Positions 1 to 64,000 of a DNA stretch of 64,000 nucleotides are shown piece after piece. The position numbers and the translations under genes were made by a program. Origin of the DNA: Ornithinimicrobium ciconiae (GTDB lineage Bacteria; Actinomycetota; Actinomycetes; Actinomycetales; Dermatophilaceae); NCBI RefSeq assembly GCF_007197575.1, contig NZ_CP041616.1, forward strand, positions 496,001 to 560,000, written 5' to 3'. The notes below the pieces were generated by a model, which did not search any database, was not told where the DNA came from, and saw only the letters and a list, made by a program, of their open reading frames with translations. Numbering within the stretch: position 1 is the first letter of the stretch; each line of letters begins with the position of its first letter.

Positions 1-158
1 ACGACCGACCCCTGGTCCAGATAGTGACTTTCGCACGTGCGTTAAGTCATCGCAACGACATTGCCCAACCGTTGCACTTTCGTGATGGACACCGAGCGGG
101 GGCCCGGATCGTGAGAGGATCTTCGGCGTTCCCGACCATGACCCGAGGACTTCCGCCT

Positions 159-2231
159 GTGGCCTCACCCTCTCCCTCGCACGCCCGCACCCTGCGCCCA
201 GATATTGAGGGGCTCCGGGCGATCGCGGTCGGTGTCGTGCTGCTCTACCACCTGCGGGTGCCCGGCCTCTCGGGCGGTTTCGCCGGCGTGGATGTCTTCT
301 TCGTCATCTCCGGCTTCCTGATCACCGCGGCCCTGCTGCGCGAGGTTGAGCGCAGCGGGACGGTCTCCCTGGTCAACTTCTACGCGCGGCGGGCGCGCCG
401 TCTGCTGCCCGCGGCGTCCGTGGTGATCCTGTTCACCCTGGTGGCCGGGTGGTTCGTGCTCCCGGTCAGCCAGCGGCCCGACCTGCTGAGCGACGTCTTC
501 GGATCCACCCTGTATGTCGTCAACTGGGTCCTCGCCGGACGTTCCGTGGACTATCTGGCCGAGGGTGCTGGGGTCTCACCGCTGCAGCACTACTGGTCGT
601 TGTCGGTGGAGGAGCAGTTCTATGTCCTCTGGCCGCTGCTGATCCTGCTGGCGGTCCTGGTGGCAGCCCGGCTGGGTCGGCGGCCACGCTCGACCATGCT
701 GGTGCTCCTGTCGGTCCTCGGGGCTGCCTCGTTGGTGTGGTCGGTGGTGCACACCGCGTCCGAGCCGGCCCTGGCCTACTTCGTCACGACGACCCGCCTG
801 TGGGAGCTGGCTGCCGGTGCGGTGCTCGCCTTCGCGGTGCCCCGGCTGCAGCAGGCACCGGCCTGGCTGTGCCAGCTCGCGGTCGCTGCCGGTGTCGTGA
901 TGATCGTGGTGACCGTCACGGTGTTCGATGCCTCCACCGCCTGGCCCGGCACTGCCGCCCTGGTGCCTGTCGTCGGGTCGGTCCTGGTCATCGCCGGGGG
1001 TATGCCCGAGCGTCCGACTGCGGTCGGCGCCCTGTTGAGCGTCGCGCCGATGGTGTGGATCGGGGGCCTGTCCTACGCCATCTACCTGTGGCACTGGCCT
1101 CTGGTCGTCCTGGCCGGGGTCCACTGGGGCGACCTGGGGGTGCCCGCGCTGGTCACGCTGGGAGTGCTGTCGATCCTGCTGGCGTGGGCCACCAAGCACC
1201 TGATCGAGGACCCGATCCGGTTCCGTCCCTCCCTGGCGGCCCGCCCCTGGGCGTCACTCGTCATGGGCGGGACGACGATGGCCCTGCTATGCGGTCTCGC
1301 CGGAGCCGCCTGGCTCACCCGACCCACCCTGGACGAGGCCACGACGACGCCGGGACCGGCGGCCCTGGTGGCCGACCCTGACGCGACCCCCTGGGAGCTG
1401 GTCGAGGACCCGACCTCGGTCTACGACGCGACCGGTCCGCTGGAGCCGGACCCGGCGCTCGCGCGCGACGACATACCGCACTACTACGCGGACGGTTGCC
1501 AGGTTGCGCAGGGGGACCCGAACCCCGCCCCCGAGTGTGTCTACGGTGACCCGGACTCCGGCACCGAGGTGGTGGTGTGGGGTGACTCCAAGCTGGGCCA
1601 GTACTTCTCCGGGTTCGAGGCCATCGCGCAGGACGAAGGGTGGCACCTGACGACCTACCTCAAGAGCGCCTGCGGAGCCACTGTCTCGGGTCACCACATG
1701 GAGGACTGCAACGAGTTCGGCCAGACCGTGGTCGACACCCTCGTGAGTCAGGAGGTGGCGCCGCACGTGGTGGTGATGAACTCCGGCGCCGGCCTGGACG
1801 ACGAGCTGCTGGCCGGGATGCTGTCGGCCGCAACAGACCTGACCGAGGCTGGGATCCCGGTGCTCCTGCTGATGGACAACAGCTCGCCCGGCGCGGAGAT
1901 CTATGAGTGTGCAGCCGAGAATATCGACGACCTCCGGGCGTGCGACTTCCCTCCCAGGGAGCCGCAGGGTGAGGCCCTGATGGCGGCGTTGTCCCAGGAG
2001 GCTGACCTGCCGCTGCTCGACCTGCGGCCCTGGATCTGCCCGGAGGGTGCGGAGTGCCCGGTCGCCATCGGTGGTCAGCTGATCTACCGGCAGGGCAGCC
2101 ATATCACCGACACCTACGGTCGCTCGCTGACCCCGTTCCTCTATCGCGAGCTCGCCGAGCTCGGCTACACCGAGGCGACTCCGGAGGAGATCCGCGTGGA
2201 CGACGTGCCCACGCGCTCGGGTCGCGGGTGA
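159..2231 (+). CDS. OafA/YrhL-type membrane acyltransferase with C-terminal SGNH domain
   Basis: This integral membrane O-acyltransferase probably acetylates or acylates a surface polysaccharide. The 690-residue protein opens with the acyltransferase-3 signature (RPDIEGLRAIAV, then LLYHL and FFVISGFLIT). It continues with about ten hydrophobic segments to roughly residue 400, including the SVEEQFYVLWPLL motif, and ends in a soluble half of about 260 residues. That half carries VVWGDSKLG, which matches the GDS block of SGNH hydrolases, and a late Asp-Thr-Tyr-Gly segment. The fusion is typical of enzymes that transfer acyl groups outside the cell. I chose GTG 159 because GAGGA lies 9 nt upstream; ATG 138 is the alternative. 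The neighbours are glycosyltransferases, which supports a role in polysaccharide decoration. The acyl group and acceptor cannot be read from sequence. Confidence 0.88.
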   Translation: MASPSPSHARTLRPDIEGLRAIAVGVVLLYHLRVPGLSGGFAGVDVFFVISGFLITAALLREVERSGTVSLVNFYARRARRLLPAASVVILFTLVAGWFVLPVSQRPDLLSDVFGSTLYVVNWVLAGRSVDYLAEGAGVSPLQHYWSLSVEEQFYVLWPLLILLAVLVAARLGRRPRSTMLVLLSVLGAASLVWSVVHTASEPALAYFVTTTRLWELAAGAVLAFAVPRLQQAPAWLCQLAVAAGVVMIVVTVTVFDASTAWPGTAALVPVVGSVLVIAGGMPERPTAVGALLSVAPMVWIGGLSYAIYLWHWPLVVLAGVHWGDLGVPALVTLGVLSILLAWATKHLIEDPIRFRPSLAARPWASLVMGGTTMALLCGLAGAAWLTRPTLDEATTTPGPAALVADPDATPWELVEDPTSVYDATGPLEPDPALARDDIPHYYADGCQVAQGDPNPAPECVYGDPDSGTEVVVWGDSKLGQYFSGFEAIAQDEGWHLTTYLKSACGATVSGHHMEDCNEFGQTVVDTLVSQEVAPHVVVMNSGAGLDDELLAGMLSAATDLTEAGIPVLLLMDNSSPGAEIYECAAENIDDLRACDFPPREPQGEALMAALSQEADLPLLDLRPWICPEGAECPVAIGGQLIYRQGSHITDTYGRSLTPFLYRELAELGYTEATPEEIRVDDVPTRSGRG

Positions 2232-2272
2232 TGACTGGCGGCGTCCCGTCGGCCACCGGCAGCTTCCGGCGG

Positions 2273-2278
2273 TAGGGT
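2273..2278 (+). promoter_or_regulatory. -10 hexamer of a leaderless promoter (GT4 gene)
   Basis: TAGGGT ends 6 nt before the GTG at 2285 and there is no Shine-Dalgarno sequence. Transcription would therefore begin at or next to the start codon. Confidence 0.6.
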
Positions 2279-2284
2279 CGGCCC

Positions 2285-4048
2285 GTGTCAGATCTGTCGC
2301 AATGGGCCAGGAGGCTGCGCCGTCGACTCGGCCGCGTCGTCGGCCAGACCGTGCCCAAGCCCTCCGCCAGTCAGCCCGCCGCACCCATGCCAGCGTCAGA
2401 GCCCAAGCCGGCCGCCGAGCCCAAGCCGGCCGCCGAGGCTGCCCCCGCGGTGCAGAGGCCCGCCGAGCCGACCGAGGACCAGCTGACGGCCGCCCGACTC
2501 GCCGCCCTCACCGACGAGGGACGCCATGAGGAGGCCCTCGCCCTGGCGCAGCAGGAGTTTGAGCGGATCGCGACACAGGAGGCCCCCGACACCTCGCTGA
2601 TCCGGCAGATCCAGCAGAGCGCAGCCAAGGGCGGTGCCATCAGTCTGCACATGGCCGTGCTGCGTCGGCGCATCGAGCTCAGCCCTAACAACAAGTTGCT
2701 CATCCGCCAGCTCAAGATCCAGCAGGGGCGCTGGAACGAGTCGGCACCCGGACTGCTGCCGGCCATTGACCCCGAGGTGCTCGCCGGGCTGCCGCCACGC
2801 ACGGCCGACCACGGGCGCACCGGCAAGATCCTGCACCTGCTCAAGATCGGCATGCCGCAACGGCAGAGTGGCTACTCGATGCGGAGCATGTACACGCTGA
2901 CCGGACAGGCCCGCGCCGGCCTGAACCCTGTCGCGGTCACCGCCCTGGACTTCCCCCGCAATATCGGTGTCGAGGACGCCCCACAGGAGGACGAGGTCGG
3001 CGGTGTGCGTTACCGCCACCTGTTCCGGGAGGCCATCCCGGAGCACGAGCCGTGGGACGAGTACCTACGCGCCTATGCCACGGCGCTGGCTCCGGTCGTG
3101 GCCGCCGAGGCACCGGACCTGATCCATGTGCACTCCGGCAACCGGGGCACCGAGGCTGCCCTGGTGGCGTTGGCCGTCGGAAAGGCTCTTGGCCTGCCTG
3201 TCGTCTACGAGGTGCGGGGCTTCTTCGAGGCGCTCTGGACCAAGGACACGGCCTGGGCCGAGCAGTCCGAGCTCTATCACCGTCGCCGTGAGGCCGAGAC
3301 GTGGTGTCAGCGTGAGGCGGACTCGGTGGTCACCCTCAGCGAGTCTATGAAGGACGACATCGTGGCGCGGGGGGTCGACCCGGACCACGTGCACGTGGTC
3401 CCCAACGGGATGGACCCGGCGGCCTTCGTCCCCCGCGAGCGCGACGCCGACCTCGCGGTTGAGCTCGGACTGACCGACCGCTTCGTCTTCGGCTACGTCT
3501 CCAACCTGGACCACTACCGGGAGGGGCAGGAGCTGTTGATCGACGCCGCGCTCGAGCTGCGCCGCCGCGGGGTCCCGGCGACCGCGCTGATCGTCGGTGA
3601 CGGAGCCCGGCGGGAGTTCCTCGAGCAGCACGCCAAGGACTCCGAGGCCGGGGACGCGGTGCTGTTCACCGGGCGCATCCCGCACGACATGGTGGGGGCC
3701 TACTACGCCCAGCTCGATGTCTTCGTGATCCCGCGGATCAACGAGCGGGCGGCGCGCCTGGTCACGCCGCTGAAGCCCTATGAGGCGATGGCGCTGGAGA
3801 TCCCGCTGGTCGTCTCTGACCTGCCAGCGCTGCAGGAGATCACCGGTGATGGTGACCGGGGCGAGACCTTCGTGACGGGTGATGCCACGTCCCTGGCCGA
3901 CGTGCTCGAACGGCTCGCCGGCGACCCGCAGCGACGCGAGCAGCTCGCCGCGCGGGCCCAGGAGTGGGTGCTGAGCCACCGCACCTGGGCGCACAACGAC
4001 GAGCGCTACGCCCGGATCTACGACGAGATCCTGGGTGCCCGCGACTGA
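2285..4048 (+). CDS. GT4-family glycosyltransferase
   Basis: The 587-residue protein is predicted to be a cytoplasmic retaining GT-B glycosyltransferase that adds a sugar from a nucleotide donor to a surface glycan precursor. Residues 1-60 are low-complexity and include a repeated EPKPAA. A helical segment follows, and the GT4 fold starts near residue 180 (ILHLLKIGMP). The donor-side half has VVPNGMDP and then GYVSNLD, and the catalytic EX7E-type region is KPYEAMALEIPLVVSDLPAL. The second half closely resembles the C-terminal module of the oppositely oriented giant glycosyltransferase at 4092-8996, so the two probably share ancestry. The GTG start is fixed by a -10 hexamer 6 nt upstream. The stop lies within a 37-bp tandem duplication shared with the convergent gene. 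Confidence 0.88.
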   Translation: MSDLSQWARRLRRRLGRVVGQTVPKPSASQPAAPMPASEPKPAAEPKPAAEAAPAVQRPAEPTEDQLTAARLAALTDEGRHEEALALAQQEFERIATQEAPDTSLIRQIQQSAAKGGAISLHMAVLRRRIELSPNNKLLIRQLKIQQGRWNESAPGLLPAIDPEVLAGLPPRTADHGRTGKILHLLKIGMPQRQSGYSMRSMYTLTGQARAGLNPVAVTALDFPRNIGVEDAPQEDEVGGVRYRHLFREAIPEHEPWDEYLRAYATALAPVVAAEAPDLIHVHSGNRGTEAALVALAVGKALGLPVVYEVRGFFEALWTKDTAWAEQSELYHRRREAETWCQREADSVVTLSESMKDDIVARGVDPDHVHVVPNGMDPAAFVPRERDADLAVELGLTDRFVFGYVSNLDHYREGQELLIDAALELRRRGVPATALIVGDGARREFLEQHAKDSEAGDAVLFTGRIPHDMVGAYYAQLDVFVIPRINERAARLVTPLKPYEAMALEIPLVVSDLPALQEITGDGDRGETFVTGDATSLADVLERLAGDPQRREQLAARAQEWVLSHRTWAHNDERYARIYDEILGARD

Positions 4049-4120
4049 CGGATGTCAGCCGGTGGCGTCCTGGTCGAGCAACTGACGGGTGTCAGCCGGT
4101 GGCGTTTCCTCCGAGCAACT
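4044..4120. repeat. 37-bp tandem duplication across convergent gene ends
   Basis: Two copies of a 37-bp unit lie at 4044-4080 and 4081-4117, with a few substitutions and a 3-bp start of a third copy. The stop codon of the plus-strand GT4 gene lies in copy 1. The stop codon of the minus-strand giant GT lies in copy 2, and copy 1 preserves an equivalent stop for that frame. Confidence 0.85.
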
Positions 4121-7100
4121 GTCGATAGACACCGTCGACGGCATCGGTGATCCGACCCCAGTCCCGTTCTGCGACAACCCAGTCGCGGGCTGCTTCGCCG
4201 AGTCGGACCCGCTCCTGGGGGTCGTCGAGCAGTTCCTCGAGCACCCGGGCCAGGTCGCTGGCGTCACCCTTGGCGAAGAGCCTCCCGGTGACCCCGTCCT
4301 GCACGATCTCGGTCAGCGCGGCCACATCGGAGGCGATGACCGCCTTGCGCATCGCCATCGACTCGAAGGGCTTGATCGGTGAGATCATCTCGCAGACCGG
4401 CAGCGGCTTGCGGGGGAAGGGCGTGATGTCGACCAGGCTTAGATAGCCCTCGACCTCCTCGTGCGGCACCCGTCCGGTGAAGGTGATCAGGTCGCCGACA
4501 CCCAGCTCGTCCACGATCATGTGCAGCTTGCGCTCATAGGCGCCGTCGCCGACGACCAGGACATGGAAGTCGTCGCGTCGCCCGCGCATCATCTGGATGG
4601 CCTCGAAGAGCAGGTCAAGTCCCTCATAGTGCACCAGCCCGCCGAGATAGCCGATGATCGTCCGGCCGGACAGCCCGAGCTGCTGAGCCAGCTCCTCGTC
4701 GCGCTCGCGGGGGGTGAACCGTGAGACGTCCACCCCGTTGGGCACGACCGTGATCCGGTCCGGGTCCACGCCCATCCGCACCATCTGCCGGCCCAGCGCC
4801 TTGGTGATCACCAGCAGGGCATCGGCCTCGCGGGCGACGGTGCTCTCGAGCAGGTCGAGATAGCGCCGCCGGGGCGAGCCGGAGAACAGCGGGAACCTCG
4901 CCTCTTCCAGGAGCTGCTTGAGACCACGCATCTCATAGACGAACGGGACCCCCACCTCACGCGCGGCGGTCAACCCGGCCATCCCCACGTCATACAGGCT
5001 GGAAGCGTGGATCAGACTGGCTCGGTGCTCGCGCGCCAGGGCAGCGATCCCCTCGGCCCCGCGCGAGACATAGGGGGGCAGGGGGATGCGCGGATAGTCC
5101 CGCACGCCCTCGGTGAGCAGCCGGTGATAGGGGATGGAGTCCACCAGGTCGACCCGCGCCGGCTCGCGCTGGTCGCCCGCCGACCACCACAGATCGAACG
5201 GGAAGCCCAGCCTGGTGACCGCATTCACGTCCCAGCCCCGCTCGGCCAGGGAGGTGAGTATGCCGTGCGAGCGGGTCGCGTAACCCCCGGACCGGATCGG
5301 CAGGGACTGGCCCAGGACCGACACGATCGAGCGTGAGCTCAACTGTGCCGGGTCCGCGGCGGGTGCGGGGGGCGGGGGCTCCCAGGGAGTGGCCAGGAGG
5401 GCGCGTTCGTCCTCCGCCTCGGCGACCAGCTGCACGGTGCTCGCCGTGGGGGAATCGCCGTCCTCCCGGGCGGCGGCCAGGGCCGCGAGGCTGGTCCAGC
5501 CGTGGGTGGTGGCGTGGCGGGCCAGCCAGTGCCAGGCCATCGTGGGGACCTGGTCGAGGTGCTCCTGGTCCCACCGGCCGAGCTCGGCCTCCAGGTCGTC
5601 GAACCGACGCTCCCGGGTCATCCGGCGCACCAGGCTCCGCGGGCCGCCGGGGAGCTGCAGCAGCGGCGCCACCACCGCCTCGTCCAGACCCGAGTCCAGG
5701 GCCTGCGTCACCCGCACGTCCAGCAGCAGGGCGTCGACGTCCGACAGGTCCAGGCGCGGAGTCTGTGCCGCGAGGCGGGAGCGCCAGTTGTGCAGGGCCT
5801 CCAGGTGGGCCGGGCTGAGGCCCCCGAGCGCCGTGACGGCCCGTCGCACCTGGCCACGGCTGTGGGGCGTGCGAGCCAGCAGCGCGCGCTGGGCCCGGTC
5901 CAGGACGCTGTCCTGCTGCTGGCGACGGGCCGCCCGGGACAACCTGATGACGTCGTCGAAGCGCGCCTCGTCCCGGTCCAGCAGGGCAGAGACCAGGTCG
6001 CAGGCGCGGGCGTCGTCACCGGCCCTGGAGGCCGCCCTCGCTGCGGTGCGGAGGAGCAGGGCGGGAGCGTCCGGGCCGAGAGACTCGCGGTCGGAAGACT
6101 CGACCTCGGAAGACTCGCGGTCGGAAGACTCGACCTCGGATGACTCGGGGTCGGACGCTGATCCCGTCTTGAGAGCGTCGGGGTCGATCGCCGATCCGGT
6201 CTCGCGGGTGGACGTGGCGGCGGGCAGCAGGCTAGTCAGGGCGGCGGCCCAGGCGTCCTGCCTGTGGCGTGCCGAGTGGCCGTGGACCGGTGTGCTGTCG
6301 AGGTCGCCCTCGGCCTGCATCTCGGCCAGGGTGTGTGCCGTCAACCACGGGTCCACGCAGCGCACCCGTCCCTGCAGCCTGCTGACAGCAGCCTCCGCCG
6401 GGAGCACGCAGGGCAACCCAGCCGCCAGCGCCTCGAGAGCCGCGATCTCGGCATGCAGGTCCCACCGCCCGTGATAGACCCACACGTCCAGATGGGAGAG
6501 GAACTCACGCACGTTCATGCCGGTGCCCTGGAACGAGCACCAGGAAGGCGGTGGCAGATCGCGACCCAGGACCTGGGTCGGGGTGGTCAGGCCGCCCAGG
6601 GCATGCACCTCGACGTCGCGCACCTCGACGTCGTGTACCTCGCCGTCGTGCACCGCGTCGTCGCGCACCTCGCCGGGGTCCCCCGTGGTGTTGCGCAGCG
6701 CGCCGGCGTCCCCCGTGGTGTTGCCCACCTGCCGGCCGGCGCCCCGTGTCCTGCGGCGGGGCGTGCCGGTCGCAGGGTCTGCCGGTGGCTCCTCGACACC
6801 ACGAGGCATCTCGCCTGGCGTCTGCCGCCACGCGTGCTCGGGATAGGCGTGCCGCAGGGTCTTGGGGCCTCGCGGCCAGCGGGCCACGTAGTCGCGTAGG
6901 TGGTGCCCGATCACTAGGGGTCGCCGGGTGTGCTGCGGCTGGCCGACGGGGCTGGCCGCCCCGTCCCGCCCCTGGTGGTCCACGTGATCCTCACGGACTC
7001 GAGAGGCCTGGGGCACCTGTGGCCACGTGGCGCCGGTGACCAGCGCCAGGTCCGCAGGCAGCCAGCGGTCGTCCGGCACGGCAGTGCGCACGGCGGAGGG

Positions 7101-8996
7101 CTCCGCTCCCTGGTGCAGCACCGCCGGACCGCCCCAGCGGGGGAGCCTGCCGAACAGTTCCTCGCAGCGCTGGTCGACGGCCTGGACCGTCCAGCCGGTG
7201 GGCTCGGCCTCATCGGCCACCACGAGGATCTCCCGCACCTGCAGGCCGGCTTCGTCGGAGTGCAGCAGGGCGGCGGGCTCGGTCACCACCAACAGCTGGG
7301 CGTGGTCGCTCTCGTGGAGGTCGGTCAGGCCGATGGTGCCCAGACGCACGTCGCGGGAGAGTGAGCGGCTCAGCGCCTCGCGTTTGGTGGCCAGGGGAGC
7401 GGGCGACTCCGCCTGGGCGACGGCGACAGACAGTCCAGCGTCGGAGGCGGCTCGGGCCACCCCGAGGGTCCGTGGGGCGCGGGGCTGGCCGTTGCGCAGG
7501 TCTCCGAGCACGACGACCTGCCAGCGAGGCGTCTCCGGGTCCGGGGAGCGCTCCGGGGCCCATGAACGGCGGGGGAGCGGAAAGGGCCGCCCGTCTGCGG
7601 GCAGCTCCGCGCGGTGTCGACGCGAGCTGACCTGGTCATGCCACTCCATATAGCTGTCGCGGTAGGCCAGCCGGTCCCACCGCAACCATCCCGGGATCGC
7701 GTCTGCGCGGGACAGCGAGTTCGAGCGCAGCTGGGTGATCGCGAGGGGAGAGGGGTGCCGCAGATCTCGCACGCTGCCCTTGCGCAGGGCCCGCAACCGG
7801 AACGGCAGCTCCATGTCCCCGGACTTGCGCACCGAGTCGAAGTTGCCGACCAGGGTGGTCACGGGGAGCCGGTCGAAGAGCAGGGAGCTGGCATTGAGCC
7901 GAGCAGCGGGATATCCGACATAGGTCAGCGTCAGGTCCTGGTAGGCCCGCAAAGTCCAGGTCCGGTTGGCCAGGACCGTCGGGTTCTCCAGCAGGTGACG
8001 CACCTGCAGCTCCACCCGCCGCGGGTGCGTCCAGTCGTCACTGTCCTGGAACGTCATCCACCGACCCTGGGCCAGCTGCAGAGCCAGGTTGCGCGCCTCA
8101 TAGGTCCCCCCATTGCGTGGGGCGCGGACCACCCGCACGCGCTGATCGAGGCCGGCCGCCTCTTCCAACAACGGCTCGAAGGCGGCCGGTGAGGCGTCGT
8201 CGACGATGAGCAGCTCGAGGTTGCTCCACGTCTGCTCGAGCACTCCTCGGACCGCGAGCAGCAGATCCTCGTCGGGGCGGAAGGCGGACATCACCACCGT
8301 CACCAGCTCCCCGTCGACCGTTGACGTCCCCGGGGAGGCTGTGTCGGTGGCGAGGGGGCTGCTGAGCCGCTGGTAGGGGTTGGCTCCCGGCTGGGGGGCG
8401 CGCAGGCTCACCGGCTCCAGCCCGTCAGCCTCATGGATCTCGTTGAAGGCCGCCAGCCAGCGACCTTCTGCAGCGTCAAGCTCCTCGGGGCCCAGCTGCT
8501 CGGCCAGGGCGGCACGGCCGGAGCCGACGCGGTGCGGATTGAGCAGGTCCGTGCGCAGGGACCACCGGTCCAGATCGTTGAGCGGGACCGCAGGGTCACG
8601 CACCAGGGTCTCGAGCTCCTCGTCCCGGCCTGTGCGCACCAGCAGCTGGGCATAGAGGGTGGCGATCTCGGGGGCCTGCGCGGCCACTCCCTCCCGCGCG
8701 ATGACCCGCTCCAGCTGCTCCAGTCCGGCAGCGTGCGCGTCAGGTGCACCGGAAAGGCTGGTGAACCGGGCCAGCGCAGCATCTTCGCCCGCTGCGGACA
8801 GGACCCGGGTCGCCAGGGGGCTGCGGGTGCGGATCGCGAAGTTCGTGTAGGCGCTGACGGACTCCGGGGTCAGCCCGTCCGCGAGTCGGGCGACCAGGTC
8901 GAGGTCCACCGAGGTGTCAGGCGCGCGCTCAGGAGGCTGCGTCGAGCTCTGAGGGTGATCCGTGTGCATCGGGCCCGCAGTGTTGTCGCCACCCAT
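4092..8996 (-). CDS. Giant three-module glycosyltransferase (GT2 + GT-B + GT4)
   Basis: This 1634-residue protein has three glycosyltransferase-like modules in one frame. Residues ~228-480 form a GT2/GT-A domain (VTVVMSAFRPDED, LLIVDDAS, and a metal-binding FQDSDDW). Residues ~500-880 look like a degenerate GT-B domain ending in EIAALEALAAGLPCVLP. They are interrupted near 759-795 by an Asn-Thr-Gly/Asp-Val-Glu repeat insert. Residues ~900-1220 are helical, with an acidic Ser repeat near 950-968. Residues ~1226-1634 are a GT4 domain (GYATRSHGI, VVPNGVDVSRF, KPFESMAMRKAVIASDV). The N-terminal 200 residues are helical and TPR-like. The ATG overlaps the stop of the upstream small membrane gene (ATGA), so the two are translationally coupled. 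It probably builds several linkages of a surface polysaccharide. The linkages and donors are unknown, and activity of the middle module is doubtful. Confidence 0.85.
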   Translation of the reverse strand: MGGDNTAGPMHTDHPQSSTQPPERAPDTSVDLDLVARLADGLTPESVSAYTNFAIRTRSPLATRVLSAAGEDAALARFTSLSGAPDAHAAGLEQLERVIAREGVAAQAPEIATLYAQLLVRTGRDEELETLVRDPAVPLNDLDRWSLRTDLLNPHRVGSGRAALAEQLGPEELDAAEGRWLAAFNEIHEADGLEPVSLRAPQPGANPYQRLSSPLATDTASPGTSTVDGELVTVVMSAFRPDEDLLLAVRGVLEQTWSNLELLIVDDASPAAFEPLLEEAAGLDQRVRVVRAPRNGGTYEARNLALQLAQGRWMTFQDSDDWTHPRRVELQVRHLLENPTVLANRTWTLRAYQDLTLTYVGYPAARLNASSLLFDRLPVTTLVGNFDSVRKSGDMELPFRLRALRKGSVRDLRHPSPLAITQLRSNSLSRADAIPGWLRWDRLAYRDSYMEWHDQVSSRRHRAELPADGRPFPLPRRSWAPERSPDPETPRWQVVVLGDLRNGQPRAPRTLGVARAASDAGLSVAVAQAESPAPLATKREALSRSLSRDVRLGTIGLTDLHESDHAQLLVVTEPAALLHSDEAGLQVREILVVADEAEPTGWTVQAVDQRCEELFGRLPRWGGPAVLHQGAEPSAVRTAVPDDRWLPADLALVTGATWPQVPQASRVREDHVDHQGRDGAASPVGQPQHTRRPLVIGHHLRDYVARWPRGPKTLRHAYPEHAWRQTPGEMPRGVEEPPADPATGTPRRRTRGAGRQVGNTTGDAGALRNTTGDPGEVRDDAVHDGEVHDVEVRDVEVHALGGLTTPTQVLGRDLPPPSWCSFQGTGMNVREFLSHLDVWVYHGRWDLHAEIAALEALAAGLPCVLPAEAAVSRLQGRVRCVDPWLTAHTLAEMQAEGDLDSTPVHGHSARHRQDAWAAALTSLLPAATSTRETGSAIDPDALKTGSASDPESSEVESSDRESSEVESSDRESLGPDAPALLLRTAARAASRAGDDARACDLVSALLDRDEARFDDVIRLSRAARRQQQDSVLDRAQRALLARTPHSRGQVRRAVTALGGLSPAHLEALHNWRSRLAAQTPRLDLSDVDALLLDVRVTQALDSGLDEAVVAPLLQLPGGPRSLVRRMTRERRFDDLEAELGRWDQEHLDQVPTMAWHWLARHATTHGWTSLAALAAAREDGDSPTASTVQLVAEAEDERALLATPWEPPPPAPAADPAQLSSRSIVSVLGQSLPIRSGGYATRSHGILTSLAERGWDVNAVTRLGFPFDLWWSAGDQREPARVDLVDSIPYHRLLTEGVRDYPRIPLPPYVSRGAEGIAALAREHRASLIHASSLYDVGMAGLTAAREVGVPFVYEMRGLKQLLEEARFPLFSGSPRRRYLDLLESTVAREADALLVITKALGRQMVRMGVDPDRITVVPNGVDVSRFTPRERDEELAQQLGLSGRTIIGYLGGLVHYEGLDLLFEAIQMMRGRRDDFHVLVVGDGAYERKLHMIVDELGVGDLITFTGRVPHEEVEGYLSLVDITPFPRKPLPVCEMISPIKPFESMAMRKAVIASDVAALTEIVQDGVTGRLFAKGDASDLARVLEELLDDPQERVRLGEAARDWVVAERDWGRITDAVDGVYRQLLGGNATG

Positions 8997-9361
8997 CAGG
9001 AGGGCCGGTCCGCCGCCCGGTCGGTCTGCTCGGCCAGGGCATCGAGCAACTCCACGCGGGTGCGCTCGGTGCTGGCGACCAGACGGGAGCCGAGGGCATC
9101 GACCCGACGCTCTAGGTCCTGGATCTCCTGGCTCACCCTGGCGATCGTCTTCTTGGACTGCTCGCCCCGGCGTGACCAGGGCCCGAGCACCGCCGCGACG
9201 GTGCCAAGGTTGAGCAGGACCAGTCCGACAACGACGACCTGCCACCACATCAGCACCGCTGCCATGATCGTCAGCGCGCCGACCAGACCGAGCCCGGCGA
9301 GCAGCATCTTGGTCGGGATCCGGCGCAGGATCCATGGCACGGAGCGGCTCGTGTCAGCCAT
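8996..9361 (-). CDS. Small membrane protein with two TM helices and a coiled coil
   Basis: I do not recognise a named family. The 121-residue protein has a basic N-terminus, two closely spaced hydrophobic helices (about residues 18-40 and 42-62) and a charged, heptad-like segment (about 68-115) with many Glu, Arg and Leu. This suggests a membrane-anchored coiled coil. Its stop codon overlaps the start of the giant glycosyltransferase, so the two proteins should be made together. A role as membrane anchor or partner for that otherwise soluble enzyme is my inference. The start is an ATG preceded by AAGGG at a rather long spacing of about 10 nt. Confidence 0.75.
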   Translation of the reverse strand: MADTSRSVPWILRRIPTKMLLAGLGLVGALTIMAAVLMWWQVVVVGLVLLNLGTVAAVLGPWSRRGEQSKKTIARVSQEIQDLERRVDALGSRLVASTERTRVELLDALAEQTDRAADRPS

Positions 9362-9722
9362 GAGCGGTCACCCTTCCTCGTCGTGATGTGCCGGTTCCCC
9401 AGCCCGAGCCGAGGTGCCGACCAAGCATGCCACGGTCGCCGGCGTGCTCCGGCGCGCAGCACCCGCGTGCCGCCACCTCGGCGATGGCCAACACGGGCAC
9501 GCGGAGGGGGCGGTCGTGAGGCGGTGCTTGCGCCAACTCCTGGAGAATCGCGCGCCTCGCTCCACAGGACGCGCGCCTCGCTCCACAGGACGCGCGCCTC
9601 GCTCCACAGGGCGAACCCCTTCCACAGGGAACATGCTCCGGGGCGTGGCCACCTGCGCGCCAGCAACCTCGCGCTGTGACAGCATGATGGCCACGCCATC
9701 GTCCGCCAGGAAGGGATCCCCC
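9362..9722. promoter_or_regulatory. 361-bp divergent intergenic region with a 21-bp x3 repeat
   Basis: This region separates the minus-strand glycosyltransferase pair from wecB and must hold promoters in both directions. It contains a 21-bp tandem repeat but no coding sequence I can support. No -10 hexamer abuts either start, so both transcripts should have leaders. Confidence 0.55.
9550..9611. repeat. 21-bp tandem repeat, three copies
   Basis: Three nearly identical 21-bp units begin at 9550, 9571 and 9592. Each contains CTCGCTCCACAGG. A shorter TTCCACAGGG echo follows about 10 bp later. The period is two helical turns, as expected for an array of protein sites, but no palindrome is obvious within the unit. 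Confidence 0.85.
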
Positions 9723-10835
9723 GTGTCCGACTCGCAACCCCTGGTGGTGCACATCACCGGTGCTCGTCCCAACTTCCCCAAGGCAGCCCCGGTGATCGCG
9801 GCCCTCGGGGACTATCCGGTGACCCAGCTGCTCGTGCACACCGGCCAGCACTATGACGAGAAGATGAGCGAGGTCTTCTTCCGCCAGCTCGGGCTGCCCG
9901 AGCCGGACGTGAACCTGGGAGTCGGCTCCGGGGCGCATGGCGCGCAGACCGCGGCCATCATGGTGGGACTGGAGGAGTTGTTTGCCGACCGCCGCCCCGA
10001 CCTGGTCGTGGTCTATGGCGACGTGAACTCCACCGTCGCGGCTGCGGTGGTCGCCGTGAAGATGGGGATCCCCATCGCGCACGTCGAGGCCGGCCTGCGC
10101 TCCTTCGACCGGAGGATGCCCGAGGAGATCAACCGGCTGCTGACCGACCGGATCTCTGACCTGTTGCTGGTGACCAGCGTCGACGCCATCGCACACCTGG
10201 GTCACGAGGGCGCACCGGCCGACTCCATCCACTTTGTGGGCAACCCGATGATCGACACCCTGCTGCGGCACTTAGAGAGCCTGGACACCGAGGGTGTGGC
10301 CGCCTCGGTGGGCCTCGACACCACCCAGCCGTATGCCGTGGCGACCCTGCACCGACCCGGCAACGTCGATGACCCCGCCGACGTGGCAGAGCTGGTCCGG
10401 GCCATGCACGCCGTGGCTGACCAGGTGAAGGTCGTCATCCCGTTGCACCCCCGGGGACGCGGCCGTCTCGAGGAAGCCGGGTTCATGGACCACGACAACC
10501 TGTCGGTGATCGACCCGCTCGGCTATGTCGAGTTCCTGGGTCTGGTCAAGGGGGCGGCGGCCGTCGTCACCGACTCCGGTGGTGTCCAGGAGGAGACCAC
10601 CGTGATGGGCGTGCCGTGCCTGACGCTGCGACCCAACACCGAGCGTCCCGTGACGATCACCCACGGCACCAACCAGCTGGTGCAGCGGGACACCCTGCCG
10701 GGTGCGATAGCGGACGTGCTCGCGGCGGGTCGTCAGGAGACCTGGCCGGTGCCTCCGCTGTGGGACGGCCACGCCGGACCGCGGATCGCAGCCGTGCTCG
10801 CTGCTCACCTTGGGCTGTCGACCTCGCATGACTGA
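9723..10835 (+). CDS. wecB: UDP-N-acetylglucosamine 2-epimerase (non-hydrolysing)
   Basis: This cytoplasmic enzyme interconverts UDP-GlcNAc and UDP-ManNAc, supplying ManNAc for surface polysaccharide. The 370-residue length is normal for the family. Diagnostic blocks in order are TGARPNFPKAAPVIAAL, HTGQHYDEKMSEVFF, HVEAGLRSFDRRMPEEINR (substrate and catalytic acids), LHRPGNVDD and TDSGGVQEET. I chose GTG 9723 because AGGAAGGG lies 7 nt upstream and the homologous core begins directly after it. The downstream glycosyltransferase overlaps its stop by 8 nt, so the two form an operon. Among the many glycosyltransferases here, this is the clearest clue to the glycan's composition: it probably contains ManNAc or a derivative. 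Confidence 0.95.
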   Translation: MSDSQPLVVHITGARPNFPKAAPVIAALGDYPVTQLLVHTGQHYDEKMSEVFFRQLGLPEPDVNLGVGSGAHGAQTAAIMVGLEELFADRRPDLVVVYGDVNSTVAAAVVAVKMGIPIAHVEAGLRSFDRRMPEEINRLLTDRISDLLLVTSVDAIAHLGHEGAPADSIHFVGNPMIDTLLRHLESLDTEGVAASVGLDTTQPYAVATLHRPGNVDDPADVAELVRAMHAVADQVKVVIPLHPRGRGRLEEAGFMDHDNLSVIDPLGYVEFLGLVKGAAAVVTDSGGVQEETTVMGVPCLTLRPNTERPVTITHGTNQLVQRDTLPGAIADVLAAGRQETWPVPPLWDGHAGPRIAAVLAAHLGLSTSHD

Positions 10836-12063
10836 GTTGCCGGCCCCGGCACCCCACGTGAGCAACGTCCGCGACGACGCCACCGGGTCCGGCTCTGCCA
10901 GGGACCTCGTTGTGGCGTATGCCTTCGCGCCCTATGCAGACACTGCAGGCGTGGTGGCCGCTAAACGGGTGCGCGAGGCCGGACGCCCCGTCGACGTCAT
11001 CCAGAACGAGATGTCATCGCAGCGGGACAGCGACCCTGCGCTCGACAAGATCGCCGGTGACCTGGTGCGTCGGCGCGCGGTGCTGCGCACTCCCACCCTG
11101 TTCTCCTCGTGGAAGGGCGTGAACACCTTCGTCGAGGTCGGGCTCGAGCAGGCGCTGGCGTGGGAGGCGGGTGGTTCGACCTATGAGCGGATCTACAGTC
11201 GGGCGCACTGGGTGCCCAGTCACGTCCTGGCCGCACGACTCAAGACGTTGTGGCCACAGGTGCGCTGGACCGCGGAGTTCTCCGACCCCCTGTCGGTCTA
11301 TGTCGACGCCAAGGAACGGCACTCCCCGGCCGGTGAGGGACCGCTGCTCGACGAGCTCAGAGCCGCGACGCGTGCCGCGGGTTTCGAGCCACCGGGCGAC
11401 AACCTGTTCACCTGGGTGGAGCACCTGCCTTATGCGCTCGCCGACGAACTGATCTTCACCAATGAGAACCAGCGCGAACTCATGCTGAGCCGGATCCCTG
11501 ATGAGGCACTAGCTGCGAGGGCTCGCGAACGGTCGGTCGTCAGCCCCCATCCGACCCTGCCGCCGGAGTTCTATGAGCTCACTCAGCCCGAGGTCGACCT
11601 CGACCCGCAGGTGCGCCACATCGGTTACTTCGGCAACTTCTACGCCAACCGCTCGATGACGGCCGTGGTCGCCGCCCTGACTGCTCTCCCCGCTGATGTG
11701 CGACGGCGCCTGCAGATCGACGTCTACACGTCCAAGCCGGACGCGATCGCCTCGGCCCTGAAGGCCCTGCACATGGAGGGTGCCGAGTCGGTGAAGACGC
11801 GCCCGTTCGTGAGCTATCTCGACTTCCTGGCCCTGAGCAGACGGATGGACGCCCTGCTCATCAACGACGCGATCACGACTGGCCTGTTTCCCGCCAACCC
11901 CTTCCTGCCCTCCAAGTGGAGCGACTATCGGGGGAGTGGGCCTCCCGTCTGGGGGATCGTCGAGCCCGGCAGCCCGCTCTCCGCCCAGCCGCTGGACTAT
12001 CGCTCGCCCGTGCGGCACACCACGGCCGCCGTGCAGGTGCTGGGTCAGATCGCGCTGTCCTGA
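10828..12063 (+). CDS. GT-B glycosyltransferase-like protein
   Basis: The 411-residue cytoplasmic protein resembles GT-B enzymes in layout. An N-terminal Rossmann half starts at DLVVAYAFAPYADTAG, where the protein scans for activated partners. It is followed by WTAEFSDPLS, a linker with FTNENQRELML, and a C-terminal half beginning IGYFGNFYANRSM, which is typical of the donor-binding domain. A classical EX7E motif is not obvious, so the exact family is uncertain. The ATG overlaps the wecB stop by 8 nt, implying coupled translation and perhaps use of a ManNAc-derived donor. The last 19 bp overlap the end of the convergent glycosyltransferase gene. Confidence 0.75.
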   Translation: MTELPAPAPHVSNVRDDATGSGSARDLVVAYAFAPYADTAGVVAAKRVREAGRPVDVIQNEMSSQRDSDPALDKIAGDLVRRRAVLRTPTLFSSWKGVNTFVEVGLEQALAWEAGGSTYERIYSRAHWVPSHVLAARLKTLWPQVRWTAEFSDPLSVYVDAKERHSPAGEGPLLDELRAATRAAGFEPPGDNLFTWVEHLPYALADELIFTNENQRELMLSRIPDEALAARARERSVVSPHPTLPPEFYELTQPEVDLDPQVRHIGYFGNFYANRSMTAVVAALTALPADVRRRLQIDVYTSKPDAIASALKALHMEGAESVKTRPFVSYLDFLALSRRMDALLINDAITTGLFPANPFLPSKWSDYRGSGPPVWGIVEPGSPLSAQPLDYRSPVRHTTAAVQVLGQIALS

Positions 12064-14180
12064 GCCTCACCCAGCACGATCCGGCTGAGGGCGACAGCCG
12101 GCTCGCCATCCACGAACCGTTGGGCTACCGCTGCCCTGGTCCTGGCCGACCCGGCCGACCACGACTCCTCCTCGGCGTGTGCCAGGATCCGCTCGACAGC
12201 CTCGTCCACGGTGTCCACGACCCACGCTGCAGGAAACAGCCGACGGGCACCGTCCAGGCTGGCGAAGATCGGCCAGTTCCGCACCACCGGCACGGCGCCG
12301 GAGGCCGCCCCCTCCACCAGGCCCAGCCCGAAGGACTCACGCCTGCTGGAGCTCACGACGAAACCCGCTGCTGCCAGGTGCGGGGTGATGTCCCGGGTGT
12401 GGCCCACGAAGTCGACCCCACCGCAGACATCCTCCGCTGTGAGGCGCTCGCGGAAGTCCGCCATGTAGGCGAGGCCTGAGGTCACCGTCCCCGGCGAGAA
12501 GTCGGGTCCGACCAGGGTGAGGCGCCACTGCGGGTCGTGCGCGCGCAGCCGGCCCAGCACGTCCAGTGCCCACGCCGGGTCCTTCACCGGCTGGGCCCAG
12601 CCGATCATGAGCAGGCGACGTCGGTGACCCTCCGACTTGCCCTCCGGGATGCGGGAGGCGTCGAGAGTGTTGGGCAGGACATGCAGCCGGGTGCCGGCCA
12701 GGCGCTCACCGAGCAGCCGCTGGACCGTGTCGCGCAGGTGGTCACTGACGAAGACGAGGTCATCGACCCTCGACCAGTCGATGAGGTGGAGCCACGGTGA
12801 CAGGGCATCCATGCTGTGGATGCGCAGGGTGACGTGCACGCCGGCCGGGACATGCATCAGCGCGACCAGCGCTCCCCGGTCCGCCCAGTCGATGAAGATC
12901 GCATCGGCACCACCGAAGGTCGTGGCCAGCTCCCCGTCGAGGGGCTCCTCTCCGACGGCCTGTCGGAGACGCTCCTCGATCGGTTCGGGGCGCACCCCCA
13001 GACCCTTGACGGTCGTGCCCCGCCGGCCCCACGAGTGCACCGTGACGTCCACGTCGGGTCGCCGCTCCAGAGCGTCGATCAGCTGCGCCGAGAACTGTGG
13101 ATAGGAGCCGCGGAGCACGATCACCCGGGTGTGATCCGGCTCGTGTCCGTGCTCCTGCTCCGGCTGGTTCTGCTCCGGTGGTGGTGTCCGGGGTACCGGC
13201 CGCGCGAGCGTCCGGGCAATCTCGGAGGCCTGCCAGTCCCGCAGAAAGGTCTCCGGCTCCTCGATGAGCGGGGTCGAGAGCTTGTCGGCGTGGAGCTCGA
13301 CGTGGAACAACAGCCCGAGAGCGACCGTGGTGAGCGCGGCGGCCCGCTCCACATCGCCGGCAGCCAGGACGGTGTCGGTCGCCGTGAGCAGCTCGGCCAC
13401 GCTGGCCCGCAGGTCAGGGTCCTCGCGCCCTGACTCCGAGGTGCGGGTGTAAGCCAGCAGCGCCCGGCGTCGCGCCACCTCCACCGGGTCTTCGTCCTCG
13501 GTCCGGATCAGGGGCAGCAGGGCCAGGGCCTGCTCATGATGACCGGAGCGGGTGAGCTCGGTGAGGAAGTCGTTGAGCATCCACTGGACAGCATCCGGCG
13601 CGGGCTCCTTGAGGATCGCTGTCCGCTCGGCAAGCTCGTGCGCGAAGTCCGGGGACAGCCCGTCGGCCTGCGCGACGGAGGCGAACTCGTCCCAGACTCT
13701 GGCCAACCCGGCCCAGCCACGCAGCTCCTTGTGTGGCACCCGGACGCTGCGACCCTCGACGACATCCTTCACCGCCCCCTTGGCGCGCTCTCCGAAGGCC
13801 ATCACCCCGTCCGCGGCCGCCACCACCTTGAGGGTCGCGGGGTCCAGCCGGATCGCGTCCGCCAACCGGGTCCGGTCACCGCGCCAGTGCCGGCGAGGAG
13901 TCGACACCACCTGCCGCAGTGCCTTGGGGGAGCGGAGCAGGCCGGGACGGACCCGACGGCGCAGGGCCAGGAACTCCAGTTCGCGGGCCGGCTCACCGGT
14001 CAGCCACACGAGGGTGATCGTGTGCCCGGCCATCGTCAGGCCCTGCAGCTGTCCCCGGACCCGGGTGAACTCCGCGGCATCGTGGGCCAGGGCGACCAGG
14101 CGTTGCGGCCGGCTCGTGGACAGCACCTCGCCGTCCACCGGCGGCGGACTCAGGGACGGTGCCTTGTCGGGTGCTGCCAC
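12045..14180 (-). CDS. GT4-family glycosyltransferase with helical N-terminal region
   Basis: In this 711-residue protein the last 370 residues form a GT-B fold with GT4 hallmarks. These are VIVLRGSYPQFSAQLIDAL, LVFVSDHLRD, HVLPNTLDASRIPEG, GWAQPVKDPAWAL and RRESFGLGLVEGAASGAVPVV, the last containing the catalytic EX7E pair. The first 330 residues are helical and of unknown function, with a short Rossmann-like start (RLVALAHDAAEF). It probably extends a cell-surface glycan together with the neighbouring enzymes. The GTG start is supported by a TACACT hexamer exactly 6 nt upstream. The gene converges on and overlaps the preceding plus-strand gene by 19 bp, so there is no room for a terminator between them. 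Confidence 0.87.
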   Translation of the reverse strand: MAAPDKAPSLSPPPVDGEVLSTSRPQRLVALAHDAAEFTRVRGQLQGLTMAGHTITLVWLTGEPARELEFLALRRRVRPGLLRSPKALRQVVSTPRRHWRGDRTRLADAIRLDPATLKVVAAADGVMAFGERAKGAVKDVVEGRSVRVPHKELRGWAGLARVWDEFASVAQADGLSPDFAHELAERTAILKEPAPDAVQWMLNDFLTELTRSGHHEQALALLPLIRTEDEDPVEVARRRALLAYTRTSESGREDPDLRASVAELLTATDTVLAAGDVERAAALTTVALGLLFHVELHADKLSTPLIEEPETFLRDWQASEIARTLARPVPRTPPPEQNQPEQEHGHEPDHTRVIVLRGSYPQFSAQLIDALERRPDVDVTVHSWGRRGTTVKGLGVRPEPIEERLRQAVGEEPLDGELATTFGGADAIFIDWADRGALVALMHVPAGVHVTLRIHSMDALSPWLHLIDWSRVDDLVFVSDHLRDTVQRLLGERLAGTRLHVLPNTLDASRIPEGKSEGHRRRLLMIGWAQPVKDPAWALDVLGRLRAHDPQWRLTLVGPDFSPGTVTSGLAYMADFRERLTAEDVCGGVDFVGHTRDITPHLAAAGFVVSSSRRESFGLGLVEGAASGAVPVVRNWPIFASLDGARRLFPAAWVVDTVDEAVERILAHAEEESWSAGSARTRAAVAQRFVDGEPAVALSRIVLGEAQDSAI

Positions 14181-14186
14181 GACGAG

Positions 14187-14192
14187 AGTGTA
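14187..14192 (-). promoter_or_regulatory. -10 hexamer of a leaderless promoter (GT4 at 12045-14180)
   Basis: On the minus strand TACACT is followed by 6 nt and then the GTG at 14180. No ribosome-binding site is present. Confidence 0.6.
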
Positions 14193-14210
14193 GCCAGATC
14201 CGCTGCGGCG

Positions 14211-14633
14211 CTAAGCCTGCGCGCTGGGTGGGATCGAGCGGGACCGACCGCGGAACTCGGCCACCACGACGTGGTCGGACTCCCGGGTGACCGTGACGTC
14301 GGTGACCCCGTTGCGTCCGTAGGTAATGCGCTCGGCTGCCGTGGCCAGGAGCGTGTCCCCGAGGCGAGCGGCGGCGATGAAGGAGATGTCGCACGTCGCT
14401 GCGACGGTGGGTGCCCCACCGGCATTGCAGGCCAGCGCGAAGGCCGAGTCAGCCAACGTGAAGATCAGGCCGCCGTGGCAGATGTCGTGCCCGTTGACCA
14501 TCGTCTCCGTGACGGTCATCGACGCGGTCGCGGCGCCGAGGCCGTCCGTGTGCGTGACCCCACGACACTCGATGCCGAGCGCTGCCGAGGCACGGTCCTG
14601 CGCCCACATCGTCCGCACGTGCGTCAGGTCCAC
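14211..14633 (-). CDS. paaI: Hydroxyphenylacetyl-CoA thioesterase PaaI (hotdog fold)
   Basis: The 140-residue cytoplasmic thioesterase hydrolyses aryl- or acyl-CoA esters and is thought to relieve dead-end CoA intermediates during phenylacetate breakdown. The PaaI signature NGHDICHGGLIFTLADSAFA holds the catalytic Asp in LADSAF and the conserved His-Gly-Gly. The length equals that of typical PaaI. The GTG start is fixed by TAGGGT 6 nt upstream, so the message is probably leaderless. paaH-like and paaN-like genes lie within 5 kb, but the ring epoxidase genes paaABCDE are absent here, so it may serve a broader acyl-CoA role. Confidence 0.9.
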   Translation of the reverse strand: MDLTHVRTMWAQDRASAALGIECRGVTHTDGLGAATASMTVTETMVNGHDICHGGLIFTLADSAFALACNAGGAPTVAATCDISFIAAARLGDTLLATAAERITYGRNGVTDVTVTRESDHVVVAEFRGRSRSIPPSAQA

Positions 14634-14639
14634 GCCCTC

Positions 14640-14645
14640 ACCCTA
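14640..14645 (-). promoter_or_regulatory. -10 hexamer of a leaderless promoter (paaI)
   Basis: On the minus strand TAGGGT is followed by 6 nt and then the GTG start of paaI at 14633. Confidence 0.62.
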
Positions 14646-14682
14646 GACGGGCCGGAGTGGTGGAGCGTGTGAGGATCGAGGC

Positions 14683-15099
14683 ATGGTGGGAAGCACGGAT
14701 CGGGGCACAGTCATCATGATGTCCGTGGTCGGGGTGATCTTCGTCGCGCTCGGTGTCTTCCTGTGGTTCTTCCAACCGCAGGCCCGTCCCGTGGCCGTGG
14801 CCGCGATCCTGTTCTTCGGCGCCTGCTTGGCGGTCGGTCTCCTCCAACTCCAGGGCGGTCGGCTCTCCCGGGTGGTGTATGCCCGGCTGATGGGTGCCGT
14901 CACCATGCTGATGGGGGTGGGATGTGCTGCCCTGGGCCTGGTCGCCTGGCGCGACCACAACGCTCTCGACCGTGGGCCGTGGCAGCTGAGCGTCGCCGTC
15001 GGGGTGATCGGGCTGATCTTTTTCGGCGGTGGCGGCCTGCTGCTGATGATCCGCGGTGGCCGACCGTTCGGCGTCGACGCCGACGGATTCCGGCGCTGA
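14683..15099 (+). CDS. Small membrane protein with four predicted TM helices
   Basis: I cannot name a family. The 138-residue protein has four hydrophobic segments (about 10-28, 34-54, 65-86 and 98-120) with short charged loops, an unremarkable N-terminus and an Arg-rich C-terminal tail. It is probably a plasma-membrane protein. The ATG has GAGGA 7 nt upstream. It is divergent from paaI with 49 bp between the starts. A strong hairpin 3 nt after the stop ends the transcript and separates it from the convergent paaH-like gene. Confidence 0.75.
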   Translation: MVGSTDRGTVIMMSVVGVIFVALGVFLWFFQPQARPVAVAAILFFGACLAVGLLQLQGGRLSRVVYARLMGAVTMLMGVGCAALGLVAWRDHNALDRGPWQLSVAVGVIGLIFFGGGGLLLMIRGGRPFGVDADGFRR

Positions 15100-15101
15100 G
15101 T

Positions 15102-15133
15102 CAGCCCCGGCCTACGAGCCCGGTCCGGGGCTG
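15102..15133. terminator. Bidirectional hairpin terminator
   Basis: A perfect 9-bp stem (CAGCCCCGG pairing with CCGGGGCTG) with a 14-nt loop lies 3 nt after the stop of the 138-residue membrane protein and 41 nt beyond the end of the convergent paaH-like gene. There is no T tract, as is usual in such high-GC genomes. Confidence 0.65.
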
Positions 15134-15174
15134 CGCCGTGGGCACCGAGGCAGATCTGCGTCCCTTCAGCACCC

Positions 15175-16377
15175 TCAGATCTGCTCCTGCAGCGCGGAAC
15201 TCGCCCGGTAACGCCCGCCGGGGAAGGCAGCGTCCAGCGCCTCCAGCTGCCCGACGATCGTGGCGGCACCGATCTCGGCGAGCCACTCGTGCGGGCCCTT
15301 GGGATAGTTCGTGCCCAGCTTCATGGCCGTGTCCACGTCCTCGGCGCTCGCCTCTCCACGCCGCACCAGGTCCACCCCCTCGTTGACCAGCATGGCGATG
15401 GTCCGGGCCACGGGGTCGGTCTCGATGGGACCGCCGACCAGCTCGGCCACCCGCGCGGGGTCGGGGTCTGCGTCCACGGCCTGGCCGCTGTCGTCATAGG
15501 TGAACCAGCCACGACCGGTCTTGCGCCCGAGCCGCCCCTGCTCAACCAGGTGACGATGCAGGTTCACCGGCTCATAGCGGGGGTCGCGGTCGGTCTGGTG
15601 CCACACGCTGTTGCCGACGGCAAAGTTGACGTCCTGGCCGATCAGGTCCGTCAGCTCGAACGGGCCCATGCGGAAGCCGCCGTGCTCGCGCAGCGCGAGG
15701 TCCAGCGTCGCGGCGTCGGCCACTTCGGCCTCGAGCATGCGCTGCGCCTCGCCATAGAACGGGCGGGCCACGCGGTTGACGATGAAGCCGGGCGTCGACG
15801 TGCACAGCACCGGCGTCTTGCCCCAGCGACGCATCAGCTCCATCGCGTCGTCGAGGATCTCGCCCGAGCTCTGGGTGGTGCGGACCACCTCGACCAGCTT
15901 CATGAGCGGGGGCGGGTTGAAGAAGTGCAGCCCGATGACCCGCTCGGGGGTGCCCAGCCCGCCGGCGATCGCCCCGACGTCCAGGCTCGAGGTGTTGGTC
16001 GCCAGCACGGTCGACTCGTCCTGGTGCTCGTCCAGCGTCGCGAAGATCTCGTGCTTGACCCCCAGGTTCTCCACGACGGCCTCGATCGCCAGACCGACCG
16101 GTGGCAGCTCCTTGAGTGCGCCGTCGGCGGCGGGTCCGATGATGATCCGGTCGAGTATGCCGGCGCTCTCCTCTGCGGTCAGCTTCCCCTTCCCGACCAG
16201 GCGGTCAAGGGTCTTGCCCAGGGTGTCGCGAGCTGTGGCGGCGGCTCCTTCTGCGGCGTCCACGAGGTGCACCTCGTGGCCTGCCTGCGCGGCGACCTGC
16301 GCGATCCCGGCTCCCATGGCTCCCGCGCCGATGACGGCTACGGCGGTCAGTCCCTCGGTGAGTGGCATGCGCCTCAT
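15175..16377 (-). CDS. paaH: 3-hydroxyacyl-CoA dehydrogenase (PaaH-like)
   Basis: This cytoplasmic NAD-dependent enzyme oxidises 3-hydroxyacyl-CoA to 3-oxoacyl-CoA in phenylacetate or short-chain beta-oxidation. The 400-residue protein begins with the Rossmann motif VIGAGAMGAGIA. It continues with the catalytic region TNTSSLDVGAIA and GLHFFNPPPLMKLVEVV, then CTSTPGFIVNRV. It ends with a second 3HCDH C-terminal domain (NEGVDLVRRGEASAEDVD). Two C-terminal domains match PaaH better than the ~285-residue FadB2/Hbd type. Start codons lie at 16377 and 16368; I chose the first, since the AGG before the second is too close. It follows the nucleotidyltransferase gene by 23 bp on the same strand, so the two are probably cotranscribed. 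Confidence 0.9.
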   Translation of the reverse strand: MRRMPLTEGLTAVAVIGAGAMGAGIAQVAAQAGHEVHLVDAAEGAAATARDTLGKTLDRLVGKGKLTAEESAGILDRIIIGPAADGALKELPPVGLAIEAVVENLGVKHEIFATLDEHQDESTVLATNTSSLDVGAIAGGLGTPERVIGLHFFNPPPLMKLVEVVRTTQSSGEILDDAMELMRRWGKTPVLCTSTPGFIVNRVARPFYGEAQRMLEAEVADAATLDLALREHGGFRMGPFELTDLIGQDVNFAVGNSVWHQTDRDPRYEPVNLHRHLVEQGRLGRKTGRGWFTYDDSGQAVDADPDPARVAELVGGPIETDPVARTIAMLVNEGVDLVRRGEASAEDVDTAMKLGTNYPKGPHEWLAEIGAATIVGQLEALDAAFPGGRYRASSALQEQI

Positions 16378-16400
16378 CGTGTCATCTCGCGGAGGACCGC

Positions 16401-17174
16401 TCAGAGATCGGGTGGCCGGTGACCCCGCAGGTGGCCCTCCTGCAGATAACCGCCGGCGGCGTCGAGGACGGCCTGGGCCTGCTGCACCAGCACGTCCGTG
16501 TCGGGGGCGGCTGCCGCGGCCAGTGACGCGTCGGCCCAGGAGAGCAGACCGTAGCGGTCGCCGTGGCGGCGCAGCTCGCGCACCAGCCACTTGCCGGTCC
16601 CCAGCCACTGCCGGTCCGCGACCAGCGCCAGCTCCGCAGCCTCGCGCCACACGGTCCAGGCCAGGACCGCGGTCTCCGCGGGGTCCAAGGGCGCGCTGGG
16701 CCGAGGTGCCGCGCGGGCGGCCTGCGAGCCGCGATCCGCCAGGTCGTCGACGGCGGACGACAGGCTGTAGAGCCGCCGGTGCACCTCCTCCGAGTCTGGT
16801 GCGGACGGTCCGGCGGCGAGCACGGCCACCGACTGTGCAGCCAGCTCATGGGTGAGTCCGTTGTCCGTCAGGGGGATCCCCTCGGCGACCAACCGGTCGA
16901 GGACCGGTCGGTGGGCGGCTCGCCCCTTCTCGAGCCAGACCCGCAGCGAGGCCGGGCCGTAGACAAAGGCCTCAACCAGCTGGCCGTCAAAGCGGGAGGT
17001 CTCCACGAAGGCGACCGGGCTCCAGTGCTCGGGCAGGACGACGAGCACGTCCAGGTCGGACCCTGGGGTTGCCGCACCGGTGGCGGCGCTGCCGCCCAGG
17101 AAGGCGGCCTCCGCGCCGGGAAACTCCTGGCGCAGAAACGCGCGGGCGCGCGCGATGAGTCGGTCCTCGGCCAT
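16401..17174 (-). CDS. Nucleotidyltransferase-domain protein
   Basis: The 257-residue protein has the minimal nucleotidyltransferase signature near residues 25-45: FLGGSAATGAATPGSDLDVL, which gives the Gly-Ser and paired Asp residues that bind Mg-NTP. The later half is helical and may be a substrate-binding (HEPN/KNTase-like) domain. Related proteins modify nucleic acids, proteins or small molecules such as antibiotics, and the target here is unknown. The ATG at 17174 fits the family start. A CACACT hexamer ends 5 nt before it, possibly a leaderless promoter with a short spacer. It is upstream of the paaH-like gene on the same strand. Confidence 0.82.
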   Translation of the reverse strand: MAEDRLIARARAFLRQEFPGAEAAFLGGSAATGAATPGSDLDVLVVLPEHWSPVAFVETSRFDGQLVEAFVYGPASLRVWLEKGRAAHRPVLDRLVAEGIPLTDNGLTHELAAQSVAVLAAGPSAPDSEEVHRRLYSLSSAVDDLADRGSQAARAAPRPSAPLDPAETAVLAWTVWREAAELALVADRQWLGTGKWLVRELRRHGDRYGLLSWADASLAAAAAPDTDVLVQQAQAVLDAAGGYLQEGHLRGHRPPDL

Positions 17175-17301
17175 GGTCCAGTGTGGCCGATCCTGAGTCC
17201 CGGTGGCATCCCTGCAGACCGACCTCGGTGAGCCGCTCACGTCAGTGCGTCGACCGGGTGAGCGGGCGGCGCTCAGTGTGGGTCGGGTCTGGTCGGGCGG
17301 T

Positions 17302-17307
17302 TAGTCT
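17302..17307 (+). promoter_or_regulatory. -10 hexamer of a leaderless promoter (paaN)
   Basis: TAGTCT ends 6 nt before the GTG start at 17314, with no Shine-Dalgarno sequence between. Confidence 0.62.
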
Positions 17308-17313
17308 GGCTGG

Positions 17314-19029
17314 GTGACTGAGACAGCCCCCGGCGCAGCCCTGCTCGAATCCCACGGTGAGGTGCTCGACACGGCCAGCAACGCCTTGGCCACCCGCGAG
17401 TACTACAGCCGCTACCCCGAGTCGCCCTCACCACGGGTGTATGGCGAGAACGCGGCCCAGGACGGACGCTCGGCGTTCGAGCAGAGCCGCAACTCGGCAT
17501 ACTCCCCGCTGTCGGACCAGCCGAGCACCGGCACCGAGGTGGGCAGCGAGGTCTCGCCCTATGGGCCCGCGCTCGGGGTGCGCTATCCCGAGCTGGACAT
17601 CGAGGCCGGGGTCGAGGCTGCTCGGGCCGCCATGCCGGCCTGGCGCGACGCCGGTGCCCGGATCCGGGCCGCCGTCTGCGTCGAGATCATCGAGCAGATC
17701 AACGCGCGCAGCCACGAGATCGCCAACGCCGTGATGCACACCTCCGGCCAGCCCTTCGTGATGTCCTTCCAGGCCGGCGGTCCGCACGCGCAGGACCGGG
17801 CACTGGAGGCGGTCACCGCAGCGCTCGTCGAGCAGGAGCGGGTCCCCGCCTCGGTCACCTGGGAGAAGCCGACCAAGGGTGACCCGATCCGGATGCAGAA
17901 GGACTACCGGGTGGTCCCGCGGGGACTGGCCCTGGTGATCGGTTGCAACACCTTCCCCACCTGGAACGCCTACCCGGGCCTGTTCGCCTCGCTCGCCACC
18001 GGAAACCCGGTCATCGTCAAGCCGCACCCGCAGGCGGTGTTGCCGCTGGCGATCACCGTCTCCATCGCTCGCGACGTGCTGGCCAAGGCCGGTTTTGACA
18101 AGGCCCTCGTGCAGTTGGCGGCAGAGGGCGAGCCGGTGGAGGGACGGGACGGCCTGGCCAAGATCCTCGCCCTGCACCCTGCGGTGCGGATCATCGACTA
18201 CACCGGTGGCCCCGGTTTCGGCGGCTGGCTGGAGCGTGAGGCTGCCGCGGAGGGCAAGCTGGTCTACACCGAGAAGGCCGGCCTCAACACCGTCGTGGTC
18301 GACTCTACCGACAACCTCAAGGGTGTGCTGGGCAACCTGGCGTTCTCCTTCTCGCTCTACTCCGGTCAGATGTGCACCGCCCCGCAGAACGTCTACGTCC
18401 CCGCGGACGGCATCAGCACCGACGAGGGCGAGCTGACCTATGAGCAGTTCGGCGAGAAGCTCGCCGGAGCGATCAGCGCCTTCAACGCCGACGACGCCCG
18501 CGCCGTGGAGATCCTCGGTGCCACGGTCAACCCCGACGTGCGCGAGCGGGCCACCGACGTGCCCGGCCTGGCCCAGCGCCTCGGTGGCGAGGTGATCCTG
18601 GATGCCCGTCCGATCACCCACCCCAGCTATCCCGACGCCGTGGTCGTCGTCCCCGCCCTGATCGGGGTCGACGCCGCCAACCTGCCGGCATACTCCCAGG
18701 AGTGCTTCGGGCCGGTCGCCTTCCTGATCCGCACGGAGAGCACCGACGCCTCGCTGGATCTGCTGCGCAGCACGGTGCAGGAGCATGGGGCGATGACCGC
18801 CTCGGTCTACTCCACCGACGAGGAGGTGCTCGAGGACGCCCGGGAGGCCGCGGCGGATGCCGGAGTCGCCCTGTCGGAGAACCTCACCGGGCAGATCTTC
18901 GTCAACCAGACAGCCGCCTTCAGTGACTTCCACGGCACCGGCGCCAACCCGGCCGCCAACGCGGCCTACAGCGACGCCGCCTTTGTCGCCAACCGGTTCC
19001 GCATCATCACGAGCCGGCGCCATGTCTGA
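17314..19029 (+). CDS. paaN: Phenylacetic acid degradation protein PaaN (aldehyde dehydrogenase)
   Basis: PaaN is an aldehyde dehydrogenase-superfamily enzyme linked to aerobic phenylacetate catabolism, where it is thought to oxidise the ring-opened semialdehyde. The 571-residue length is normal for PaaN and longer than ordinary ALDHs. Features include GLALVIGCNTFPTWNAYPGLF, VIVKPHPQAVLPLAI and the catalytic-cysteine block SGQMCTAPQNV (Cys354), followed by YSQECFGPVAFLI. The C-terminal FVNQTAAFSDFHGTG is also characteristic. A leaderless promoter sets the GTG start. The stop overlaps the next gene's start by 8 nt. The rest of the paa pathway is not adjacent. Confidence 0.93.
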   Translation: MTETAPGAALLESHGEVLDTASNALATREYYSRYPESPSPRVYGENAAQDGRSAFEQSRNSAYSPLSDQPSTGTEVGSEVSPYGPALGVRYPELDIEAGVEAARAAMPAWRDAGARIRAAVCVEIIEQINARSHEIANAVMHTSGQPFVMSFQAGGPHAQDRALEAVTAALVEQERVPASVTWEKPTKGDPIRMQKDYRVVPRGLALVIGCNTFPTWNAYPGLFASLATGNPVIVKPHPQAVLPLAITVSIARDVLAKAGFDKALVQLAAEGEPVEGRDGLAKILALHPAVRIIDYTGGPGFGGWLEREAAAEGKLVYTEKAGLNTVVVDSTDNLKGVLGNLAFSFSLYSGQMCTAPQNVYVPADGISTDEGELTYEQFGEKLAGAISAFNADDARAVEILGATVNPDVRERATDVPGLAQRLGGEVILDARPITHPSYPDAVVVVPALIGVDAANLPAYSQECFGPVAFLIRTESTDASLDLLRSTVQEHGAMTASVYSTDEEVLEDAREAAADAGVALSENLTGQIFVNQTAAFSDFHGTGANPAANAAYSDAAFVANRFRIITSRRHV

Positions 19030-19480
19030 GCCGCCGGCGACGGACCGCGCGACCCGCGCCGCCGAGGAGCTCGCGCAGCGCAAGCGAGCACGGTCCTCCA
19101 CAGACTGGCGCTCACGCAACCGTGACTCGGCCCTCACCTACTGGGCGCGGGACACGGGCGTGACCCGCAAGATCTTCCGCACCGTGGCGGTCGCGGAGGC
19201 GATCTCCTGGGCGGCCCTGCTGGTCGGCATGTACTTCAAGTGGGTCGCCAAGACGAGCGATCTCGGCGTCCAGATCTTCGGGCCGATCCACGGCACCGTG
19301 TTCATCATCTACTGCGTCGTCACCCTGGCGACAGCGAGTGTTTTCCAGTGGCGCCCGCAGGTCACCCTGCTCGCGCTGGTCTCCGCGGTGCCCCCGTTCG
19401 CGACGTGGTTCTTCGAGCGGTGGGCCCTGCGCGAGGGGCACCTGGCGGACCGGGAGCCTGCGCCGCTGCGCCAGCAGTAG
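19022..19480 (+). CDS. DUF3817-family membrane protein
   Basis: The 152-residue protein has a charged N-terminus of about 55 residues followed by three hydrophobic helices. The core RKIFRTVAVAEAISWAALLV...YFKW and the later IHGTVFIIY are typical of the DUF3817 membrane family found in actinobacteria. The function of this family is not established. The ATG overlaps the end of paaN by 8 nt, so it is translated from the same message. The extended N-terminal tail, rich in Arg, Lys and Glu, is longer than the minimal domain. Confidence 0.85.
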   Translation: MSEPPATDRATRAAEELAQRKRARSSTDWRSRNRDSALTYWARDTGVTRKIFRTVAVAEAISWAALLVGMYFKWVAKTSDLGVQIFGPIHGTVFIIYCVVTLATASVFQWRPQVTLLALVSAVPPFATWFFERWALREGHLADREPAPLRQQ

Positions 19481-19496
19481 CCCACGCCCGACCTCC

Positions 19497-19550
19497 CGCA
19501 CCGCACCAGTGGTCCACACCGCACCAGCGGTCCCGCACCGCACCAGCGGC
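19497..19550. repeat. 18-19-bp tandem repeat, three copies
   Basis: Three units with the core CACCGCACCAGYGGTC are spaced 18 and 19 bp apart. They end about 12 bp before the -10 hexamer of the Nudix gene, so they cover its -35 region. Confidence 0.8.
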
Positions 19551-19561
19551 TGACCGGCCGT

Positions 19562-19567
19562 TAGGGT
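19562..19567 (+). promoter_or_regulatory. -10 hexamer of a leaderless promoter (Nudix gene)
   Basis: TAGGGT ends 6 nt before the GTG at 19574. A short tandem repeat occupies the upstream promoter region. Confidence 0.62.
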
Positions 19568-19573
19568 GGCACG

Positions 19574-20365
19574 GTGACCTCTTCACCGCCCGCTGGCCCC
19601 TCGTTGGCCGAGGTCGCGCCGGGCGTGCTGGAGCTCACCTGGCCCCCTGGTGACGTCCTCGTCGAGACAGACCTGATCCCGCTGCTGGACCGCGCCTTCG
19701 CGGAGGGCGCCCGGCGTGTGGAGGCGGAGGTCCCGGTCGGGCAGCGGGACACCAGGGTCGCCCTGCAGCGTGCGGGACTGCGGCCCGAGGGCACCTCGCG
19801 GGCACGACAGCTGTCGCCCGCCGGTGAGGTTGTCGACGTCACCCGCCTGGCCCGCCTGGCCGACGACCCGCAGCCCGGCACCCGGGCGTCCTTCCTGTCC
19901 ATGCTCAATGCCACCCTGCCCCGCACCCGGGTGATCAGCCAGGGGCTGGTGCGGGATGGTCGTGGGCGCGTGCTGCTCTGCGAGCTGACCTACAAGTCCG
20001 ACTGGGACTTGCCTGGTGGCGTCGTCGACCCTCACGAGTCGCCGCGCAGGGCGCTGCAGCGGGAGGTGGGGGAGGAGCTGGGACTGGACCTGCGGCCCGG
20101 ACGCCTGCTGGCCGTGAACTGGATGCCGCCCTACCGGCAGTGGGACGATGCAGTGCACTTCGTCTTTGACCTCGGAGAGTCTCCCGATGTGGTGGAGCGG
20201 GCGCGGCTGGACCACTCGGAGCTGGCCGCCGTGCACTGGGTCGAACCGGGCGAGCTGGCGACTCACCTGGCCCCCTACGCGGTGCGGCACCTCAGCACGA
20301 TCCTGGGGGCCGGTGATCGGTCTGCACCGCTCGTGCTGGAAGACGGTCTACTGATCGAGGGGTGA
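19574..20365 (+). CDS. Nudix hydrolase with GNAT-like N-terminal segment
   Basis: This cytoplasmic enzyme is predicted to hydrolyse nucleoside-diphosphate-linked substrates. The Nudix box is complete at residues 149-171: GVVDPHE, then seven residues, then REVGEELGL, with the catalytic Glu residues intact. The first ~80 residues (LLDRAFAEGARRVEAEVPV...ALQRAGLRPEG) look like the C-terminal half of a GNAT acetyltransferase without the acetyl-CoA loop, so they may be a remnant or an accessory domain. Length is 263 residues. The start is fixed by a leaderless promoter. Substrate specificity cannot be predicted. Confidence 0.87.
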   Translation: MTSSPPAGPSLAEVAPGVLELTWPPGDVLVETDLIPLLDRAFAEGARRVEAEVPVGQRDTRVALQRAGLRPEGTSRARQLSPAGEVVDVTRLARLADDPQPGTRASFLSMLNATLPRTRVISQGLVRDGRGRVLLCELTYKSDWDLPGGVVDPHESPRRALQREVGEELGLDLRPGRLLAVNWMPPYRQWDDAVHFVFDLGESPDVVERARLDHSELAAVHWVEPGELATHLAPYAVRHLSTILGAGDRSAPLVLEDGLLIEG

Positions 20366-20372
20366 ACTCCTC

Positions 20373-20378
20373 TACCAT
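20373..20378 (+). promoter_or_regulatory. -10 hexamer of a leaderless promoter (VWA gene)
   Basis: TACCAT ends 8 nt before the GTG at 20387, 8 bp after the stop of the Nudix gene. Leaderless or near-leaderless transcription is likely. Confidence 0.5.
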
Positions 20379-20386
20379 GCAGTCTT

Positions 20387-22078
20387 GTGCCACGCCACCG
20401 CAGTGAAGAGCAGACGTCCCTGAAGCGCCCTCTGGCGATTCTCTTGGCGCTGGCAGTTGCCGCGCTCGCGATCTACGGCATCGTGCAGGCGGTTGGCGGT
20501 GACGGGACTGAGGACACTGCCGGCACCTCGACAGAGGACGGCGATGGCCCTATCGCTGACGGCAACGATGGGGGTGACGCCACGGGGGACGACGCATCCA
20601 GCACCTCAGACGGTGCGGTGAGCACCGAGGGGCCCCCGCCCGTGACGTGTGAGGCCACTCACGAGGTCACCGTGCTGGCCGCGCCAGACATCGCCCCGGT
20701 ACTCACCGAGATCGCCCAGGGCGTGGACCCCTGCATCAGCTACACCGTGACCGCGCAGCCCCCGCTGGAGGTCGCCACGGCCTTTTCCACGGGAGCGGCG
20801 CCCGAGGCACAGGTATGGATCCCCAACTCGCCGGCCTTCGTCGCCGTCCTGGCCGAGGCCGGGGTCGGCGTCGAGAACGGACCCGTCGTGGCGACCTCCC
20901 CCGTGGTGCTGGCTGCGGCACAGCCCGTCTTCGACGAGGCCACGACCGGTCTCGCCGAGGAGCCCACCTGGGCCGATCTGGTCACCGCCGAGCTCCCGCT
21001 CGTCGTGGGCAACCCACAGACCGACCCGCCCACCTCCGCGATCCTGTTGGCGGCCCAGGGTGGCCTGGGTGACTCTGACGCCGCGCGGGTGCTCACCCAG
21101 AACCTGATGGTTAACCTCGCGCAGAACTCCGCCGCGGACCCGTTGGCGGCGGTGGGTCAGGGCCTGCCGATCTTCGTCCCTGCCACGGCAGGACAGGTCG
21201 CTGCCTCCGAGGGGACCGACACGCAACTGGCCGGTCTTAGCCCGCGCGGTGGTGCAGGCTCCCTCTCCTACCCGTATGTCGTGCTGCCCGGTGGCGCGGA
21301 CGCCCCGGGGGTCACCGAACTGCAGGAGGCGCTCTTGGCGCCGGAGACGGTCGCAGCGTTTGAGGCGGGCGGCTTCTCTGCCGGAGACGCGGATGCCACA
21401 CCGGTGGACCAGGAGGCACTCGCGGCGCTCAACGAGACGTGGGGGGCGCTGAACCCGCCCTCTCGTCTCCTTGCCGTGATCGACGTCTCCGGCTCGATGG
21501 ACGAGCAGGTGGGTGAGTCCAGCCGCATCGCGATCACCAGCCAGGCAGCCCAACGTGGGCTGGCTCTCTTCCCGGATGACAGTGCGGTGGGCCTGTGGGC
21601 CTTCTCGACCAGCCGGGGCGAGGGTGGCGAGGACTGGGTGGAGATGCTGCCGGTGCGGGTGCTGTCCCAGGACGTCGACGGCACCACGCAGCGTGAGTTG
21701 CTGGAGGAGGCCTCTGGCACTCTCGATGAGGACTTCACCACCGGCGACACCGGCCTGCACGACACGATCCTGGCTGCCTATCTGCACATGCAGCAGGAGT
21801 GGGAAGAGGGTTTCGTGAGCTCCATCGTGCTGCTCACCGACGGCGTGAACGACGACTCCACCGGTGGCCTGTCCGAGGAGGAACTGATCGCCGCCCTTGA
21901 TGAGGCTGCCGACCCGGCACGCGAGGTCCGGCTCATCCTCATCGGCATGGGCCCCGACGTCGACTCTGCGGCGTTGGACCGGGTCGCCACCGCTGCTGGT
22001 GGGCAGTCCTACATCGCGGAGGACCCGCGTGACATCGGCCAGGTCTTCATCCAGGCGATCGCGGCCCGCCACGGCTAA
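20387..22078 (+). CDS. Membrane-anchored solute-binding/VWA fusion protein
   Basis: The 563-residue extracytoplasmic protein starts with a basic cytoplasmic stretch and one TM helix (about residues 14-36). An acidic Gly/Asp/Ser linker follows (to about 80), then a molybdate/sulfate-type periplasmic binding domain (about 85-355). The last part is a von Willebrand A domain (about 360-563) whose metal site begins LLAVIDVSGSMDEQ and is followed by TGDTGLHDTILAAY and VLLTDGVNDD. The MIDAS residues Asp-x-Ser-x-Ser are intact. The architecture suggests metal-dependent protein or ligand binding at the cell surface; no transporter genes adjoin it. A hairpin 1 nt after the stop terminates the gene. Confidence 0.88.
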   Translation: MPRHRSEEQTSLKRPLAILLALAVAALAIYGIVQAVGGDGTEDTAGTSTEDGDGPIADGNDGGDATGDDASSTSDGAVSTEGPPPVTCEATHEVTVLAAPDIAPVLTEIAQGVDPCISYTVTAQPPLEVATAFSTGAAPEAQVWIPNSPAFVAVLAEAGVGVENGPVVATSPVVLAAAQPVFDEATTGLAEEPTWADLVTAELPLVVGNPQTDPPTSAILLAAQGGLGDSDAARVLTQNLMVNLAQNSAADPLAAVGQGLPIFVPATAGQVAASEGTDTQLAGLSPRGGAGSLSYPYVVLPGGADAPGVTELQEALLAPETVAAFEAGGFSAGDADATPVDQEALAALNETWGALNPPSRLLAVIDVSGSMDEQVGESSRIAITSQAAQRGLALFPDDSAVGLWAFSTSRGEGGEDWVEMLPVRVLSQDVDGTTQRELLEEASGTLDEDFTTGDTGLHDTILAAYLHMQQEWEEGFVSSIVLLTDGVNDDSTGGLSEEELIAALDEAADPAREVRLILIGMGPDVDSAALDRVATAAGGQSYIAEDPRDIGQVFIQAIAARHG

Positions 22079-22103
22079 GGCCCTGCCCCCAGAGGACAGG
22101 GCC
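22079..22103 (+). terminator. Hairpin terminator after the VWA gene
   Basis: GGCCCTG (22079-22085) pairs with CAGGGCC (22097-22103) around an 11-nt loop, directly after the stop codon. There is no T tract. Confidence 0.6.
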
Positions 22104-22134
22104 AGGGCCTGAGCCTCGGCGCGGCTCCGGAGCG

Positions 22135-22401
22135 TCAGACGCGAGGGTCGTCGCGGCGCTCGATCACGTCGGGTCCGCCACGGCGCTCGATCACGTCGGG
22201 TCCGCCACGGCGCTCCTCGACCACGGTGTGGCGGGTGCGCTGTGCGTTCTGGATGACGCCCATGATGAGGGCGAGCGCGCCACCACCCATGAGGATCCAA
22301 CCGACCGTGTCCAGGCTGGTGTCGAGATAGCTCTCATCGAGGCCGGTGAACGTCAGGATGGCTCCGACGACCAACAGCATGATGCCAAGTCCGATACCCA
22401 T
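22135..22401 (-). CDS. DUF6458-family small membrane protein
   Basis: The 88-residue protein has two TM helices separated by a short loop (GIGLGIMLLVVGAILTF, then TVGWILMGGGALALIMGVI), which is the DUF6458 pattern. A charged cytoplasmic tail follows. The tail contains two copies of ERRGGPDVI and a third ERR, encoded by a 27-bp tandem repeat. I chose the ATG at 22401 because AAGGAG lies 5 nt upstream; the GTG two codons earlier overlaps that ribosome site. Function is unknown. The tail motif recurs in the neighbouring 114-residue protein. Confidence 0.85.
   Translation of the reverse strand: MGIGLGIMLLVVGAILTFTGLDESYLDTSLDTVGWILMGGGALALIMGVIQNAQRTRHTVVEERRGGPDVIERRGGPDVIERRDDPRV
22155..22215. 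repeat. 27-bp tandem repeat inside the DUF6458 gene
   Basis: Two full in-frame 27-bp units (22155-22181 and 22182-22208) and a partial third encode the repeated ERRGGPDVI tail. Confidence 0.85.
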
Positions 22402-22533
22402 GCACACTCCTTCATCAGTCCTGCGGGGGATGAACCTTCCGCCCCATTATGACCGGGGTGACGACAAGATGCTCGTCCCGACGGGACCAGGAGCGAGCAG
22501 CCCAGGCAGGAGAGGCAGCAGTCCTCAGGCGGC

Positions 22534-22878
22534 TCAGGTGCGGGGGTTCTCACCGCTCGTGCGGTCGATCGCGTCGCGATAACGGCGCTCCGTCACGTCC
22601 GGCCCGCGCCGCTCCACGACCGGGCCAGGGTGGTCGCGATAGTCGAGGCCGCCCCGCACGACGGGAGGAGCAGCGTGCGTCTCGTTCACGGGCCACTCTT
22701 CCTCGCCCGGGACTGCGGTGGAGACCCCGCGCGCGGTAGACGACCGCGGGGCCGACGACACGGACCTAGCCCGGCGCCTCCTCCGGAGCCAGTCGGTGAG
22801 CAGCCAGAAGGCACCGACGGCACCCACCAGCACCAGCGCCACGGCCCCCGCGAGGAGCAGCTCAAGCCACAGGCTCAC
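22534..22878 (-). CDS. Single-pass membrane protein with ERRGPDV-type tail
   Basis: No named family is recognised. The 114-residue protein has one N-terminal TM helix (about residues 5-28) followed by a run of arginines and a long hydrophilic tail. The tail includes VVERRGPDVTERRYRDAID, which is nearly the same motif as the tandem tail of the DUF6458 protein encoded 132 bp downstream on the same strand. The positive-inside rule places the tail in the cytoplasm. The start is a GTG without a clear ribosome site, so the start is moderately uncertain. Confidence 0.65.
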   Translation of the reverse strand: MSLWLELLLAGAVALVLVGAVGAFWLLTDWLRRRRRARSVSSAPRSSTARGVSTAVPGEEEWPVNETHAAPPVVRGGLDYRDHPGPVVERRGPDVTERRYRDAIDRTSGENPRT

Positions 22879-22936
22879 GAGACCAAGCCACCCCCGGGCG
22901 GCACCTCACGTGCACCCTCGGGCCCCCCGGCGAACC

Positions 22937-23659
22937 TCACTCGACAGGCATCTGCCGGGTGAGGAAGGACACGGTGGACTCCCAGGCGGACGCTGCGGCC
23001 TCAGGGTGATGGAACAACGGGTTCGGGTTGTCAAAGGCGTGACCGGCACCCTCATAGAGCTCGAACTCGACGTGGTTGTCTCCTCGCGTGGCCCACGCGC
23101 GGATCGCCTCGACGGTCTCCAGCGGGATGTAGGCGTCAGCCGTGCCGAAGTGGTGCAGGCTCGGGACGTCGACCTCGATCCCAGCGTCCACGAGCTGGGG
23201 CAGGGCTGATCCGTAGTAGCTCACGAGTGCGGCCGGAGTCGCTGGTGCGGCTGCGGTGGCGGCATAGGCCAGACCCCCACCGAGGCAGAACCCGAGCGCT
23301 CCCACCCGGTCCACGTGCGGCAGGCTCGCGGTGTGCTGCAGGGCTGACGCCCCGTCACGCACGGCAGTGTCCCAGTCCAGCTGGGAGATCAGCGCCATGC
23401 CCTGCTCCAACACGTCCTCGGCGTCCTCATCGACCCGCTGCACGGGCAGGCGCCAGTAGAGCTCGGGTGCCAGCACGACATAGCCCAGGTCGGCCAGGTC
23501 AGCACATCTGTCGCGGATGTAGTCGCTGACCCCGAAGATCTCCTGGAAGACCACGAGGGCACTGCCACCGGAGTCGTCCGGGACGTCCGGGACCCACAGC
23601 AGGCTCGGCATGGCCCCGTCGGCCGTCGGGACCGAGACCGCGGTTGCTTCGGGTGCCAT
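22937..23659 (-). CDS. Dienelactone hydrolase-family protein
   Basis: The 240-residue cytoplasmic alpha/beta-hydrolase opens lactones or hydrolyses related esters. The family's Cys-Asp-His triad can be placed at Cys125 (ALGFCLGGGLAY), Asp175 (FGTADAYIP) and His207 (GAGHAF). The family's activating Glu is Glu40 in VVFQEIFGV. Length fits the family well. It starts 3 bp after the stop of the holin-superfamily gene, so the two are cotranscribed. Chlorocatechol genes are absent, so a general esterase or detoxifying role is as likely as true dienelactone hydrolysis. Confidence 0.9.
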   Translation of the reverse strand: MAPEATAVSVPTADGAMPSLLWVPDVPDDSGGSALVVFQEIFGVSDYIRDRCADLADLGYVVLAPELYWRLPVQRVDEDAEDVLEQGMALISQLDWDTAVRDGASALQHTASLPHVDRVGALGFCLGGGLAYAATAAAPATPAALVSYYGSALPQLVDAGIEVDVPSLHHFGTADAYIPLETVEAIRAWATRGDNHVEFELYEGAGHAFDNPNPLFHHPEAAASAWESTVSFLTRQMPVE

Positions 23660-23662
23660 GGC

Positions 23663-24046
23663 TCAGTCCCTGCCGTCGGGCAGGATGGCGTTGAGGATCA
23701 TCGAGACGATCGTGATGATCAGCGCGCCCCAGATGGCGTCCCACCAGAACTCAGTCACCTCGAACCCGAGGTTGACCCACCCGGCAACGGTCCCGGTCAG
23801 CCACAGCATGAAGGCGTTGAGGATGAAGGTGAACAGTCCCAGGGTCAGCAGCATGATCGGCAGGGACAGCACAAACAGGATGGGCTTGATGATGCTGTTG
23901 AGGACGCCGAAGATCAGGCCGACGGCGAGGACCGTGAGGACCTTGGCCGTGGTGTTTGAGGTGTCCTCGAAGACGATCCCATCAAACAGCAGCGAGGCGA
24001 TCCACAGTGCGACGCCGTTGACGGCGACCTTGATCAGGAAGTTCAT
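23663..24046 (-). CDS. Phage holin superfamily IV-like four-TM membrane protein
   Basis: The 127-residue protein has four TM helices: VAVNGVALWIASLLF, TVLAVGLIFGVLNSIIKPIL, IMLLTLGLFTFILNAFMLWL and a C-terminal WGALIITIVSMILNAIL. This is the pattern of the mycobacterial-type holin-superfamily proteins common on bacterial chromosomes. It is unlikely to be a phage lysis gene because no other phage genes are present. It leads an apparent two-gene operon with the dienelactone hydrolase and is divergent from the aminotransferase gene. Confidence 0.88.
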   Translation of the reverse strand: MNFLIKVAVNGVALWIASLLFDGIVFEDTSNTTAKVLTVLAVGLIFGVLNSIIKPILFVLSLPIMLLTLGLFTFILNAFMLWLTGTVAGWVNLGFEVTEFWWDAIWGALIITIVSMILNAILPDGRD

Positions 24047-24136
24047 GACCCTATCGTTGCACCTGCCACCGTCATCCTGGTCGAACGTCCTCCACTATGC
24101 CCAGGGTGGCAATCGTCGGCCCAGTGGGTGAGCGTC

Positions 24137-24142
24137 TACCCT
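24137..24142 (+). promoter_or_regulatory. -10 hexamer of a leaderless promoter (aminotransferase)
   Basis: TACCCT ends 7 nt before the ATG at 24150, and no ribosome-binding site is present. Confidence 0.55.
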
Positions 24143-24149
24143 CGGTCGC

Positions 24150-25226
24150 ATGAACGATGCTGTCCGCCTCCGCAAGACGCTCGAGGGCGTCCCCGCCTAC
24201 AAGCCGGGCAAGCCGGCCGCCCCGGTGGAGGGCGTGACGGCATACAAGATCTCCTCGAACGAGAACCCGAACCCTCCCCTGCCCTCCGTCCTGGCGGTCG
24301 TCGCCGAGGCCGCGGAGAGCATGAACCGCTATCCGGATATGGCCGTCACCCGGCTCACCAGCGCCCTCGCCGAGCGCTTTGAGGTGCCGACGACGCACAT
24401 CGCCACCGGCACCGGCAGCGTCGGCGTCCTGGCCCAGCTGATCAACATCACCTGTGAGCCCGGTGACGAGGTCATCTATGCGTGGCGCTCGTTTGAGGCC
24501 TATCCCATCGTCGTGGCCCTCGCCGGCGCGACCTCCGTCCAGGTGCCGCTCGACGCGGACGCCGCGCACGACCTGCCTGCGATGGCCGCCGCGGTCACCG
24601 ACCGGACCCGCCTCATCCTGGTCTGCACCCCCAACAACCCCACGGGCCCCCACGTCACCGATGCGGCGCTGCGGCAGTTCCTCGAGTCCGTGCCCCACGA
24701 CGTGCTGGTCGTCGTCGACGAGGCCTACCTGGAGTTCAACACCGCCGCCGACGCCCCGGACGCGCTGGCGATCTACCGCGAGTTCCCCAACGTCGCGGTC
24801 CTGCGCACCTTCTCCAAGGCCTACGGGCTGGCTGGTCTGCGGGTCGGCTATGCCATCGCCCGGGAGGAGGTGGCCACAGCCCTGCGCAAGGCGGCCACGC
24901 CCTTTGGGGTGAGCGACCTGGCGGAGCGGGCCGCGGTGGCCAGCCTGGAGGCGTATGACGAGCTGGAAGTCCGCGTGAAAGCTCTCGTCGACGAGCGGGA
25001 GCGGGTGCTCACGGTGCTGCGCGAGCAGGGGTGGCCGGTCCCCGACACCGAGGCAAACTTCGTGTGGCTGCCGTTGGGGGAGGACACTCTCGACTTCGCC
25101 GCGGCCTGCCAGGAGCGGGGTCTGACCGTCCGCCCGTTCCCCGGTGAGGGCGTTCGTGTGTCGATCGGCGAGACGGAGGCCAACACGCGCCTCATCGAGG
25201 TCGCGGGGGAGTTCCGCAACCGCTGA
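24150..25226 (+). CDS. hisC: Histidinol-phosphate/aromatic aminotransferase (class II fold type I)
   Basis: This cytoplasmic PLP enzyme transaminates histidinol phosphate or aromatic 2-oxo acids. The 358-residue sequence shows [22 protein letters not shown], the cofactor segment [32 protein letters not shown] and the PLP-lysine motif [16 protein letters not shown]. The length matches HisC and actinobacterial Pat. No other his genes are near, and stand-alone copies in actinobacteria are often the aromatic aminotransferase Pat, so the physiological substrate is uncertain. The leaderless promoter fixes the ATG. Confidence 0.9.
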
Positions 25227-25263
25227 GGTCCCGGACGATGAACGCGTCGCCCGACGAGCACGC

Positions 25264-26763
25264 TCAGGTGAACAGCGCTTCGTAGACCTTCTCGAACTGC
25301 CCGAACCGTTGGGTGTAGTAGGGCCGCCGGTTGGTGTCCGGGGCCAGCGCCTTGCCGAGGTCGGGTCGGGCGCGCGGGACATCTGGCGCGAGGGTGTCGA
25401 GCGTGAGCAGGGCGGTCCCACGCAGCGTCGTCCGCTTGAGCTGCACGGGGGTGACCGAGGTCCGCATCGCGTCGGCCATCACCTGCAACAGCTCGGGCCG
25501 GTCGGTGGTGACCCGCCCGCCGCAGAACAGCTTGTCGGGCTGGGGAGCGACCGTGCGCAGCTGTGCGGCGATCCGCGCATAGGACAGCGCGATGCCCTCG
25601 ACCACGCCGCGATAGACCTCGACCGGGGCCGACCCGGCACCGATCCCGGTGATCACGGCCCGTGCGTCGGCCGCCCACCCGGTGCTGCGCTCCCCGCTGA
25701 GGAAGGGCAGCACCAGCGGCGTGGTCTCGTGCGGCTCGGCCACCAGGGCGGCGGAGAGCTCGTCCTCGTCGACCTGGTCGGTGCGCAGCGTGACATCGGC
25801 CCACGCGAGAGCGCGGCCGACATCGTTGAGGGCACCTCCTACGAGGGACTTGTCGTGCGAGACCCGATAGCACCACAGGCCCGCGGGGAGTTTCTCGGGC
25901 AGGGTGCGCACCAGCACCCGCAGGGCACCGGACGTGGCGCAGGAGGCACCGATCGAGGTCTCGTCATAGGCGCCCAGGCCGACATTGGCGGCCAGTCCGT
26001 CGGTGATCGTCGCGAACCACTGGGCGTTCGCCAGCTGTGGCCACTTCCGCGCGATCTTCGCGGCCCGCTTGGTCGGCAGCTCCAGTGGTTGGTCCAGGTG
26101 GTGGATCGGGGGCAGCTGATCGACGCGGACCCCCGCGGTGGCGACGATGTCGGCATACCAGTCGGCGGTGTCCCGATCGACCATCCCGGTCCACGCGGCG
26201 GTCGAGGTGCCGGTGGCCAGCACGCCGGTCAGCCGGCGGAGGACGTAGTCGCCCAGCGACAGATAGTGCGCGGCTGCCGCGACGACCTCGGGCTTCTCCG
26301 CTGCGAGCCAGCGCAACCGTGCCGGCCAGTAGCTGGAGTGCACGCGGGTGCCGGTGCGCTGCTGCAGCGCCTCCTCGTCCAACTCGTCCCGCAGCTGCTC
26401 GACCTGTCGTCCGCAGCGCCCGTCGGCGTAGGTGTAGCAGGCGGTCAGCGGCGTGCCATCGGCGTCGACCACGACGAGCGAGGAGGCAAAGGTGTCCAGT
26501 GCCACCCCCGCCACCGACTCCTCACCGAGCGCGTCGGTGAGCTTGTCGATCACCGTGGTGACCTCGTCGACGACCTGGTCGGGGTCGATCTCTGAGGTGC
26601 CGTCGGGGGCCACGGTGAAGGTGTGGGGCACCTTGACGCGTTTGCCGACCGGCCGCCCGTGGGCGTCATAGATCATGCCCCGGGTCGCGGTGGACCCGAC
26701 ATCCACGGCGAGCACCAGCGGGGCCTCGGCCTGGTCGAGGTCAATCTCGAAGCTCGGTCCCAT
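25264..26763 (-). CDS. FGGY-family carbohydrate kinase
   Basis: The 499-residue cytoplasmic kinase phosphorylates a sugar or polyol with ATP. The N-terminal phosphate loop is VLAVDVGSTATRGMIYDAHG. Further FGGY blocks are GVALDTFASSLVVVD, SLGDYVLRRLTG, ITDGLAANVGLGAYDE (catalytic Asp region), GGALNDVGRAL, VLPFLSGERSTGW and LFCGGRVTTDRPELLQVMAD. The pattern is nearest gluconokinase or xylulokinase, but the sugar cannot be fixed. A CATACT hexamer 6 nt before the ATG suggests a leaderless message. It converges with the aminotransferase gene across 37 bp. Confidence 0.9.
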   Translation of the reverse strand: MGPSFEIDLDQAEAPLVLAVDVGSTATRGMIYDAHGRPVGKRVKVPHTFTVAPDGTSEIDPDQVVDEVTTVIDKLTDALGEESVAGVALDTFASSLVVVDADGTPLTACYTYADGRCGRQVEQLRDELDEEALQQRTGTRVHSSYWPARLRWLAAEKPEVVAAAAHYLSLGDYVLRRLTGVLATGTSTAAWTGMVDRDTADWYADIVATAGVRVDQLPPIHHLDQPLELPTKRAAKIARKWPQLANAQWFATITDGLAANVGLGAYDETSIGASCATSGALRVLVRTLPEKLPAGLWCYRVSHDKSLVGGALNDVGRALAWADVTLRTDQVDEDELSAALVAEPHETTPLVLPFLSGERSTGWAADARAVITGIGAGSAPVEVYRGVVEGIALSYARIAAQLRTVAPQPDKLFCGGRVTTDRPELLQVMADAMRTSVTPVQLKRTTLRGTALLTLDTLAPDVPRARPDLGKALAPDTNRRPYYTQRFGQFEKVYEALFT

Positions 26764-26769
26764 GACCCG

Positions 26770-26775
26770 AGTATG
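26770..26775 (-). promoter_or_regulatory. -10-like hexamer of a leaderless promoter (FGGY kinase)
   Basis: On the minus strand CATACT lies exactly 6 nt before the ATG at 26763. It deviates from TANNNT in the first base. Confidence 0.5.
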
Positions 26776-26844
26776 CCGTGCGCTCACCCGGCTCTGCCGG
26801 ATGCGGGACAGGGGCGGCCTGGCACGCGAAACAAGGGACGTCCC

Positions 26845-26925
26845 GCAGTCAGGGACAATGGGGCTCCCACGAACGGCGACAATGGTGGTTCCGGAGACGG
26901 GGACAACGGTGGCCCCGCGCTGCGG
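26845..26925. repeat. Degenerate ~24-bp repeats upstream of the E1 alpha promoter
   Basis: Three degenerate units with the core GACAAYGGNGG-NN-CC are spaced about 24-25 bp apart. The array ends next to the TAGCGT hexamer at 26926, so it covers the upstream promoter region of the dehydrogenase operon. Confidence 0.65.
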
Positions 26926-26931
26926 TAGCGT
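26926..26931 (+). promoter_or_regulatory. -10 hexamer of the E1alpha-E1beta-E2 operon promoter
   Basis: TAGCGT at this position would start a transcript near 26938 with a leader of about 57 nt. AAGGAG (26980-26985) lies 9 nt before the GTG of the first gene, so this operon is translated conventionally, unlike many neighbours. Confidence 0.5.
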
Positions 26932-26994
26932 GGTCCAGAACCCTGCGACAGGTGCTGGTGCTTCGGCGCCAGCCCGATGAAGGAGTAAGAACCT

Positions 26995-28185
26995 GTGAGC
27001 GACGACGTCGTCGCGCCGGTGGACACCGCCGCGCCCGCGACCCACGAACCACCCGCCAGAGACATCACCGATGGCGGTCCGGACATGGTCCAGTTCCTCG
27101 ATGCCGACGGCCAGCGGGTCGCGCTCACCGAGGTCAACAGCCCGTATGCCGAATATGTCGACCAGATCGACGACGAGCAGCTGCGCAGCCTCTATCGCGA
27201 CCTGGTGCTGGTGCGCCGTGTCGACGCCGAGGGCCACGCCCTGCAGCGTCAGGGTGAGCTCGGCCTGTGGCCCTCGCTGCTGGGGCAGGAGGCTGCCCAG
27301 GTCGGTGCCGGTCGCGCGATGCGAGCGCAGGACTACGCCTTCCCCGGCTACCGCGAGCACGGTGTGGCGTGGTGCAAGGGGGTTGATCCGATCAACCTGC
27401 TCGGCATGTTCCGTGGGGTCAACCACGGTGGGTGGGACTCCAATGAGAACAACTTCCACCTCTACACGATCGTCATCGGCAACCAGATGCTGCACGCGTC
27501 GGGGTATGCGATGGGTGTGCAGAAGGACGGCATGGTCGGCACCGGGGACCCGGAGCGGGACACCGCGGTGATGGCCTTCACCGGTGACGGAGGGACGGCC
27601 CAGGGTGACTACAACGAGGCCCTGGTCTTTGCCTCCGTGGCGCACTCGCCGGTGGTCTTCTTCGTCCAGAACAACCACTGGGCGATCTCCGAGCCCAACG
27701 ACCGCCAGTTCACGATCCCGCCCTACCAGCGCGCGCGTGGCTTCGGCATCCCGGGCGTGCGGGTCGACGGCAACGACGTGCTCGCCTCCCTGGCCGTCAC
27801 CCAGGGCGCGTTGGACCGGGCCCGCAGCGCTGGTGGCCCGACGCTGATCGAGGCGTTCACCTATCGGATGGGGGCGCACACCACCTCGGACGACCCGACG
27901 AAATATCGGATCGCGGCCGAGGTCGACATCTGGAAGAAGAAGGACCCGATCGACCGGCTGCGCAAGCACCTGGAGAGCAAAGGACTGGCCGACCAGGAGT
28001 GGCTCGAGGCCCTCGACGCAGAGGCCGACGAGCTGGCTCTGCGCATCCGCACGGCGTGCCAGGAGATGCCGAACCCTCCGCACTCGCAGATGTTCGAGAA
28101 GGTCTATGCCGAGCCGCACCCGCTCGTGGATCGCGAGCGTGCGGAGTTCCTGGCCTACCAGGCGAGCTTTGAGGAGGACTCATGA
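26995..28185 (+). CDS. pdhA: 2-oxoacid dehydrogenase E1 component, alpha subunit
   Basis: This is the thiamine-diphosphate-dependent E1 alpha of a pyruvate or branched-chain 2-oxoacid dehydrogenase complex, which decarboxylates the 2-oxoacid and passes the acyl group to E2. The 396-residue protein has the ThDP-Mg motif beginning GDGGTAQGDYNEALVF and closing with FVQNNHWAIS. It also has the phosphorylation-loop-like YRMGAHTTSDDPTKYR. The ~45-residue N-terminal tail is family-typical. Mycobacterial proteins named PdhA in this arrangement act in a branched-chain complex, so the true substrate is open. Its stop overlaps the start of the beta subunit gene (ATGA). Confidence 0.93.
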   Translation: MSDDVVAPVDTAAPATHEPPARDITDGGPDMVQFLDADGQRVALTEVNSPYAEYVDQIDDEQLRSLYRDLVLVRRVDAEGHALQRQGELGLWPSLLGQEAAQVGAGRAMRAQDYAFPGYREHGVAWCKGVDPINLLGMFRGVNHGGWDSNENNFHLYTIVIGNQMLHASGYAMGVQKDGMVGTGDPERDTAVMAFTGDGGTAQGDYNEALVFASVAHSPVVFFVQNNHWAISEPNDRQFTIPPYQRARGFGIPGVRVDGNDVLASLAVTQGALDRARSAGGPTLIEAFTYRMGAHTTSDDPTKYRIAAEVDIWKKKDPIDRLRKHLESKGLADQEWLEALDAEADELALRIRTACQEMPNPPHSQMFEKVYAEPHPLVDRERAEFLAYQASFEEDS

Positions 28186-29183
28186 GTGCCACCAGTGGGG
28201 CCGCGCCCCAGAAGATGACGATCGCCAAGGCGCTCAACGCCGGCATGCGGGCCGCGATGGAGGCCGACTCCAAGGTCGTGCTGCTGGGTGAGGACATCGG
28301 CAAGCTCGGCGGGGTCTTCCGCATCACCGAGGGCCTGCAGAAGGACTTCGGCGAGGACCGGGTCATCGACACCCCGCTGGCGGAGTCGGGGATCATGGGC
28401 ACCGCGGTGGGCCTGGCCCTGCGTGGCTACCGTCCGGTGGTTGAGATCCAGTTCGACGGGTTCGTCTATCCGGCCTTCGACCAGATCATCAGCCAGGTCT
28501 CCAAGATGCACTACCGCTCGCAGGGGCACCTGAAGCTGCCGATGGTCATCCGCATCCCCTATGGCGGTGGCATCGGTGCCGTGGAGCACCACAGTGAGTC
28601 CAACGAGGCCTACTTCGCGCACACCGCGGGCCTGCGGGTGGTCACCTGCTCCACGGCGGAGGACGGCTACTGGATGATCCAGCAGGCGATCGCCAGTGAC
28701 GACCCGGTCGTGTTCTACGAGCCGAAGCGTCGCTATCACGAGCGGGGTGAGATCGAGTTCACGGACAGCGCCCGTCTCGGTCTGCACGACGCGGTGGTCC
28801 GCAACTCGGGCACCGATGTGACCGTGCTGGCCTACGGGCCGATGGTGAAGACAGCGCTCATCGCAGCCCAGGCCGCGGAGGTTGAGGGACGCTCGATCGA
28901 GGTCGTCGACCTGCGCTCGCTGTCACCGCTGGACGTCCCGACCATCCTGGAGTCGGTGAAGAAGACCGGCCGGGTCGTCGTGGCGCACGAGGCGCAGACC
29001 TTCCTCGGCATGGGCGCGGAGCTGGCGGCGATGATCCAGGCCGAGGCGTTCTACCACCTCGAGGCACCCGTCATCCGGGTCGGTGGCTACAACATCCCCT
29101 ACCCGCCCAGCCGGCACGAGGAGGTCTTCCTCCCCGACCTCGACCGGATCCTGGACGCCGTCGATCGGGCTTTGGCCCACTGA
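28182..29183 (+). CDS. pdhB: 2-oxoacid dehydrogenase E1 component, beta subunit
   Basis: The 333-residue partner of E1 alpha completes the ThDP-dependent heterotetramer. Conserved blocks are NAGMRAAMEADSKVVLLGED, DTPLAESGIMGTAVGLALRG, MHYRSQGHLKLPMVIRIPYG, VEHHSESNEAYFAHTAGLRVV and the C-terminal VVDLRSLSPLDVPTILESV. The length is normal. Translation is coupled to E1 alpha through an ATGA overlap, and the E2 gene follows after 64 bp with its own ribosome site. No E3 (lipoamide dehydrogenase) gene is in the window, so E3 must be supplied from elsewhere. Confidence 0.94.
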   Translation: MSATSGAAPQKMTIAKALNAGMRAAMEADSKVVLLGEDIGKLGGVFRITEGLQKDFGEDRVIDTPLAESGIMGTAVGLALRGYRPVVEIQFDGFVYPAFDQIISQVSKMHYRSQGHLKLPMVIRIPYGGGIGAVEHHSESNEAYFAHTAGLRVVTCSTAEDGYWMIQQAIASDDPVVFYEPKRRYHERGEIEFTDSARLGLHDAVVRNSGTDVTVLAYGPMVKTALIAAQAAEVEGRSIEVVDLRSLSPLDVPTILESVKKTGRVVVAHEAQTFLGMGAELAAMIQAEAFYHLEAPVIRVGGYNIPYPPSRHEEVFLPDLDRILDAVDRALAH

Positions 29184-29247
29184 GGGTCGAGCCCACGCCT
29201 GCCACCATTACAGCCACTGACCACTCCCTCTCCTAGGAGTACGCACC

Positions 29248-30840
29248 GTGCCACAGTTCAACTTGCCAGACCCCGGTGAGGGCCTCGTCGAGGCCGATAT
29301 CGTCACCTGGAAGGTCAAGGTCGGCGACGAGGTCAAGGTCAACGACATCGTCGTGGAGATCGAGACCGCCAAGTCCTTGGTCGAGTTGCCCATCCCCTGG
29401 GCCGGCACGGTCCAGGAGATCCTCGTCGAGGAGGGCGCCACTGTCGAGGTCGGAGCGCCGATCATCGTGATCGACACCGGCGACGGCGGCGGGACTGGTG
29501 GCTCGGGCGGCGCCGAGGCCGGACAGGCCGGCGCGAGCGGTGAGCAGGCCTCTTCCGGCGGCGACACGGTGGGTACGGCGGCGCCCGGCACCCAGGCGGC
29601 GCCGGGCGAGGCCACTCCCGAGGAGCCGACCCGTGAGGCAAACCTCGTCGGCTACGGACCCTCGGCCGGTGCCACCCAGCGCCGGGCCCGCAGGTCGGCC
29701 GCGACCCCGAGCGCGCCCCAGGCTCAGCCCGCGGTGCAGGCCCAGGCAGTTACGCAGGCACAGCCCGAGCCAGTGGCGCAACCTGCTCCTGCACCTGCTC
29801 CCGTGGCCGAGCCCGTGGCCCCGGCGGGCCCATCCCTGGCCAAGCCGCCGGTGCGCAAGTACGCCAAGGACAAGGGGGTCGACCTGAGGTCGGTCCCCGC
29901 GACCCGCGAGGACGGCGTGATCACCCGTGCCGACGTGGACGCCTACCTGGTCGCCGGGTCCGCCCCGGCTGTCGGCGCACTGTCTGCGGGTGCTGCGGCA
30001 GGAGCCGCCGGCGCCACCCACGCGGCTACCGCACCCGCGGCAGCGGCTCCGCAGACGCCCGCGACTGGCAGCGACGCAGCCAGCGCCCCGGCATACACCG
30101 CCCCGGTGTTTGACCGCACGGGTGAGCGGGAGACGCGCACACCGGTCAAGGGTGTGCGCAAGATGACCGCTCAGGCGATGACCAGCTCGGCCTTCAGCGC
30201 GCCGCACGTCACCGAGTTCATCACCGTCGACGTCAGCGCCACGATGGAGTTGGTCACCCGGCTCAAGAGCGACCGTGAGTTCCGCGGCGTGCGGGTCAAC
30301 CCGATGTTGTTGGTCGCCAAGGCCGTGTGCCTGGCCGTCAAGCGCAACCCCGGCATGATCGCCGTGTGGGACGAGGCCGCTCAGGAGGTCGTCCAGAAGA
30401 ACTACCTCAACCTCGGGATCGCCGCCGCGACACCGCGCGGCCTGATGGTGCCCAACATCAAGGACGCGGACCTGATGGATCTGCGCCAGCTGGCCGACGC
30501 GATGGCCAACCTCGTGGAGACCGCCCGCGCCGGTCGCACGCAGCCCGCGGAGATGTCCGGTGGATGCATCACGATCACCAACGTCGGGGTCTTCGGCGTC
30601 GACACCGGCACCCCGATCATCAACCCCGGTGAGTCGGCCATCGTGGCCTTCGGCGCCGTTCGCCGCCAGCCCTGGGTCGTGACTGCGCCCGACGGCTCCG
30701 AGGAGATCGTGCCGCGCTGGATCACCCAGCTCGCGGTCTCCTTCGACCACCGCCTCATCGACGGTGAGCTCGGATCCATGTTCCTGGCCGACCTCGCGGC
30801 CATCCTGGAGGACCCGGGTCGCGCGCTGGTCTGGGGCTGA
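29248..30840 (+). CDS. pdhC: Dihydrolipoamide acyltransferase (E2)
   Basis: This is the core enzyme of the complex and transfers the acyl group from lipoyl-lysine to CoA. The 530-residue protein has one N-terminal lipoyl domain (residues ~2-78) with the lipoylation lysine in VEIETAKSLVELP. A Gly/Ala/Gln/Pro-rich linker leads to a peripheral-subunit-binding domain (VRKYAKDKGVDLRSVPATRE, ~200-240). A second Ala-rich linker leads to the catalytic domain (~295-530), which ends with VSFDHRLIDGELG and holds the active His and Asp. A single lipoyl domain with long flexible linkers is common in branched-chain-type E2. An AGGAG-like site precedes the start. The stop is followed by a tandem repeat. Confidence 0.94.
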   Translation: MPQFNLPDPGEGLVEADIVTWKVKVGDEVKVNDIVVEIETAKSLVELPIPWAGTVQEILVEEGATVEVGAPIIVIDTGDGGGTGGSGGAEAGQAGASGEQASSGGDTVGTAAPGTQAAPGEATPEEPTREANLVGYGPSAGATQRRARRSAATPSAPQAQPAVQAQAVTQAQPEPVAQPAPAPAPVAEPVAPAGPSLAKPPVRKYAKDKGVDLRSVPATREDGVITRADVDAYLVAGSAPAVGALSAGAAAGAAGATHAATAPAAAAPQTPATGSDAASAPAYTAPVFDRTGERETRTPVKGVRKMTAQAMTSSAFSAPHVTEFITVDVSATMELVTRLKSDREFRGVRVNPMLLVAKAVCLAVKRNPGMIAVWDEAAQEVVQKNYLNLGIAAATPRGLMVPNIKDADLMDLRQLADAMANLVETARAGRTQPAEMSGGCITITNVGVFGVDTGTPIINPGESAIVAFGAVRRQPWVVTAPDGSEEIVPRWITQLAVSFDHRLIDGELGSMFLADLAAILEDPGRALVWG

Positions 30841-30852
30841 GTCGTGGCGCGG

Positions 30853-30912
30853 TCCCACGCTCGGCGCTCTGAGCCGGGCCCGTCCCACGCTCGGCGCTCT
30901 GACCCGGGCCCG
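30853..30912. repeat. 30-bp tandem repeat, two copies
   Basis: Two 30-bp units at 30853-30882 and 30883-30912 differ at one base and are followed by a few bases of a third. They begin 13 bp after the E2 stop codon. An open frame runs through them, but the downstream start at 30946 makes them more likely noncoding. Confidence 0.8.
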
Positions 30913-30945
30913 TCCGGCGCGGACTCCTCCACCGCCCGAGGCCGT

Positions 30946-31392
30946 GTGCCCGCACTCCGTGGCGCAGCCGACGACGGTCGGTCTCCGCGTCCGCGCCGCC
31001 GGGTGCGGCTAAAGGATCGACTCTTCGTCGGGTTGTGCGTGCTGGCCGCCGTGGCTGTCGTGCTCTTTGCGCTGTCCCGCGGCAACCCCCGGGCCGCAGC
31101 GATCGGCGGCGGGCTGTTCCTCGGCTATGCGGTGCTGCACTCGGTCGTGCGCCGGTTGGAGCCAGCGGCTCGGCTGGTCACCGGTCACGAGGCGGACCAG
31201 GCGGAGCGCCTCACGCAGTTCCGCGCCATGCGCACCGCCGGTCAGATGGCGCTGCTCGTCGCCGTGGTCGGCGTTGCCCTGGCGCTGTTCGCGGACTGGG
31301 ACACCGGCTTGTGGGTCGCCGGCACCGCTGTGGTCGTGGTGGCCTCGTTCGTGGTCGCCCTCTGGTGGTTCGGCCGCACGCCGCAGAGCTGA
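30946..31392 (+). CDS. Small membrane protein with four predicted TM helices
   Basis: No named family is recognised. The frame encodes LFVGLCVLAAVAVVLFAL, AAAIGGGLFLGYAVLHSVV, a charged middle (TGHEADQAERLTQFRAMR) and two further TM helices, AGQMALLVAVVGVALALFA and WVAGTAVVVVASFVVALWWF. The start is uncertain. I chose GTG 30946 because GAGG lies 4 nt upstream. GTG 30844 would add 34 residues encoded by a 30-bp tandem repeat, and GTG 31003 would begin just before the first helix. The gene is in the same direction as the dehydrogenase operon and is followed 14 bp later by the VOC gene. Confidence 0.68.
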   Translation: MPALRGAADDGRSPRPRRRVRLKDRLFVGLCVLAAVAVVLFALSRGNPRAAAIGGGLFLGYAVLHSVVRRLEPAARLVTGHEADQAERLTQFRAMRTAGQMALLVAVVGVALALFADWDTGLWVAGTAVVVVASFVVALWWFGRTPQS

Positions 31393-31406
31393 GTCGAGGA
31401 GCAGGC

Positions 31407-31862
31407 ATGACACCACCGAGGATCCGGGGCACCTCGGTCTCGATCAGCACTCCGGCACCGCGGGCACTCGCCGAGTTCTATGCCCGGCTGCTGGACCTCG
31501 AGATCACGGTCGCCGAAGGCGCTCGCGAGGGCGAGCCGGTTGACGCGGGCTGGGCGCAGATCCGACCCGTCGAGGGCCGTCTGGACATGACTCTCAACTT
31601 CGAGTGGGACGAGCACTACGTTCCACCGGCGTGGCCGACCCCCGCCCCCAGCCACCTGGGTTGGCCCTCGGTCTCTGGAGAGGTCTCCGCCGGGCCCGCA
31701 CCACAGCAGGTCATGGCTCACCTCGACCTGTGGGCCGAGGACCTCTCGGCGTCCGTGGCCTGGGCGATCGAGTGCGGTGCCACCGAGCATCCGCACCAGC
31801 CCCAGGAGAACGTGCGGGTCATGGTGGATCCGCACGGCCACCCGTTCTGCCTGTTCACCTGA
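31407..31862 (+). CDS. VOC (glyoxalase/dioxygenase) family protein
   Basis: The 151-residue protein fits the paired beta-alpha-beta-beta-beta fold of the vicinal-oxygen-chelate family. The first half is VSISTPAPRALAEFYARLLD...WAQIRP and the second half is MAHLDLWAEDLSASVAWAIE, closing with VMVDPHGHPFCLF. Metal ligands typical of active members may be present (His in AHLDLW, and residues in the last strand), but I cannot confirm a full set. The function could be a glyoxalase, dioxygenase or drug-binding protein. GAGGAG precedes the ATG. Confidence 0.85.
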   Translation: MTPPRIRGTSVSISTPAPRALAEFYARLLDLEITVAEGAREGEPVDAGWAQIRPVEGRLDMTLNFEWDEHYVPPAWPTPAPSHLGWPSVSGEVSAGPAPQQVMAHLDLWAEDLSASVAWAIECGATEHPHQPQENVRVMVDPHGHPFCLFT

Positions 31863-31953
31863 GTGGGGCCGGCGCTGTGCCTCGTCGTGGTACACGGGGC
31901 CACCGCAGCATCATTTACCATTTCTTGAGCAAACATTCGGGAAAGGGACAGGA

Positions 31954-33198
31954 TTGTCAAGCCTTCTCGCCAAGATCGCCATTGGCGTTTTATCCGTCGG
32001 AGTCGTGACAACCGGAGCCGTGCACGTGCTGGGGGGACCAACCGAGGCAACGGCCGGGGGTTCTCTGGCAGCTTCGGTGGTCAAGGTGGTGGACGGGGAC
32101 ACCCTCGACGTGCGGTATGGCGGTGAGGTCCACCGAGTCCGCCTGCTGAATGTTGATGCGCCGGAGAGCAAGGATCCGAATCGGCCAGTCGAGTGTCTGG
32201 GGCAGGCAGCCTCGGAGTTCCTTGCTGATCAACTCCCTGTGGGCAGGGACGTCACCCTCGAGTTTGACGTCGACCTCGTCGACCCGTACGACCGTGTCCT
32301 GGCGGGGGTCTTCAAGGATGACGTCCTGATCAATGCCGAGATCGCACGTGCGGGGCTGGGCGTGCCGGTGTACTTCGCACCCAACAAGCAGTTCCTGTCG
32401 CAGGTCGAGAGCGCGCATGCCGAAGCAGAAAGCCACCAGCTCGGTCTGTATGACCCGGCCGCGGAGTGTTCGATTCCCGCACAGCTGGAACAACTGCGGA
32501 CCGCGCAGGACCAACTGGCACAGGCGACTCCTGCCGAGGATGCTTCCGCTGCGGAGATCGCGGCCTTCCTTGAGCAGATTGAGCGGGAGCAGAGTGGCGC
32601 GGCTGCCTTGCTGTTGCTTCTCGGAGGCGACTCGAGCGTTGTCCCGCTCGCGGGGTACACCGCGGACGACATCGCGGAGATGAGCTCGACGGTGCATGGC
32701 ATCGACGCCACCCTCACGACGACCCATGCCGCGTGGAGCGACAAGCATGACCAGGCCGTGTCGAGGGAGGCGGCGATCGCAGAACGCAAGGTCGAGGAAC
32801 AGAAGCGCGCCGACGAAGCGGCTCAGCGTGCGGCTGAGGAGAAGGCCGAGCGTGCGGCTGAGGAGAAGGCCGAGCGTGAGGCCGAGGAAAAGGTGCAACG
32901 CGAGGCGGAGGCGGCGGCTCAACGTGAGGCCGAGGAGAAGTCCCAGCGGGAAGAGGAGCAGCGCCGCCAGGCAGAGGAAGAGGCTAGGCGTCAGCCTCCC
33001 GCTCCTGCTCCGGCTCCTGCTCCAGCCCCGGCTCCAGCTCCTCCGCCTGCCCCGGCTCCTCCGCCTGCTCCTGCTCCGGACCGCCCCGGCGCTGGCTATA
33101 CCGGCTGCCGCGACTACAGCAAGCCCGGACCCTACTTTGACGACAAGGGCCGGGGATACATGCCGATCGACTGCAAGACGAAGGCTCCGCTCGCCTAG
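31954..33198 (+). CDS. Secreted thermonuclease-family protein with coiled coil and Pro-rich tail
   Basis: The 414-residue exported protein starts with a hydrophobic signal segment (LAKIAIGVLSVGVVTTGAVHV). A staphylococcal-nuclease domain follows (about residues 45-170). Its motifs VKVVDGDTLDV, RVRLLNVDAPES and DPYDRVLAGVF carry the expected acidic and Arg catalytic positions. Next comes a linker, then a charged coiled coil (about 275-350, repeated AEEKAERE-like), a Pro-Ala run, and a short C-terminal Cys-containing module (TGCRDYSKPGPYFDDKG...IDCKTK). I chose a TTG start because AAAGGGACAGGA lies directly upstream and the homologous signal begins there; upstream residues in the frame are antisense-like. 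The leader DNA is unusually AT-rich, hinting at transfer. Confidence 0.8.
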   Translation: MSSLLAKIAIGVLSVGVVTTGAVHVLGGPTEATAGGSLAASVVKVVDGDTLDVRYGGEVHRVRLLNVDAPESKDPNRPVECLGQAASEFLADQLPVGRDVTLEFDVDLVDPYDRVLAGVFKDDVLINAEIARAGLGVPVYFAPNKQFLSQVESAHAEAESHQLGLYDPAAECSIPAQLEQLRTAQDQLAQATPAEDASAAEIAAFLEQIEREQSGAAALLLLLGGDSSVVPLAGYTADDIAEMSSTVHGIDATLTTTHAAWSDKHDQAVSREAAIAERKVEEQKRADEAAQRAAEEKAERAAEEKAEREAEEKVQREAEAAAQREAEEKSQREEEQRRQAEEEARRQPPAPAPAPAPAPAPAPPPAPAPPPAPAPDRPGAGYTGCRDYSKPGPYFDDKGRGYMPIDCKTKAPLA

Positions 33199-33235
33199 CG
33201 GACAGCAGGACGGGGTTGACGTGTCCCCGACCGGC

Positions 33236-34882
33236 TCATGGGAACGCGCCGAGTTGCGGGACGAGATCGGTCGAGGCTCGGAAACGGTGGTTGCGCTGCC
33301 AGACGCCTTCGGTGTGTTCGGGGTGCGCAAACTCCGGGAGCCCGTCGCCAGGGTGCAGGCGCACACTCCACCCCTGGTCGTGGACCGCGTGGTGGTGGAA
33401 GAAGCAGAGCAGGACGCCGTTGCCCAGGTTGGTGGCGCCACCGGCGGACCAGCTGAGCAGGTGATGCGCGTCGCACCACTGCGGAGGCCGGTCGCAGCTG
33501 GGAAAGGCGCATCCGTGATCCCGTTGGGCCAGGATCCTGCGTTGCTCCTTGGTGAAGAGTCGCTTGGCCGTCCCCTGATCCAGCGGGACTGATCGTCCGT
33601 TGAAGACCTGCGGGATCAGCTGCTGTGTGCACGCCAGGCGGCGGATCTGACCCGCCGACACCCGTAGGCCATCGGTCAGGGTCCCGGCCACTTCCGCACA
33701 CTCCTTGGCGAGGTGCTCGTAGGCGAAGGTGATGGCCAGCGACACCGGAGCACCGCCGGCCTGGGCGAACCCATCCGTGGGGAAGTGCTCGATGAGGCCG
33801 CACAGGGCCCGCCCCAGCTGGTTCGGGTAGGGCGTCATCTCCTCCGGCGTGGTCGGTGGCGGCGCGGTCCCCGCAGCCCTGGCACCGCCCGCGGTTCCGG
33901 CAGCCCTGGCACCGCCCGCGGTTCCGGCAGCCCTGGCACCGCCTGCGGTCCCGTCGCCGGAGTTGTGGTCGTTGCACCCGCTCAGTCCTTCGCCATCCGT
34001 GTCTGTGTCAGCGGCCTGGGACGTGGCCAGGTGCTTGCGACGCGGGGACACCAGCGCATCGAGGATCGCGCGGAGCTGGTGGGCCTGGAGGTCGGGCATG
34101 ATCCCGTTGAACCCGTGGGTGCCGTCCTTGCGGTCCCACAGCGAGAAGGAGGTCTTCTCCCACGCGGACTTCTCCTGTCGCTCCGTCTCGCGGTCCTCGT
34201 CCTCGTCCGACTCAGGGTCCGGCCGCACGTCTTGGAGGGCCCGCTTGCTGCGCAGGCGCAGGTTACGCAGCGACAGTTTCGCTGCCTCGGCGAGCAGCTT
34301 CTGCTCCACCTGTGCCCGCTCCTGCTCCGTGAGGTGCTTGGGCAGGGCAGCCACGGTGCGGCCGATGATCTTGGCCTGGTCGTGGCTGATGTCTCCTGCA
34401 CCGAGAGCGCTTTCGGTCGCGGAGGCACCGGAGTCCTCCAGCATCCCGGCGGTCCTGACCAGGTCCTCGGCCGTGCGACGGTCACCACCGAAGTCGTTGG
34501 CCATCAGCTGTCCGGTGGAGGTTGCTCCGGCCTGACGGGCGGTCCCCACCCGCTCCATAGACCGGGCGGCGGCGATGTGATGAGCAGAGAGCCGGGCGGA
34601 CAACCGCGCGATCCGTCGGGTAAGTCCCCGAAGTGAGGCGTCAGGGACGTCCTGCCATAGCGTCGGATCAACCGCATCCAGCGCCCCCTCGACCGCGGTC
34701 AACGCAGCCGCGATGGGGTGTTCTGTGGGGTTGTGGATGGGATATTCGGTGGGCTTGCCGATGGGGTGTTCCATGGGCTTGGCAGCGGCGGGATCCGAGT
34801 GGGAGGAGGCCTGGTTGGTGCCGTCGTCGACCGCCCACTCCGGCGGCTGTCCGCTCGGCTGTGCCCAACCCTGGATTGCCAT
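33236..34882 (-). CDS. DUF222/HNH endonuclease-domain protein (13E12-type)
   Basis: The 548-residue protein belongs to the multi-copy DUF222 plus HNH family of actinobacteria, linked to mobile DNA of unknown mechanism. DUF222 spans roughly residues 60-400. The HNH domain is near 440-500, with CAFPSCDRPPQWCDAHHLL and the second half NLGNGVLLCFFHHHAVH giving the Cys/His zinc and catalytic residues. Internal repeats include HPIGKPTEYPIHNPTEHPI and three copies of TAGGARAAG, the latter encoded by a 27-bp tandem repeat. The ATG at 34882 follows GGAGGGGGA. I see no flanking inverted repeats that would define an element. Confidence 0.9.
   Translation of the reverse strand: MAIQGWAQPSGQPPEWAVDDGTNQASSHSDPAAAKPMEHPIGKPTEYPIHNPTEHPIAAALTAVEGALDAVDPTLWQDVPDASLRGLTRRIARLSARLSAHHIAAARSMERVGTARQAGATSTGQLMANDFGGDRRTAEDLVRTAGMLEDSGASATESALGAGDISHDQAKIIGRTVAALPKHLTEQERAQVEQKLLAEAAKLSLRNLRLRSKRALQDVRPDPESDEDEDRETERQEKSAWEKTSFSLWDRKDGTHGFNGIMPDLQAHQLRAILDALVSPRRKHLATSQAADTDTDGEGLSGCNDHNSGDGTAGGARAAGTAGGARAAGTAGGARAAGTAPPPTTPEEMTPYPNQLGRALCGLIEHFPTDGFAQAGGAPVSLAITFAYEHLAKECAEVAGTLTDGLRVSAGQIRRLACTQQLIPQVFNGRSVPLDQGTAKRLFTKEQRRILAQRDHGCAFPSCDRPPQWCDAHHLLSWSAGGATNLGNGVLLCFFHHHAVHDQGWSVRLHPGDGLPEFAHPEHTEGVWQRNHRFRASTDLVPQLGAFP
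33861..33952. repeat. 27-bp tandem repeat inside the DUF222/HNH gene
   Basis: Two full 27-bp units (33881-33907 and 33908-33934), flanked by partial copies, encode the TAGGARAAG repeat in frame. They lie in a linker between DUF222 segments, so copy number could vary without breaking the protein. Confidence 0.85.
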
Positions 34883-35046
34883 GGCTCCCCCTCCCACTCG
34901 GTTGCCTCGACACTAGGAACACCCGGCCTGGCGCCCAACGCCTCACGAGGATCTGTGGACAGGGATGACTGCCCCAGGCAGGCTGTGGACGGAGCCAGAG
35001 ATGGATGACATGCCGGGAGCGGCGACAGGTGGGCGAAAGGAGACAG

Positions 35047-35634
35047 GTGGGCGAAGGACCCGTGCAACTGCACGCACCAGAGGATGTCCCCCGCGCCTTC
35101 GCAGAGGCGTGGAACCGCGGTGACGCCGACAGCATCGCTGCCCTGTTTGCGGCAGACGCCGACTTCGTCAACGTCGTCGGCTTCTGGTGGACCAGGCGCG
35201 AACAGATCCGGCACAACCACGCGTATGGCTTCGAGAAGATCTTCGCCGGCAGCACCATGACCCTCGACCGGGTGCGGGTGCGCGACCTGGAGGACACCGC
35301 GGTGGTGCACGCCCGCTGGCGGGTCGCTGGACAGAGCAGGCCCGCGGGCGACGGGCGTGAGGCGCCAGCAGGCACTGCGGGTCGTATGCCGACGGGTGAC
35401 CTCGGAGGAGAACCGGTGCCGAGGCAGGAGCAACCAGGTGAGCGTCGGGGCATCTTCACCTTCGTCGTTCACCGCCAGGAGGACGGGCGGTGGCTCACCG
35501 TCGCAGCACAGAACACCGACATCATCCCCGGTGCGCAGACGCTGCTGGACGACGGCTCCGGGCTACACCCGGCGCACTACGAGCGACGCCCGGCGCACTA
35601 CGAGCCGATGCGGACGGAACCGGGCACCGGCTGA
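35047..35634 (+). CDS. SnoaL/SgcJ-like (nuclear transport factor 2 fold) protein
   Basis: The 195-residue cytoplasmic protein carries the SgcJ/EcaC-type SnoaL-like pattern EDVPRAFAEAWNRGDADSIAALFAADADFVNV. It is followed by WTRREQIRHNH, and after a low-complexity insertion by FTFVVHRQEDGRWLTVAAQNTDI. The insertion (about residues 100-140) and the tail with a duplicated PAHYE are unusual. Family members are small-molecule isomerases, hydratases or binding proteins. I chose GTG 35047 because AAAGGAG lies 4 nt upstream; GTG 35062 is possible, since the ribosome-site region itself is duplicated. The ligase gene follows 17 bp later. Confidence 0.78.
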   Translation: MGEGPVQLHAPEDVPRAFAEAWNRGDADSIAALFAADADFVNVVGFWWTRREQIRHNHAYGFEKIFAGSTMTLDRVRVRDLEDTAVVHARWRVAGQSRPAGDGREAPAGTAGRMPTGDLGGEPVPRQEQPGERRGIFTFVVHRQEDGRWLTVAAQNTDIIPGAQTLLDDGSGLHPAHYERRPAHYEPMRTEPGTG

Positions 35635-35651
35635 GTCGCGTCGGAGGAGGC

Positions 35652-37283
35652 ATGGACCGGCATACTCACGGCATGGCACGGCAGCGAGCGGGGCAGACCA
35701 TCTATGACGTCGGCGAACGGGTGTGGACGAGCAGGCCACTGAAGGTGGTGCGCCGCACCGCGCTCCGCGCGAGCACCGGCGTGCTGACCCAGGGATACAG
35801 CCTCTACAAGGTGCACCCGGCGATGTGGCGGCTCACGGCGACCCACTACCGGCCGTGGATGGGTGACTTCGCCCGCTGGCACGCCTGGATGACCTGCCAG
35901 CTCGGCTCTCTGCACGTGCCGGCCTACCAGCAATTCCTCAAGGAGCGCGACTGGAGCTTCACGTGGTGGGACCTGACGAACTACCCACCGACCAGCAAGG
36001 ACAACTACGTCACCCGCTACGGCGAGGAGGCGCGCTGCTGGCACGGTGAGATGGACCTGCGCGGGACCCTGGTCGACGAGTCCTCCGGCTCCTCGGGCCG
36101 GCCCTTCAACTGGGTGCGTGGCCGCGAGGAACTGGCCGACATCCACCGCAACGTCGCCGGCTTCACCTCGCTGATGATGAAGGACGAGCCGCGCCTGTTC
36201 GTCATCAACGCCTACTCGATGGGCGCCTGGGCGACCGGAACCAACACCGGCATCGCGATGGCCAAGATCGCGATGGTCAAGAACACCGGACCGGACCTGG
36301 ACAAGATCGTCGACACCATCAACCACTTCGGGCCCGGCTTCACCTACCTGATCACCGCCTACCCGCCCTTCCTGAAGGACCTGCGCGACCGGCTCGACGC
36401 CGACGGCTTCGACTGGGACCAGCACCGGATGCACGGGCTAGTCGGCGGCGAGGGGATGACCGAGGCGCTGCGTGACTACTGCGAGGAGCGCTTCCTGACC
36501 GTCCGTTCCGGCTACGGCGCCTCCGACCTGACCATCGGTATCGGCGGGGAGACCGAGCTCACCGTGTGGCTGCGCCGCCAGCTCCTGCAGGACCACGAGC
36601 TGCGCGAGGTGGTGCTCGGGCCGGACGAGTCACGCACCCCGATGATCTTCCAGTACAACCCGCTCGAGACCTACCTCGAGATCACCGACGAGGGCGAGAT
36701 CCTCTGCACCCTGACCTCGACGTCGGTGCTCAGCCCTAAGTTGCGTTACAACATCTCAGATGAGGGGGTGATCCTCGACTGGCACGATCTCGCCGCAATC
36801 CTGCGCACCCGTCCCGAGTGGCAGAGCGCCGCACGCCAGGCCTGGCAGGCGCAGGGGATGAAGTTGCCGCTGTTGCTCCTCTTCGGCCGCAAGGACGCCA
36901 CGATCTCGTTCATGGGCGCCAACATCTATCCCCAGGACGTCGAGAACGGGCTGTATGCCGACTCCTCCCGAGCCGCGCAGCTCGCCTCCTTCACGCTCAC
37001 CCTGGAGGAGCGGGACGGCGGCACCGCCAGTCAGCCCGTGGTCCACCTGGAGCTGCGCGAGGAGGTGCACCCGTCCGAGCACGAGCGCGCCGCACTGGCC
37101 ACCGACGCCCAGCAGGGGATCGTCGGCTATCTGGCCAGGGTGAGCCGTGACTTCGCCCAGTCCCTGGAGGAGTCCGCGCGCACCGGCGACATCGAGGTGC
37201 GCGTCCACGACCACGGCACGGGACCCTTCGAGGTCGAGAACACCACGCTCAAGCGGGTCTACCTGCGCAAGGATCAGGCATGA
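35652..37283 (+). CDS. PaaK/CapK-like adenylate-forming ligase
   Basis: The 543-residue cytoplasmic enzyme of the ANL superfamily activates a carboxylate as an acyl-adenylate. The phosphate-binding loop is TLVDESSGSSGRPFNW, the adenine-binding turn is SGYGASDLTIGIGGE, the hinge region is LLFGRKDATISFMGANIYPQDVEN, and a late Lys in NTTLKRVYLRK can serve as catalytic lysine. The sequence is nearer the PaaK/CapK/F390-synthetase branch than fatty-acyl ligases. The N-terminus (residues 1-100) is Trp- and Tyr-rich. GGAGGAGG precedes the ATG. The stop overlaps the next start (ATGA). Substrate and acceptor are unknown. The operon context (two barrel proteins, a GNAT and a nitroreductase) suggests biosynthesis rather than phenylacetate catabolism. 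Confidence 0.85.
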   Translation: MDRHTHGMARQRAGQTIYDVGERVWTSRPLKVVRRTALRASTGVLTQGYSLYKVHPAMWRLTATHYRPWMGDFARWHAWMTCQLGSLHVPAYQQFLKERDWSFTWWDLTNYPPTSKDNYVTRYGEEARCWHGEMDLRGTLVDESSGSSGRPFNWVRGREELADIHRNVAGFTSLMMKDEPRLFVINAYSMGAWATGTNTGIAMAKIAMVKNTGPDLDKIVDTINHFGPGFTYLITAYPPFLKDLRDRLDADGFDWDQHRMHGLVGGEGMTEALRDYCEERFLTVRSGYGASDLTIGIGGETELTVWLRRQLLQDHELREVVLGPDESRTPMIFQYNPLETYLEITDEGEILCTLTSTSVLSPKLRYNISDEGVILDWHDLAAILRTRPEWQSAARQAWQAQGMKLPLLLLFGRKDATISFMGANIYPQDVENGLYADSSRAAQLASFTLTLEERDGGTASQPVVHLELREEVHPSEHERAALATDAQQGIVGYLARVSRDFAQSLEESARTGDIEVRVHDHGTGPFEVENTTLKRVYLRKDQA

Positions 37284-37633
37284 GGATGCCGAGGGTCGGC
37301 CACGCCGGTGCGGTCTTCGTCGGTGCCACCCGCTACACCGGGCCGCTGGCCTGGCTGCGACTGGCGCCCGGGTGGGTCCGGATGGTGCGGCAGATGAAGA
37401 CGATGCCCGGCTACGTCTATCACCGGGTCTACTACGAGCCGCCGTTCAGCCTGGGCACCCTCGGCTTCTTCGAGACCCAGGACGACCTGATGCGCTTCGC
37501 CCGGACCGGTCAGCACCGCGAGCTCATGCAGTGGGTGGTGGGCGAGCGCAACGCCACGGGTGGCTACATCCGGGTCTTCCACGCCACGGCGCCGCGCACC
37601 GGCGAAGCACCGCCAGCAGAGGGGGAACGATGA
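37280..37633 (+). CDS. Small alpha/beta-barrel-like protein, paralogue 1
   Basis: No named family is certain. The 117-residue protein has the look of a dimeric alpha/beta-barrel monooxygenase-like fold (DUF4188/CrtA-like by pattern). A first strand (GAVFVGATRYTGPLAWLR) is followed by a helix (VRMVRQMKTMPGYVYHRV), strands (PPFSLGTLGFFETQDDL) and a last helix (MRFARTGQHRELMQWVVGE). It is clearly paralogous to the next gene. Translation is coupled on both sides through ATGA overlaps, with the ligase upstream and its paralogue downstream. A role as the small subunit of an oxygenase or a ligand-binding partner is inference. Confidence 0.75.
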   Translation: MRMPRVGHAGAVFVGATRYTGPLAWLRLAPGWVRMVRQMKTMPGYVYHRVYYEPPFSLGTLGFFETQDDLMRFARTGQHRELMQWVVGERNATGGYIRVFHATAPRTGEAPPAEGER

Positions 37634-38109
37634 GGACGCAGGACTTCAGCAGGGCGCCGGACATCGCCCAGGCGGGCGTGATGTTCGTCGGAGGCACCCG
37701 CTACACCAGACCCGTCGCCTGGCTGCGGCACGCCGGGCGCTACCGGACGATGATCAGCGAGATGAAGCGGATGCGGGGCTACCGGGGCCACCGCACTTAC
37801 TGGCAGCCACCGTTCACGCTGGGCACCATCGCCTGGTTCGACACCATGGACGACCTGATGCGCTTCGCCCGCACCGGCACGCACCGGGAGTTGATGGCGT
37901 GGGTCACCGACGGCTCCCGCAACGCGATAGGTGGGTGGATCCGGGTCTACACCGCCGCCCCGCACGGCTATACCAATGGCGTGTGGCGGGCGGAGGGCAA
38001 CGTCATGCAGAACATCGAGACGTTCACCCCGATCGGCATGGAGGAGGTCGGTCCGCCTGTCGTCCGGGTCAAGCGGGACCGGGAGACCGGTGACAACGCC
38101 ACCGGGTGA
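37630..38109 (+). CDS. Small alpha/beta-barrel-like protein, paralogue 2
   Basis: The 159-residue protein is a paralogue of the preceding one and shares VGxTRYTxPxAWLR, MKxMxGYxxHRxY, PPFxLGT, DDLMRFARTGxHRELMxWV and RNAxGGxIRV. It differs by an N-terminal extension and by about 45 extra C-terminal residues (IETFTPIGMEEVGPPVVRVK), so the two are not redundant copies and may form a heterodimer. The ATG overlaps the upstream stop (ATGA), and the next gene starts inside its last 20 bp. Conserved His, Tyr and Arg residues could bind heme or substrate, but this is speculative. Confidence 0.75.
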   Translation: MRTQDFSRAPDIAQAGVMFVGGTRYTRPVAWLRHAGRYRTMISEMKRMRGYRGHRTYWQPPFTLGTIAWFDTMDDLMRFARTGTHRELMAWVTDGSRNAIGGWIRVYTAAPHGYTNGVWRAEGNVMQNIETFTPIGMEEVGPPVVRVKRDRETGDNATG

Positions 38110-39229
38110 GGCCGGTGGCGTCACCGTGACACCGGTCTCCACCGATGCCGACGTGCAGGAGTTCATCGACCTGCCGCTGCGGCTGCACCCACAGGACCGC
38201 TACGTCCCCCTGTGGCAGGACACCATCCGCCGCTGGTGGAAGGGCGAGGGACCCCACACCGCGCACGGGCCCGTCGAACTCGTGCTCGCCCGCGACGCCC
38301 ACGGCTCGGTGGTCGGTCGCAGCACCGTCCACACGGACCAGCGGATGGACACCAAGCTCGGCGCCCCCACCCAGCTGCTGGGTGCCACCGAGTTCACCGA
38401 CAGCGACGTGCTCGCCGGCCTCACGGCATACGTCGAGGAGGTCGCGCGGTCTGCCGGCCGGAGCGCGATGCTGGGCCCGGTCTCACTGCTGCCCAACCAG
38501 ACCGGTGGGGTGATCACCTCCGGTTTCGACGAGCGGGGCTTCGTCGACTCGCCGTGGAACCCGCAGCACTATCCCGCAGCCTGGGAGGCCGCCGGGTTCC
38601 AGCCGGTCTGGCCCGCCGCGACCTGGATCTGTGAGGACCTGGCGGCGCACGACCCGGAGCAGGTCTGTGCCCGCGGGGCCGGCCCACTGCCCGACGGGGT
38701 CGAGCTGCACCATGGGCGACGGCGCGGCCTGGCCAGGCAGCTCGGCACCCTCCGCTCGATGCTCAACCCGAGCTTCGCGCAACTGCCCTACTACACGCAG
38801 ATCACCGCCGCGGAGCTGGCAGCCGCCACCGACGGGTTGGCCTGGCTGCTGGACGAGCAGCTGCTGCTGTGGCTCACCGTCGACGGGGAGCCGTCGGCTT
38901 TTGTGCTGGTTGTGCCGGACCTGACCGCGTTCGTGCAGGCCACGGGCGGACGGATGGCGCGGCGCGATCAGGTCCGGTTGCTGCTGACCCGGCGTCGCTA
39001 TCGTCGCGACGCGGTGCTCATCATCAAGGGCACTGTCCCGCACGCGCAGGGGAGAGGCCTGATGTCGATCCTGTCGCACCGGCTCCTGGCCAACCTGCAG
39101 GCCGGTGACTACCGCTCGCTGCGAGTCACCTTCATCGGCGAGGACAACCCGGCCTCGGCAGCACAGTTCGCGGCGCTGGGTGGGCGCCCGCTGCACGGCG
39201 TCACCTTCTATCGCAAGGAGTTGGCGTGA
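38090..39229 (+). CDS. GNAT-like N-acyltransferase
   Basis: The 379-residue cytoplasmic protein ends in an acyl-CoA-binding GNAT domain: IIKGTVPHAQGRGLMSILSHRLLANL with the Q-G-R-G loop, then LRVTFIGEDNPASAAQFAALGG and VTFYRKEL. The first 250 residues look like a second, divergent GNAT copy (TPVSTDADVQEFIDLPLRLH, then TEFTDSDVLAGLTAYVEEVA and AWEAAGFQPV). A tandem-GNAT arrangement is therefore likely. GTG 38090 was chosen for its GGGAGA at 4 nt spacing; GTG 38126 is an alternative. It overlaps the upstream gene by 20 bp and the downstream gene by a GTGA junction. A plausible task is acyl transfer to an amine after activation by the ligase. Confidence 0.78.
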   Translation: MTTPPGEAGGVTVTPVSTDADVQEFIDLPLRLHPQDRYVPLWQDTIRRWWKGEGPHTAHGPVELVLARDAHGSVVGRSTVHTDQRMDTKLGAPTQLLGATEFTDSDVLAGLTAYVEEVARSAGRSAMLGPVSLLPNQTGGVITSGFDERGFVDSPWNPQHYPAAWEAAGFQPVWPAATWICEDLAAHDPEQVCARGAGPLPDGVELHHGRRRGLARQLGTLRSMLNPSFAQLPYYTQITAAELAAATDGLAWLLDEQLLLWLTVDGEPSAFVLVVPDLTAFVQATGGRMARRDQVRLLLTRRRYRRDAVLIIKGTVPHAQGRGLMSILSHRLLANLQAGDYRSLRVTFIGEDNPASAAQFAALGGRPLHGVTFYRKELA

Positions 39230-40323
39230 GCGCAGCTGGGGGGACCGCTGATTCCGGGGCGGGGGTGACTCCCGCCGCGCTGCTGCTCGCGCGGGCAGCC
39301 GACTGGGGCCGGGCTCCCAGCGCGCACAACACCCAGCCGTGGGACGTGCGGACCGATGGTCCCGACACGCTCGTGCTGGGCTGGCACGCCGACCGGGTAC
39401 TCACGATCGGCGACCCGACCCGCAGGGACCTGCTCCTGTCCCTGGGCTGCGTCGCCGAGGCCATCTCCATCGTCGCTGCCGACGAGGGGTATGCCGTGCA
39501 CCCCCGCTGGCAGGTCGACCACGGCCGGGGTCTGGCCGGCCGACTGGAACTGCGAGCGGACGCGGACTCCGGCGGGCGGGCGCCCGCGGCCTTCACGGTG
39601 GCCGAGCTCCTGGCCCGGCGCACTGCTCGCGCGGCCTACGAATCGCCGTTCGTGACACCCGAGCAGGTTGCTGACCTCGCGCGTGAGGCAGGTCGTGCCA
39701 CGGGCCAGCCCGATGGTCTCGGGCCGCGCACGGAGCGGCCTGAGGTGCCGCGCCCGGACCGGCCCGACGACCCCGCCCCGCTCACGGACCTGCTCGTGCT
39801 GCCGCCCGACCTGGTGGAGAGCCAGTTGCGGGAGGCGGACCGTTGGACCTTTGACGGGCCCGCCACCGGTGAGTTGCGAGCGTGGTTGCGACTGGACCAA
39901 CGGGATCCCGCGTATGCCCGCGACGGACTGTCCGACACCGCCCTGGGGCTGGCGTCCTGGGAGCGGATCGGCCTGAACCTCGCCCTGCGTCCCGCGGTGC
40001 TCGGACTGCTGCGTCGCACCAGGCTGACTGCCCTGCTGGGTCGCACCGCCACCGACCGACCGCTGGGGACGGTGGTCGCGCTGACCGCGGCACCCGACCT
40101 GACCGACGAGCAGGTTCTCGACTGCGGCCGGCACCTGCTCCGGGTCTGGCTCGCGGCCGGCAGGGTCGGTCTGTCCGCCCACCCGCTCAGCCAGTTGCTG
40201 GACTGCCCCGGCACCGCCACCGAGGTGAAGGGGGCGGTGGGAGCGGACCGGACGGCATACTCCGTCTTCCGGCTCGGCCAGCCGCGGCACCGGCCGGTGC
40301 GCTCGGCCCGGGTGACCGACTGA
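39226..40323 (+). CDS. Acg-like nitroreductase-family FMN protein
   Basis: The 365-residue protein matches the nitroreductase superfamily in its Acg-like form. The start RAADWGRAPSAHNTQPWDV is the FMN-phosphate-binding motif, and a second half beginning FTVAELLARRTARAAYES repeats the fold within one chain, as in Acg. The C-terminal VGLSAHPLSQLLD is also characteristic. Some Acg proteins bind FMN without reducing nitro compounds, so activity is not assured. The GTG start overlaps the GNAT stop (GTGA). This is the last gene of the coupled run that begins with the SnoaL-like protein. Confidence 0.82.
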   Translation: MSAAGGTADSGAGVTPAALLLARAADWGRAPSAHNTQPWDVRTDGPDTLVLGWHADRVLTIGDPTRRDLLLSLGCVAEAISIVAADEGYAVHPRWQVDHGRGLAGRLELRADADSGGRAPAAFTVAELLARRTARAAYESPFVTPEQVADLAREAGRATGQPDGLGPRTERPEVPRPDRPDDPAPLTDLLVLPPDLVESQLREADRWTFDGPATGELRAWLRLDQRDPAYARDGLSDTALGLASWERIGLNLALRPAVLGLLRRTRLTALLGRTATDRPLGTVVALTAAPDLTDEQVLDCGRHLLRVWLAAGRVGLSAHPLSQLLDCPGTATEVKGAVGADRTAYSVFRLGQPRHRPVRSARVTD

Positions 40324-40369
40324 GCCGTCGGCAGGTGCCGGTCCGAGGTGGCCCCGGGTGATGAGTCGC

Positions 40370-40375
40370 TACAGT
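40370..40375 (+). promoter_or_regulatory. -10 hexamer of a near-leaderless promoter (502-residue membrane protein)
   Basis: TACAGT ends 8 nt before the ATG at 40384, and there is no ribosome-binding site. The downstream membrane protein is therefore probably a separate transcription unit from the preceding operon. Confidence 0.5.
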
Positions 40376-40383
40376 TGCGCGCG

Positions 40384-41892
40384 ATGAGTGACGACGAGAG
40401 CCAGCAGGGAGGAGCCCCGGCCGACCCGCTGCCCGATGGGGACGACGGGGTGTCTTCTGCCGACTCCGGGGGTAGCGACGGGTCCGGAAGTGGCGACGGG
40501 GCGGGGGTGACGAGCGCTTCGCCGGGTCCGGACGCCCCCTTGGGCAGGGACGCCCTGGGCCTGCGTGAGTCCGCTGATCTGCTGCGCGCCACGGCCCTGC
40601 TGCTGGCTCGAAACTGGCTGCCGCTACTGTCCATCGCGGCCCTCAGTCTGCTGGCCCACGAACTGCTGTCCAGGCTCGCGGTGGCCGCCGGTCTCGTGGG
40701 GGCCGTGCCCGGCTTCCTCGCCCTCGCCCTCGTCCCACTCGCGAGCCTGGCCGCCCTGGTGGGCATGCTGCTTGTCGTGCGCAGCCGTGAGGCCCGGCAC
40801 TCCAACCTCTGGGGTGTGGTCGCCGCCGCAGGCAGTGTGCTCGTGCCCTTCCTGGTGGTCTATGAGAGTCGTGGTGACCTGCGGGCCGACCTGATCGACT
40901 ATGTGCGAGGCACCCTGTATGAACAGCTGGGCGCCGAGACGATCATCAGCGCCCTGCCGCAGATCGCCTCCTGGCTCGTGCTGGGCATCGTGGTCGCAGC
41001 CCTGATCGTCCGCGCCGCGGGCACCCGTCTCGTGAGTCAGAGCCGGTGGGCCACGGTGGAGGGCCCCCGCCGCGGCCTGCTGCACGTCGTGCTCGGCTAT
41101 GCCGAGGCGGTCTGGATGACCCTTGGCGCCTGGGTGCTGGCCGGCGTGCTCGGCGGTCTGGCGGCCTGGTGGTCCGCCCGCGCCGTCGTCCAGCAGGTTG
41201 ACGAGATCTGGGAGCGGGTGCGGGTGAACCTGCCCAGCCTGGGTGCCCTGGGTGACTGGATCGTCAGCGTCGTGCCGGTCCTCACGGACGCCGTGGTCAC
41301 CGGACTGGTGGTCCCGATCTCGATGCTCACGATCGCGGTGATCGTCTACGGCCTGCAGATCGCCGACACCGTCAGTCCCGACGAGGTGGTCCGGGCTGTC
41401 AGGAGCGGGCGCTGGACAGCGCTGACCAACCGGGTGGCGGATGCTCCCCTGCGGCAGGCCTGGAACCGGCTCTCGGACACCGAGGGCCGCTTTGGTGCGC
41501 TCGCCGGCGGGCTTGCCCTCGTGCTGCGATCGGCCTTCGCCCCGGTGCTGGCCTATTGCATGCTGTTCACGCTCGTCGCCCAACTGGACGTGGTGGTCTG
41601 GTGGCTGGCCCGGCTCGTGCTCGGCTGGCGCACCGAGTTGGTCTGGGACGCGCTGTATGTGCCGCTCGGCGGCATCTCGGAGATGCTGACCCTGGTGCTG
41701 ACGGTCGCGCTCACCGCGGTCTTCGCGGACCGGCTGCTCATGCGCTTCGGCGCGCGTGGGCAGCTGCGTGGTCGACGCCGGGGTCAGGACGGCAGCGGGA
41801 ACTCGATGAACCTCGCCGGAGGGAACTCGCGCGCGTCCACCCGCACCGAGACCAGCTCGGCGTCGGCCGGGACGAGCACCAGCACCGACTGA
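40384..41892 (+). CDS. Large polytopic membrane protein of unknown function
   Basis: No family is recognised. The 502-residue protein has an acidic Gly/Ser/Asp-rich N-terminus (about 55 residues). Roughly eight TM helices follow, including WLPLLSIAALSLLAHELLS, FLALALVPLASLAALVGMLL, ASWLVLGIVVAALIV, LVVPISMLTIAVIVYGLQIA and SEMLTLVLTVALTAVF. The last ~40 residues are Ser/Thr-rich and lie entirely in a 109-bp overlap with the convergent gene, so they look like translation of antisense DNA rather than evolved protein. A transporter or glycan-lipid handling role is possible but unsupported. Confidence 0.78.
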   Translation: MSDDESQQGGAPADPLPDGDDGVSSADSGGSDGSGSGDGAGVTSASPGPDAPLGRDALGLRESADLLRATALLLARNWLPLLSIAALSLLAHELLSRLAVAAGLVGAVPGFLALALVPLASLAALVGMLLVVRSREARHSNLWGVVAAAGSVLVPFLVVYESRGDLRADLIDYVRGTLYEQLGAETIISALPQIASWLVLGIVVAALIVRAAGTRLVSQSRWATVEGPRRGLLHVVLGYAEAVWMTLGAWVLAGVLGGLAAWWSARAVVQQVDEIWERVRVNLPSLGALGDWIVSVVPVLTDAVVTGLVVPISMLTIAVIVYGLQIADTVSPDEVVRAVRSGRWTALTNRVADAPLRQAWNRLSDTEGRFGALAGGLALVLRSAFAPVLAYCMLFTLVAQLDVVVWWLARLVLGWRTELVWDALYVPLGGISEMLTLVLTVALTAVFADRLLMRFGARGQLRGRRRGQDGSGNSMNLAGGNSRASTRTETSSASAGTSTSTD

Positions 41893-42491
41893 CTCGGCGG
41901 CACCGGATCCTCCTGAGGGTCCGCGGTGCCGCAGGTCAGTGATGAGTCGTAGGGATCGGCATACGGGACCTCCCGGCCGGCCAGGAAGAGCCGGCCCTGG
42001 GTGTCGCGCACCTGCACCTCGCACGTTCGCGGCAGGGTGGGTGCGTCGGGGGCGTCCGGATCGGGCGCGGAGCCGTCCTCTTCAGACGGGGCGGGGTCCG
42101 GGTCGATGGTGAAGTCCAGCGCGAGATAGCGAAAGCCCGGCGGAGGTTGCTCCTCATCGACCTCCGTCAGCGCCTCGGCGTGATCGAACCGCACGCGCAC
42201 GGTGTCGATGTCTGCCCATCCCTGGTCATCCGGCTCGACCGCGACGTGCTGCCCGAAGGTCCACCAGCCCTCGCGCGCCTGCTCGGTCGCGAACCATCCC
42301 CAGCCCGCGAGCGACAGCACCAGACCTGCGGCGGCAGCCAGCGCGGTGGTGTGGCGGCGGGACACGGTCCGGCTGCCCCGACGCGGCTGCTCCTGGGTCT
42401 GCTGCTCCGGTGGCCGCTGCTCGTCGGTCTGCTGCTCGTCGGTCTGCTGCTCGTCGCGCTGGCGTTCGTCGGTCTGCTGCTCGTCGGTCAT
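41784..42491 (-). CDS. Membrane-anchored extracytoplasmic protein (operon gene 3)
   Basis: The 235-residue protein has a repetitive acidic-glutamine N-terminus (repeated TDEQQ units, residues 3-35). A basic stretch and one TM helix (TTALAAAAGLVLSLAGWGWF) follow, then an extracytoplasmic beta-rich domain (WADIDTVRVRFDHAEAL, FRYLALDFTID) with a Cys pair. The domain resembles DUF4352-like immunoglobulin-type modules by pattern, and so do the two genes upstream. ATGA coupling links it to the gene at 42488. Its last 109 bp overlap the convergent membrane-protein gene, but its C-terminus (SVLVLVPADAELVSVRVDAR) looks genuine. Confidence 0.75.
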   Translation of the reverse strand: MTDEQQTDERQRDEQQTDEQQTDEQRPPEQQTQEQPRRGSRTVSRRHTTALAAAAGLVLSLAGWGWFATEQAREGWWTFGQHVAVEPDDQGWADIDTVRVRFDHAEALTEVDEEQPPPGFRYLALDFTIDPDPAPSEEDGSAPDPDAPDAPTLPRTCEVQVRDTQGRLFLAGREVPYADPYDSSLTCGTADPQEDPVPPSQSVLVLVPADAELVSVRVDAREFPPARFIEFPLPS

Positions 42492-43045
42492 CGTTCGCCC
42501 CCGGCCAGCACCCTGGCGCGCTCGAGAGCGAGTGGCTCTGCGGCCGCGCTCACCGTGAGCGGGACCCGCAGGACCGCCGCGGGCCGCTGGATATGAGGTC
42601 GATCGGGCCGGAACTCCAGGGTGAGGTCGTCGGCGGCATCGGCAGGCACCTCGAAGAGCAGGGTGCCGCGCAGCCAGATGTCTGGTCCCGCCTCCCAGGT
42701 CCCCGCGGCCGAGCCGAAGCCGGAGGGCTCAGTGAACTCACGACCGGACCCGTCGATGAGCACCACCTCCTCGGGGGTGTTCCAGGCGTCGGTGCTCGCG
42801 TAGGACAGATCGACCACCACGAAGACTGCCGGGCTGGTCACCACCTCGCCGTCCTCGAGGTCGGGGGACGACGAGGCGCCGTGGACGTGGACCTGGAAGT
42901 TGCCGACCGTGAGGTCGGTGGCCTCCGCGCCGCGCTGCACCGAGTGCCAGCCAGTGGCGAGGAAGTTGTTGTCGATCGCGTTGGCTGCGCCGCCGACGGC
43001 GACGGCAGCCGCGAGCATCCCGGCGACTGCCCACCTGCGCCTCAC
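42488..43045 (-). CDS. Membrane-anchored extracytoplasmic protein (operon gene 2)
   Basis: The 185-residue protein starts with a short basic segment and a signal/TM helix (WAVAGMLAAAVAVGGAANA) and continues with a beta-rich domain: TDLTVGNFQVHVHG, PAVFVVVDLSYAS and WLRGTLLFEVPAD. The sandwich pattern is the same as in its neighbours, consistent with a family of paralogues. The GTG start overlaps the stop of the upstream gene (GTGA), and its own stop overlaps the downstream start (ATGA). Function is unknown; surface or membrane assembly is likely from topology. Confidence 0.75.
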   Translation of the reverse strand: MRRRWAVAGMLAAAVAVGGAANAIDNNFLATGWHSVQRGAEATDLTVGNFQVHVHGASSSPDLEDGEVVTSPAVFVVVDLSYASTDAWNTPEEVVLIDGSGREFTEPSGFGSAAGTWEAGPDIWLRGTLLFEVPADAADDLTLEFRPDRPHIQRPAAVLRVPLTVSAAAEPLALERARVLAGGER

Positions 43046-43677
43046 TCGTCTTCCTCCTCGAGGATGGCCGCCGGAGCGTCGACGAGGGGCAAGCTCACAT
43101 CGAGAGACCGGGGGGTGGCCCGCCAACTCGAGAAGCCCGCCTCGATGTTCCACTGCGTCCAGGCGGTCTCCCGCATGGTGAAGGTGAGCTCCGACGGTGG
43201 GTCCTCCAGCCCGGTCGTGCGCCACAACAGGGCCACCTCATAGGTGACACCGGGCTGCGCAGCGCCTAAGCGGGAGCCGGTGTCGAGGCGCAGCACCTCA
43301 TGGGGGTTGGCGAAGCTGTCGTTCGGCACGTCGTCGGGCAGTTCGAACGTCTCGTCGCTGACCGCGGCGCTGATGGGTGTCGAACCCTGGTTGGTGATCT
43401 GCGCCAGCGCCCCCACCCAACGCTCGCCGTCCTCCAGACTGCCGGCATCGACCCGCTCGGAGACGAAGTAGGAGCGTGGCACGACGTGGTAGGCGCCGGT
43501 GTCGGTCACCGCCTCGGCCTGGACCTGGCGCGGTGGTGGCGCCGCCGGCTCGAGACCGCCCGCGGCCGCCACCACCATGGGGGCAACAAGCACGAGCGAG
43601 AGCAGGAGTCGACGCGGCCAGGTGGCCAGCAGGAATGCCAGCGCGGTGCGCGCGGTGATCCCCCCAGGCTCTGTCAC
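43042..43677 (-). CDS. Membrane-anchored extracytoplasmic protein (operon gene 1)
   Basis: The 211-residue protein has an N-terminal TM helix (LLLSLVLVAPMVVAAAGGLE) and an extracytoplasmic domain. That domain includes YHVVPRSYFVSERVDAGSLE, WVGALAQITNQGSTPISAA and VTYEVALLWRTTG, the kind of TRF2/DUF4352-like sandwich seen in the next two genes. It leads a tightly coupled three-gene operon. TAATCT 6 nt before the GTG indicates a leaderless message. A 22-bp x5 repeat lies just upstream of this promoter. Confidence 0.78.
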   Translation of the reverse strand: MTEPGGITARTALAFLLATWPRRLLLSLVLVAPMVVAAAGGLEPAAPPPRQVQAEAVTDTGAYHVVPRSYFVSERVDAGSLEDGERWVGALAQITNQGSTPISAAVSDETFELPDDVPNDSFANPHEVLRLDTGSRLGAAQPGVTYEVALLWRTTGLEDPPSELTFTMRETAWTQWNIEAGFSSWRATPRSLDVSLPLVDAPAAILEEEDE

Positions 43678-43683
43678 GACGAC

Positions 43684-43689
43684 AGATTA
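43684..43689 (-). promoter_or_regulatory. -10 hexamer of a leaderless promoter (three-gene membrane operon)
   Basis: On the minus strand TAATCT lies exactly 6 nt before the GTG at 43677. The 22-bp repeat array begins about 32 bp further upstream. Confidence 0.62.
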
Positions 43690-43720
43690 ACGCGCCGCTG
43701 GACTGGGACAGACCAGGGCC

Positions 43721-43830
43721 ACGCACGGCATACGGGCAGGGCACGCACGGCCTACGGGCAGGGCACGCACGGCCTACGGGCAGGACATGCACGGCCTACG
43801 GGCAGGGCACGCACGGCATACGGGCAACAG
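43721..43830. repeat. 22-bp tandem repeat, five copies
   Basis: Units begin at 43721, 43743, 43765, 43787 and 43809. Each contains ACGCACGGCMTACGGGCAGG with one or two changes. A 17-bp duplication (GGGCAACAGAACGGCGC) follows at its right end. The array sits between the terminator of the lipoprotein gene and the promoter of the membrane-protein operon. Confidence 0.9.
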
Positions 43831-43850
43831 AACGGCGCGGGCAACAGAAC

Positions 43851-43878
43851 GGCGCCGACCCCACGAGGGGTCGGCGCC
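43851..43878 (-). terminator. Strong hairpin terminator downstream of the lipoprotein gene
   Basis: GGCGCCGACCCC (43851-43862) pairs perfectly with GGGGTCGGCGCC (43867-43878) around the loop ACGA. The structure lies 31 bp after the stop codon of the minus-strand lipoprotein gene. Confidence 0.8.
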
Positions 43879-43909
43879 GCCATGGTCCGGGGGACCAGTT
43901 AAGTCAAGG

Positions 43910-44518
43910 TCAGCCCGCGCAGGCGGTCTCCAGCTCGGCCTGAGCGTCGGCCGAGGCCTGGGTGTCGATCTCCGGCAGGGTGATCGCACCGGTCTCCGGG
44001 TCGATGACGTCCTCGCTGGCCTCGTTGACGGCGTCCTGGGCCGCGGCGAACGGGGCGTTGACCTCCAGGATCAGCGCGGAGATGTCCTCCGGGGCGTCCT
44101 TGGCGGTGGCGTCGAGACGGCTCTTGAGCAGCGTCACCTCGCTCATCGTGACGGTGTCGACGATCTCACCGTTGTCGATGGCCAGGCGACCGGCCTCGGC
44201 GCGGTCGGCCATGGGGCCACCCTCGGTGAAGAACTCCTGGCAGGCCGGCTCGCTGAAGCTGGCGGCGTCCCCGGTCTCTGCGCCCGCGTCGCCGGTCTCG
44301 GTCCCGGTGTCGCCGGTCTCCGCGCCGGTGTCGCCGGTCTCGGCCCCGGTGTCGCCGGTCTCGGCCCCGGTGTCGCCGGTCTCGGTCCCGGTGTCGCTGG
44401 TCGTGTCCTCGGTGGTCTGCTCTGCGGTGGTGGGCTCCTCCGGCTCCTCGTCGCTGGAGCACGCGCCCAGGGCCAGGGTGGCGGTCATCGCCACGGCAAT
44501 CACACTGAACTTCTTCAC
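43910..44518 (-). CDS. Lipoprotein with TGAETGD heptad repeats
   Basis: The 202-residue secreted lipoprotein has a classic signal (KKFSVIAVAMTATLALGAC) with lipobox LGAC and the lipidated Cys at position 20. It continues with an acidic linker containing about six TGAETGD-type heptads (residues ~42-84). The C-terminal domain is helical (LLKSRLDATAKDAPEDISAL) and looks like the small extracytoplasmic proteins common in actinobacteria. The repeat is encoded by a 21-bp tandem array, so its length probably varies between strains. I chose GTG 44518 with GAGGAG about 8 nt upstream. Function is unknown. Confidence 0.85.
   Translation of the reverse strand: MKKFSVIAVAMTATLALGACSSDEEPEEPTTAEQTTEDTTSDTGTETGDTGAETGDTGAETGDTGAETGDTGTETGDAGAETGDAASFSEPACQEFFTEGGPMADRAEAGRLAIDNGEIVDTVTMSEVTLLKSRLDATAKDAPEDISALILEVNAPFAAAQDAVNEASEDVIDPETGAITLPEIDTQASADAQAELETACAG
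44265..44400. repeat. 21-bp tandem repeat inside the lipoprotein gene
   Basis: About six units of a 21-bp sequence (core GTGTCGCCGGTCTCGGCCCCG on the plus strand, with substitutions) encode the TGAETGD heptads in frame. Confidence 0.85.
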
Positions 44519-44744
44519 TGCAAACTCCTCATGTCTTGTCCCTCGGTCAGGTCGTGGGCTGCGGTGCGAGGAGCAAGTGAGGTCGGTCCATCGCACGCGG
44601 CGGCTTCATTGACCCGGTGTGTGCCCCCGACGTATCTCGCCGAGGTGGCAACTTCCCTATTCTGCGACGATTACTTACCCAAAGCAACTTGATTAGTGGG
44701 GGGCCGTTTCCAGCACGGACGGAGAGGACCGCAGGAGGGGGAGC
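44519..44744. other. 226-bp tandem intergenic region
   Basis: Between the mycothiol-type enzyme gene and the downstream lipoprotein gene, both on the minus strand, this stretch includes an AT-richer segment at 44660-44700. It must contain the lipoprotein promoter, but I see no clear hexamer pair or terminator. Confidence 0.4.
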
Positions 44745-45614
44745 TCACGGGGTGAAGGCGATGGCGTCCAGCACCCGCACGGCCAACTCCTTGTCGCCGA
44801 CGACGGTGTATGCCGTGTCGGCCGTGGCTCGTCGTCCGGCCGCGCGGCGGCTGAGGGCCTCGGTGGACAGGGTGATCGTCGTGCTCGGGTCGGACTCGGA
44901 GTGGACACTCTGCCCCATGCCGCTCTCGCTCTCTCCCGTGAACAACGAGTGATGCGTGATCTGTCCGTCCTCGTGGCTGGCCCGCACCCCCATCCGGGCA
45001 GTGACCGGACCGGTGCTCTCCAGGATCACGGTCTGACCGTCCGCCATCGGCACGTCGCGGACGAGGGTGGCGAAGTGGCGCACCAACCCGTTGACGAAGG
45101 TTGCTGCAGCGGGGGAGTCGAGGTTGCCGATGCGTCCGAGCACCTCTCGGACGTCCTGCTCGTGGGTCCAGATGTCCTGGTGGCGCAGCTTCAGCAGGGA
45201 GCTGAGCCGCATCGTGCCCTCGACCGGGGCGCGCACCTGCGTGTCCAGCGTCAGGGACGGGTCGGCGAGTGTCGCCAGCCGGTTGTGCAGGAGCGTCTCC
45301 AGCTCGGCGACGACCTCAGGCCCGGTCTGTCCCCGGCGGGCCTGCACCCCCTGCTCCATCCAGGCCGCGAACGCGTGGTGCACGTGCTCCAGCCAGCTCA
45401 CGTCGACGTCAGGGTTCTCGCCGCCGTTGAGATAGTGCTCCACCGCCGCGACGTGCGAGATGTGGTCCTGCAGGGTCCAGCCCGGGCACGAGGAGGGAGC
45501 GGCAAAGTCCTCGGCCGTGCAGGAGTGCCCGAGGTCGATGACGGCCTGGACCGTCTGTCGATATCCCTCGATGAGACCGGCCAGGTCGAGCGGCGGGGCT
45601 GGATGGATCGGCAT
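44745..45614 (-). CDS. Maleylpyruvate isomerase-family mycothiol-dependent enzyme (DinB fold)
   Basis: The 289-residue cytoplasmic protein fits the DinB-like family that includes mycothiol-dependent maleylpyruvate isomerase. GWTLQDHISHVAAVEHYL provides the first metal-binding His, and LKLRHQDIWTHEQDVREVLGR supplies the later HEQD ligands. A C-terminal domain ends SRRAAGRRATADTAYTVVGD. Mycothiol is the actinobacterial thiol, which supports the taxonomic inference. The substrate is unknown, since most family members are annotated only by fold. TAGTCT 6 nt upstream of the ATG indicates a leaderless message. The next gene is divergent, with 60 bp between starts. Confidence 0.87.
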   Translation of the reverse strand: MPIHPAPPLDLAGLIEGYRQTVQAVIDLGHSCTAEDFAAPSSCPGWTLQDHISHVAAVEHYLNGGENPDVDVSWLEHVHHAFAAWMEQGVQARRGQTGPEVVAELETLLHNRLATLADPSLTLDTQVRAPVEGTMRLSSLLKLRHQDIWTHEQDVREVLGRIGNLDSPAAATFVNGLVRHFATLVRDVPMADGQTVILESTGPVTARMGVRASHEDGQITHHSLFTGESESGMGQSVHSESDPSTTITLSTEALSRRAAGRRATADTAYTVVGDKELAVRVLDAIAFTP

Positions 45615-45620
45615 ACCAGG

Positions 45621-45626
45621 AGACTA
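45621..45626 (-). promoter_or_regulatory. -10 hexamer of a leaderless promoter (mycothiol-type enzyme)
   Basis: On the minus strand TAGTCT is followed by 6 nt and the ATG at 45614. Confidence 0.62.
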
Positions 45627-45662
45627 GCGGGGGTGGAGAGGGTGTTCTCGCCCTCGGCTACC

Positions 45663-45668
45663 TAGCAT
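45663..45668 (+). promoter_or_regulatory. -10 hexamer of a leaderless promoter (CopD/CtaG)
   Basis: TAGCAT ends 6 nt before the GTG at 45675. It is divergent from the promoter at 45621, so the two -35 regions overlap within a 60-bp gap. Confidence 0.6.
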
Positions 45669-45674
45669 GGAGGG

Positions 45675-47687
45675 GTGGCGACAGACCTGCGATCCCCAGC
45701 TTCGGCCCCACCGCGGCCAGAGGTGCGCCGTGTGCTCGTGGTGCCGGTCGCCGTCGTCATCGCGGTGGGGGTGCTCGTGGCGGTGGTCATCGCCAGCATC
45801 TCGGGAGCCGTCGAGCCGTTGATCCTGGGTGATACCGGGCCGGTCGTGCGGTACGGCCAGGTGGTCGCCCGGGTCCTGCACGACCTGTCCAGCTCGCTGA
45901 CGATCGGGCTGCTGCTGGTGGCCGCGTTTCTCACCCCCGAGGCCCGGGCGACCTCGCGCCGGTCCACCGCAGCCGTGGCCGCGGCATACAGTGCGGGCGC
46001 CTGGGCACTCACCTGCCTGCTGAGCCTGGTCTTCACCTTCTCGCAGTCCTCCGGTCTGCTCCTGGGCGACCCGGCCTTCTGGTCGGAACTGCGCAGCACC
46101 GCCTGGCGCCTGGAGATCACCCGGCTGATCGTGATCGAGCTCGTCATGGTGGTGCTGCTCATCGTCGGGGCGGCGTGGGCCCGCACCCGCGGCCAGCTCG
46201 CATGGGCGTTCACCCTGGCCATCGCCACGCTGTGGCCGATCAGTTTCGCCGGTCACGGCAGCAGCCTGATCGGCCACGAGCAGGGCATGACCGGTCTGCT
46301 CATCCACCTGGTCGGGATCTCGCTGTGGGTGGGGGGCCTGCTCGCGATCGTCGTCCTGCGGCCCGTGCTGGGCGTGGCGATGCCGGTGACGCTGCAGCGC
46401 TACTCCCCCATCGCCCTCGCCTGCTACGTCGCGGTCGGTGCCTCCGGGGTGCTCTTCGCGCTCCTGCAGGCCGACGACCTGGCGGACCTCACCTCGCCCT
46501 ACTGGCTGGTCCTCTGGCTCAAGGTGCTCGCCCTGGCGGTCCTGGGACTGTTCGGCTACAACCAGCGCCAGCTGCTGCTTCAGCGTGACACGACCAGGCC
46601 CGGTGTCTTCGCGCGCCTGGCCCTCACCGAGCTCGCCGTGATGGGCGCCGCGGTCGGCCTGGGCGTGGCACTGTCACGCACCCCACCGCCCGTCATCGAG
46701 GACATCACCGGTGCCGACCCCGCCCTGCCGCTGACCGGCTTCCCCACTCCCGAGCCGTTCACGCTGGGCAAGCTGTTCACCGCCTGGGAGCCGATGTGGC
46801 TCTTCCTGATCCCGTCGCTGCTCGCGGTCGGGCTCTATCTCGTCGCGGTCCGCCGGCTACACCGACGTGGCGACGCCTGGCCGCTGCGTCGCAGTGTGCT
46901 CTGGGTGATCGGCTGGGCCATCTTCATCTATGCCACCTGCGGCGCGCCGGGCATGTACGGCAAGGTCATGTTCAGCATGCACATGGTCATGCACATGGCG
47001 CTGATGATGGCGGTCCCGATCTTCCTGGTGCCAGCCGCCCCTGTCACCCTCGCGCTGCGGGCGCTGAAGGCGCGCACCGACAAGACCCTGGGCCCCCGCG
47101 AGCTGATCCTGGCGATCGTGCACAGCCGGTGGGCCGCGTTCTTCGTCAACCCGGTCGTCGCCGCCGTGATGTTCTTCGGCTCGCTCATCGCCTTCTACTA
47201 CACGGCCTGGTTCGAGTGGTCCCTGTCGACCCACTCCGGGCACGTGGTGATGGTGGTGCACTTCCTGCTCACCGGCTATGCCTTCGTGTGGGCCCTGGCC
47301 GGGACCGATCCCGGGCCGCCCAAGTGGCCCGCCCCGCTGCGGCTGATGGTCCTCATCGGCACGCTGGCCGCACACGCCTTCTTCGGCCTGGCGCTGATGA
47401 CCGGCAACTGGCTGCTGGCGCCGACCTTCTTCAAGACCATCGACATGCCGGGCGTGGATGACCTGCTGGCCGACCAGCAGCTCGCCGGCATGATCGCCTG
47501 GGGCATCGGCGAGCTGCCCACCGTGGTGCTGGCGATGATGGTCACCCTGGACTGGCTGCGCAGCGACAACCGCGAGGCCAAACGACACGATCGCAAGGCG
47601 GACCGCGACGGCGATGCCGACCTCGCGGCATACAACAAGCACCTGGCAGACCTGGCGCAGCACGGCAACGATCCCCGGCCGCGCTAG
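45675..47687 (+). CDS. Fused CopD-like/CtaG-like copper and cytochrome oxidase assembly membrane protein
   Basis: The 670-residue polytopic protein combines two modules. The N-terminal ~350 residues form a CopD-type domain with about nine TM helices (SSSLTIGLLLVAAFL, LAWAFTLAIATLWPISFAGHG, HLVGISLWVGGLLAIVVL). The C-terminal ~320 residues are a Caa3/CtaG-type domain with MFSMHMVMHMALMMAVPIFL and HVVMVVHFLLTGYAFVWALAG, whose Met and His residues suit copper handling. It probably delivers or regulates copper for cytochrome oxidase assembly. The GTG is fixed by the leaderless promoter. Confidence 0.92.
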   Translation: MATDLRSPASAPPRPEVRRVLVVPVAVVIAVGVLVAVVIASISGAVEPLILGDTGPVVRYGQVVARVLHDLSSSLTIGLLLVAAFLTPEARATSRRSTAAVAAAYSAGAWALTCLLSLVFTFSQSSGLLLGDPAFWSELRSTAWRLEITRLIVIELVMVVLLIVGAAWARTRGQLAWAFTLAIATLWPISFAGHGSSLIGHEQGMTGLLIHLVGISLWVGGLLAIVVLRPVLGVAMPVTLQRYSPIALACYVAVGASGVLFALLQADDLADLTSPYWLVLWLKVLALAVLGLFGYNQRQLLLQRDTTRPGVFARLALTELAVMGAAVGLGVALSRTPPPVIEDITGADPALPLTGFPTPEPFTLGKLFTAWEPMWLFLIPSLLAVGLYLVAVRRLHRRGDAWPLRRSVLWVIGWAIFIYATCGAPGMYGKVMFSMHMVMHMALMMAVPIFLVPAAPVTLALRALKARTDKTLGPRELILAIVHSRWAAFFVNPVVAAVMFFGSLIAFYYTAWFEWSLSTHSGHVVMVVHFLLTGYAFVWALAGTDPGPPKWPAPLRLMVLIGTLAAHAFFGLALMTGNWLLAPTFFKTIDMPGVDDLLADQQLAGMIAWGIGELPTVVLAMMVTLDWLRSDNREAKRHDRKADRDGDADLAAYNKHLADLAQHGNDPRPR

Positions 47688-47709
47688 CCACTGAGCGAAG
47701 GAGACCGAC

Positions 47710-48537
47710 GTGCGCATTGCCCTGATCCAACTGGAGTATGCCGACGGCGAGTCCGTCCCCGACCGCACTGACCGCGTGGTCGAACTGGTGCGGGCCCAGG
47801 CCGGGCACGACCTGGTGGTGCTGCCCGAGATGTGGAGCGCCGGGGCGTTCGACTACCGCGGCTGGCCGGACCGGACCCAGACGGTGGACGGAGAGGTCAT
47901 CTCGCGAGTCGCGCAGGCCGCCCGCGAGATCGGCGCCGTCGTGCACGCCGGGTCGATCGCCGAGGCCCCCGAGAACGAGCCCGGCCCCCAGGGGCGGGGG
48001 CTGTGGAACACCTCGGTCCTGCTGGACGCGGCGGGCGAGCGGATCGCGCGCTATCGCAAGATGCACCGCTTCGGCTTCGGCAACGGGGAGCCCCGGCTCA
48101 TGGAGGCTGGCGAGGAGGTCGTCGTGCTCGACCTGCCAGCCCCTGCCAACGGGCTGCGGGCGGGACTGTCGACCTGCTATGACCTGCGCTTTCCCGAGCT
48201 CTATCGGGCGCAGCTCGACCAGGGTGCGGAGCTGTTCGTGGTGCCGGCTGCCTGGCCCACGGCCCGGGTGGAGGCCTGGCGGCTGCTGCTGCGCGCCCGG
48301 GCGGTGGAGAACCAGTGCTTCGTGCTCGGCTGCAACACTGCGGGCACTCATGCGCGCACGGAGATGGGCGGGCGCAGCGCGGTGATCGACCCGCGCGGGG
48401 AGATCCTTGCCGAGGCCGGGACTGGCGAGGAGGTGCTGTCCGTGGAGATCGACCCCGCGGTCGTGCCGGAGTTCCGCGAGCAGTTCCCGGTGCTGGCGGA
48501 CCGGCGGCTCCCACCCATTTTTGGAGGGGTTTCGTAG
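47710..48537 (+). CDS. Nitrilase-superfamily carbon-nitrogen hydrolase
   Basis: The 275-residue cytoplasmic amidase has the Glu-Lys-Cys triad at Glu40 (VVLPEMWSAG), Lys117 (RYRKMHRFGFG) and Cys156 (LSTCYDLRFPELYR). The Cys motif and length are close to omega-amidase/Nit2-like or peptide-amidase enzymes. The product is likely a carboxylate and ammonia. GAAGGAGA precedes the GTG. The last seven codons and the stop lie inside a conserved 47-bp element that recurs in inverted orientation at 50269-50315. Confidence 0.92.
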   Translation: MRIALIQLEYADGESVPDRTDRVVELVRAQAGHDLVVLPEMWSAGAFDYRGWPDRTQTVDGEVISRVAQAAREIGAVVHAGSIAEAPENEPGPQGRGLWNTSVLLDAAGERIARYRKMHRFGFGNGEPRLMEAGEEVVVLDLPAPANGLRAGLSTCYDLRFPELYRAQLDQGAELFVVPAAWPTARVEAWRLLLRARAVENQCFVLGCNTAGTHARTEMGGRSAVIDPRGEILAEAGTGEEVLSVEIDPAVVPEFREQFPVLADRRLPPIFGGVS

Positions 48538-48561
48538 GCGGCTAGCGTATTTTCCGAGAGG
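48515..48561 (+). repeat. 47-bp AT-rich element, copy 1
   Basis: The element runs from CCATTTT through GAGGGGTTTCG to ATTTTC and overlaps the 3' end of the amidase gene. It matches the inverted copy at 50269-50315 at 32 of 47 positions without gaps. Confidence 0.7.
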
Positions 48562-48599
48562 TTTGGTAGGCGTCCGACCAGGCTGGGCCGCGCCCCCAC

Positions 48600-48629
48600 G
48601 GCGAGGCCCGGTCCGGTCCGGGCCTCGCC
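48600..48629. terminator. Bidirectional hairpin terminator
   Basis: GGCGAGGCCCGG (48600-48611) pairs perfectly with CCGGGCCTCGCC (48618-48629) around a 6-nt loop. It lies between the convergent amidase and metal-receptor genes. Confidence 0.78.
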
Positions 48630-48654
48630 GGGTCGGTCCAGGCCGACCCTGGTG

Positions 48655-49422
48655 TCACCCCTCGATGGTGCTCAGGGCCTCCCACGCCTCCAGCATGGCC
48701 GGGCCGTACCAGGTGATGAGCCGGCCGCTGATCAGCTGGGTCGGTGTCGCTGCGAAGGCCTCTGGACCGTCGTCGGCCGTGAACTCATAGGGCTCGTCAG
48801 GCAGCAGCACGACGTCCGCCCCGACCGCGTCCAGGTCTGCGACCTCGACGTGCGGGTATCGGTCCTCGTGGTCGGCATTGACGTTGCGCAACCCGGCCCG
48901 TGCCAGCAGGTCGGTCGTGAAGTTGCGGGCGCCGACCACCATCCACGGATCCCGCCAGATCGGCACCGCCACGGACGCCCGCACCGGCGGCAGTTCCGGT
49001 GACCCCCACAGGCCCTCGACCTGCTCCAGCCAACCGGGAGCGCCCCACCCGAGCACTTCGGTGAACAGTTGGCGCATCACCTGCAGCGACTGCGGCACGG
49101 ACTCGATCACCGCCACCCAGACCGGGACGCCGGCCTCCCGCAACCGGCGCACGTCCAGCTCGCGGTTCTCCTCCTGGACCACGACCACCAGCTCAGGCGC
49201 CAGCTCCAGGATCGCGGCGCGGTCAGGGTTCTTGGTGCCGCGCACCCGCGTGACGTCCAGATCCGCCGGGTGGGTGCACCAGTCCGTGACGCCGACCAGC
49301 GCCTCGAGGCGGGTGGCCGCGATCGCCTCGGTCAGTGACGGCACCAGGGACACGACACGCTGCACGGGTCCGCCGGGCAGTTCGACGGGGTGCCCGAGAT
49401 CGTCGGTGAGGATGCGCGGCAT
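48655..49422 (-). CDS. Helical-backbone metal receptor-like (BtuF-fold) protein lacking a signal peptide
   Basis: The 255-residue protein resembles periplasmic cobalamin or iron-siderophore-binding proteins: RVVSLVPSLTEAIAA, VGVTDWCTHP, VRGTKNPDRAAILELAPELVVV, and a C-terminal ADVVLLPDEPYEF and ISGRLITWYGPAM. There is no signal peptide or lipobox, and TACGGT 6 nt before the ATG fixes the start, so the protein appears cytoplasmic. Cytoplasmic homologues of this fold exist, but their ligands are unknown. Transport genes are absent nearby. It is divergent from the sirtuin gene with 64 bp between. Confidence 0.8.
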   Translation of the reverse strand: MPRILTDDLGHPVELPGGPVQRVVSLVPSLTEAIAATRLEALVGVTDWCTHPADLDVTRVRGTKNPDRAAILELAPELVVVVQEENRELDVRRLREAGVPVWVAVIESVPQSLQVMRQLFTEVLGWGAPGWLEQVEGLWGSPELPPVRASVAVPIWRDPWMVVGARNFTTDLLARAGLRNVNADHEDRYPHVEVADLDAVGADVVLLPDEPYEFTADDGPEAFAATPTQLISGRLITWYGPAMLEAWEALSTIEG

Positions 49423-49428
49423 ACCAGC

Positions 49429-49434
49429 ACCGTA
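49429..49434 (-). promoter_or_regulatory. -10 hexamer of a leaderless promoter (metal-receptor gene)
   Basis: On the minus strand TACGGT is followed by 6 nt and the ATG at 49422. Confidence 0.62.
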
Positions 49435-49474
49435 GCCGGGTGCCCGCTCCGGTCGGCACGGACCGCCGCCGTGA

Positions 49475-49480
49475 TAGGAC
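49475..49480 (+). promoter_or_regulatory. -10-like hexamer of a leaderless promoter (sirtuin)
   Basis: TAGGAC lies exactly 6 nt before the GTG at 49487; the last base deviates from TANNNT. Confidence 0.5.
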
Positions 49481-49486
49481 AGGCAC

Positions 49487-50254
49487 GTGAGTGAGCGCAT
49501 AGATCTGCCCGGGCCTGTCGTCGCCGCCGTGCGAGGCGCCCGCCGCATCCTGGTCCTGACCGGTGCCGGGATGAGCGCCGAGTCCGGCGTCCCCACGTTT
49601 CGGGACGCCCAGAGCGGACTGTGGGAGAACTTCGACCCCAGCCAGCTCGCGACTCCCGACGCGTGGGCGGACGACCCGCCGTTCGTGTGGGCCTGGTATG
49701 CCTGGCGTCTCCACCTGGTCCGCGACGTCGCACCCAACGCGGGTCACCGGGCGCTGGCCGAGCTGGCCACCCACCGGGACGTCACGATCGTCACCCAGAA
49801 CGTCGATGACCTGCATGAACGTGCTGGCTCCGAGGTCGCCGCGCACCTGCACGGATCGCTGACCGAGCTGCGCTGCGCGGACTGCCACGAGCCGTATGAC
49901 GGGGAGCCCACTCTCTCCCCGGAGCCGGTCAAGCGCCTGGACCCGGAGACCTGCGCGGCCTGCGGAGGGGACGTGCGACCGGGAGTCGTCTGGTTCGGCG
50001 AGATGCTGCCCGAGGCGGCGGTGGCCACCACCGAGGCCGCGATCGAGGCGCTGGAGCCCGGCGATGTCTGCCTGGTCGTGGGGACGTCCGGGATCGTCTT
50101 CCCGGCAGCGGGCTATCCGGCGATGGCCCTGGCCGAGGGAGCGACCGTGATCGAGGTGAACCCGGTCGACACCGACATCACCGACATGTGCCACCACGCG
50201 ATCCGCGGCACCGCGGCCAACGTCCTGCCCGCTCTCGTGTCGGCCGTGGCCTGA
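49487..50254 (+). CDS. cobB: NAD-dependent protein deacylase (class III-type sirtuin)
   Basis: The 255-residue sirtuin removes acyl groups from protein lysines using NAD. The NAD motif is VLTGAGMSAESGVPTFRD, followed by TQNVDDLHERAG and catalytic His122 (HLHGS). Four zinc Cys (130, 133, 156, 159) lie in CADC and CAAC. Tyr71 and Arg74 in WYAWR match the Tyr-x-x-Arg pair that marks desuccinylase/demalonylase sirtuins such as SIRT5 and CobB, so acidic acyl groups are likely substrates. The start is fixed by a leaderless promoter. The next gene, on the opposite strand, is an acyl-CoA dehydrogenase, which fits acyl metabolism. Confidence 0.93.
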   Translation: MSERIDLPGPVVAAVRGARRILVLTGAGMSAESGVPTFRDAQSGLWENFDPSQLATPDAWADDPPFVWAWYAWRLHLVRDVAPNAGHRALAELATHRDVTIVTQNVDDLHERAGSEVAAHLHGSLTELRCADCHEPYDGEPTLSPEPVKRLDPETCAACGGDVRPGVVWFGEMLPEAAVATTEAAIEALEPGDVCLVVGTSGIVFPAAGYPAMALAEGATVIEVNPVDTDITDMCHHAIRGTAANVLPALVSAVA

Positions 50255-50268
50255 GGCCACCTGCAAAA

Positions 50269-50315
50269 CCGCTACGAAAATGCGGGCAGGACCAGCGAAA
50301 CCCCTCTGAAAATGG
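50269..50315 (-). repeat. 47-bp AT-rich element, copy 2 (inverted)
   Basis: On the minus strand this matches the element at 48515-48561, sharing CCATTTT, GAGGGGTTTCG and ATTTTC at identical spacing. It begins 1 bp after the stop codon of the acyl-CoA dehydrogenase gene. Confidence 0.7.
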
Positions 50316-50316
50316 T

Positions 50317-52167
50317 TTAGAAGGCGGACTCGGGGAGAGTCATGATCGAGTCGTCGACGTGGGTGATGATGCCGCGGTCGGAGTGGACACGGGGCAGCAC
50401 GTCGCGCGCGAAGAAGCGCGCAGCAGCGACCTTGCCGAGGTAGAAGTCCTTGTCCGCACCGGTCGCGCCGGCATCGAGGGCGGCCTGGGCCACCTCGGCC
50501 TGGCGGAGCAGGAGCCACGCGATGACAACGTCGCCGGCGGCCAGCAGGAAGCGGGTCGTGGACAGGCCCACGGCATAGATCGCCTCGGGGGACCCGCCGT
50601 TGCGCGGGTCGGCGGCCATCGCCCGCCCGACCATGAACTCGACCATGCCCTGGATGTCCTCCAGCGCCCGGCCGAGCAGGCCGCGCTCGGTGGCCAGGAA
50701 GTCATCGGCGCCGCCGCCCTTGACCAGCTCCATCATCTGCGCGGACAGGTGCATCAAGGCCTGGCCCTGGTCGCGCACGATCTTGCGGAAGAAGAAGTCC
50801 TGACCCTGGATCGCGGTGGTGCCCTCATAGAGGCTGTCGATCTTGGCGTCGCGGATGTACTGCTCGATCGGGTAGTCCTGCAGGAAGCCGGAGCCGCCGA
50901 AGGTCTGCAGCGACTCGGTGCCCAGCAGCACCCAGGCCCGCTCCGAGCCGCACCCCTTGACCAGCGGCAGCAGCAGGTCGTTGACCTTGGTCGCCATCTG
51001 GGACTCCTCGGTGGGGGAGTCTCCCGCGATCATCACGGTGTCCTGCTGTGCCGCAGTGAACAGCATCAGCGCCCGCAGCCCCTCGGCATACGACTTCTGC
51101 AGCATCAGGCTGCGGCGGACGTCCGGGTGGTGGGTGATGGTCACGCGCGGGGCGGCCTTGTCGGCCATCTGAGCCAGGTCGGCGCCCTGGACGCGCTCCT
51201 TGGCATACTCCAGCGCGTTGAGGTAGCCGGTCGACAGGGTCGCGATCGCCTTCGTGCCGACGAGCATCCGGGCGTACTCGATAATGTGGAACATCTGGGC
51301 GATGCCCTCGTGGACCTCGCCGAGCAGGGTGCCGACCGCAGGGACGGACTCGTCCTCGCCGAAGCGCAGCTCGCAGGTGGTGGAGACCTTCAGCCCCATC
51401 TTGTGCTCGATGTTGGCGACCTGGACGCCGTTGCGCTCGCCGAGCTCACCGTTCTCGCCGATGTGGAACTTGGGCACGATGAACAGCGACAGACCCTTGG
51501 TGCCCGGACCGGCACCCTCGGGGCGGGCCAGCACGAAGTGGATCACGTTGTCATAGAAGGGGGCCTCACCGGAGGTGATGAAGCGCTTCACGCCGGTGAT
51601 GTGCCACGTGCCGTCCTCGGCCTGCACAGCCTTGGCGCGGCCGGCGCCGACGTCGGAGCCAGCGTCCGGCTCGGTCAGCACCATGGTGGCGCCCCAGTGG
51701 TTGTCGATCATCTGCTGGGCGAGCACCTGCTGCTCGGGGGTGCCCAGGGTGCGCAGCACCTCGGCGAAGGTGTAGCCGGCGGAGAACATCTTCACGGCCG
51801 GGTTGGCCCCGAGTGCCATCTCCGAGACCGCCCAGGTCAGCGACGCGGGTGCGCGGGTGCCGCCGAGCTCCTCGCTGACCTCCAAGCGCCACCACTCGGC
51901 GTCGCGCCAGGCCAGGAAGGACTTGGTGAAGGCCTCGGGCATGGTGACCTCGCCGGTGGCGGGGTCGAAGGTGGGCGGGGTCCGGTCGGACTCCAGCAGG
52001 CTCGCGCCCAGCTCGTTCTCGGCGAGCGTGGAGACCTGGGCGAGGATGTCGCGCGCGGTCTCCTCGTCGAAGTCCCCGAAGGCGCCCTGCCCCAGGATGT
52101 CCTGACGGCGGAGCACCTCAAAGAGGTTGAACTCCAGATCGCGAAGGTTGCTCTTGTAGTGGCTCAT
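50317..52167 (-). CDS. Acyl-CoA dehydrogenase (FadE5-like, long form)
   Basis: The 616-residue flavoenzyme catalyses the first oxidation of an acyl-CoA. It is the long type, similar to mycobacterial FadE5. The N-terminal helical extension starts [16 protein letters not shown]. The FAD-binding middle has [16 protein letters not shown] and [13 protein letters not shown]. The later helical part has [16 protein letters not shown] and [20 protein letters not shown], followed by an extra C-terminal helical domain typical of the long form. The start is an ATG with GAGG. A 131-bp upstream region with palindromes suggests TetR-type control. Confidence 0.92.
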
Positions 52168-52222
52168 GTCCCTCAGTCCTCGTGCCGCGCCGCTGGATCG
52201 TCCGTGATCCCGCTCGTTCCAA

Positions 52223-52255
52223 GTACCCGATACTCCCGGTACCTACTTGTCAGTA
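52223..52255. promoter_or_regulatory. Candidate TetR/FadR-type operator pair upstream of the acyl-CoA dehydrogenase
   Basis: Two imperfect palindromes adjoin each other: 52223-52242 with GTACC and GGTAC ends, and 52244-52255 with TACT and AGTA arms around TGTC. They lie 56-88 bp upstream of the start codon in an otherwise AT-rich patch. This fits control by an acyl-CoA-responsive repressor, but no regulator gene is adjacent. Confidence 0.45.
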
Positions 52256-52298
52256 ACAGTGTGCCCGTCGGGACGCGGAAAAGCAAGGGAGGCAGGTG

Positions 52299-53030
52299 TC
52301 AGGCGGGGTCCTCGGTGAGACCGGCGTCGTGCACGACGAGCGCGATCTGGGTGCGGTTGTCCGCGCCGAGCTTGACCAGCACCCGTGAGACGTGGGCCTT
52401 GACCGTGGGCAGGCCCATGTAGAGCGTGTTGGCGATCGTGGCGTTGGACCACCCCTGACCGATCGCGACGGCGACTTCGCGCTCGCGATCGGTCAGCTCC
52501 TCGAGGAGGCCGAGTGCTCGCTCCCGCTTGGCATCGGCCGCGCTGGCGGTGGCCTGCCGGGCGCCGCCGGACACCTGGGCGATCAGTTGCTGGGTCACCG
52601 ACGGCGACAGCCGGGGCTCGCCCGCGACGACTGCGCGGATCGACTCGACGAGGTGCTCCGGCCGGGTGCTCTTGAGCAGGAAGCCGTGGGCGCCGATGCG
52701 CAGTGCCTCCAGGACCATGTCGTCGGTGTCGAAGGTGGTCAGCACGATGACCTTGGGTGGATCGTCGCGTGCGAGCAGCTCGGTGGTGGCGGCCAGCCCA
52801 TCCATCACCGGCATCCGGATGTCCATCAGGACCACGTCGGGGCGGACCCGGTCGACCAGGTCCACGCCCGCTCTGCCGTCGCTCGCCTCCCCGACGACCT
52901 CGAGGTCCGGGGCCCCGCCGAGGATCAGGCCCAAGCCGGTGCGCACGAGGGCGTCGTCATCGACCAGCACGACCGAGATGCTGCCGGTGCTGTCCTGTCC
53001 CGCGGCGTGGGGCTCTGGCGTGGTGCTCAC
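52299..53030 (-). CDS. LuxR/NarL-type response regulator
   Basis: The 243-residue DNA-binding regulator has a receiver domain (residues ~17-135) with acidic VLVDDDALVR, phospho-acceptor Asp70 (VVLMDIRMPVMDG), Thr in VLTTFD and Lys in GFLLKST. A LuxR-type helix-turn-helix follows at ~177-240 (LTDREREVAVAIGQGWSNAT...TVKAHVSRVLVKL). The GTG start at 53030 overlaps the sensor kinase stop (GTGA), so the pair is translationally coupled. The divergent ABC-2 transporter genes are the most likely target. Confidence 0.93.
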   Translation of the reverse strand: MSTTPEPHAAGQDSTGSISVVLVDDDALVRTGLGLILGGAPDLEVVGEASDGRAGVDLVDRVRPDVVLMDIRMPVMDGLAATTELLARDDPPKVIVLTTFDTDDMVLEALRIGAHGFLLKSTRPEHLVESIRAVVAGEPRLSPSVTQQLIAQVSGGARQATASAADAKRERALGLLEELTDREREVAVAIGQGWSNATIANTLYMGLPTVKAHVSRVLVKLGADNRTQIALVVHDAGLTEDPA

Positions 53031-54220
53031 GTGGACCACGGTAACCAGGCCCGCACCACGAAGCGTCCGGACCGGTCGGTGCCATAGCTCAACTGACCAC
53101 CACTGAGCACTGCCCGCTCGGCCAGGCCGAGCAGCCCCATGCCGGACCCGCTGTCTCGGACCTCGTCGGTCTGCGGTGATCCGCCATAGGTCGCGGGCTG
53201 GTTGACGACGGTGAGATCCAGACCCACCCCCGGACCGCCGGACAGGGAGACGGTGATCGGTTGCCCGGCCGCGTGCTTGCGTGCGTTGGTCAGTCCCTCC
53301 TGGATGATCCGGTAGGCATGCCGGCTGATCGCCTCGGGCACCGCCGCCGGGTCGACCCGCAGCGTCGTGACGACCGGTGTGCCTCCGGCGCGCACCTCGT
53401 CGAGGAGGCCGGCCAGGTGCTCCAGGTCCGGCTGTGGCCCGCGCGGCTGGTCCGGCTCGTCGCTGCCGCGCAGCACCCCGAGCACGGCGCGCAGCTCCTG
53501 CACCGCCTGGTCGGCGTTGTCGCGCACGGTGCCCGCAATCTCCCGCACCTGCTCCGGCGGCAGGTCATCGCGAAAGTTCAGGACGCCGGCGTTCATCGCG
53601 ATCAGGCTGATCCGGTGGGCCAGCACGTCGTGCATCTCGCGGGCGATGCGCGCACGCTCGGTCACCCGCGCCTGCTCGACCCGGCGCCCCTGCTCCCGCT
53701 CGGCGACCTCTGCACGCTCGCGCAACGCCGCGACATTATCGCGGCGCACACCGATGGAGTAGCCGACCGCGATCGCGGCGATCAGCATGAGCACCTGGAT
53801 CACCACATTGGTGAGGGTCGTGACCCAGGATTGACCACCGGGCGGGCTGAACATCGCGTCCCACACAAACGAGGTGGCCAGATAGAGGGGGGTGATCACG
53901 GCCAGTTCGCGCCAGTGGCGCCGGGTGGCCAGCGAGATGAGAGCGACCAGCACGGCACCGCTGGCAGTGGTGGCGACGGTCGAGAGCACGATCAGGATCA
54001 GCGCCATGGCCAACGGCCACCGCCGACGGAATCGCAGCAGCACCAGGGAGAGCAGCCCGAGGGCCGGGTCGATGGCATAGAGCCACCACTCCGGTCCGGT
54101 GCGTCCCTCCAGGTCGATCACCGCCCACGAGGCGAGCCACACCACGAGGCCGGCGCCCGCGGCGAGCAGGGTCCGCCACGTCTCACCCCAGAGGGTCATC
54201 GCAGGCTGGCCAGGTCGCAC
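53027..54220 (-). CDS. NarL-family sensor histidine kinase
   Basis: The 397-residue membrane kinase has about five TM helices in the first 160 residues without a large extracytoplasmic sensor. A short coiled coil leads to a HisKA_3 domain with the phospho-accepting His197 in ERARIAREMHDVLAHRISL. The ATPase domain has ITVSLSGGPGVGLDLTVVN and the G-box SGSGMGLLGLAERA. Such intramembrane-sensing kinases often respond to cell-envelope stress, alongside an ABC exporter. TAAGGT 6 nt before the GTG at 54220 gives a leaderless promoter. The response regulator follows, overlapping by 4 bp. Confidence 0.93.
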   Translation of the reverse strand: MRPGQPAMTLWGETWRTLLAAGAGLVVWLASWAVIDLEGRTGPEWWLYAIDPALGLLSLVLLRFRRRWPLAMALILIVLSTVATTASGAVLVALISLATRRHWRELAVITPLYLATSFVWDAMFSPPGGQSWVTTLTNVVIQVLMLIAAIAVGYSIGVRRDNVAALRERAEVAEREQGRRVEQARVTERARIAREMHDVLAHRISLIAMNAGVLNFRDDLPPEQVREIAGTVRDNADQAVQELRAVLGVLRGSDEPDQPRGPQPDLEHLAGLLDEVRAGGTPVVTTLRVDPAAVPEAISRHAYRIIQEGLTNARKHAAGQPITVSLSGGPGVGLDLTVVNQPATYGGSPQTDEVRDSGSGMGLLGLAERAVLSGGQLSYGTDRSGRFVVRAWLPWST

Positions 54221-54226
54221 ACCCTG

Positions 54227-54232
54227 ACCTTA
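54227..54232 (-). promoter_or_regulatory. -10 hexamer of a leaderless promoter (two-component operon)
   Basis: On the minus strand TAAGGT is followed by 6 nt and then the GTG at 54220. Confidence 0.6.
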
Positions 54233-54349
54233 GGTCGTCCCACCTGCCCCGCCGAGCAGTCAAAGGTCTCGGACCGGGCGCGGGACGGCATACCAAGGTA
54301 TGACGCAGGTGCAGCCTGTGGACTGATGCGCCGCAGGCCGGTGGTCCCG

Positions 54350-54355
54350 CACAGT
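54350..54355 (+). promoter_or_regulatory. -10-like hexamer of a leaderless promoter (ABC-2 exporter)
   Basis: CACAGT lies exactly 6 nt before the ATG at 54362. The first base deviates from TANNNT. Confidence 0.5.
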
Positions 54356-54361
54356 AGAAAC

Positions 54362-55261
54362 ATGATTCAGGTAAAGAACCTCGTGACCACCTACGGGGAC
54401 TTCACCGCAGTGGACGATGTGTCGTTCACAGCCGAGGCAGGACGGGTGACCGGTTTCCTCGGTCCCAACGGGGCGGGCAAGTCCACCACCATGCGCGTAA
54501 TGACCGGGCTGACCCCGGCGACCAGAGGCACCGCCACGGTGCTCGGCACGCCCTATGCAGCACTGCAGAACCCGGGACGCCACGTGGGTGTCCTGCTCGA
54601 CGCCTCAGCACAGCACGCCGGCCGGACCGGGCGTGAGGTGCTCACCCTGGGCGCTATGACCCTGGGCATCAACAACCGTCGCGTCGACCAGATGCTCGAG
54701 GTCGTCGGCCTGACCCAGCAGGAGGCCAAGCGCCGCGTGCGCAACTACTCCCTGGGCATGCGGCAGCGGCTCGGTCTGGCCAATGCGCTGCTCGGCGACC
54801 CCAAGGTCCTGATCCTCGACGAGCCGGCCAACGGGCTGGACCCGGCGGGCATCCGCTGGATGCGGGACCTGCTCGACACCTTCGCGGGCGAGGGCGGCAC
54901 CGTGCTGCTCTCCAGCCACCTGCTGCACGAGATCGAGAAGATCGCTGACGACATCGTCGTGATCGGTCGCGGCCGCATCGTGGCCCAGGGCACCAAGGAG
55001 GAGCTGCTGCGCCCCTCCGGCTCCCTGGTGCGCAGCATCGATGACAGCAAGCTCCAGGCGGCCCTGGTCGCCGAGGGGATCGAGGCCAACCCGGTGCCCG
55101 GCGGCGGGCTCAGCGTGGACGCAGAGACCCCGCGCGTGGGCTCGATCGCCTTCGCCGCGGGCGTGATGCTGACCGAGCTGCGCGGCGCGGACAGCCAGGG
55201 CCTGGAGGACATGTTCCTCACTCTCACCTCGGACGACGCACGACAGGAGACGGCAGCATGA
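54362..55261 (+). CDS. ABC transporter ATP-binding protein (ABC-2 exporter)
   Basis: The 299-residue nucleotide-binding subunit has Walker A FLGPNGAGKSTTMRVM, a Q-loop segment (LGTPYAALQNPGR), signature YSLGMRQRLGLANALL and Walker B KVLILDEPANGLDPAG, followed by the switch His in LLSSHLLHE. The C-terminal ~80 residues form the regulatory tail common in drug or bacitracin exporters. The stop overlaps the permease start (ATGA). It is divergent from a two-component system that probably controls it. Confidence 0.94.
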   Translation: MIQVKNLVTTYGDFTAVDDVSFTAEAGRVTGFLGPNGAGKSTTMRVMTGLTPATRGTATVLGTPYAALQNPGRHVGVLLDASAQHAGRTGREVLTLGAMTLGINNRRVDQMLEVVGLTQQEAKRRVRNYSLGMRQRLGLANALLGDPKVLILDEPANGLDPAGIRWMRDLLDTFAGEGGTVLLSSHLLHEIEKIADDIVVIGRGRIVAQGTKEELLRPSGSLVRSIDDSKLQAALVAEGIEANPVPGGGLSVDAETPRVGSIAFAAGVMLTELRGADSQGLEDMFLTLTSDDARQETAA

Positions 55262-56088
55262 GCACCGCACTCGGCACCACCACACCGGACACCCAGCACG
55301 GCCAGCAGACGGCGACCACTGGCGGTTTCCACCTGCCGACCATCGACGCACCGATCAAGCCGATCCCGTTCAGCCGGCTCGTGCGGGTCGAGGCACGCAA
55401 GCAGGTCGACACCCTCGCCGGGCGCTGGTTCCTGATCGTCCTCGGACTGGTCATCGCCGTCGTGATGACGATCATGCTCTTCGTCGACCAGGGCGACCAC
55501 AGCTACGGCTCCTACCTCGCGGCGGCCGGGGTGCCGCTCGGCATCGGTCTGCCGGTGCTGGGCATCATGTCCGCGACCCAGGAGTGGAGCCAGCGCACCG
55601 CGATGACCACCTTCGCGCTGGTGCCGCGCCGGGGCCAGGTCATCTGGGCCAAGATCGTCAGCACCGTCCTGATCGGACTCGGCGCGGTCGTGGCCACCCT
55701 CGTCCTCGGCGCTGTGGGACGACTGCTCGGTGACCTGCGTGGCGCGGAGACCCCCTGGGGCATCAACGGCTGGATGATCGCCGGACTGACCCTGATGCTG
55801 GTCCTCTATGTCCTGCAGGGTCTGGCGTTCGGTCTGGCCTTCCTGAACACTCCGGCGGCGATCGTGGCCTACTTCGCCCTGCCGACGTTGCTGCCGCTGA
55901 TGATGCTCGTCAGCTGGCTGCGGACGCCCTACGAGTGGATTGATCTGACGATGACGACGTCGCCCCTGACCATGGGGCAGGCACTCACCGGCGAGCAGTG
56001 GGCACAGCTCGCGGTGTCGGTGGCCGTGTGGATTGGAGTCCCCATGGCCATCGGGGTGTGGCGCGTGCTGCGCCGCGAGGTCAAGTGA
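55258..56088 (+). CDS. ABC-2 type transporter permease
   Basis: The 276-residue membrane subunit has about six TM helices after a 60-residue cytoplasmic start. The helices include FLIVLGLVIAVVMTIMLFV, YLAAAGVPLGIGLPVLGIMS, IVSTVLIGLGAVVATLVLGAV and a C-terminal LAVSVAVWIGVPMAIGVW. It pairs with the ATPase gene through an ATGA overlap. Exporters of this kind move lipids, peptides or antibiotics out of the cell; the substrate is unknown. A strong hairpin after the stop terminates the operon. Confidence 0.92.
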   Translation: MSTALGTTTPDTQHGQQTATTGGFHLPTIDAPIKPIPFSRLVRVEARKQVDTLAGRWFLIVLGLVIAVVMTIMLFVDQGDHSYGSYLAAAGVPLGIGLPVLGIMSATQEWSQRTAMTTFALVPRRGQVIWAKIVSTVLIGLGAVVATLVLGAVGRLLGDLRGAETPWGINGWMIAGLTLMLVLYVLQGLAFGLAFLNTPAAIVAYFALPTLLPLMMLVSWLRTPYEWIDLTMTTSPLTMGQALTGEQWAQLAVSVAVWIGVPMAIGVWRVLRREVK

Positions 56089-56390
56089 CCTGCGCGTAGC
56101 CCCGCACCCATCGGGGAAAGGACGTCAGTGGAGCCTGGGGGCAGGCTCCGCTGACGTCCTTCTGTTGTGCGGCGGAGGGTGTGTGACCGCCTCCGTCCGG
56201 GAGCCAGACCGCTGGCCAGCAGGGGTGCGTTTCCCCACGGCATACGGCCCGATCTCGGTGGTCGTCGGATAACGACTCCGTATCGGTTGTGTGGCCAGGT
56301 ATTCACCGGCGCGCCGCGTGAGGCATGGTGGTCACGTTCACCGGCTGTTCTGTGCTGCTCCGGCGCAGGCACATCAGGAAGGCACGAACC
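56089..56390. other. 302-bp intergenic region
   Basis: It contains the terminator of the ABC-2 operon at 56118-56161 and the upstream promoter region of the peptide transporter. No coding sequence is supported, and no clear hexamer pair was identified. Confidence 0.5.
56118..56161 (+). terminator. Long hairpin terminator after the ABC-2 operon
   Basis: AAGGACGTCAG pairs with CTGACGTCCTT, then after one mismatch GGAGCCT pairs with AGGCTCC, giving an 18-bp stem with a short G-rich loop. TCTGTTGTG follows. Confidence 0.85.
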
Positions 56391-57947
56391 ATGACGACTC
56401 GCACCCGGGCGCTCGCCGCAGCGCTCTCCCTCTCCTTCCTGCTCACCGCCTGCAACGCGGGGTCCAGCAGCGAGGACCCGACCGAGGACACTCCCGACAC
56501 CGGGTCGAGCACCGACGCCGGACAGGGCACCGCCGCACCAGCTGGCGACGAGACCGTGCGGGTCGGCCTGGTCGCCGAGCCGGCCAGCCTGGACTTCACC
56601 ACCACCGATGGCGCGGCCATCCCGCAGGCCCTGCTCTACAACGTCTACGAGACGCTGGTCAAGGTCGACCAGAGCGGTGAGATCGTGCCGGCGCTGGCCA
56701 GTGACTACGAGGTCAGCGAGGACGGGCTCACCTACACCTTCACCCTGCAGCAGGGGGTGACCTTCAGCAACGGCGAGGCCTTCACGGCCGAGGACGTCGT
56801 CACGTCCTTCGAGGCGGTGCAGAACGACTGGACGGTCAGCCTCAAGAGCCAGTTCGAGATCATCGAGTCGGTCGAGGCCACCAGCGACACCGAGGTGGTG
56901 GTCACCCTGACCCACCCGAGCAACTCCTTCCTCTACAGCCTGACCACCCGGGTCGGCGCGATCTTCGACTCCGGCAGCATGAGTGACCTGGCCACCCGCC
57001 CGATCGGGACCGGTCCCTACACCTTCGGGGACTGGAACCCCGGTGCCTCGATCACGCTGCAGCGCAACGCGGACTACTGGGGCGACGAGCCCTACTTCTC
57101 CCAGGTGGTGCTGAGCTACTTCAAGGACGCCAACGCGCTGAACAGCGCCATGCTCACCGATGGCATCGACGTGGTCGGCACCGTGCAGGCCCCCGAGGCG
57201 CTGAGCGAGTTCGAGGACGGCGACTACCAGATCATCGAGGGCACGACCAACGGCGAGGTCGTCCTGAGCTTCAACAACGAGACGGAGCCCTTCCAGGACC
57301 TGCGGGTGCGGCAGGCGGCCCGCCACGCCATCGACCACCAGGCCCTGCTGGACACCTGCTGGGACGGACGGGGCGCGCTCATCGGCAGCATGGTCCCGCC
57401 GACCGACCCCTGGTACGAGGACCGCACCGGTGACTACCCCTACGACGTGGAGGCCGCCAAGGCACTGATGGAGGAGGCCGGCGCCGAGGGTGTCGCGGTG
57501 CGCCTGCGGATCCCGACGCTGCCCTACGCCCAGGCCTGCGCCCCCGTGGTGGAGACCATGCTGGAGGAGGTCGGCTTCGACGTCACCATCGACGACCTGG
57601 AGTTCCCGGCGGCCTGGGTCGAGGACGTCTTCACCAACGCCGACTACGAGATGTCGATCGTCTCGCACGTGGAGCCCCGCGACCTCGGCAACGTCTTCGG
57701 CAACCCCGACTACTACATCCGCTATGGCACCCCCGAGCTGCGCGCACTGCTGGAGGAGGCGGACGCCGGCAGCGAGGAGGTCCAGGTGGAGAAGATGAAG
57801 GAGGCCGCAGCCCTCATCTCCGAGGACGCCGCCTCCGACTTCCTCTTCCTGCTGCCCAACCTGATCGTGGCGGACCCGGACATCACCGGCCTCCCGGAGA
57901 ACGCGCTCTCCGAGTCCTTCGACCTGGCCAACCTCGCCCGCGGCTGA
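56391..57947 (+). CDS. ABC transporter solute-binding lipoprotein (peptide/nickel, family 5)
   Basis: The 518-residue extracytoplasmic lipoprotein captures the transported peptide or metal-chelate. The signal ends with LSFLLTACNAG (lipobox LTAC, Cys near residue 19). An acidic linker is followed by the family-5 fold: VRVGLVAEPASLDFTTTDGAA, VYETLVKVDQSGEIVPALASDYEVS, FTLQQGVTFSNGEAFTAEDVV, TGPYTFGDWNPG and the closing region RQAARHAIDHQALL. AGGAAGG lies 8 nt before the ATG. It leads the peptide-transport operon; 86 bp with a small hairpin separate it from the first permease gene. Confidence 0.94.
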   Translation: MTTRTRALAAALSLSFLLTACNAGSSSEDPTEDTPDTGSSTDAGQGTAAPAGDETVRVGLVAEPASLDFTTTDGAAIPQALLYNVYETLVKVDQSGEIVPALASDYEVSEDGLTYTFTLQQGVTFSNGEAFTAEDVVTSFEAVQNDWTVSLKSQFEIIESVEATSDTEVVVTLTHPSNSFLYSLTTRVGAIFDSGSMSDLATRPIGTGPYTFGDWNPGASITLQRNADYWGDEPYFSQVVLSYFKDANALNSAMLTDGIDVVGTVQAPEALSEFEDGDYQIIEGTTNGEVVLSFNNETEPFQDLRVRQAARHAIDHQALLDTCWDGRGALIGSMVPPTDPWYEDRTGDYPYDVEAAKALMEEAGAEGVAVRLRIPTLPYAQACAPVVETMLEEVGFDVTIDDLEFPAAWVEDVFTNADYEMSIVSHVEPRDLGNVFGNPDYYIRYGTPELRALLEEADAGSEEVQVEKMKEAAALISEDAASDFLFLLPNLIVADPDITGLPENALSESFDLANLARG

Positions 57948-58033
57948 GTGGGACGCGCCGGTGACGGGAGTGCGCGGGTGAGTCGTGTGCCGGTGCACCG
58001 TGCCGGCGCGCGGCTGACGGGAGCCTGACCGAG

Positions 58034-58984
58034 GTGCTGCTCCGCGTCCTGCAACGCTTCCTGGTGCTGGTGGCCAGCCTCGCCGTGGCCTCGGTGCTGG
58101 TGTTTGCGTTCATGCAGGTGCTGCCGGGAGATCCGGCACGGATCGCGCTGGGGATGAACTCCTCGGAGGAGTCCGTGGCCCGGTTGCGCGAGCAGTTCGG
58201 CCTGGACCGACCGCTGCTCGTGCAGTATGCCGACTGGTTGCGTGGGTTGTTCACCCTGGACCTGGGCGTGGAGTGGGTCAGCAAGGCCCCCATCGCCCCG
58301 CAACTGGTGGACCGGTTTGCGGTCACCGCGTGGCTCGTCGGGGTCTCCATGATCCTGGCGCTGGTCATCGCGCTGCCGGTCGGCACCTGGATGGCCGTGC
58401 GGCACCGCCACGCGGACGGCGTGGCGCTGTCGGCCCTGTCCCAGGTCGGCGTGGCGGTCCCCGCCTTCCTGGCCGGCATCATCCTGATCACCTACTTCTC
58501 CAAGCAGCTGCAGTGGTTCCCCTCCGGCGGGTGGGTGCCCCCGGCCCAGGACCCGGTCGAGTTCCTGCGCCGGCTCGCGCTGCCAGCGATCTCGCTGGCC
58601 CTGGTGCAGGCCTCCGTGCTGGCCCGTTATGTCCGCTCGGCGGTCCTCGACGTGCTGCGCGAGGACTATCTGCGCACCGCCCGGGCCAAGGGGCTGCGCC
58701 CGATGCAGGCGCTGACCCGGCACGGGCTGCGCAACGCCGCGGTGCCGATCGTGACCATCCTGGGTCTGCAGCTGGCGACCCTGCTCATCGGTGCGGTCGT
58801 CGTGGAGCGGGTCTTCGTCATCCCCGGTCTGGGCAGCTTCCTGCTCGACTCGGTCGCCTCACGCGAGCTGATCACCGTGCAGACCATCGTGATGGTCCTG
58901 GTCGCGGCCGTGCTCATCATCAACTTCCTGGTCGACACGCTCTATCTGCTCATCGACCCACGACTGCGCACAGGAGCCCGCTGA
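58034..58984 (+). CDS. Peptide/nickel ABC transporter permease (DppB-type)
   Basis: The 316-residue inner-membrane permease has six TM helices. The first is preceded by RVLQRFLVLVASLAVASVL. The family motif PGDPARIALGMNSSEESV follows, and the cytoplasmic EAA-like loop is DYLRTARAKGLRPMQALTRHGLRNA. The C-terminal helix pair includes GLGSFLLDSVASRELITVQ. It pairs with the next gene to form the channel. The GTG has a GAGG-like site close upstream. The stop overlaps the next start by 1 bp. Confidence 0.94.
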   Translation: MLLRVLQRFLVLVASLAVASVLVFAFMQVLPGDPARIALGMNSSEESVARLREQFGLDRPLLVQYADWLRGLFTLDLGVEWVSKAPIAPQLVDRFAVTAWLVGVSMILALVIALPVGTWMAVRHRHADGVALSALSQVGVAVPAFLAGIILITYFSKQLQWFPSGGWVPPAQDPVEFLRRLALPAISLALVQASVLARYVRSAVLDVLREDYLRTARAKGLRPMQALTRHGLRNAAVPIVTILGLQLATLLIGAVVVERVFVIPGLGSFLLDSVASRELITVQTIVMVLVAAVLIINFLVDTLYLLIDPRLRTGAR

Positions 58985-59802
58985 TGGGCGGCCGGCGGCT
59001 CAACGCCCCGCTCCTCATCGGCGGGGCGCTGGTCCTGCTGGTGGTGGCGATGGCGCTGATCTCCTACGTCTGGACGCCCTACGAGTTCAAGTACCTCCCC
59101 GTCCCTAAGGAGCAGACCCCCAATGCGGAGCACTGGTTGGGCACCGACCGCTCTGCCCGTGACGTGCTCACCCAGATCCTGCTCGGTGCCCGCACCACCC
59201 TCCTCGTCGGTCTCGTCGCGGTCGCCGTCGCGGCGGTGATCGGCGTCCCGATCGGCATCCTCGCGGCGATGTCACCGGGCTGGTTCGGTCAGCTGGTCAT
59301 GCGCGGCAACGACATCCTGCTGGCCTTCCCGGCGCTGCTGCTGGCGATCATGTTCTCCGCGATCTATGGCGGGGGCACGGTCGTGGCCATGATCGCGATC
59401 GGCATCGCCACGATCCCGGCGTTCGCGCGGGTGGTGCGCTCAGGGGCCTTGCAGGTGGTCAACACCGAGTATGTCGCTGCCGCCCGGATCGCCGGCCGCG
59501 GACCGCTCCCGATCGCCTGGCAGCACGTGCTGCCCAATGTGGTCGGCCTGGTCATCGTGCAGGCCTCGGTCTCCTTCGCCATCGCGATCCTGGCCGAGGC
59601 GGCGCTGTCCTATCTCGGGCTGGGCACCCCGACCGGTGAGCCCTCGTGGGGGCGGATGCTGCTGGAGTCCCAGAACGTGCTGCACCGCTCGCCGCACCTG
59701 GCGGTCATCCCCGGCGCGGCGATCGCGCTGGCGGTGCTGGGTTTCAACCTCTTCGGTGACGGACTGCGCGACTACCTCGACCCCAAGCTGGAGGGGCGAT
59801 GA
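58984..59802 (+). CDS. Peptide/nickel ABC transporter permease (DppC-type)
   Basis: The 272-residue second permease has the DppC pattern: an N-terminal TM helix, HWLGTDRSARDVLTQILLGA, and ILAAMSPGWFGQLVMRGNDILLAFP. The EAA loop is EYVAAARIAGRGPLPIAWQHVLPN, and the C-terminus is FNLFGDGLRDYLDPKL. The N-terminal cytoplasmic segment is short. Its stop overlaps the start of the first ATPase gene (ATGA). Confidence 0.94.
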   Translation: MGGRRLNAPLLIGGALVLLVVAMALISYVWTPYEFKYLPVPKEQTPNAEHWLGTDRSARDVLTQILLGARTTLLVGLVAVAVAAVIGVPIGILAAMSPGWFGQLVMRGNDILLAFPALLLAIMFSAIYGGGTVVAMIAIGIATIPAFARVVRSGALQVVNTEYVAAARIAGRGPLPIAWQHVLPNVVGLVIVQASVSFAIAILAEAALSYLGLGTPTGEPSWGRMLLESQNVLHRSPHLAVIPGAAIALAVLGFNLFGDGLRDYLDPKLEGR

Positions 59803-60836
59803 GCATCCCACCCACCCCAGCGAGCGCACCGGGTGGCGGTGCGAGCGTCCTCAGCGTCACGGGACTGGACGTGCGGGCCGGCTCGACGCAGTTGCTGCAC
59901 GACGTGACCTTCGCCATCAACCGCGGGGAGCGGGTCGGGCTCATCGGCGAGTCCGGGTCGGGCAAGTCCCTCACCGCGCTCGCGGTCATGGGACTGCTCG
60001 CGGAGGGACTGACCGCCACCGGCGAGGTCCGCCTGGCCGGGCAGGACAAGGAGCTGCTCGGTGCCTCCGAGGGGCGCCTGAGCCACATCCGCGGCAACGA
60101 CATGGCGATGATCTTCCAGGAGCCGATGACGGCCCTGAACCCGACGATGAAGGTCGGCGCCCAGGTGGCCGAGGTGATGACCCTGCACGGCACCGCCAAC
60201 CGGCGGGCAGCGGCACGGCGCGCGGTCGACCTGCTCGGGCACGTGGGACTCCCCGACGCCGCGGCGGTGGCGCGCTCCTATCCCCATCAGCTCTCCGGCG
60301 GCCAGCGTCAACGGGTGGTCGCTGCGATCGCGCTGGCCAACGACCCGCTGCTGCTGGTTTGCGACGAGCCGACCACCGCGCTGGACGTGACGGTGCAGGC
60401 CCTCGTGCTCGACCTCATCGTCAGCGGCGTGGAGGAACGCGACGCGGCGATGCTCTTCATCACCCACGACCTGGCCGTCGTCGCCACCGTCTGCGAGCGG
60501 GTGCTGGTGATGTATGGCGGACGCATCGTCGAGGCTGGCCCCGTCACCGAGGTGCTGGGCAACCCGCAGCACCGCTACACGCAGGGGCTGGTCGCGGCCA
60601 GCGACCTGGAGCGGGCGCGCGGTGCGAGTCAGCGCGAGCCGTTGCCGACGATCGCCGGCAACGTGCCCCCGGCTGGACGGTTCCCCGACGGGTGCGTCTT
60701 CCGCAACCGGTGTGACTTTGCGACGACCGCTTGCGAGGAGTTGCCGCCGTGGACCCCCCGCGGCGACCACGAGGCTGGGGAGCGAGCCTTCGGCTACGCC
60801 TGCTTCCACCCGGTGGCAGGTGAGACCGATGAGTGA
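59799..60836 (+). CDS. Peptide/nickel ABC transporter ATPase (DppD-type)
   Basis: The 345-residue ATPase has Walker A LIGESGSGKSLTALAVM, Q-loop MIFQEPMTALNP, signature SYPHQLSGGQRQRVV, Walker B LLLVCDEPTTALD and switch FITHDLAVVA. The C-terminal oligopeptide-transporter extension carries three Cys residues (CVFRNRCDFATTAC), typical of the family and capable of binding an iron-sulfur cluster. Coupled to the permease by an ATGA overlap, and its stop overlaps the next ATPase start by 8 bp. Confidence 0.94.
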   Translation: MSIPPTPASAPGGGASVLSVTGLDVRAGSTQLLHDVTFAINRGERVGLIGESGSGKSLTALAVMGLLAEGLTATGEVRLAGQDKELLGASEGRLSHIRGNDMAMIFQEPMTALNPTMKVGAQVAEVMTLHGTANRRAAARRAVDLLGHVGLPDAAAVARSYPHQLSGGQRQRVVAAIALANDPLLLVCDEPTTALDVTVQALVLDLIVSGVEERDAAMLFITHDLAVVATVCERVLVMYGGRIVEAGPVTEVLGNPQHRYTQGLVAASDLERARGASQREPLPTIAGNVPPAGRFPDGCVFRNRCDFATTACEELPPWTPRGDHEAGERAFGYACFHPVAGETDE

Positions 60837-61854
60837 CGAGGACACGGCACACGACGCGCCCGGTCGGGGTGAATCGCCGCAACCTGGTGCTCTCGGTGAG
60901 GGCGAAAACGCGCAACACGCCGCGCCCGGTCGGGAGGTGGCCATCAGCCTGCGCGGGGTGCACCGAGAGTTCCGGCGGCCCCGCACCTCCCTGACCCGCC
61001 CGGGTGCGGTGGTGCACGCGGTGCGCGACGTGAGCCTGGAGATCCCGGCCGGGGTCCGGTTCGGCCTGGTGGGGGAGTCGGGCTCGGGCAAGACGACACT
61101 GCTGAAGATGATCAGCGGGCTCGACCACCCCACCTCCGGTGAGGTGCTCATCGAGGGCCAACCCATCCACGGCCGCTCCCAGCGTCAGCTGAAGTGGCTG
61201 CGCCGCCGCCTGCAACTGGTCTTTCAGGACCCGATGAGCTCGCTGGACCCTCGCATGAGGGTCCGCGAAATCATCGCTGAGCCCCTTGTCGCACAAGGGA
61301 TTCCGCGAGGGTCCACAGTTGACGAGCTGCTGGAGCGGGTGGGCCTCCCGGCGGACTCCGCCCGACGGTTCCCCCATCAGTTCAGTGGCGGTCAGCGGCA
61401 ACGGATCTCGGTGGCCCGGGCCCTGGCGCCGGACCCGCACATCCTGATCGCCGACGAGCCGGTCAGCGCCCTGGACGTCTCGGTGCGCGCGCAGGTGCTC
61501 AACCTGATCGACGAGGTGGTCGACGGCTTCGATCTGACCCTGGTCTTCGTCTCCCACGACCTGTCGGTGGTGCGGCACGTCTGCGAGCAGGTCGCCGTGA
61601 TGCGGGCCGGTCAGATCGTCGAGGTCGGACCGACCGAGCAGCTCTACGAGGACCCGCAGCACCCCTACACCCGACAGCTGCTGGCCTCCGTGCCACGGCT
61701 GGGGGCAGCGCTGGCCGGTCGCTCCGCCGCCGAGCTGGCCGCCCGGACGAGGGCCGCGCTGCAGGCCGAGGGGGTGGGGGAGGACGAGGTCGACGCCGTG
61801 GTCGATGATGAGCCTCGACCCACCCTGCCCAGTGAGGAGGATCCCCATGCCTGA
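60829..61854 (+). CDS. Peptide/nickel ABC transporter ATPase (DppF-type)
   Basis: The 341-residue second ATPase has Walker A LVGESGSGKTTLLKMI, Q-loop LVFQDPMSSLDPRM, signature RRFPHQFSGGQRQRIS, Walker B HILIADEPVSALD and switch FVSHDLSVVRHV. The N-terminal 35 residues are hydrophilic and absent from many homologues. The family's C-terminal Cys motif is lacking here, replaced by an Ala/Glu-rich tail. Coupled at both ends by 8-bp overlaps to the first ATPase and the M20 peptidase. Confidence 0.93.
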   Translation: MSDEDTAHDAPGRGESPQPGALGEGENAQHAAPGREVAISLRGVHREFRRPRTSLTRPGAVVHAVRDVSLEIPAGVRFGLVGESGSGKTTLLKMISGLDHPTSGEVLIEGQPIHGRSQRQLKWLRRRLQLVFQDPMSSLDPRMRVREIIAEPLVAQGIPRGSTVDELLERVGLPADSARRFPHQFSGGQRQRISVARALAPDPHILIADEPVSALDVSVRAQVLNLIDEVVDGFDLTLVFVSHDLSVVRHVCEQVAVMRAGQIVEVGPTEQLYEDPQHPYTRQLLASVPRLGAALAGRSAAELAARTRAALQAEGVGEDEVDAVVDDEPRPTLPSEEDPHA

Positions 61855-63061
61855 GGGTGACCTGCCGGCATACCGTCCGTTGGTGATCGACGAGGAGGCG
61901 GTGGTGGCCTTCACGCAGGAGCTGGTGCGGATCCGCTCGGTCAACGACCCGAGCGCCGGCACCGCCGAGGCCGAGGCAGCCGCGCTGGTCGAGCAGCGGA
62001 TGCGGGACCTCGGGTGGGATCCCGAGGTGAGCGAGGTCGCGCCCGGACGGCCCAATGTGGTGGCGGTCATCGCTGGCGGCGGCGGTCCCGGCCCCACCCT
62101 CATGCTCGAGGGACACACCGACGTGGTGACCGAGGGCGACCTCGCGGCGTGGAGCTTCGACCCCTACGCCGGTGACATCGTGGACGGTCAGCTCCGGGGG
62201 CGCGGCAGCGCCGACATGAAGGCCGGTGTGGCCGCGATGATCTATGCCGCCAAGGCGCTGGTCGACGCCGGGCCCTTCCCCGGGCGGCTCGTGCTCGCTG
62301 CCCTGGTCGACGAGGAGGGCCTGATGCTCGGCGCCAAGGCGTTCGCCCGCACACCGTTGGCCGCGCAGATCGACGGCGCGATCTGCTGCGAGCCGGAGGC
62401 GGGCGAGATCTGCGCCGTCTCCAAGGGCGCGGTGCGGCTGCTCATCCGGTTCGAGGGGGCGATGGCACACGGCGCGATGCCACAGCACGCCCGCAACCCC
62501 GTGCCGGTCGCGGCCGAGTTCATCCGCCGGGTCGCTGACGTCGAGGCCCAGCTGCTGACTCGGCACGGGGTCCACGAACACCTCGGGCAGGTCTTCATCA
62601 CCCCCACGGTCGTGCAGGCCGGGGACACCGACCAGATCAACGTGATCCCGGCGGTGGCCCTCGTCTGCCTGGACATCCGCACCATTCCCGGCGTCGACCA
62701 CGTCGCCCTCGACGGTGAGCTCACCGAGCTGGCCGGACGCTGCGGCGAGGGCGCCGGGGTCACCGCCACCGTCGAGGTCATCGACGACCGTCCCCCGGTG
62801 GACACCCCCGTCGACCACCCCATGATCGTCGCGCTCGCGGCCGCCCACGAGGCGGTCACCGGCGAGCCGGCGGTCTATGGCGGGGTGCCCGGGGCGACCG
62901 ACGGCACGATCCTGACCCGGGACGCCGGCATCCCGACCGTCGTCTACGGCCCCGGTGGCAAGTGGATCGCCCACCAGGCCGATGAGTATGTCGAGGTGTC
63001 GGAAATCATCCAGGCCACCTCGGTCTATGCCGAGGCGGCGCGACGGTTCCTCCACGGGTGA
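61847..63061 (+). CDS. M20-family metallopeptidase/deacylase
   Basis: The 404-residue cytoplasmic zinc hydrolase resembles ArgE/DapE-type deacylases and dipeptidases. Metal ligands lie in MLEGHTDVV (His, Asp), RGRGSADMKAGVA (bridging Asp) and LVDEEGLMLGAKAF (catalytic and metal-binding Glu pair). The late His is in GKWIAHQADEYV. GAGGAGG lies 6 nt before the ATG. Encoded at the end of the transporter operon, it probably hydrolyses imported peptides or N-acyl amino acids, which hints that the transporter's substrate is peptide rather than nickel. Confidence 0.9.
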   Translation: MPEGDLPAYRPLVIDEEAVVAFTQELVRIRSVNDPSAGTAEAEAAALVEQRMRDLGWDPEVSEVAPGRPNVVAVIAGGGGPGPTLMLEGHTDVVTEGDLAAWSFDPYAGDIVDGQLRGRGSADMKAGVAAMIYAAKALVDAGPFPGRLVLAALVDEEGLMLGAKAFARTPLAAQIDGAICCEPEAGEICAVSKGAVRLLIRFEGAMAHGAMPQHARNPVPVAAEFIRRVADVEAQLLTRHGVHEHLGQVFITPTVVQAGDTDQINVIPAVALVCLDIRTIPGVDHVALDGELTELAGRCGEGAGVTATVEVIDDRPPVDTPVDHPMIVALAAAHEAVTGEPAVYGGVPGATDGTILTRDAGIPTVVYGPGGKWIAHQADEYVEVSEIIQATSVYAEAARRFLHG

Positions 63062-63098
63062 TGCGGACCCGCGGGACGTGTCGGCATACCGGCCTGGC

Positions 63099-63104
63099 TA
63101 GGGT
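63099..63104 (+). promoter_or_regulatory. -10 hexamer of a leaderless promoter (DsbA-like gene)
   Basis: TAGGGT ends 6 nt before the GTG at 63111. Confidence 0.62.
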
Positions 63105-63110
63105 GGCGGG

Positions 63111-64000
63111 GTGAGCACACCGTCGGGGCAGGGGCCGCGCGGCGACGACCAGTCCAGCGCCCCGATCGCCCCCATCCCGCAGCAGTCCGGTCAGCACAAG
63201 AGCAACACCGCCAGCATCATGTGGGCGATCGCGACGATCGTGGTCGCGCTGGTCGGAGGCTTCCTGATCTACACGGCGATCACGCAGGACGACGAGCCCG
63301 CAGAGGCCGGCCCCGGCTCGTCAGCGGACTCCACCGCAGACTCGGAGACCGACGCCTCCCAGGAACTGACCGAGGCTGACCCGACCGAGGCTGACCCGGC
63401 TGGTGAGACTCCCGAGCCGGGCACCGGTGCCGGGACCGCACAGGCCGCCCCGGAGTCCGCGGCGGCGCCGACGGCCGCCCCCGAGGAGCCAGCGACCGAG
63501 CGGCCCACGCTGTCCGACGAGCAGCGCCAGTTCCTGCTCGACCTGCCCCGACGTGAGGCCGATGACCCGCTGGCCAAGGGTGACGTGGACGCGCCGGTCG
63601 TGATCATCGAGTATGCCGACTACCGCTGCCCGTTCTGCGCCTCCTGGGGTCGGGACGTCCAGCCCGCCCTGCAGGACCTCATCGACGACGGCACCGTCCG
63701 CTTCGAGTTCCGCGACCGGGTCCTGTTCGGGGAGGACTCCGAGGCCACCGCCCTCGCCGCGCGGGCGGCCGGGGAGCAGGGAATGTACTGGGAATACCAC
63801 GACGCGGTCTTCGCCGCGGCGCCCGACAGTGGCCACCCGGACATGCCGCGGGAGAAGCTGCTCGGCCTCGCCGAGGACATCGGCATCCCCGACCTGGCCA
63901 GCTTCGAGGCCGACCTGGACTCCGACGAGCTGCGCGAGGCGATGGAGGCCGACAACGCCGAGGCCGACTCGCTGGGGGTGCGGTCCACACCGACCTTCCT
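63111..64000 (+). CDS. DsbA-family thioredoxin-fold protein, membrane-anchored (partial, runs off the edge)
   Basis: The visible 296 residues have no stop before the window ends. They begin with a hydrophilic segment and one TM helix (MWAIATIVVALVGGFLIYTA, residues ~36-55). A Pro/Ala/Glu/Thr-rich extracytoplasmic linker follows, to about residue 140. A thioredoxin-like domain then starts with PVVIIEYADYRCPFCASWGRDV, whose CPFC is the redox pair. Later segments (FRDRVLFGEDSEATALAARAA, GMYWEYHDAVF) match DsbA/MdbA-type disulfide oxidoreductases. The visible end, SLGVRSTPTFL, contains the cis-Pro loop, so only a short C-terminus is missing. It probably forms or isomerises disulfides in exported proteins. 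The start is fixed by the leaderless promoter. Confidence 0.9.
   Translation, partial: MSTPSGQGPRGDDQSSAPIAPIPQQSGQHKSNTASIMWAIATIVVALVGGFLIYTAITQDDEPAEAGPGSSADSTADSETDASQELTEADPTEADPAGETPEPGTGAGTAQAAPESAAAPTAAPEEPATERPTLSDEQRQFLLDLPRREADDPLAKGDVDAPVVIIEYADYRCPFCASWGRDVQPALQDLIDDGTVRFEFRDRVLFGEDSEATALAARAAGEQGMYWEYHDAVFAAAPDSGHPDMPREKLLGLAEDIGIPDLASFEADLDSDELREAMEADNAEADSLGVRSTPTF

Follow-up and report, generated by a model that had tools for sequence, protein, structure and literature searches.

Gene content of the locus

The window analysed here, a 64,000-nt stretch of Ornithinimicrobium ciconiae DNA, contains six plus-strand ORFs (g1 to g6) spanning positions 35047-40323. As described in the initial annotation, g1 and g2 are spaced by 17 bp and the genes that follow overlap by ATGA (g2/g3), ATGA (g3/g4), 20 bp (g4/g5) and GTGA (g5/g6), an arrangement borne out by the ORF coordinates. 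Together with the next gene downstream, they are:

35047-35634, plus strand: g1, GTG start; SnoaL/DUF4440 protein; resident chromosomal gene flanking the insertion, outside the unit
35652-37283, plus strand: g2, PaaK-like adenylate-forming (ANL) ligase; first cassette gene; proposed carboxylate activator/cyclase
37280-37633, plus strand: g3, dimeric alpha/beta-barrel protein (ABM, Monooxy_af470-like), copy 1
37630-38109, plus strand: g4, ABM paralogue, copy 2
38090-39229, plus strand: g5, GTG start; tandem-GNAT acyltransferase (predicted fold)
39226-40323, plus strand: g6, GTG start; flavin-dependent oxidase of the nitroreductase superfamily (NTR), PaaK-linked branch
40384-41892, plus strand: g7, resident gene forming the right flank of the insertion, outside the unit

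The g1 product matches the SgcJ/EcaC family (TIGR02246, 1.9e-18), and an ATG upstream at 35005 is also possible as its start. No sigma-70-like promoter was found in 34880-42600. One terminator-like site (38879-38898) lies within g5, which is no more than expected from shuffled sequence (mean 0.9), and Rfam and tRNA scans returned nothing useful.

A five-gene unit inserted between resident genes

All six genes, SnoaL included, were initially assigned to a single pathway. In two related genomes that are free of the cassette (G009 and G019), however, the SnoaL gene directly adjoins g7. The unit therefore consists of five genes, g2-g6, and is an insertion between the resident genes g1 and g7. The same adjacency rules out g1 as a pathway gene, as well as g7, already resident at the empty site, as a member of the operon. 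The 17-bp spacing of g1 and g2, and a nearest relative that likewise has SnoaL upstream, would favour a six-gene pathway, but of 84 loci only two, copies of one genome, have SnoaL next to the unit, and since the empty site carries SnoaL beside g7 we regard that reading as refuted and give it virtually no credence.

The five remaining genes are not chance neighbours, since their order and strand recur: PaaK-ABM(-ABM)-GNAT-NTR runs along one strand in 83/85 loci, and the other two carry PaaK-ABM-NTR. The oxidase is thus present in 85/85 loci and the GNAT in 83/85. The 80 named loci, which are the best 80 of 239 PaaK relatives, cover 27 named genera, and the order is accordingly not specific to this strain; the co-occurrence in order that had been suggested for six families holds for g2-g6 and fails for SnoaL. 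Gene fusions were also observed: 19 loci carry a total of 20 fused ORFs, namely ABM-GNAT-NTR (6 ORFs in 5 loci, where L023 and L039 come from the same genome), GNAT-NTR (7 ORFs) and ABM-ABM-GNAT (7 ORFs). Conserved order and fusions uphold the proposal that ligase, barrels, GNAT and oxidase form one unit, and the fused ORFs make it plausible that the GNAT product passes straight to the oxidase.

More distant PaaK relatives are found in simpler settings. In 6 of 11 such loci the ligase lies beside an NTR with neither ABM nor GNAT in the stretch fetched, and the same pairing occurs on a plasmid of Gemmatirosa, a member of another phylum, where the stretch fetched likewise contains neither. Three distant loci (L123-L125) have no NTR within the stretch fetched, and two Streptacidiphilus loci (L103 and L107) have no GNAT nearby. 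For three plasmid matches that were looked up, the annotation held no features at the matching positions.

Properties of the encoded proteins

The match of g2 to phenylacetate-CoA ligase (PaaK; TIGR02155, 4r1l) is weak (4.9e-8; 31.9 bits, below the curated cut-off of 646.3), and no Pfam family was matched at E≤1. The likeness to PaaK thus lies in the ANL fold family and its core motifs. DESSGSSG, GASDL, RY...D and GRxD are invariant across a 10-row alignment (A6) that includes distant sequences, and a C-terminal lysine is invariant in a 36-row alignment (A2) and present in all 8 of the 10 A6 rows that reach that position. The motifs that we take to be the P-loop, A5, A7 and A8, together with the presumed A10 lysine, are all invariant in A2, which places g2 in the ANL superfamily. 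A precedent for cyclisation by an ANL enzyme, the beta-lactone synthetase OleC, is given in PMC6594144.

For g5, Pfam gave no GNAT match and NCBIfam a weak one. The predicted model (pLDDT 94.5) has two GNAT-fold halves in one chain, and its best solved folds are the tandem GNAT 2wpw (1.8e-14; TM-score by query length 0.57) and mycothiol synthase 2c27 (8.2e-12; 0.60). We are confident, on the strength of this model, in the prediction that g5 is a tandem GNAT.

The barrel proteins are marginal members of PF13826 (Monooxy_af470-like; gathering score 25 bits), with g3 just below (23.3 bits, 8.4e-5) and g4 just above (25.3 bits, 2.1e-5). They are 56% identical to each other (alignment A3), and the C-terminal extension of g4 is also found in many single-ABM loci. 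The namesake relative, Fma-ABM (Af470), belongs to a fungal pathway, unlike g3 and g4; it makes fumagillin from prefumagillin through an oxidative cleavage (PMC7020470).

The oxidase g6 resembles the Acg/Rv3131 FMN oxidoreductases (NF047509, 1.2e-36; 2ymv, 2e-18) in superfamily and in an APSxHNxQPW motif, and it scores higher against the Rv3131 profile (126.8 bits) than against that of Rv1355c/TrzS (56.6 bits). The former value is nevertheless below the curated cut-off of 199 bits, and in an unrooted tree the PaaK-linked oxidases make up one side of a 98/92 branch and are not grouped within the ThiF-linked clade. Alignment columns were compared with Acg-type sequences and with a ThiF group of nine (eight ThiF-fused sequences and the stand-alone L145). 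His34 and Trp220 occur throughout the cassette, distant and Acg-type sequences, in contrast to Gly and Glu in 9/9 members of the ThiF group; these columns speak for a kinship of g6 with Acg-type enzymes. Two other residues distinguish g6 from the Acg type: Arg222 (cassette 33/33, distant 5/6, ThiF group 9/9, Acg-type 4/24) and Trp308 (33/33, 6/6, 9/9 and 2/24, respectively). Arg222 was mapped onto TrzS Arg540 through the numbering in relatives. A second residue was mutated in TrzS (Gln651, provided the mapping is right), and in the corresponding column the 33 cassette oxidases have His (19), Ser (7), Ala (6) or Asp (1), and none has Gln.

Comparison with acyl-oxazolone pathways

The initial annotation envisaged activation of an acid, its joining to an amine, and redox modification. 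This logic fits the gene families and has a parallel in the tyz and trz acyl-oxazolone pathways, which have been worked out (PMC10404671, PMC12856293). Like TyzACB, TrzAS and OxzAB of P. rubra, the cassette is compact, has fusions, and combines an N-acyltransferase, an ATP-dependent adenylating enzyme and an FMN oxidase of the nitroreductase superfamily, the last in every one of the 85 loci. Arg222 and Trp308 are also shared. The oxazolone pathways carry ThiF+FDO pairs (PMC10404671, PMC12856293), which the distant PaaK-NTR pairs, including that of Gemmatirosa, mirror.

There are also differences. In tyz and trz the adenylating enzyme is a ThiF protein, whereas that of the cassette is an unrelated ANL/PaaK-type ligase; an HMM built from 8 TrzS-like ThiF stretches gave 0 matches at E≤1e-3 in 96 loci, and no TrzS-like match was found in the O. 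ciconiae genome itself at E≤1e-20. TyzA is FeeM/AHL-synthase-like (PMC10404671) and by that description is set apart from the tandem GNAT of g5. The cassette adds the ABM barrels, and its oxidase is on a branch of its own, with His34 and Trp220 unlike the ThiF group. We found no description of the five-gene unit in the literature searched, which included searches on DUF4188 and by gene composition. The original claim of a composition without a described pathway thus stands within that literature, although the mechanistic kind is already known; we saw no sign that a cofactor specifically is the product.

Proposed route and alternatives

Our tentative proposal is that g2-g6 may form a self-sufficient cassette that moves horizontally and directs the biosynthesis of an oxidised N-acyl compound by the following route. 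The tandem GNAT (g5) would acylate an amino acid or similar compound at its amine, probably with a fatty acyl group. The PaaK-like ligase (g2) would then adenylate the carboxylate of the N-acyl compound, and the adenylate could close to an oxazolone (azlactone) or go to another acceptor. Desaturation of the substrate with O2 would be carried out by the FMN oxidase (g6), and the ABM barrels (g3 and g4) would oxygenate or otherwise tailor the product. That product is probably a fatty amide in an oxidised form not yet described, and might be an oxazolone. What the comparisons show is the gene content and order, the fusions, the insertion, the conserved adenylation motifs, the separate oxidase branch and the predicted GNAT fold; the substrates, the closure of a ring, the sequence of steps and the function of the ABM proteins are inferred. 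Several observations count against the route: the His34 and Trp220 columns and the profile scores of g6, a tree that does not group the oxidases within the ThiF-linked clade, the loci with no GNAT nearby or, in L123-L125, no NTR in the stretch fetched, and residues other than Gln at the presumed Gln651 column. A further-reaching possibility, which we consider unlikely, is that the cassettes encode a third, independently evolved class of synthases for acyl-oxazolones or related dehydro-amino-acid lipids, widespread and mobile in Actinomycetota, in which an ANL enzyme replaces the ThiF cyclase; the barrels might in that case act on the newly formed double bond, by oxygenation or cleavage, to yield a hitherto unseen class of compounds.

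Nearly as likely as carboxylate activation or cyclisation by g2 is a conventional role in which g2, as an acyl-CoA or acyl-AMP ligase, supplies the GNAT donor, the oxidase and barrels then desaturate and oxygenate the amide or its acyl chain, and no ring is formed. The weak match of g2 to phenylacetate-CoA ligase is in keeping with such a role, as are the use of acyl-CoA by GNATs (the fold predicted for g5), the cleavage reaction of Fma-ABM (PMC7020470), and the His34 and Trp220 residues that g6 has in common with Acg-type enzymes, which are suspected to desaturate other lipids (PMC10404671). Against these stand the distant loci, since a ligase beside an oxidase with no GNAT, in 6/11 cases and in Gemmatirosa within the stretch fetched, ties the ligase to the substrate of the oxidase, and the distance of g2 from PaaK itself (31.9 versus 646.3 bits).

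PaaK-like ligases, GNATs and nitroreductases are all known in detoxification or catabolism, and the unit might conjugate or modify an aromatic or xenobiotic acid. The patchy distribution of the cassette (15/31 in the genus, 13/396 in a phylum sample) is compatible with this, but we consider it improbable: in the best 80 of 239 loci we recognised neither a conserved transporter or regulator gene nor one for ring cleavage, and the most similar characterised systems carrying an oxidase of this type serve biosynthesis. The neighbour clustering behind the former statement, which likewise gave no constant transporter, regulator or carrier-protein gene at a fixed place, is noisy, as most clusters resemble antisense or shifted-frame shadows of core genes and a rarer partner could escape it.

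A sphingolipid-like pathway with the GNAT as ceramide synthase is very improbable and was set aside: 7 of 10 g5 relatives examined outside the cassettes adjoin serine-palmitoyltransferase-like genes and are presumably ceramide synthases, judging from those neighbours, but the homology of g5 to these ten is distant (profile E 1e-38 to 1e-48), and 0 of 80 named cassette loci (best 80 of 239) have such a gene in the stretch examined.

Most flavin-dependent oxidases of the g6 kind are uncharacterised, and the cassette links a separate branch of them with another type of adenylating enzyme and another type of acyltransferase. If the cassettes of our proposal make oxazolones, ring closure via carboxylate activation arose at least twice; if they do not, a conserved and mobile acyl-amide pathway in 27 named actinobacterial genera (best 80 of 239 loci) has been overlooked. 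The physiological role of bacterial oxazolones has been called a major unresolved question (PMC12856293). Oxazolones are hydrolysed by acid and opened by alcohols (PMC12856293), and, following the oxazolone papers, extraction with acid or methanol could have concealed such a product.

Pairwise distances among the cassette genes are correlated (r 0.42-0.77 over 52 loci, lowest for PaaK-ABM); these values include species history, which is uncorrected, and for that reason were not counted as proof of cophylogeny. Non-core neighbours noted by eye, at varying positions, include genes for an ABC-transporter ATPase (7 genus labels), an alpha/beta-hydrolase-like protein (5) and a response regulator (5).

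The SnoaL gene and g7 are residents flanking an inserted cassette

The initial annotation of this region read six plus-strand genes, g1 to g6, as a candidate single pathway. On re-checking, all six ORFs were as annotated, as were their start positions, the 17-bp gap and the four overlaps (ATGA, ATGA, 20 bp and GTGA). The features concerned are as follows.

31777-33198, plus strand: ORF with a stretch we take to be thermonuclease-like and a proline-rich tail
33236-34897, minus strand: DUF222/HNH endonuclease-type protein (PF02720, 2.5e-15)
35047-35634, plus strand: g1, SnoaL/DUF4440
35652-37283, plus strand: g2, PaaK-like ANL ligase
37280-37633, plus strand: g3, ABM barrel
37630-38109, plus strand: g4, ABM barrel
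38090-39229, plus strand: g5, predicted tandem GNAT
39226-40323, plus strand: g6, FMN oxidase of the nitroreductase (NTR) superfamily
40384-41892, plus strand: g7, hydrophobic by eye, no Pfam or NCBIfam match at E≤1

The domain calls agree overall, with the matches of g2, g3, g4 and g6 lying near or under curated cut-offs. The PaaK profile scores 31.9 bits on g2 against a cut-off of 646.3, and no Pfam family matches g2 at E≤1; g3 and g4 fall either side of the PF13826 cut-off. The Acg-like g6 reaches 126.8 bits against the Rv3131 profile, under its cut-off, and 56.6 bits against the Rv1355c profile.

Matches to g2 were found in 15 of 31 genomes of the genus (one a fragment at a contig end) and g7 in 9 of 31, with 70-82% identity in five besides the window's own. 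Four regions around g7 relatives were fetched (genomes G007, G009, G012 and G019). G009 and G019 contain no g2 match, the G019 assembly being 75% complete, and in both (loci L225 and L227) g7 directly follows the SnoaL gene: the equivalents of window positions 35077-35575 (or 35551) and 40536 (or 40562) onward lie ~115-210 bp apart, and homology restarts at ~40365, shortly before the g7 start. Genes g1 and g7 are therefore resident, and the insertion between them comprises g2-g6. This removes SnoaL from the proposed six-gene unit. G007 has its SnoaL gene in a different place, and G012 carries the cassette at another site. No flanking repeat was seen in the aligned insertion junctions. Among 14 loci compared, both window flanks are common to the nearest, L021, alone; in L023, the HNH gene of the left flank is matched in part. 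This DUF222/HNH gene, which adjoins the SnoaL gene on its left in the window and L021, is missing between the matching flanks of L225 and L227, and therefore seems to come and go as well.

The order of g2-g6 recurs across actinobacterial genera

An alignment-based scan of genome contigs confirmed 239 g2 relatives; locus counts rest on the best 80, the nearer third, all from named actinobacteria and hand-labelled to 27 named genera plus two unplaced labels. With L021, L022, L023 and L031 added (84 loci; L021 repeats L044 and L023 repeats L039), HMMs detected PaaK in 84, ABM in 84, GNAT in 82 and NTR in 84. A SnoaL protein occurred at 2 of the 84, two copies of one genome, which again speaks against its membership in the conserved set.

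Domain positions were compared in 85 loci (the best 80 plus L022, L031, L223, L115 and L116). PaaK, ABM and NTR share one strand in all 85, and 80 have the exact order PaaK-ABM-GNAT-NTR (58) or PaaK-ABM-ABM-GNAT-NTR (22). Three more (L055, L065, L074) keep it with one call split or doubled, so that the co-occurrence across genera raised in the annotation holds for the g2-g6 families in 83 of 85 loci. The remaining two, L103 and L107 of Streptacidiphilus, have no GNAT. Under a separate filter, 24 of 87 loci have two ABM domains and 63 have one, both repeats being counted.

In Serinicoccus, single uninterrupted ORFs encode ABM-GNAT-NTR (6 ORFs, 5 loci). GNAT-NTR fusions are found in Brevibacterium, Nesterenkonia and one Ornithinimicrobium (n=7), whereas Pseudoclavibacter and Microbacterium have ABM-ABM-GNAT fusions (n=7, the first ABM matched in pieces); none of these ORFs includes the ligase. 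A stricter HMM and length filter gave 10 GNAT+NTR, 7 ABM+GNAT and 2 triple fusions, a difference we attribute to the divergent second ABM of Serinicoccus. The earlier statement that no described pathway has this composition stands for the literature covered, which omits most subscription journals: no publication on the g2-g6 combination was found by title and opening lines, and PMC2922099, in excerpt, concerns other systems.

Distant ligases are often paired with the oxidase

Relatives of g2 at E≤1e-5 occur in 13 of 396 phylum-sample genomes, the window's included, and 11 of the 12 other loci were fetched, leaving out the weakest (G133). All four families are present in two, PaaK beside NTR only in six, and PaaK only in three: L124, a 5.2-kb contig; L125, ≤3 kb from a contig end; and L123, with full flanks. 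Nonomuraea has the full set, and a Streptomyces plasmid a PaaK fragment only. Outside Actinomycetota, a Gemmatirosa kalamazoonensis plasmid (Gemmatimonadota; L222, 8649-11302) carries PaaK with an adjoining NTR. Given these pairs, ligase and oxidase look like the older pairing, the barrels and GNAT having been gained in one branch or lost elsewhere. Adenylation motifs are invariant across cassette and distant ligases. At L117, a short-chain-dehydrogenase-like gene (by eye; 12518-13306) follows the PaaK-NTR pair.

The oxidase has a mixed signature

In a midpoint-rooted tree of 72 oxidases (33 cassette, namely the window's and 32 chosen; 6 distant ligase-linked; 24 Acg/Rv3131-profile matches; and a ThiF group of 8 ThiF-fused oxidases and the stand-alone relative L145), a 98/92 branch splits the 39 ligase-linked sequences from the other 33. 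The R131 and R135 columns are conserved throughout. Arg222 occurs in 33/33 cassette, 5/6 distant, 9/9 ThiF-group and 4/24 Acg-type sequences, and Trp308 in 33/33, 6/6, 9/9 and 2/24, respectively. By contrast, His34 and Trp220 are common to all cassette, distant and Acg-type oxidases, the ThiF group having Gly and Glu. Judged from these residues and the higher score of g6 with the Rv3131 than with the Rv1355c profile, the cassette signature is mixed between ThiF-linked and Acg-type.

The Arg222 column is numbered 541, 538, 537 and 573 in the TrzS-like L126, L127, L128 and L130, 547 in L131 (540 from the first Met), and 766-790 in L129, L132 and L133, which have overlong ORFs; L131 has Gln 111 residues after this Arg, matching Arg540-Gln651 spacing. 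The column is thus probably TrzS Arg540, whose change to Ala much reduces tryptazolone, leaves little FMN held and causes the cyclised, not-yet-desaturated intermediate to accumulate (PMC12856293). In cassette oxidases, the candidate Gln651 column holds residues other than Gln. In the window's genome, g6 is the one NTR profile match at E≤0.01, and no TrzS-like match was found at E≤1e-20.

A candidate acyl-oxazolone-like route

Carboxylate-activated N-acyl amino acids tend to close into azlactones. In the acyl-oxazolone pathways tyz and trz, TyzA/TrzA N-acylates an amino acid, TyzB or the TrzS ThiF domain cyclises the product with ATP, and TyzC or the flavin-dependent oxidase domain desaturates it with O2 (PMC10404671, PMC12856293); the trio is repeated in stieleriacine-type clusters (PMC12479983, excerpt). 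By analogy, g5, g2 and g6 might carry out N-acylation, ATP-dependent cyclisation and O2 desaturation, respectively, with an adenylating fold and a GNAT that differ from those of tyz/trz. OleC is an ANL enzyme able to cyclise (PMC6594144, excerpt), and an excerpt of PMC8388817 names beta-lactone synthetases as an ANL clade, no more. Alternatively, g2 may merely supply the acyl donor; this is somewhat weaker than cyclisation by g2, since distant lineages keep the ligase next to the oxidase rather than a GNAT.

The N-acylation step would fall to g5, whose predicted structure (pLDDT 94.5) is a tandem GNAT fold. Its best solved matches, at moderate TM-scores of ~0.6, are a clavulanic-acid-cluster tandem GNAT, glucosamine N-acetyltransferase, MAB_4324 and mycothiol synthase. 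Relatives at profile level are found in 23 of the 246 phylum genomes, three being cassettes; a PLP-enzyme gene adjoins the GNAT in 7 of 10 fetched from the 20 outside cassettes, and the three such enzymes examined all matched serine palmitoyltransferase best, under cut-off. Judging by these neighbours, the non-cassette GNATs are probably relatives of bCerS. Caulobacter bCerS acylates a sphingoid base (PMC11087976, excerpt). No serine-palmitoyltransferase-like gene was found in the stretches covered at the 80 named cassette loci (best 80 of 239). In another actinobacterium, a tandem-GNAT relative (L178, 7817-9004) lies near an AMP-binding ligase (PF00501) and, by eye, ketosynthase-, carrier protein- and polyketide synthase-like ORFs, perhaps another acyl-transfer cluster.
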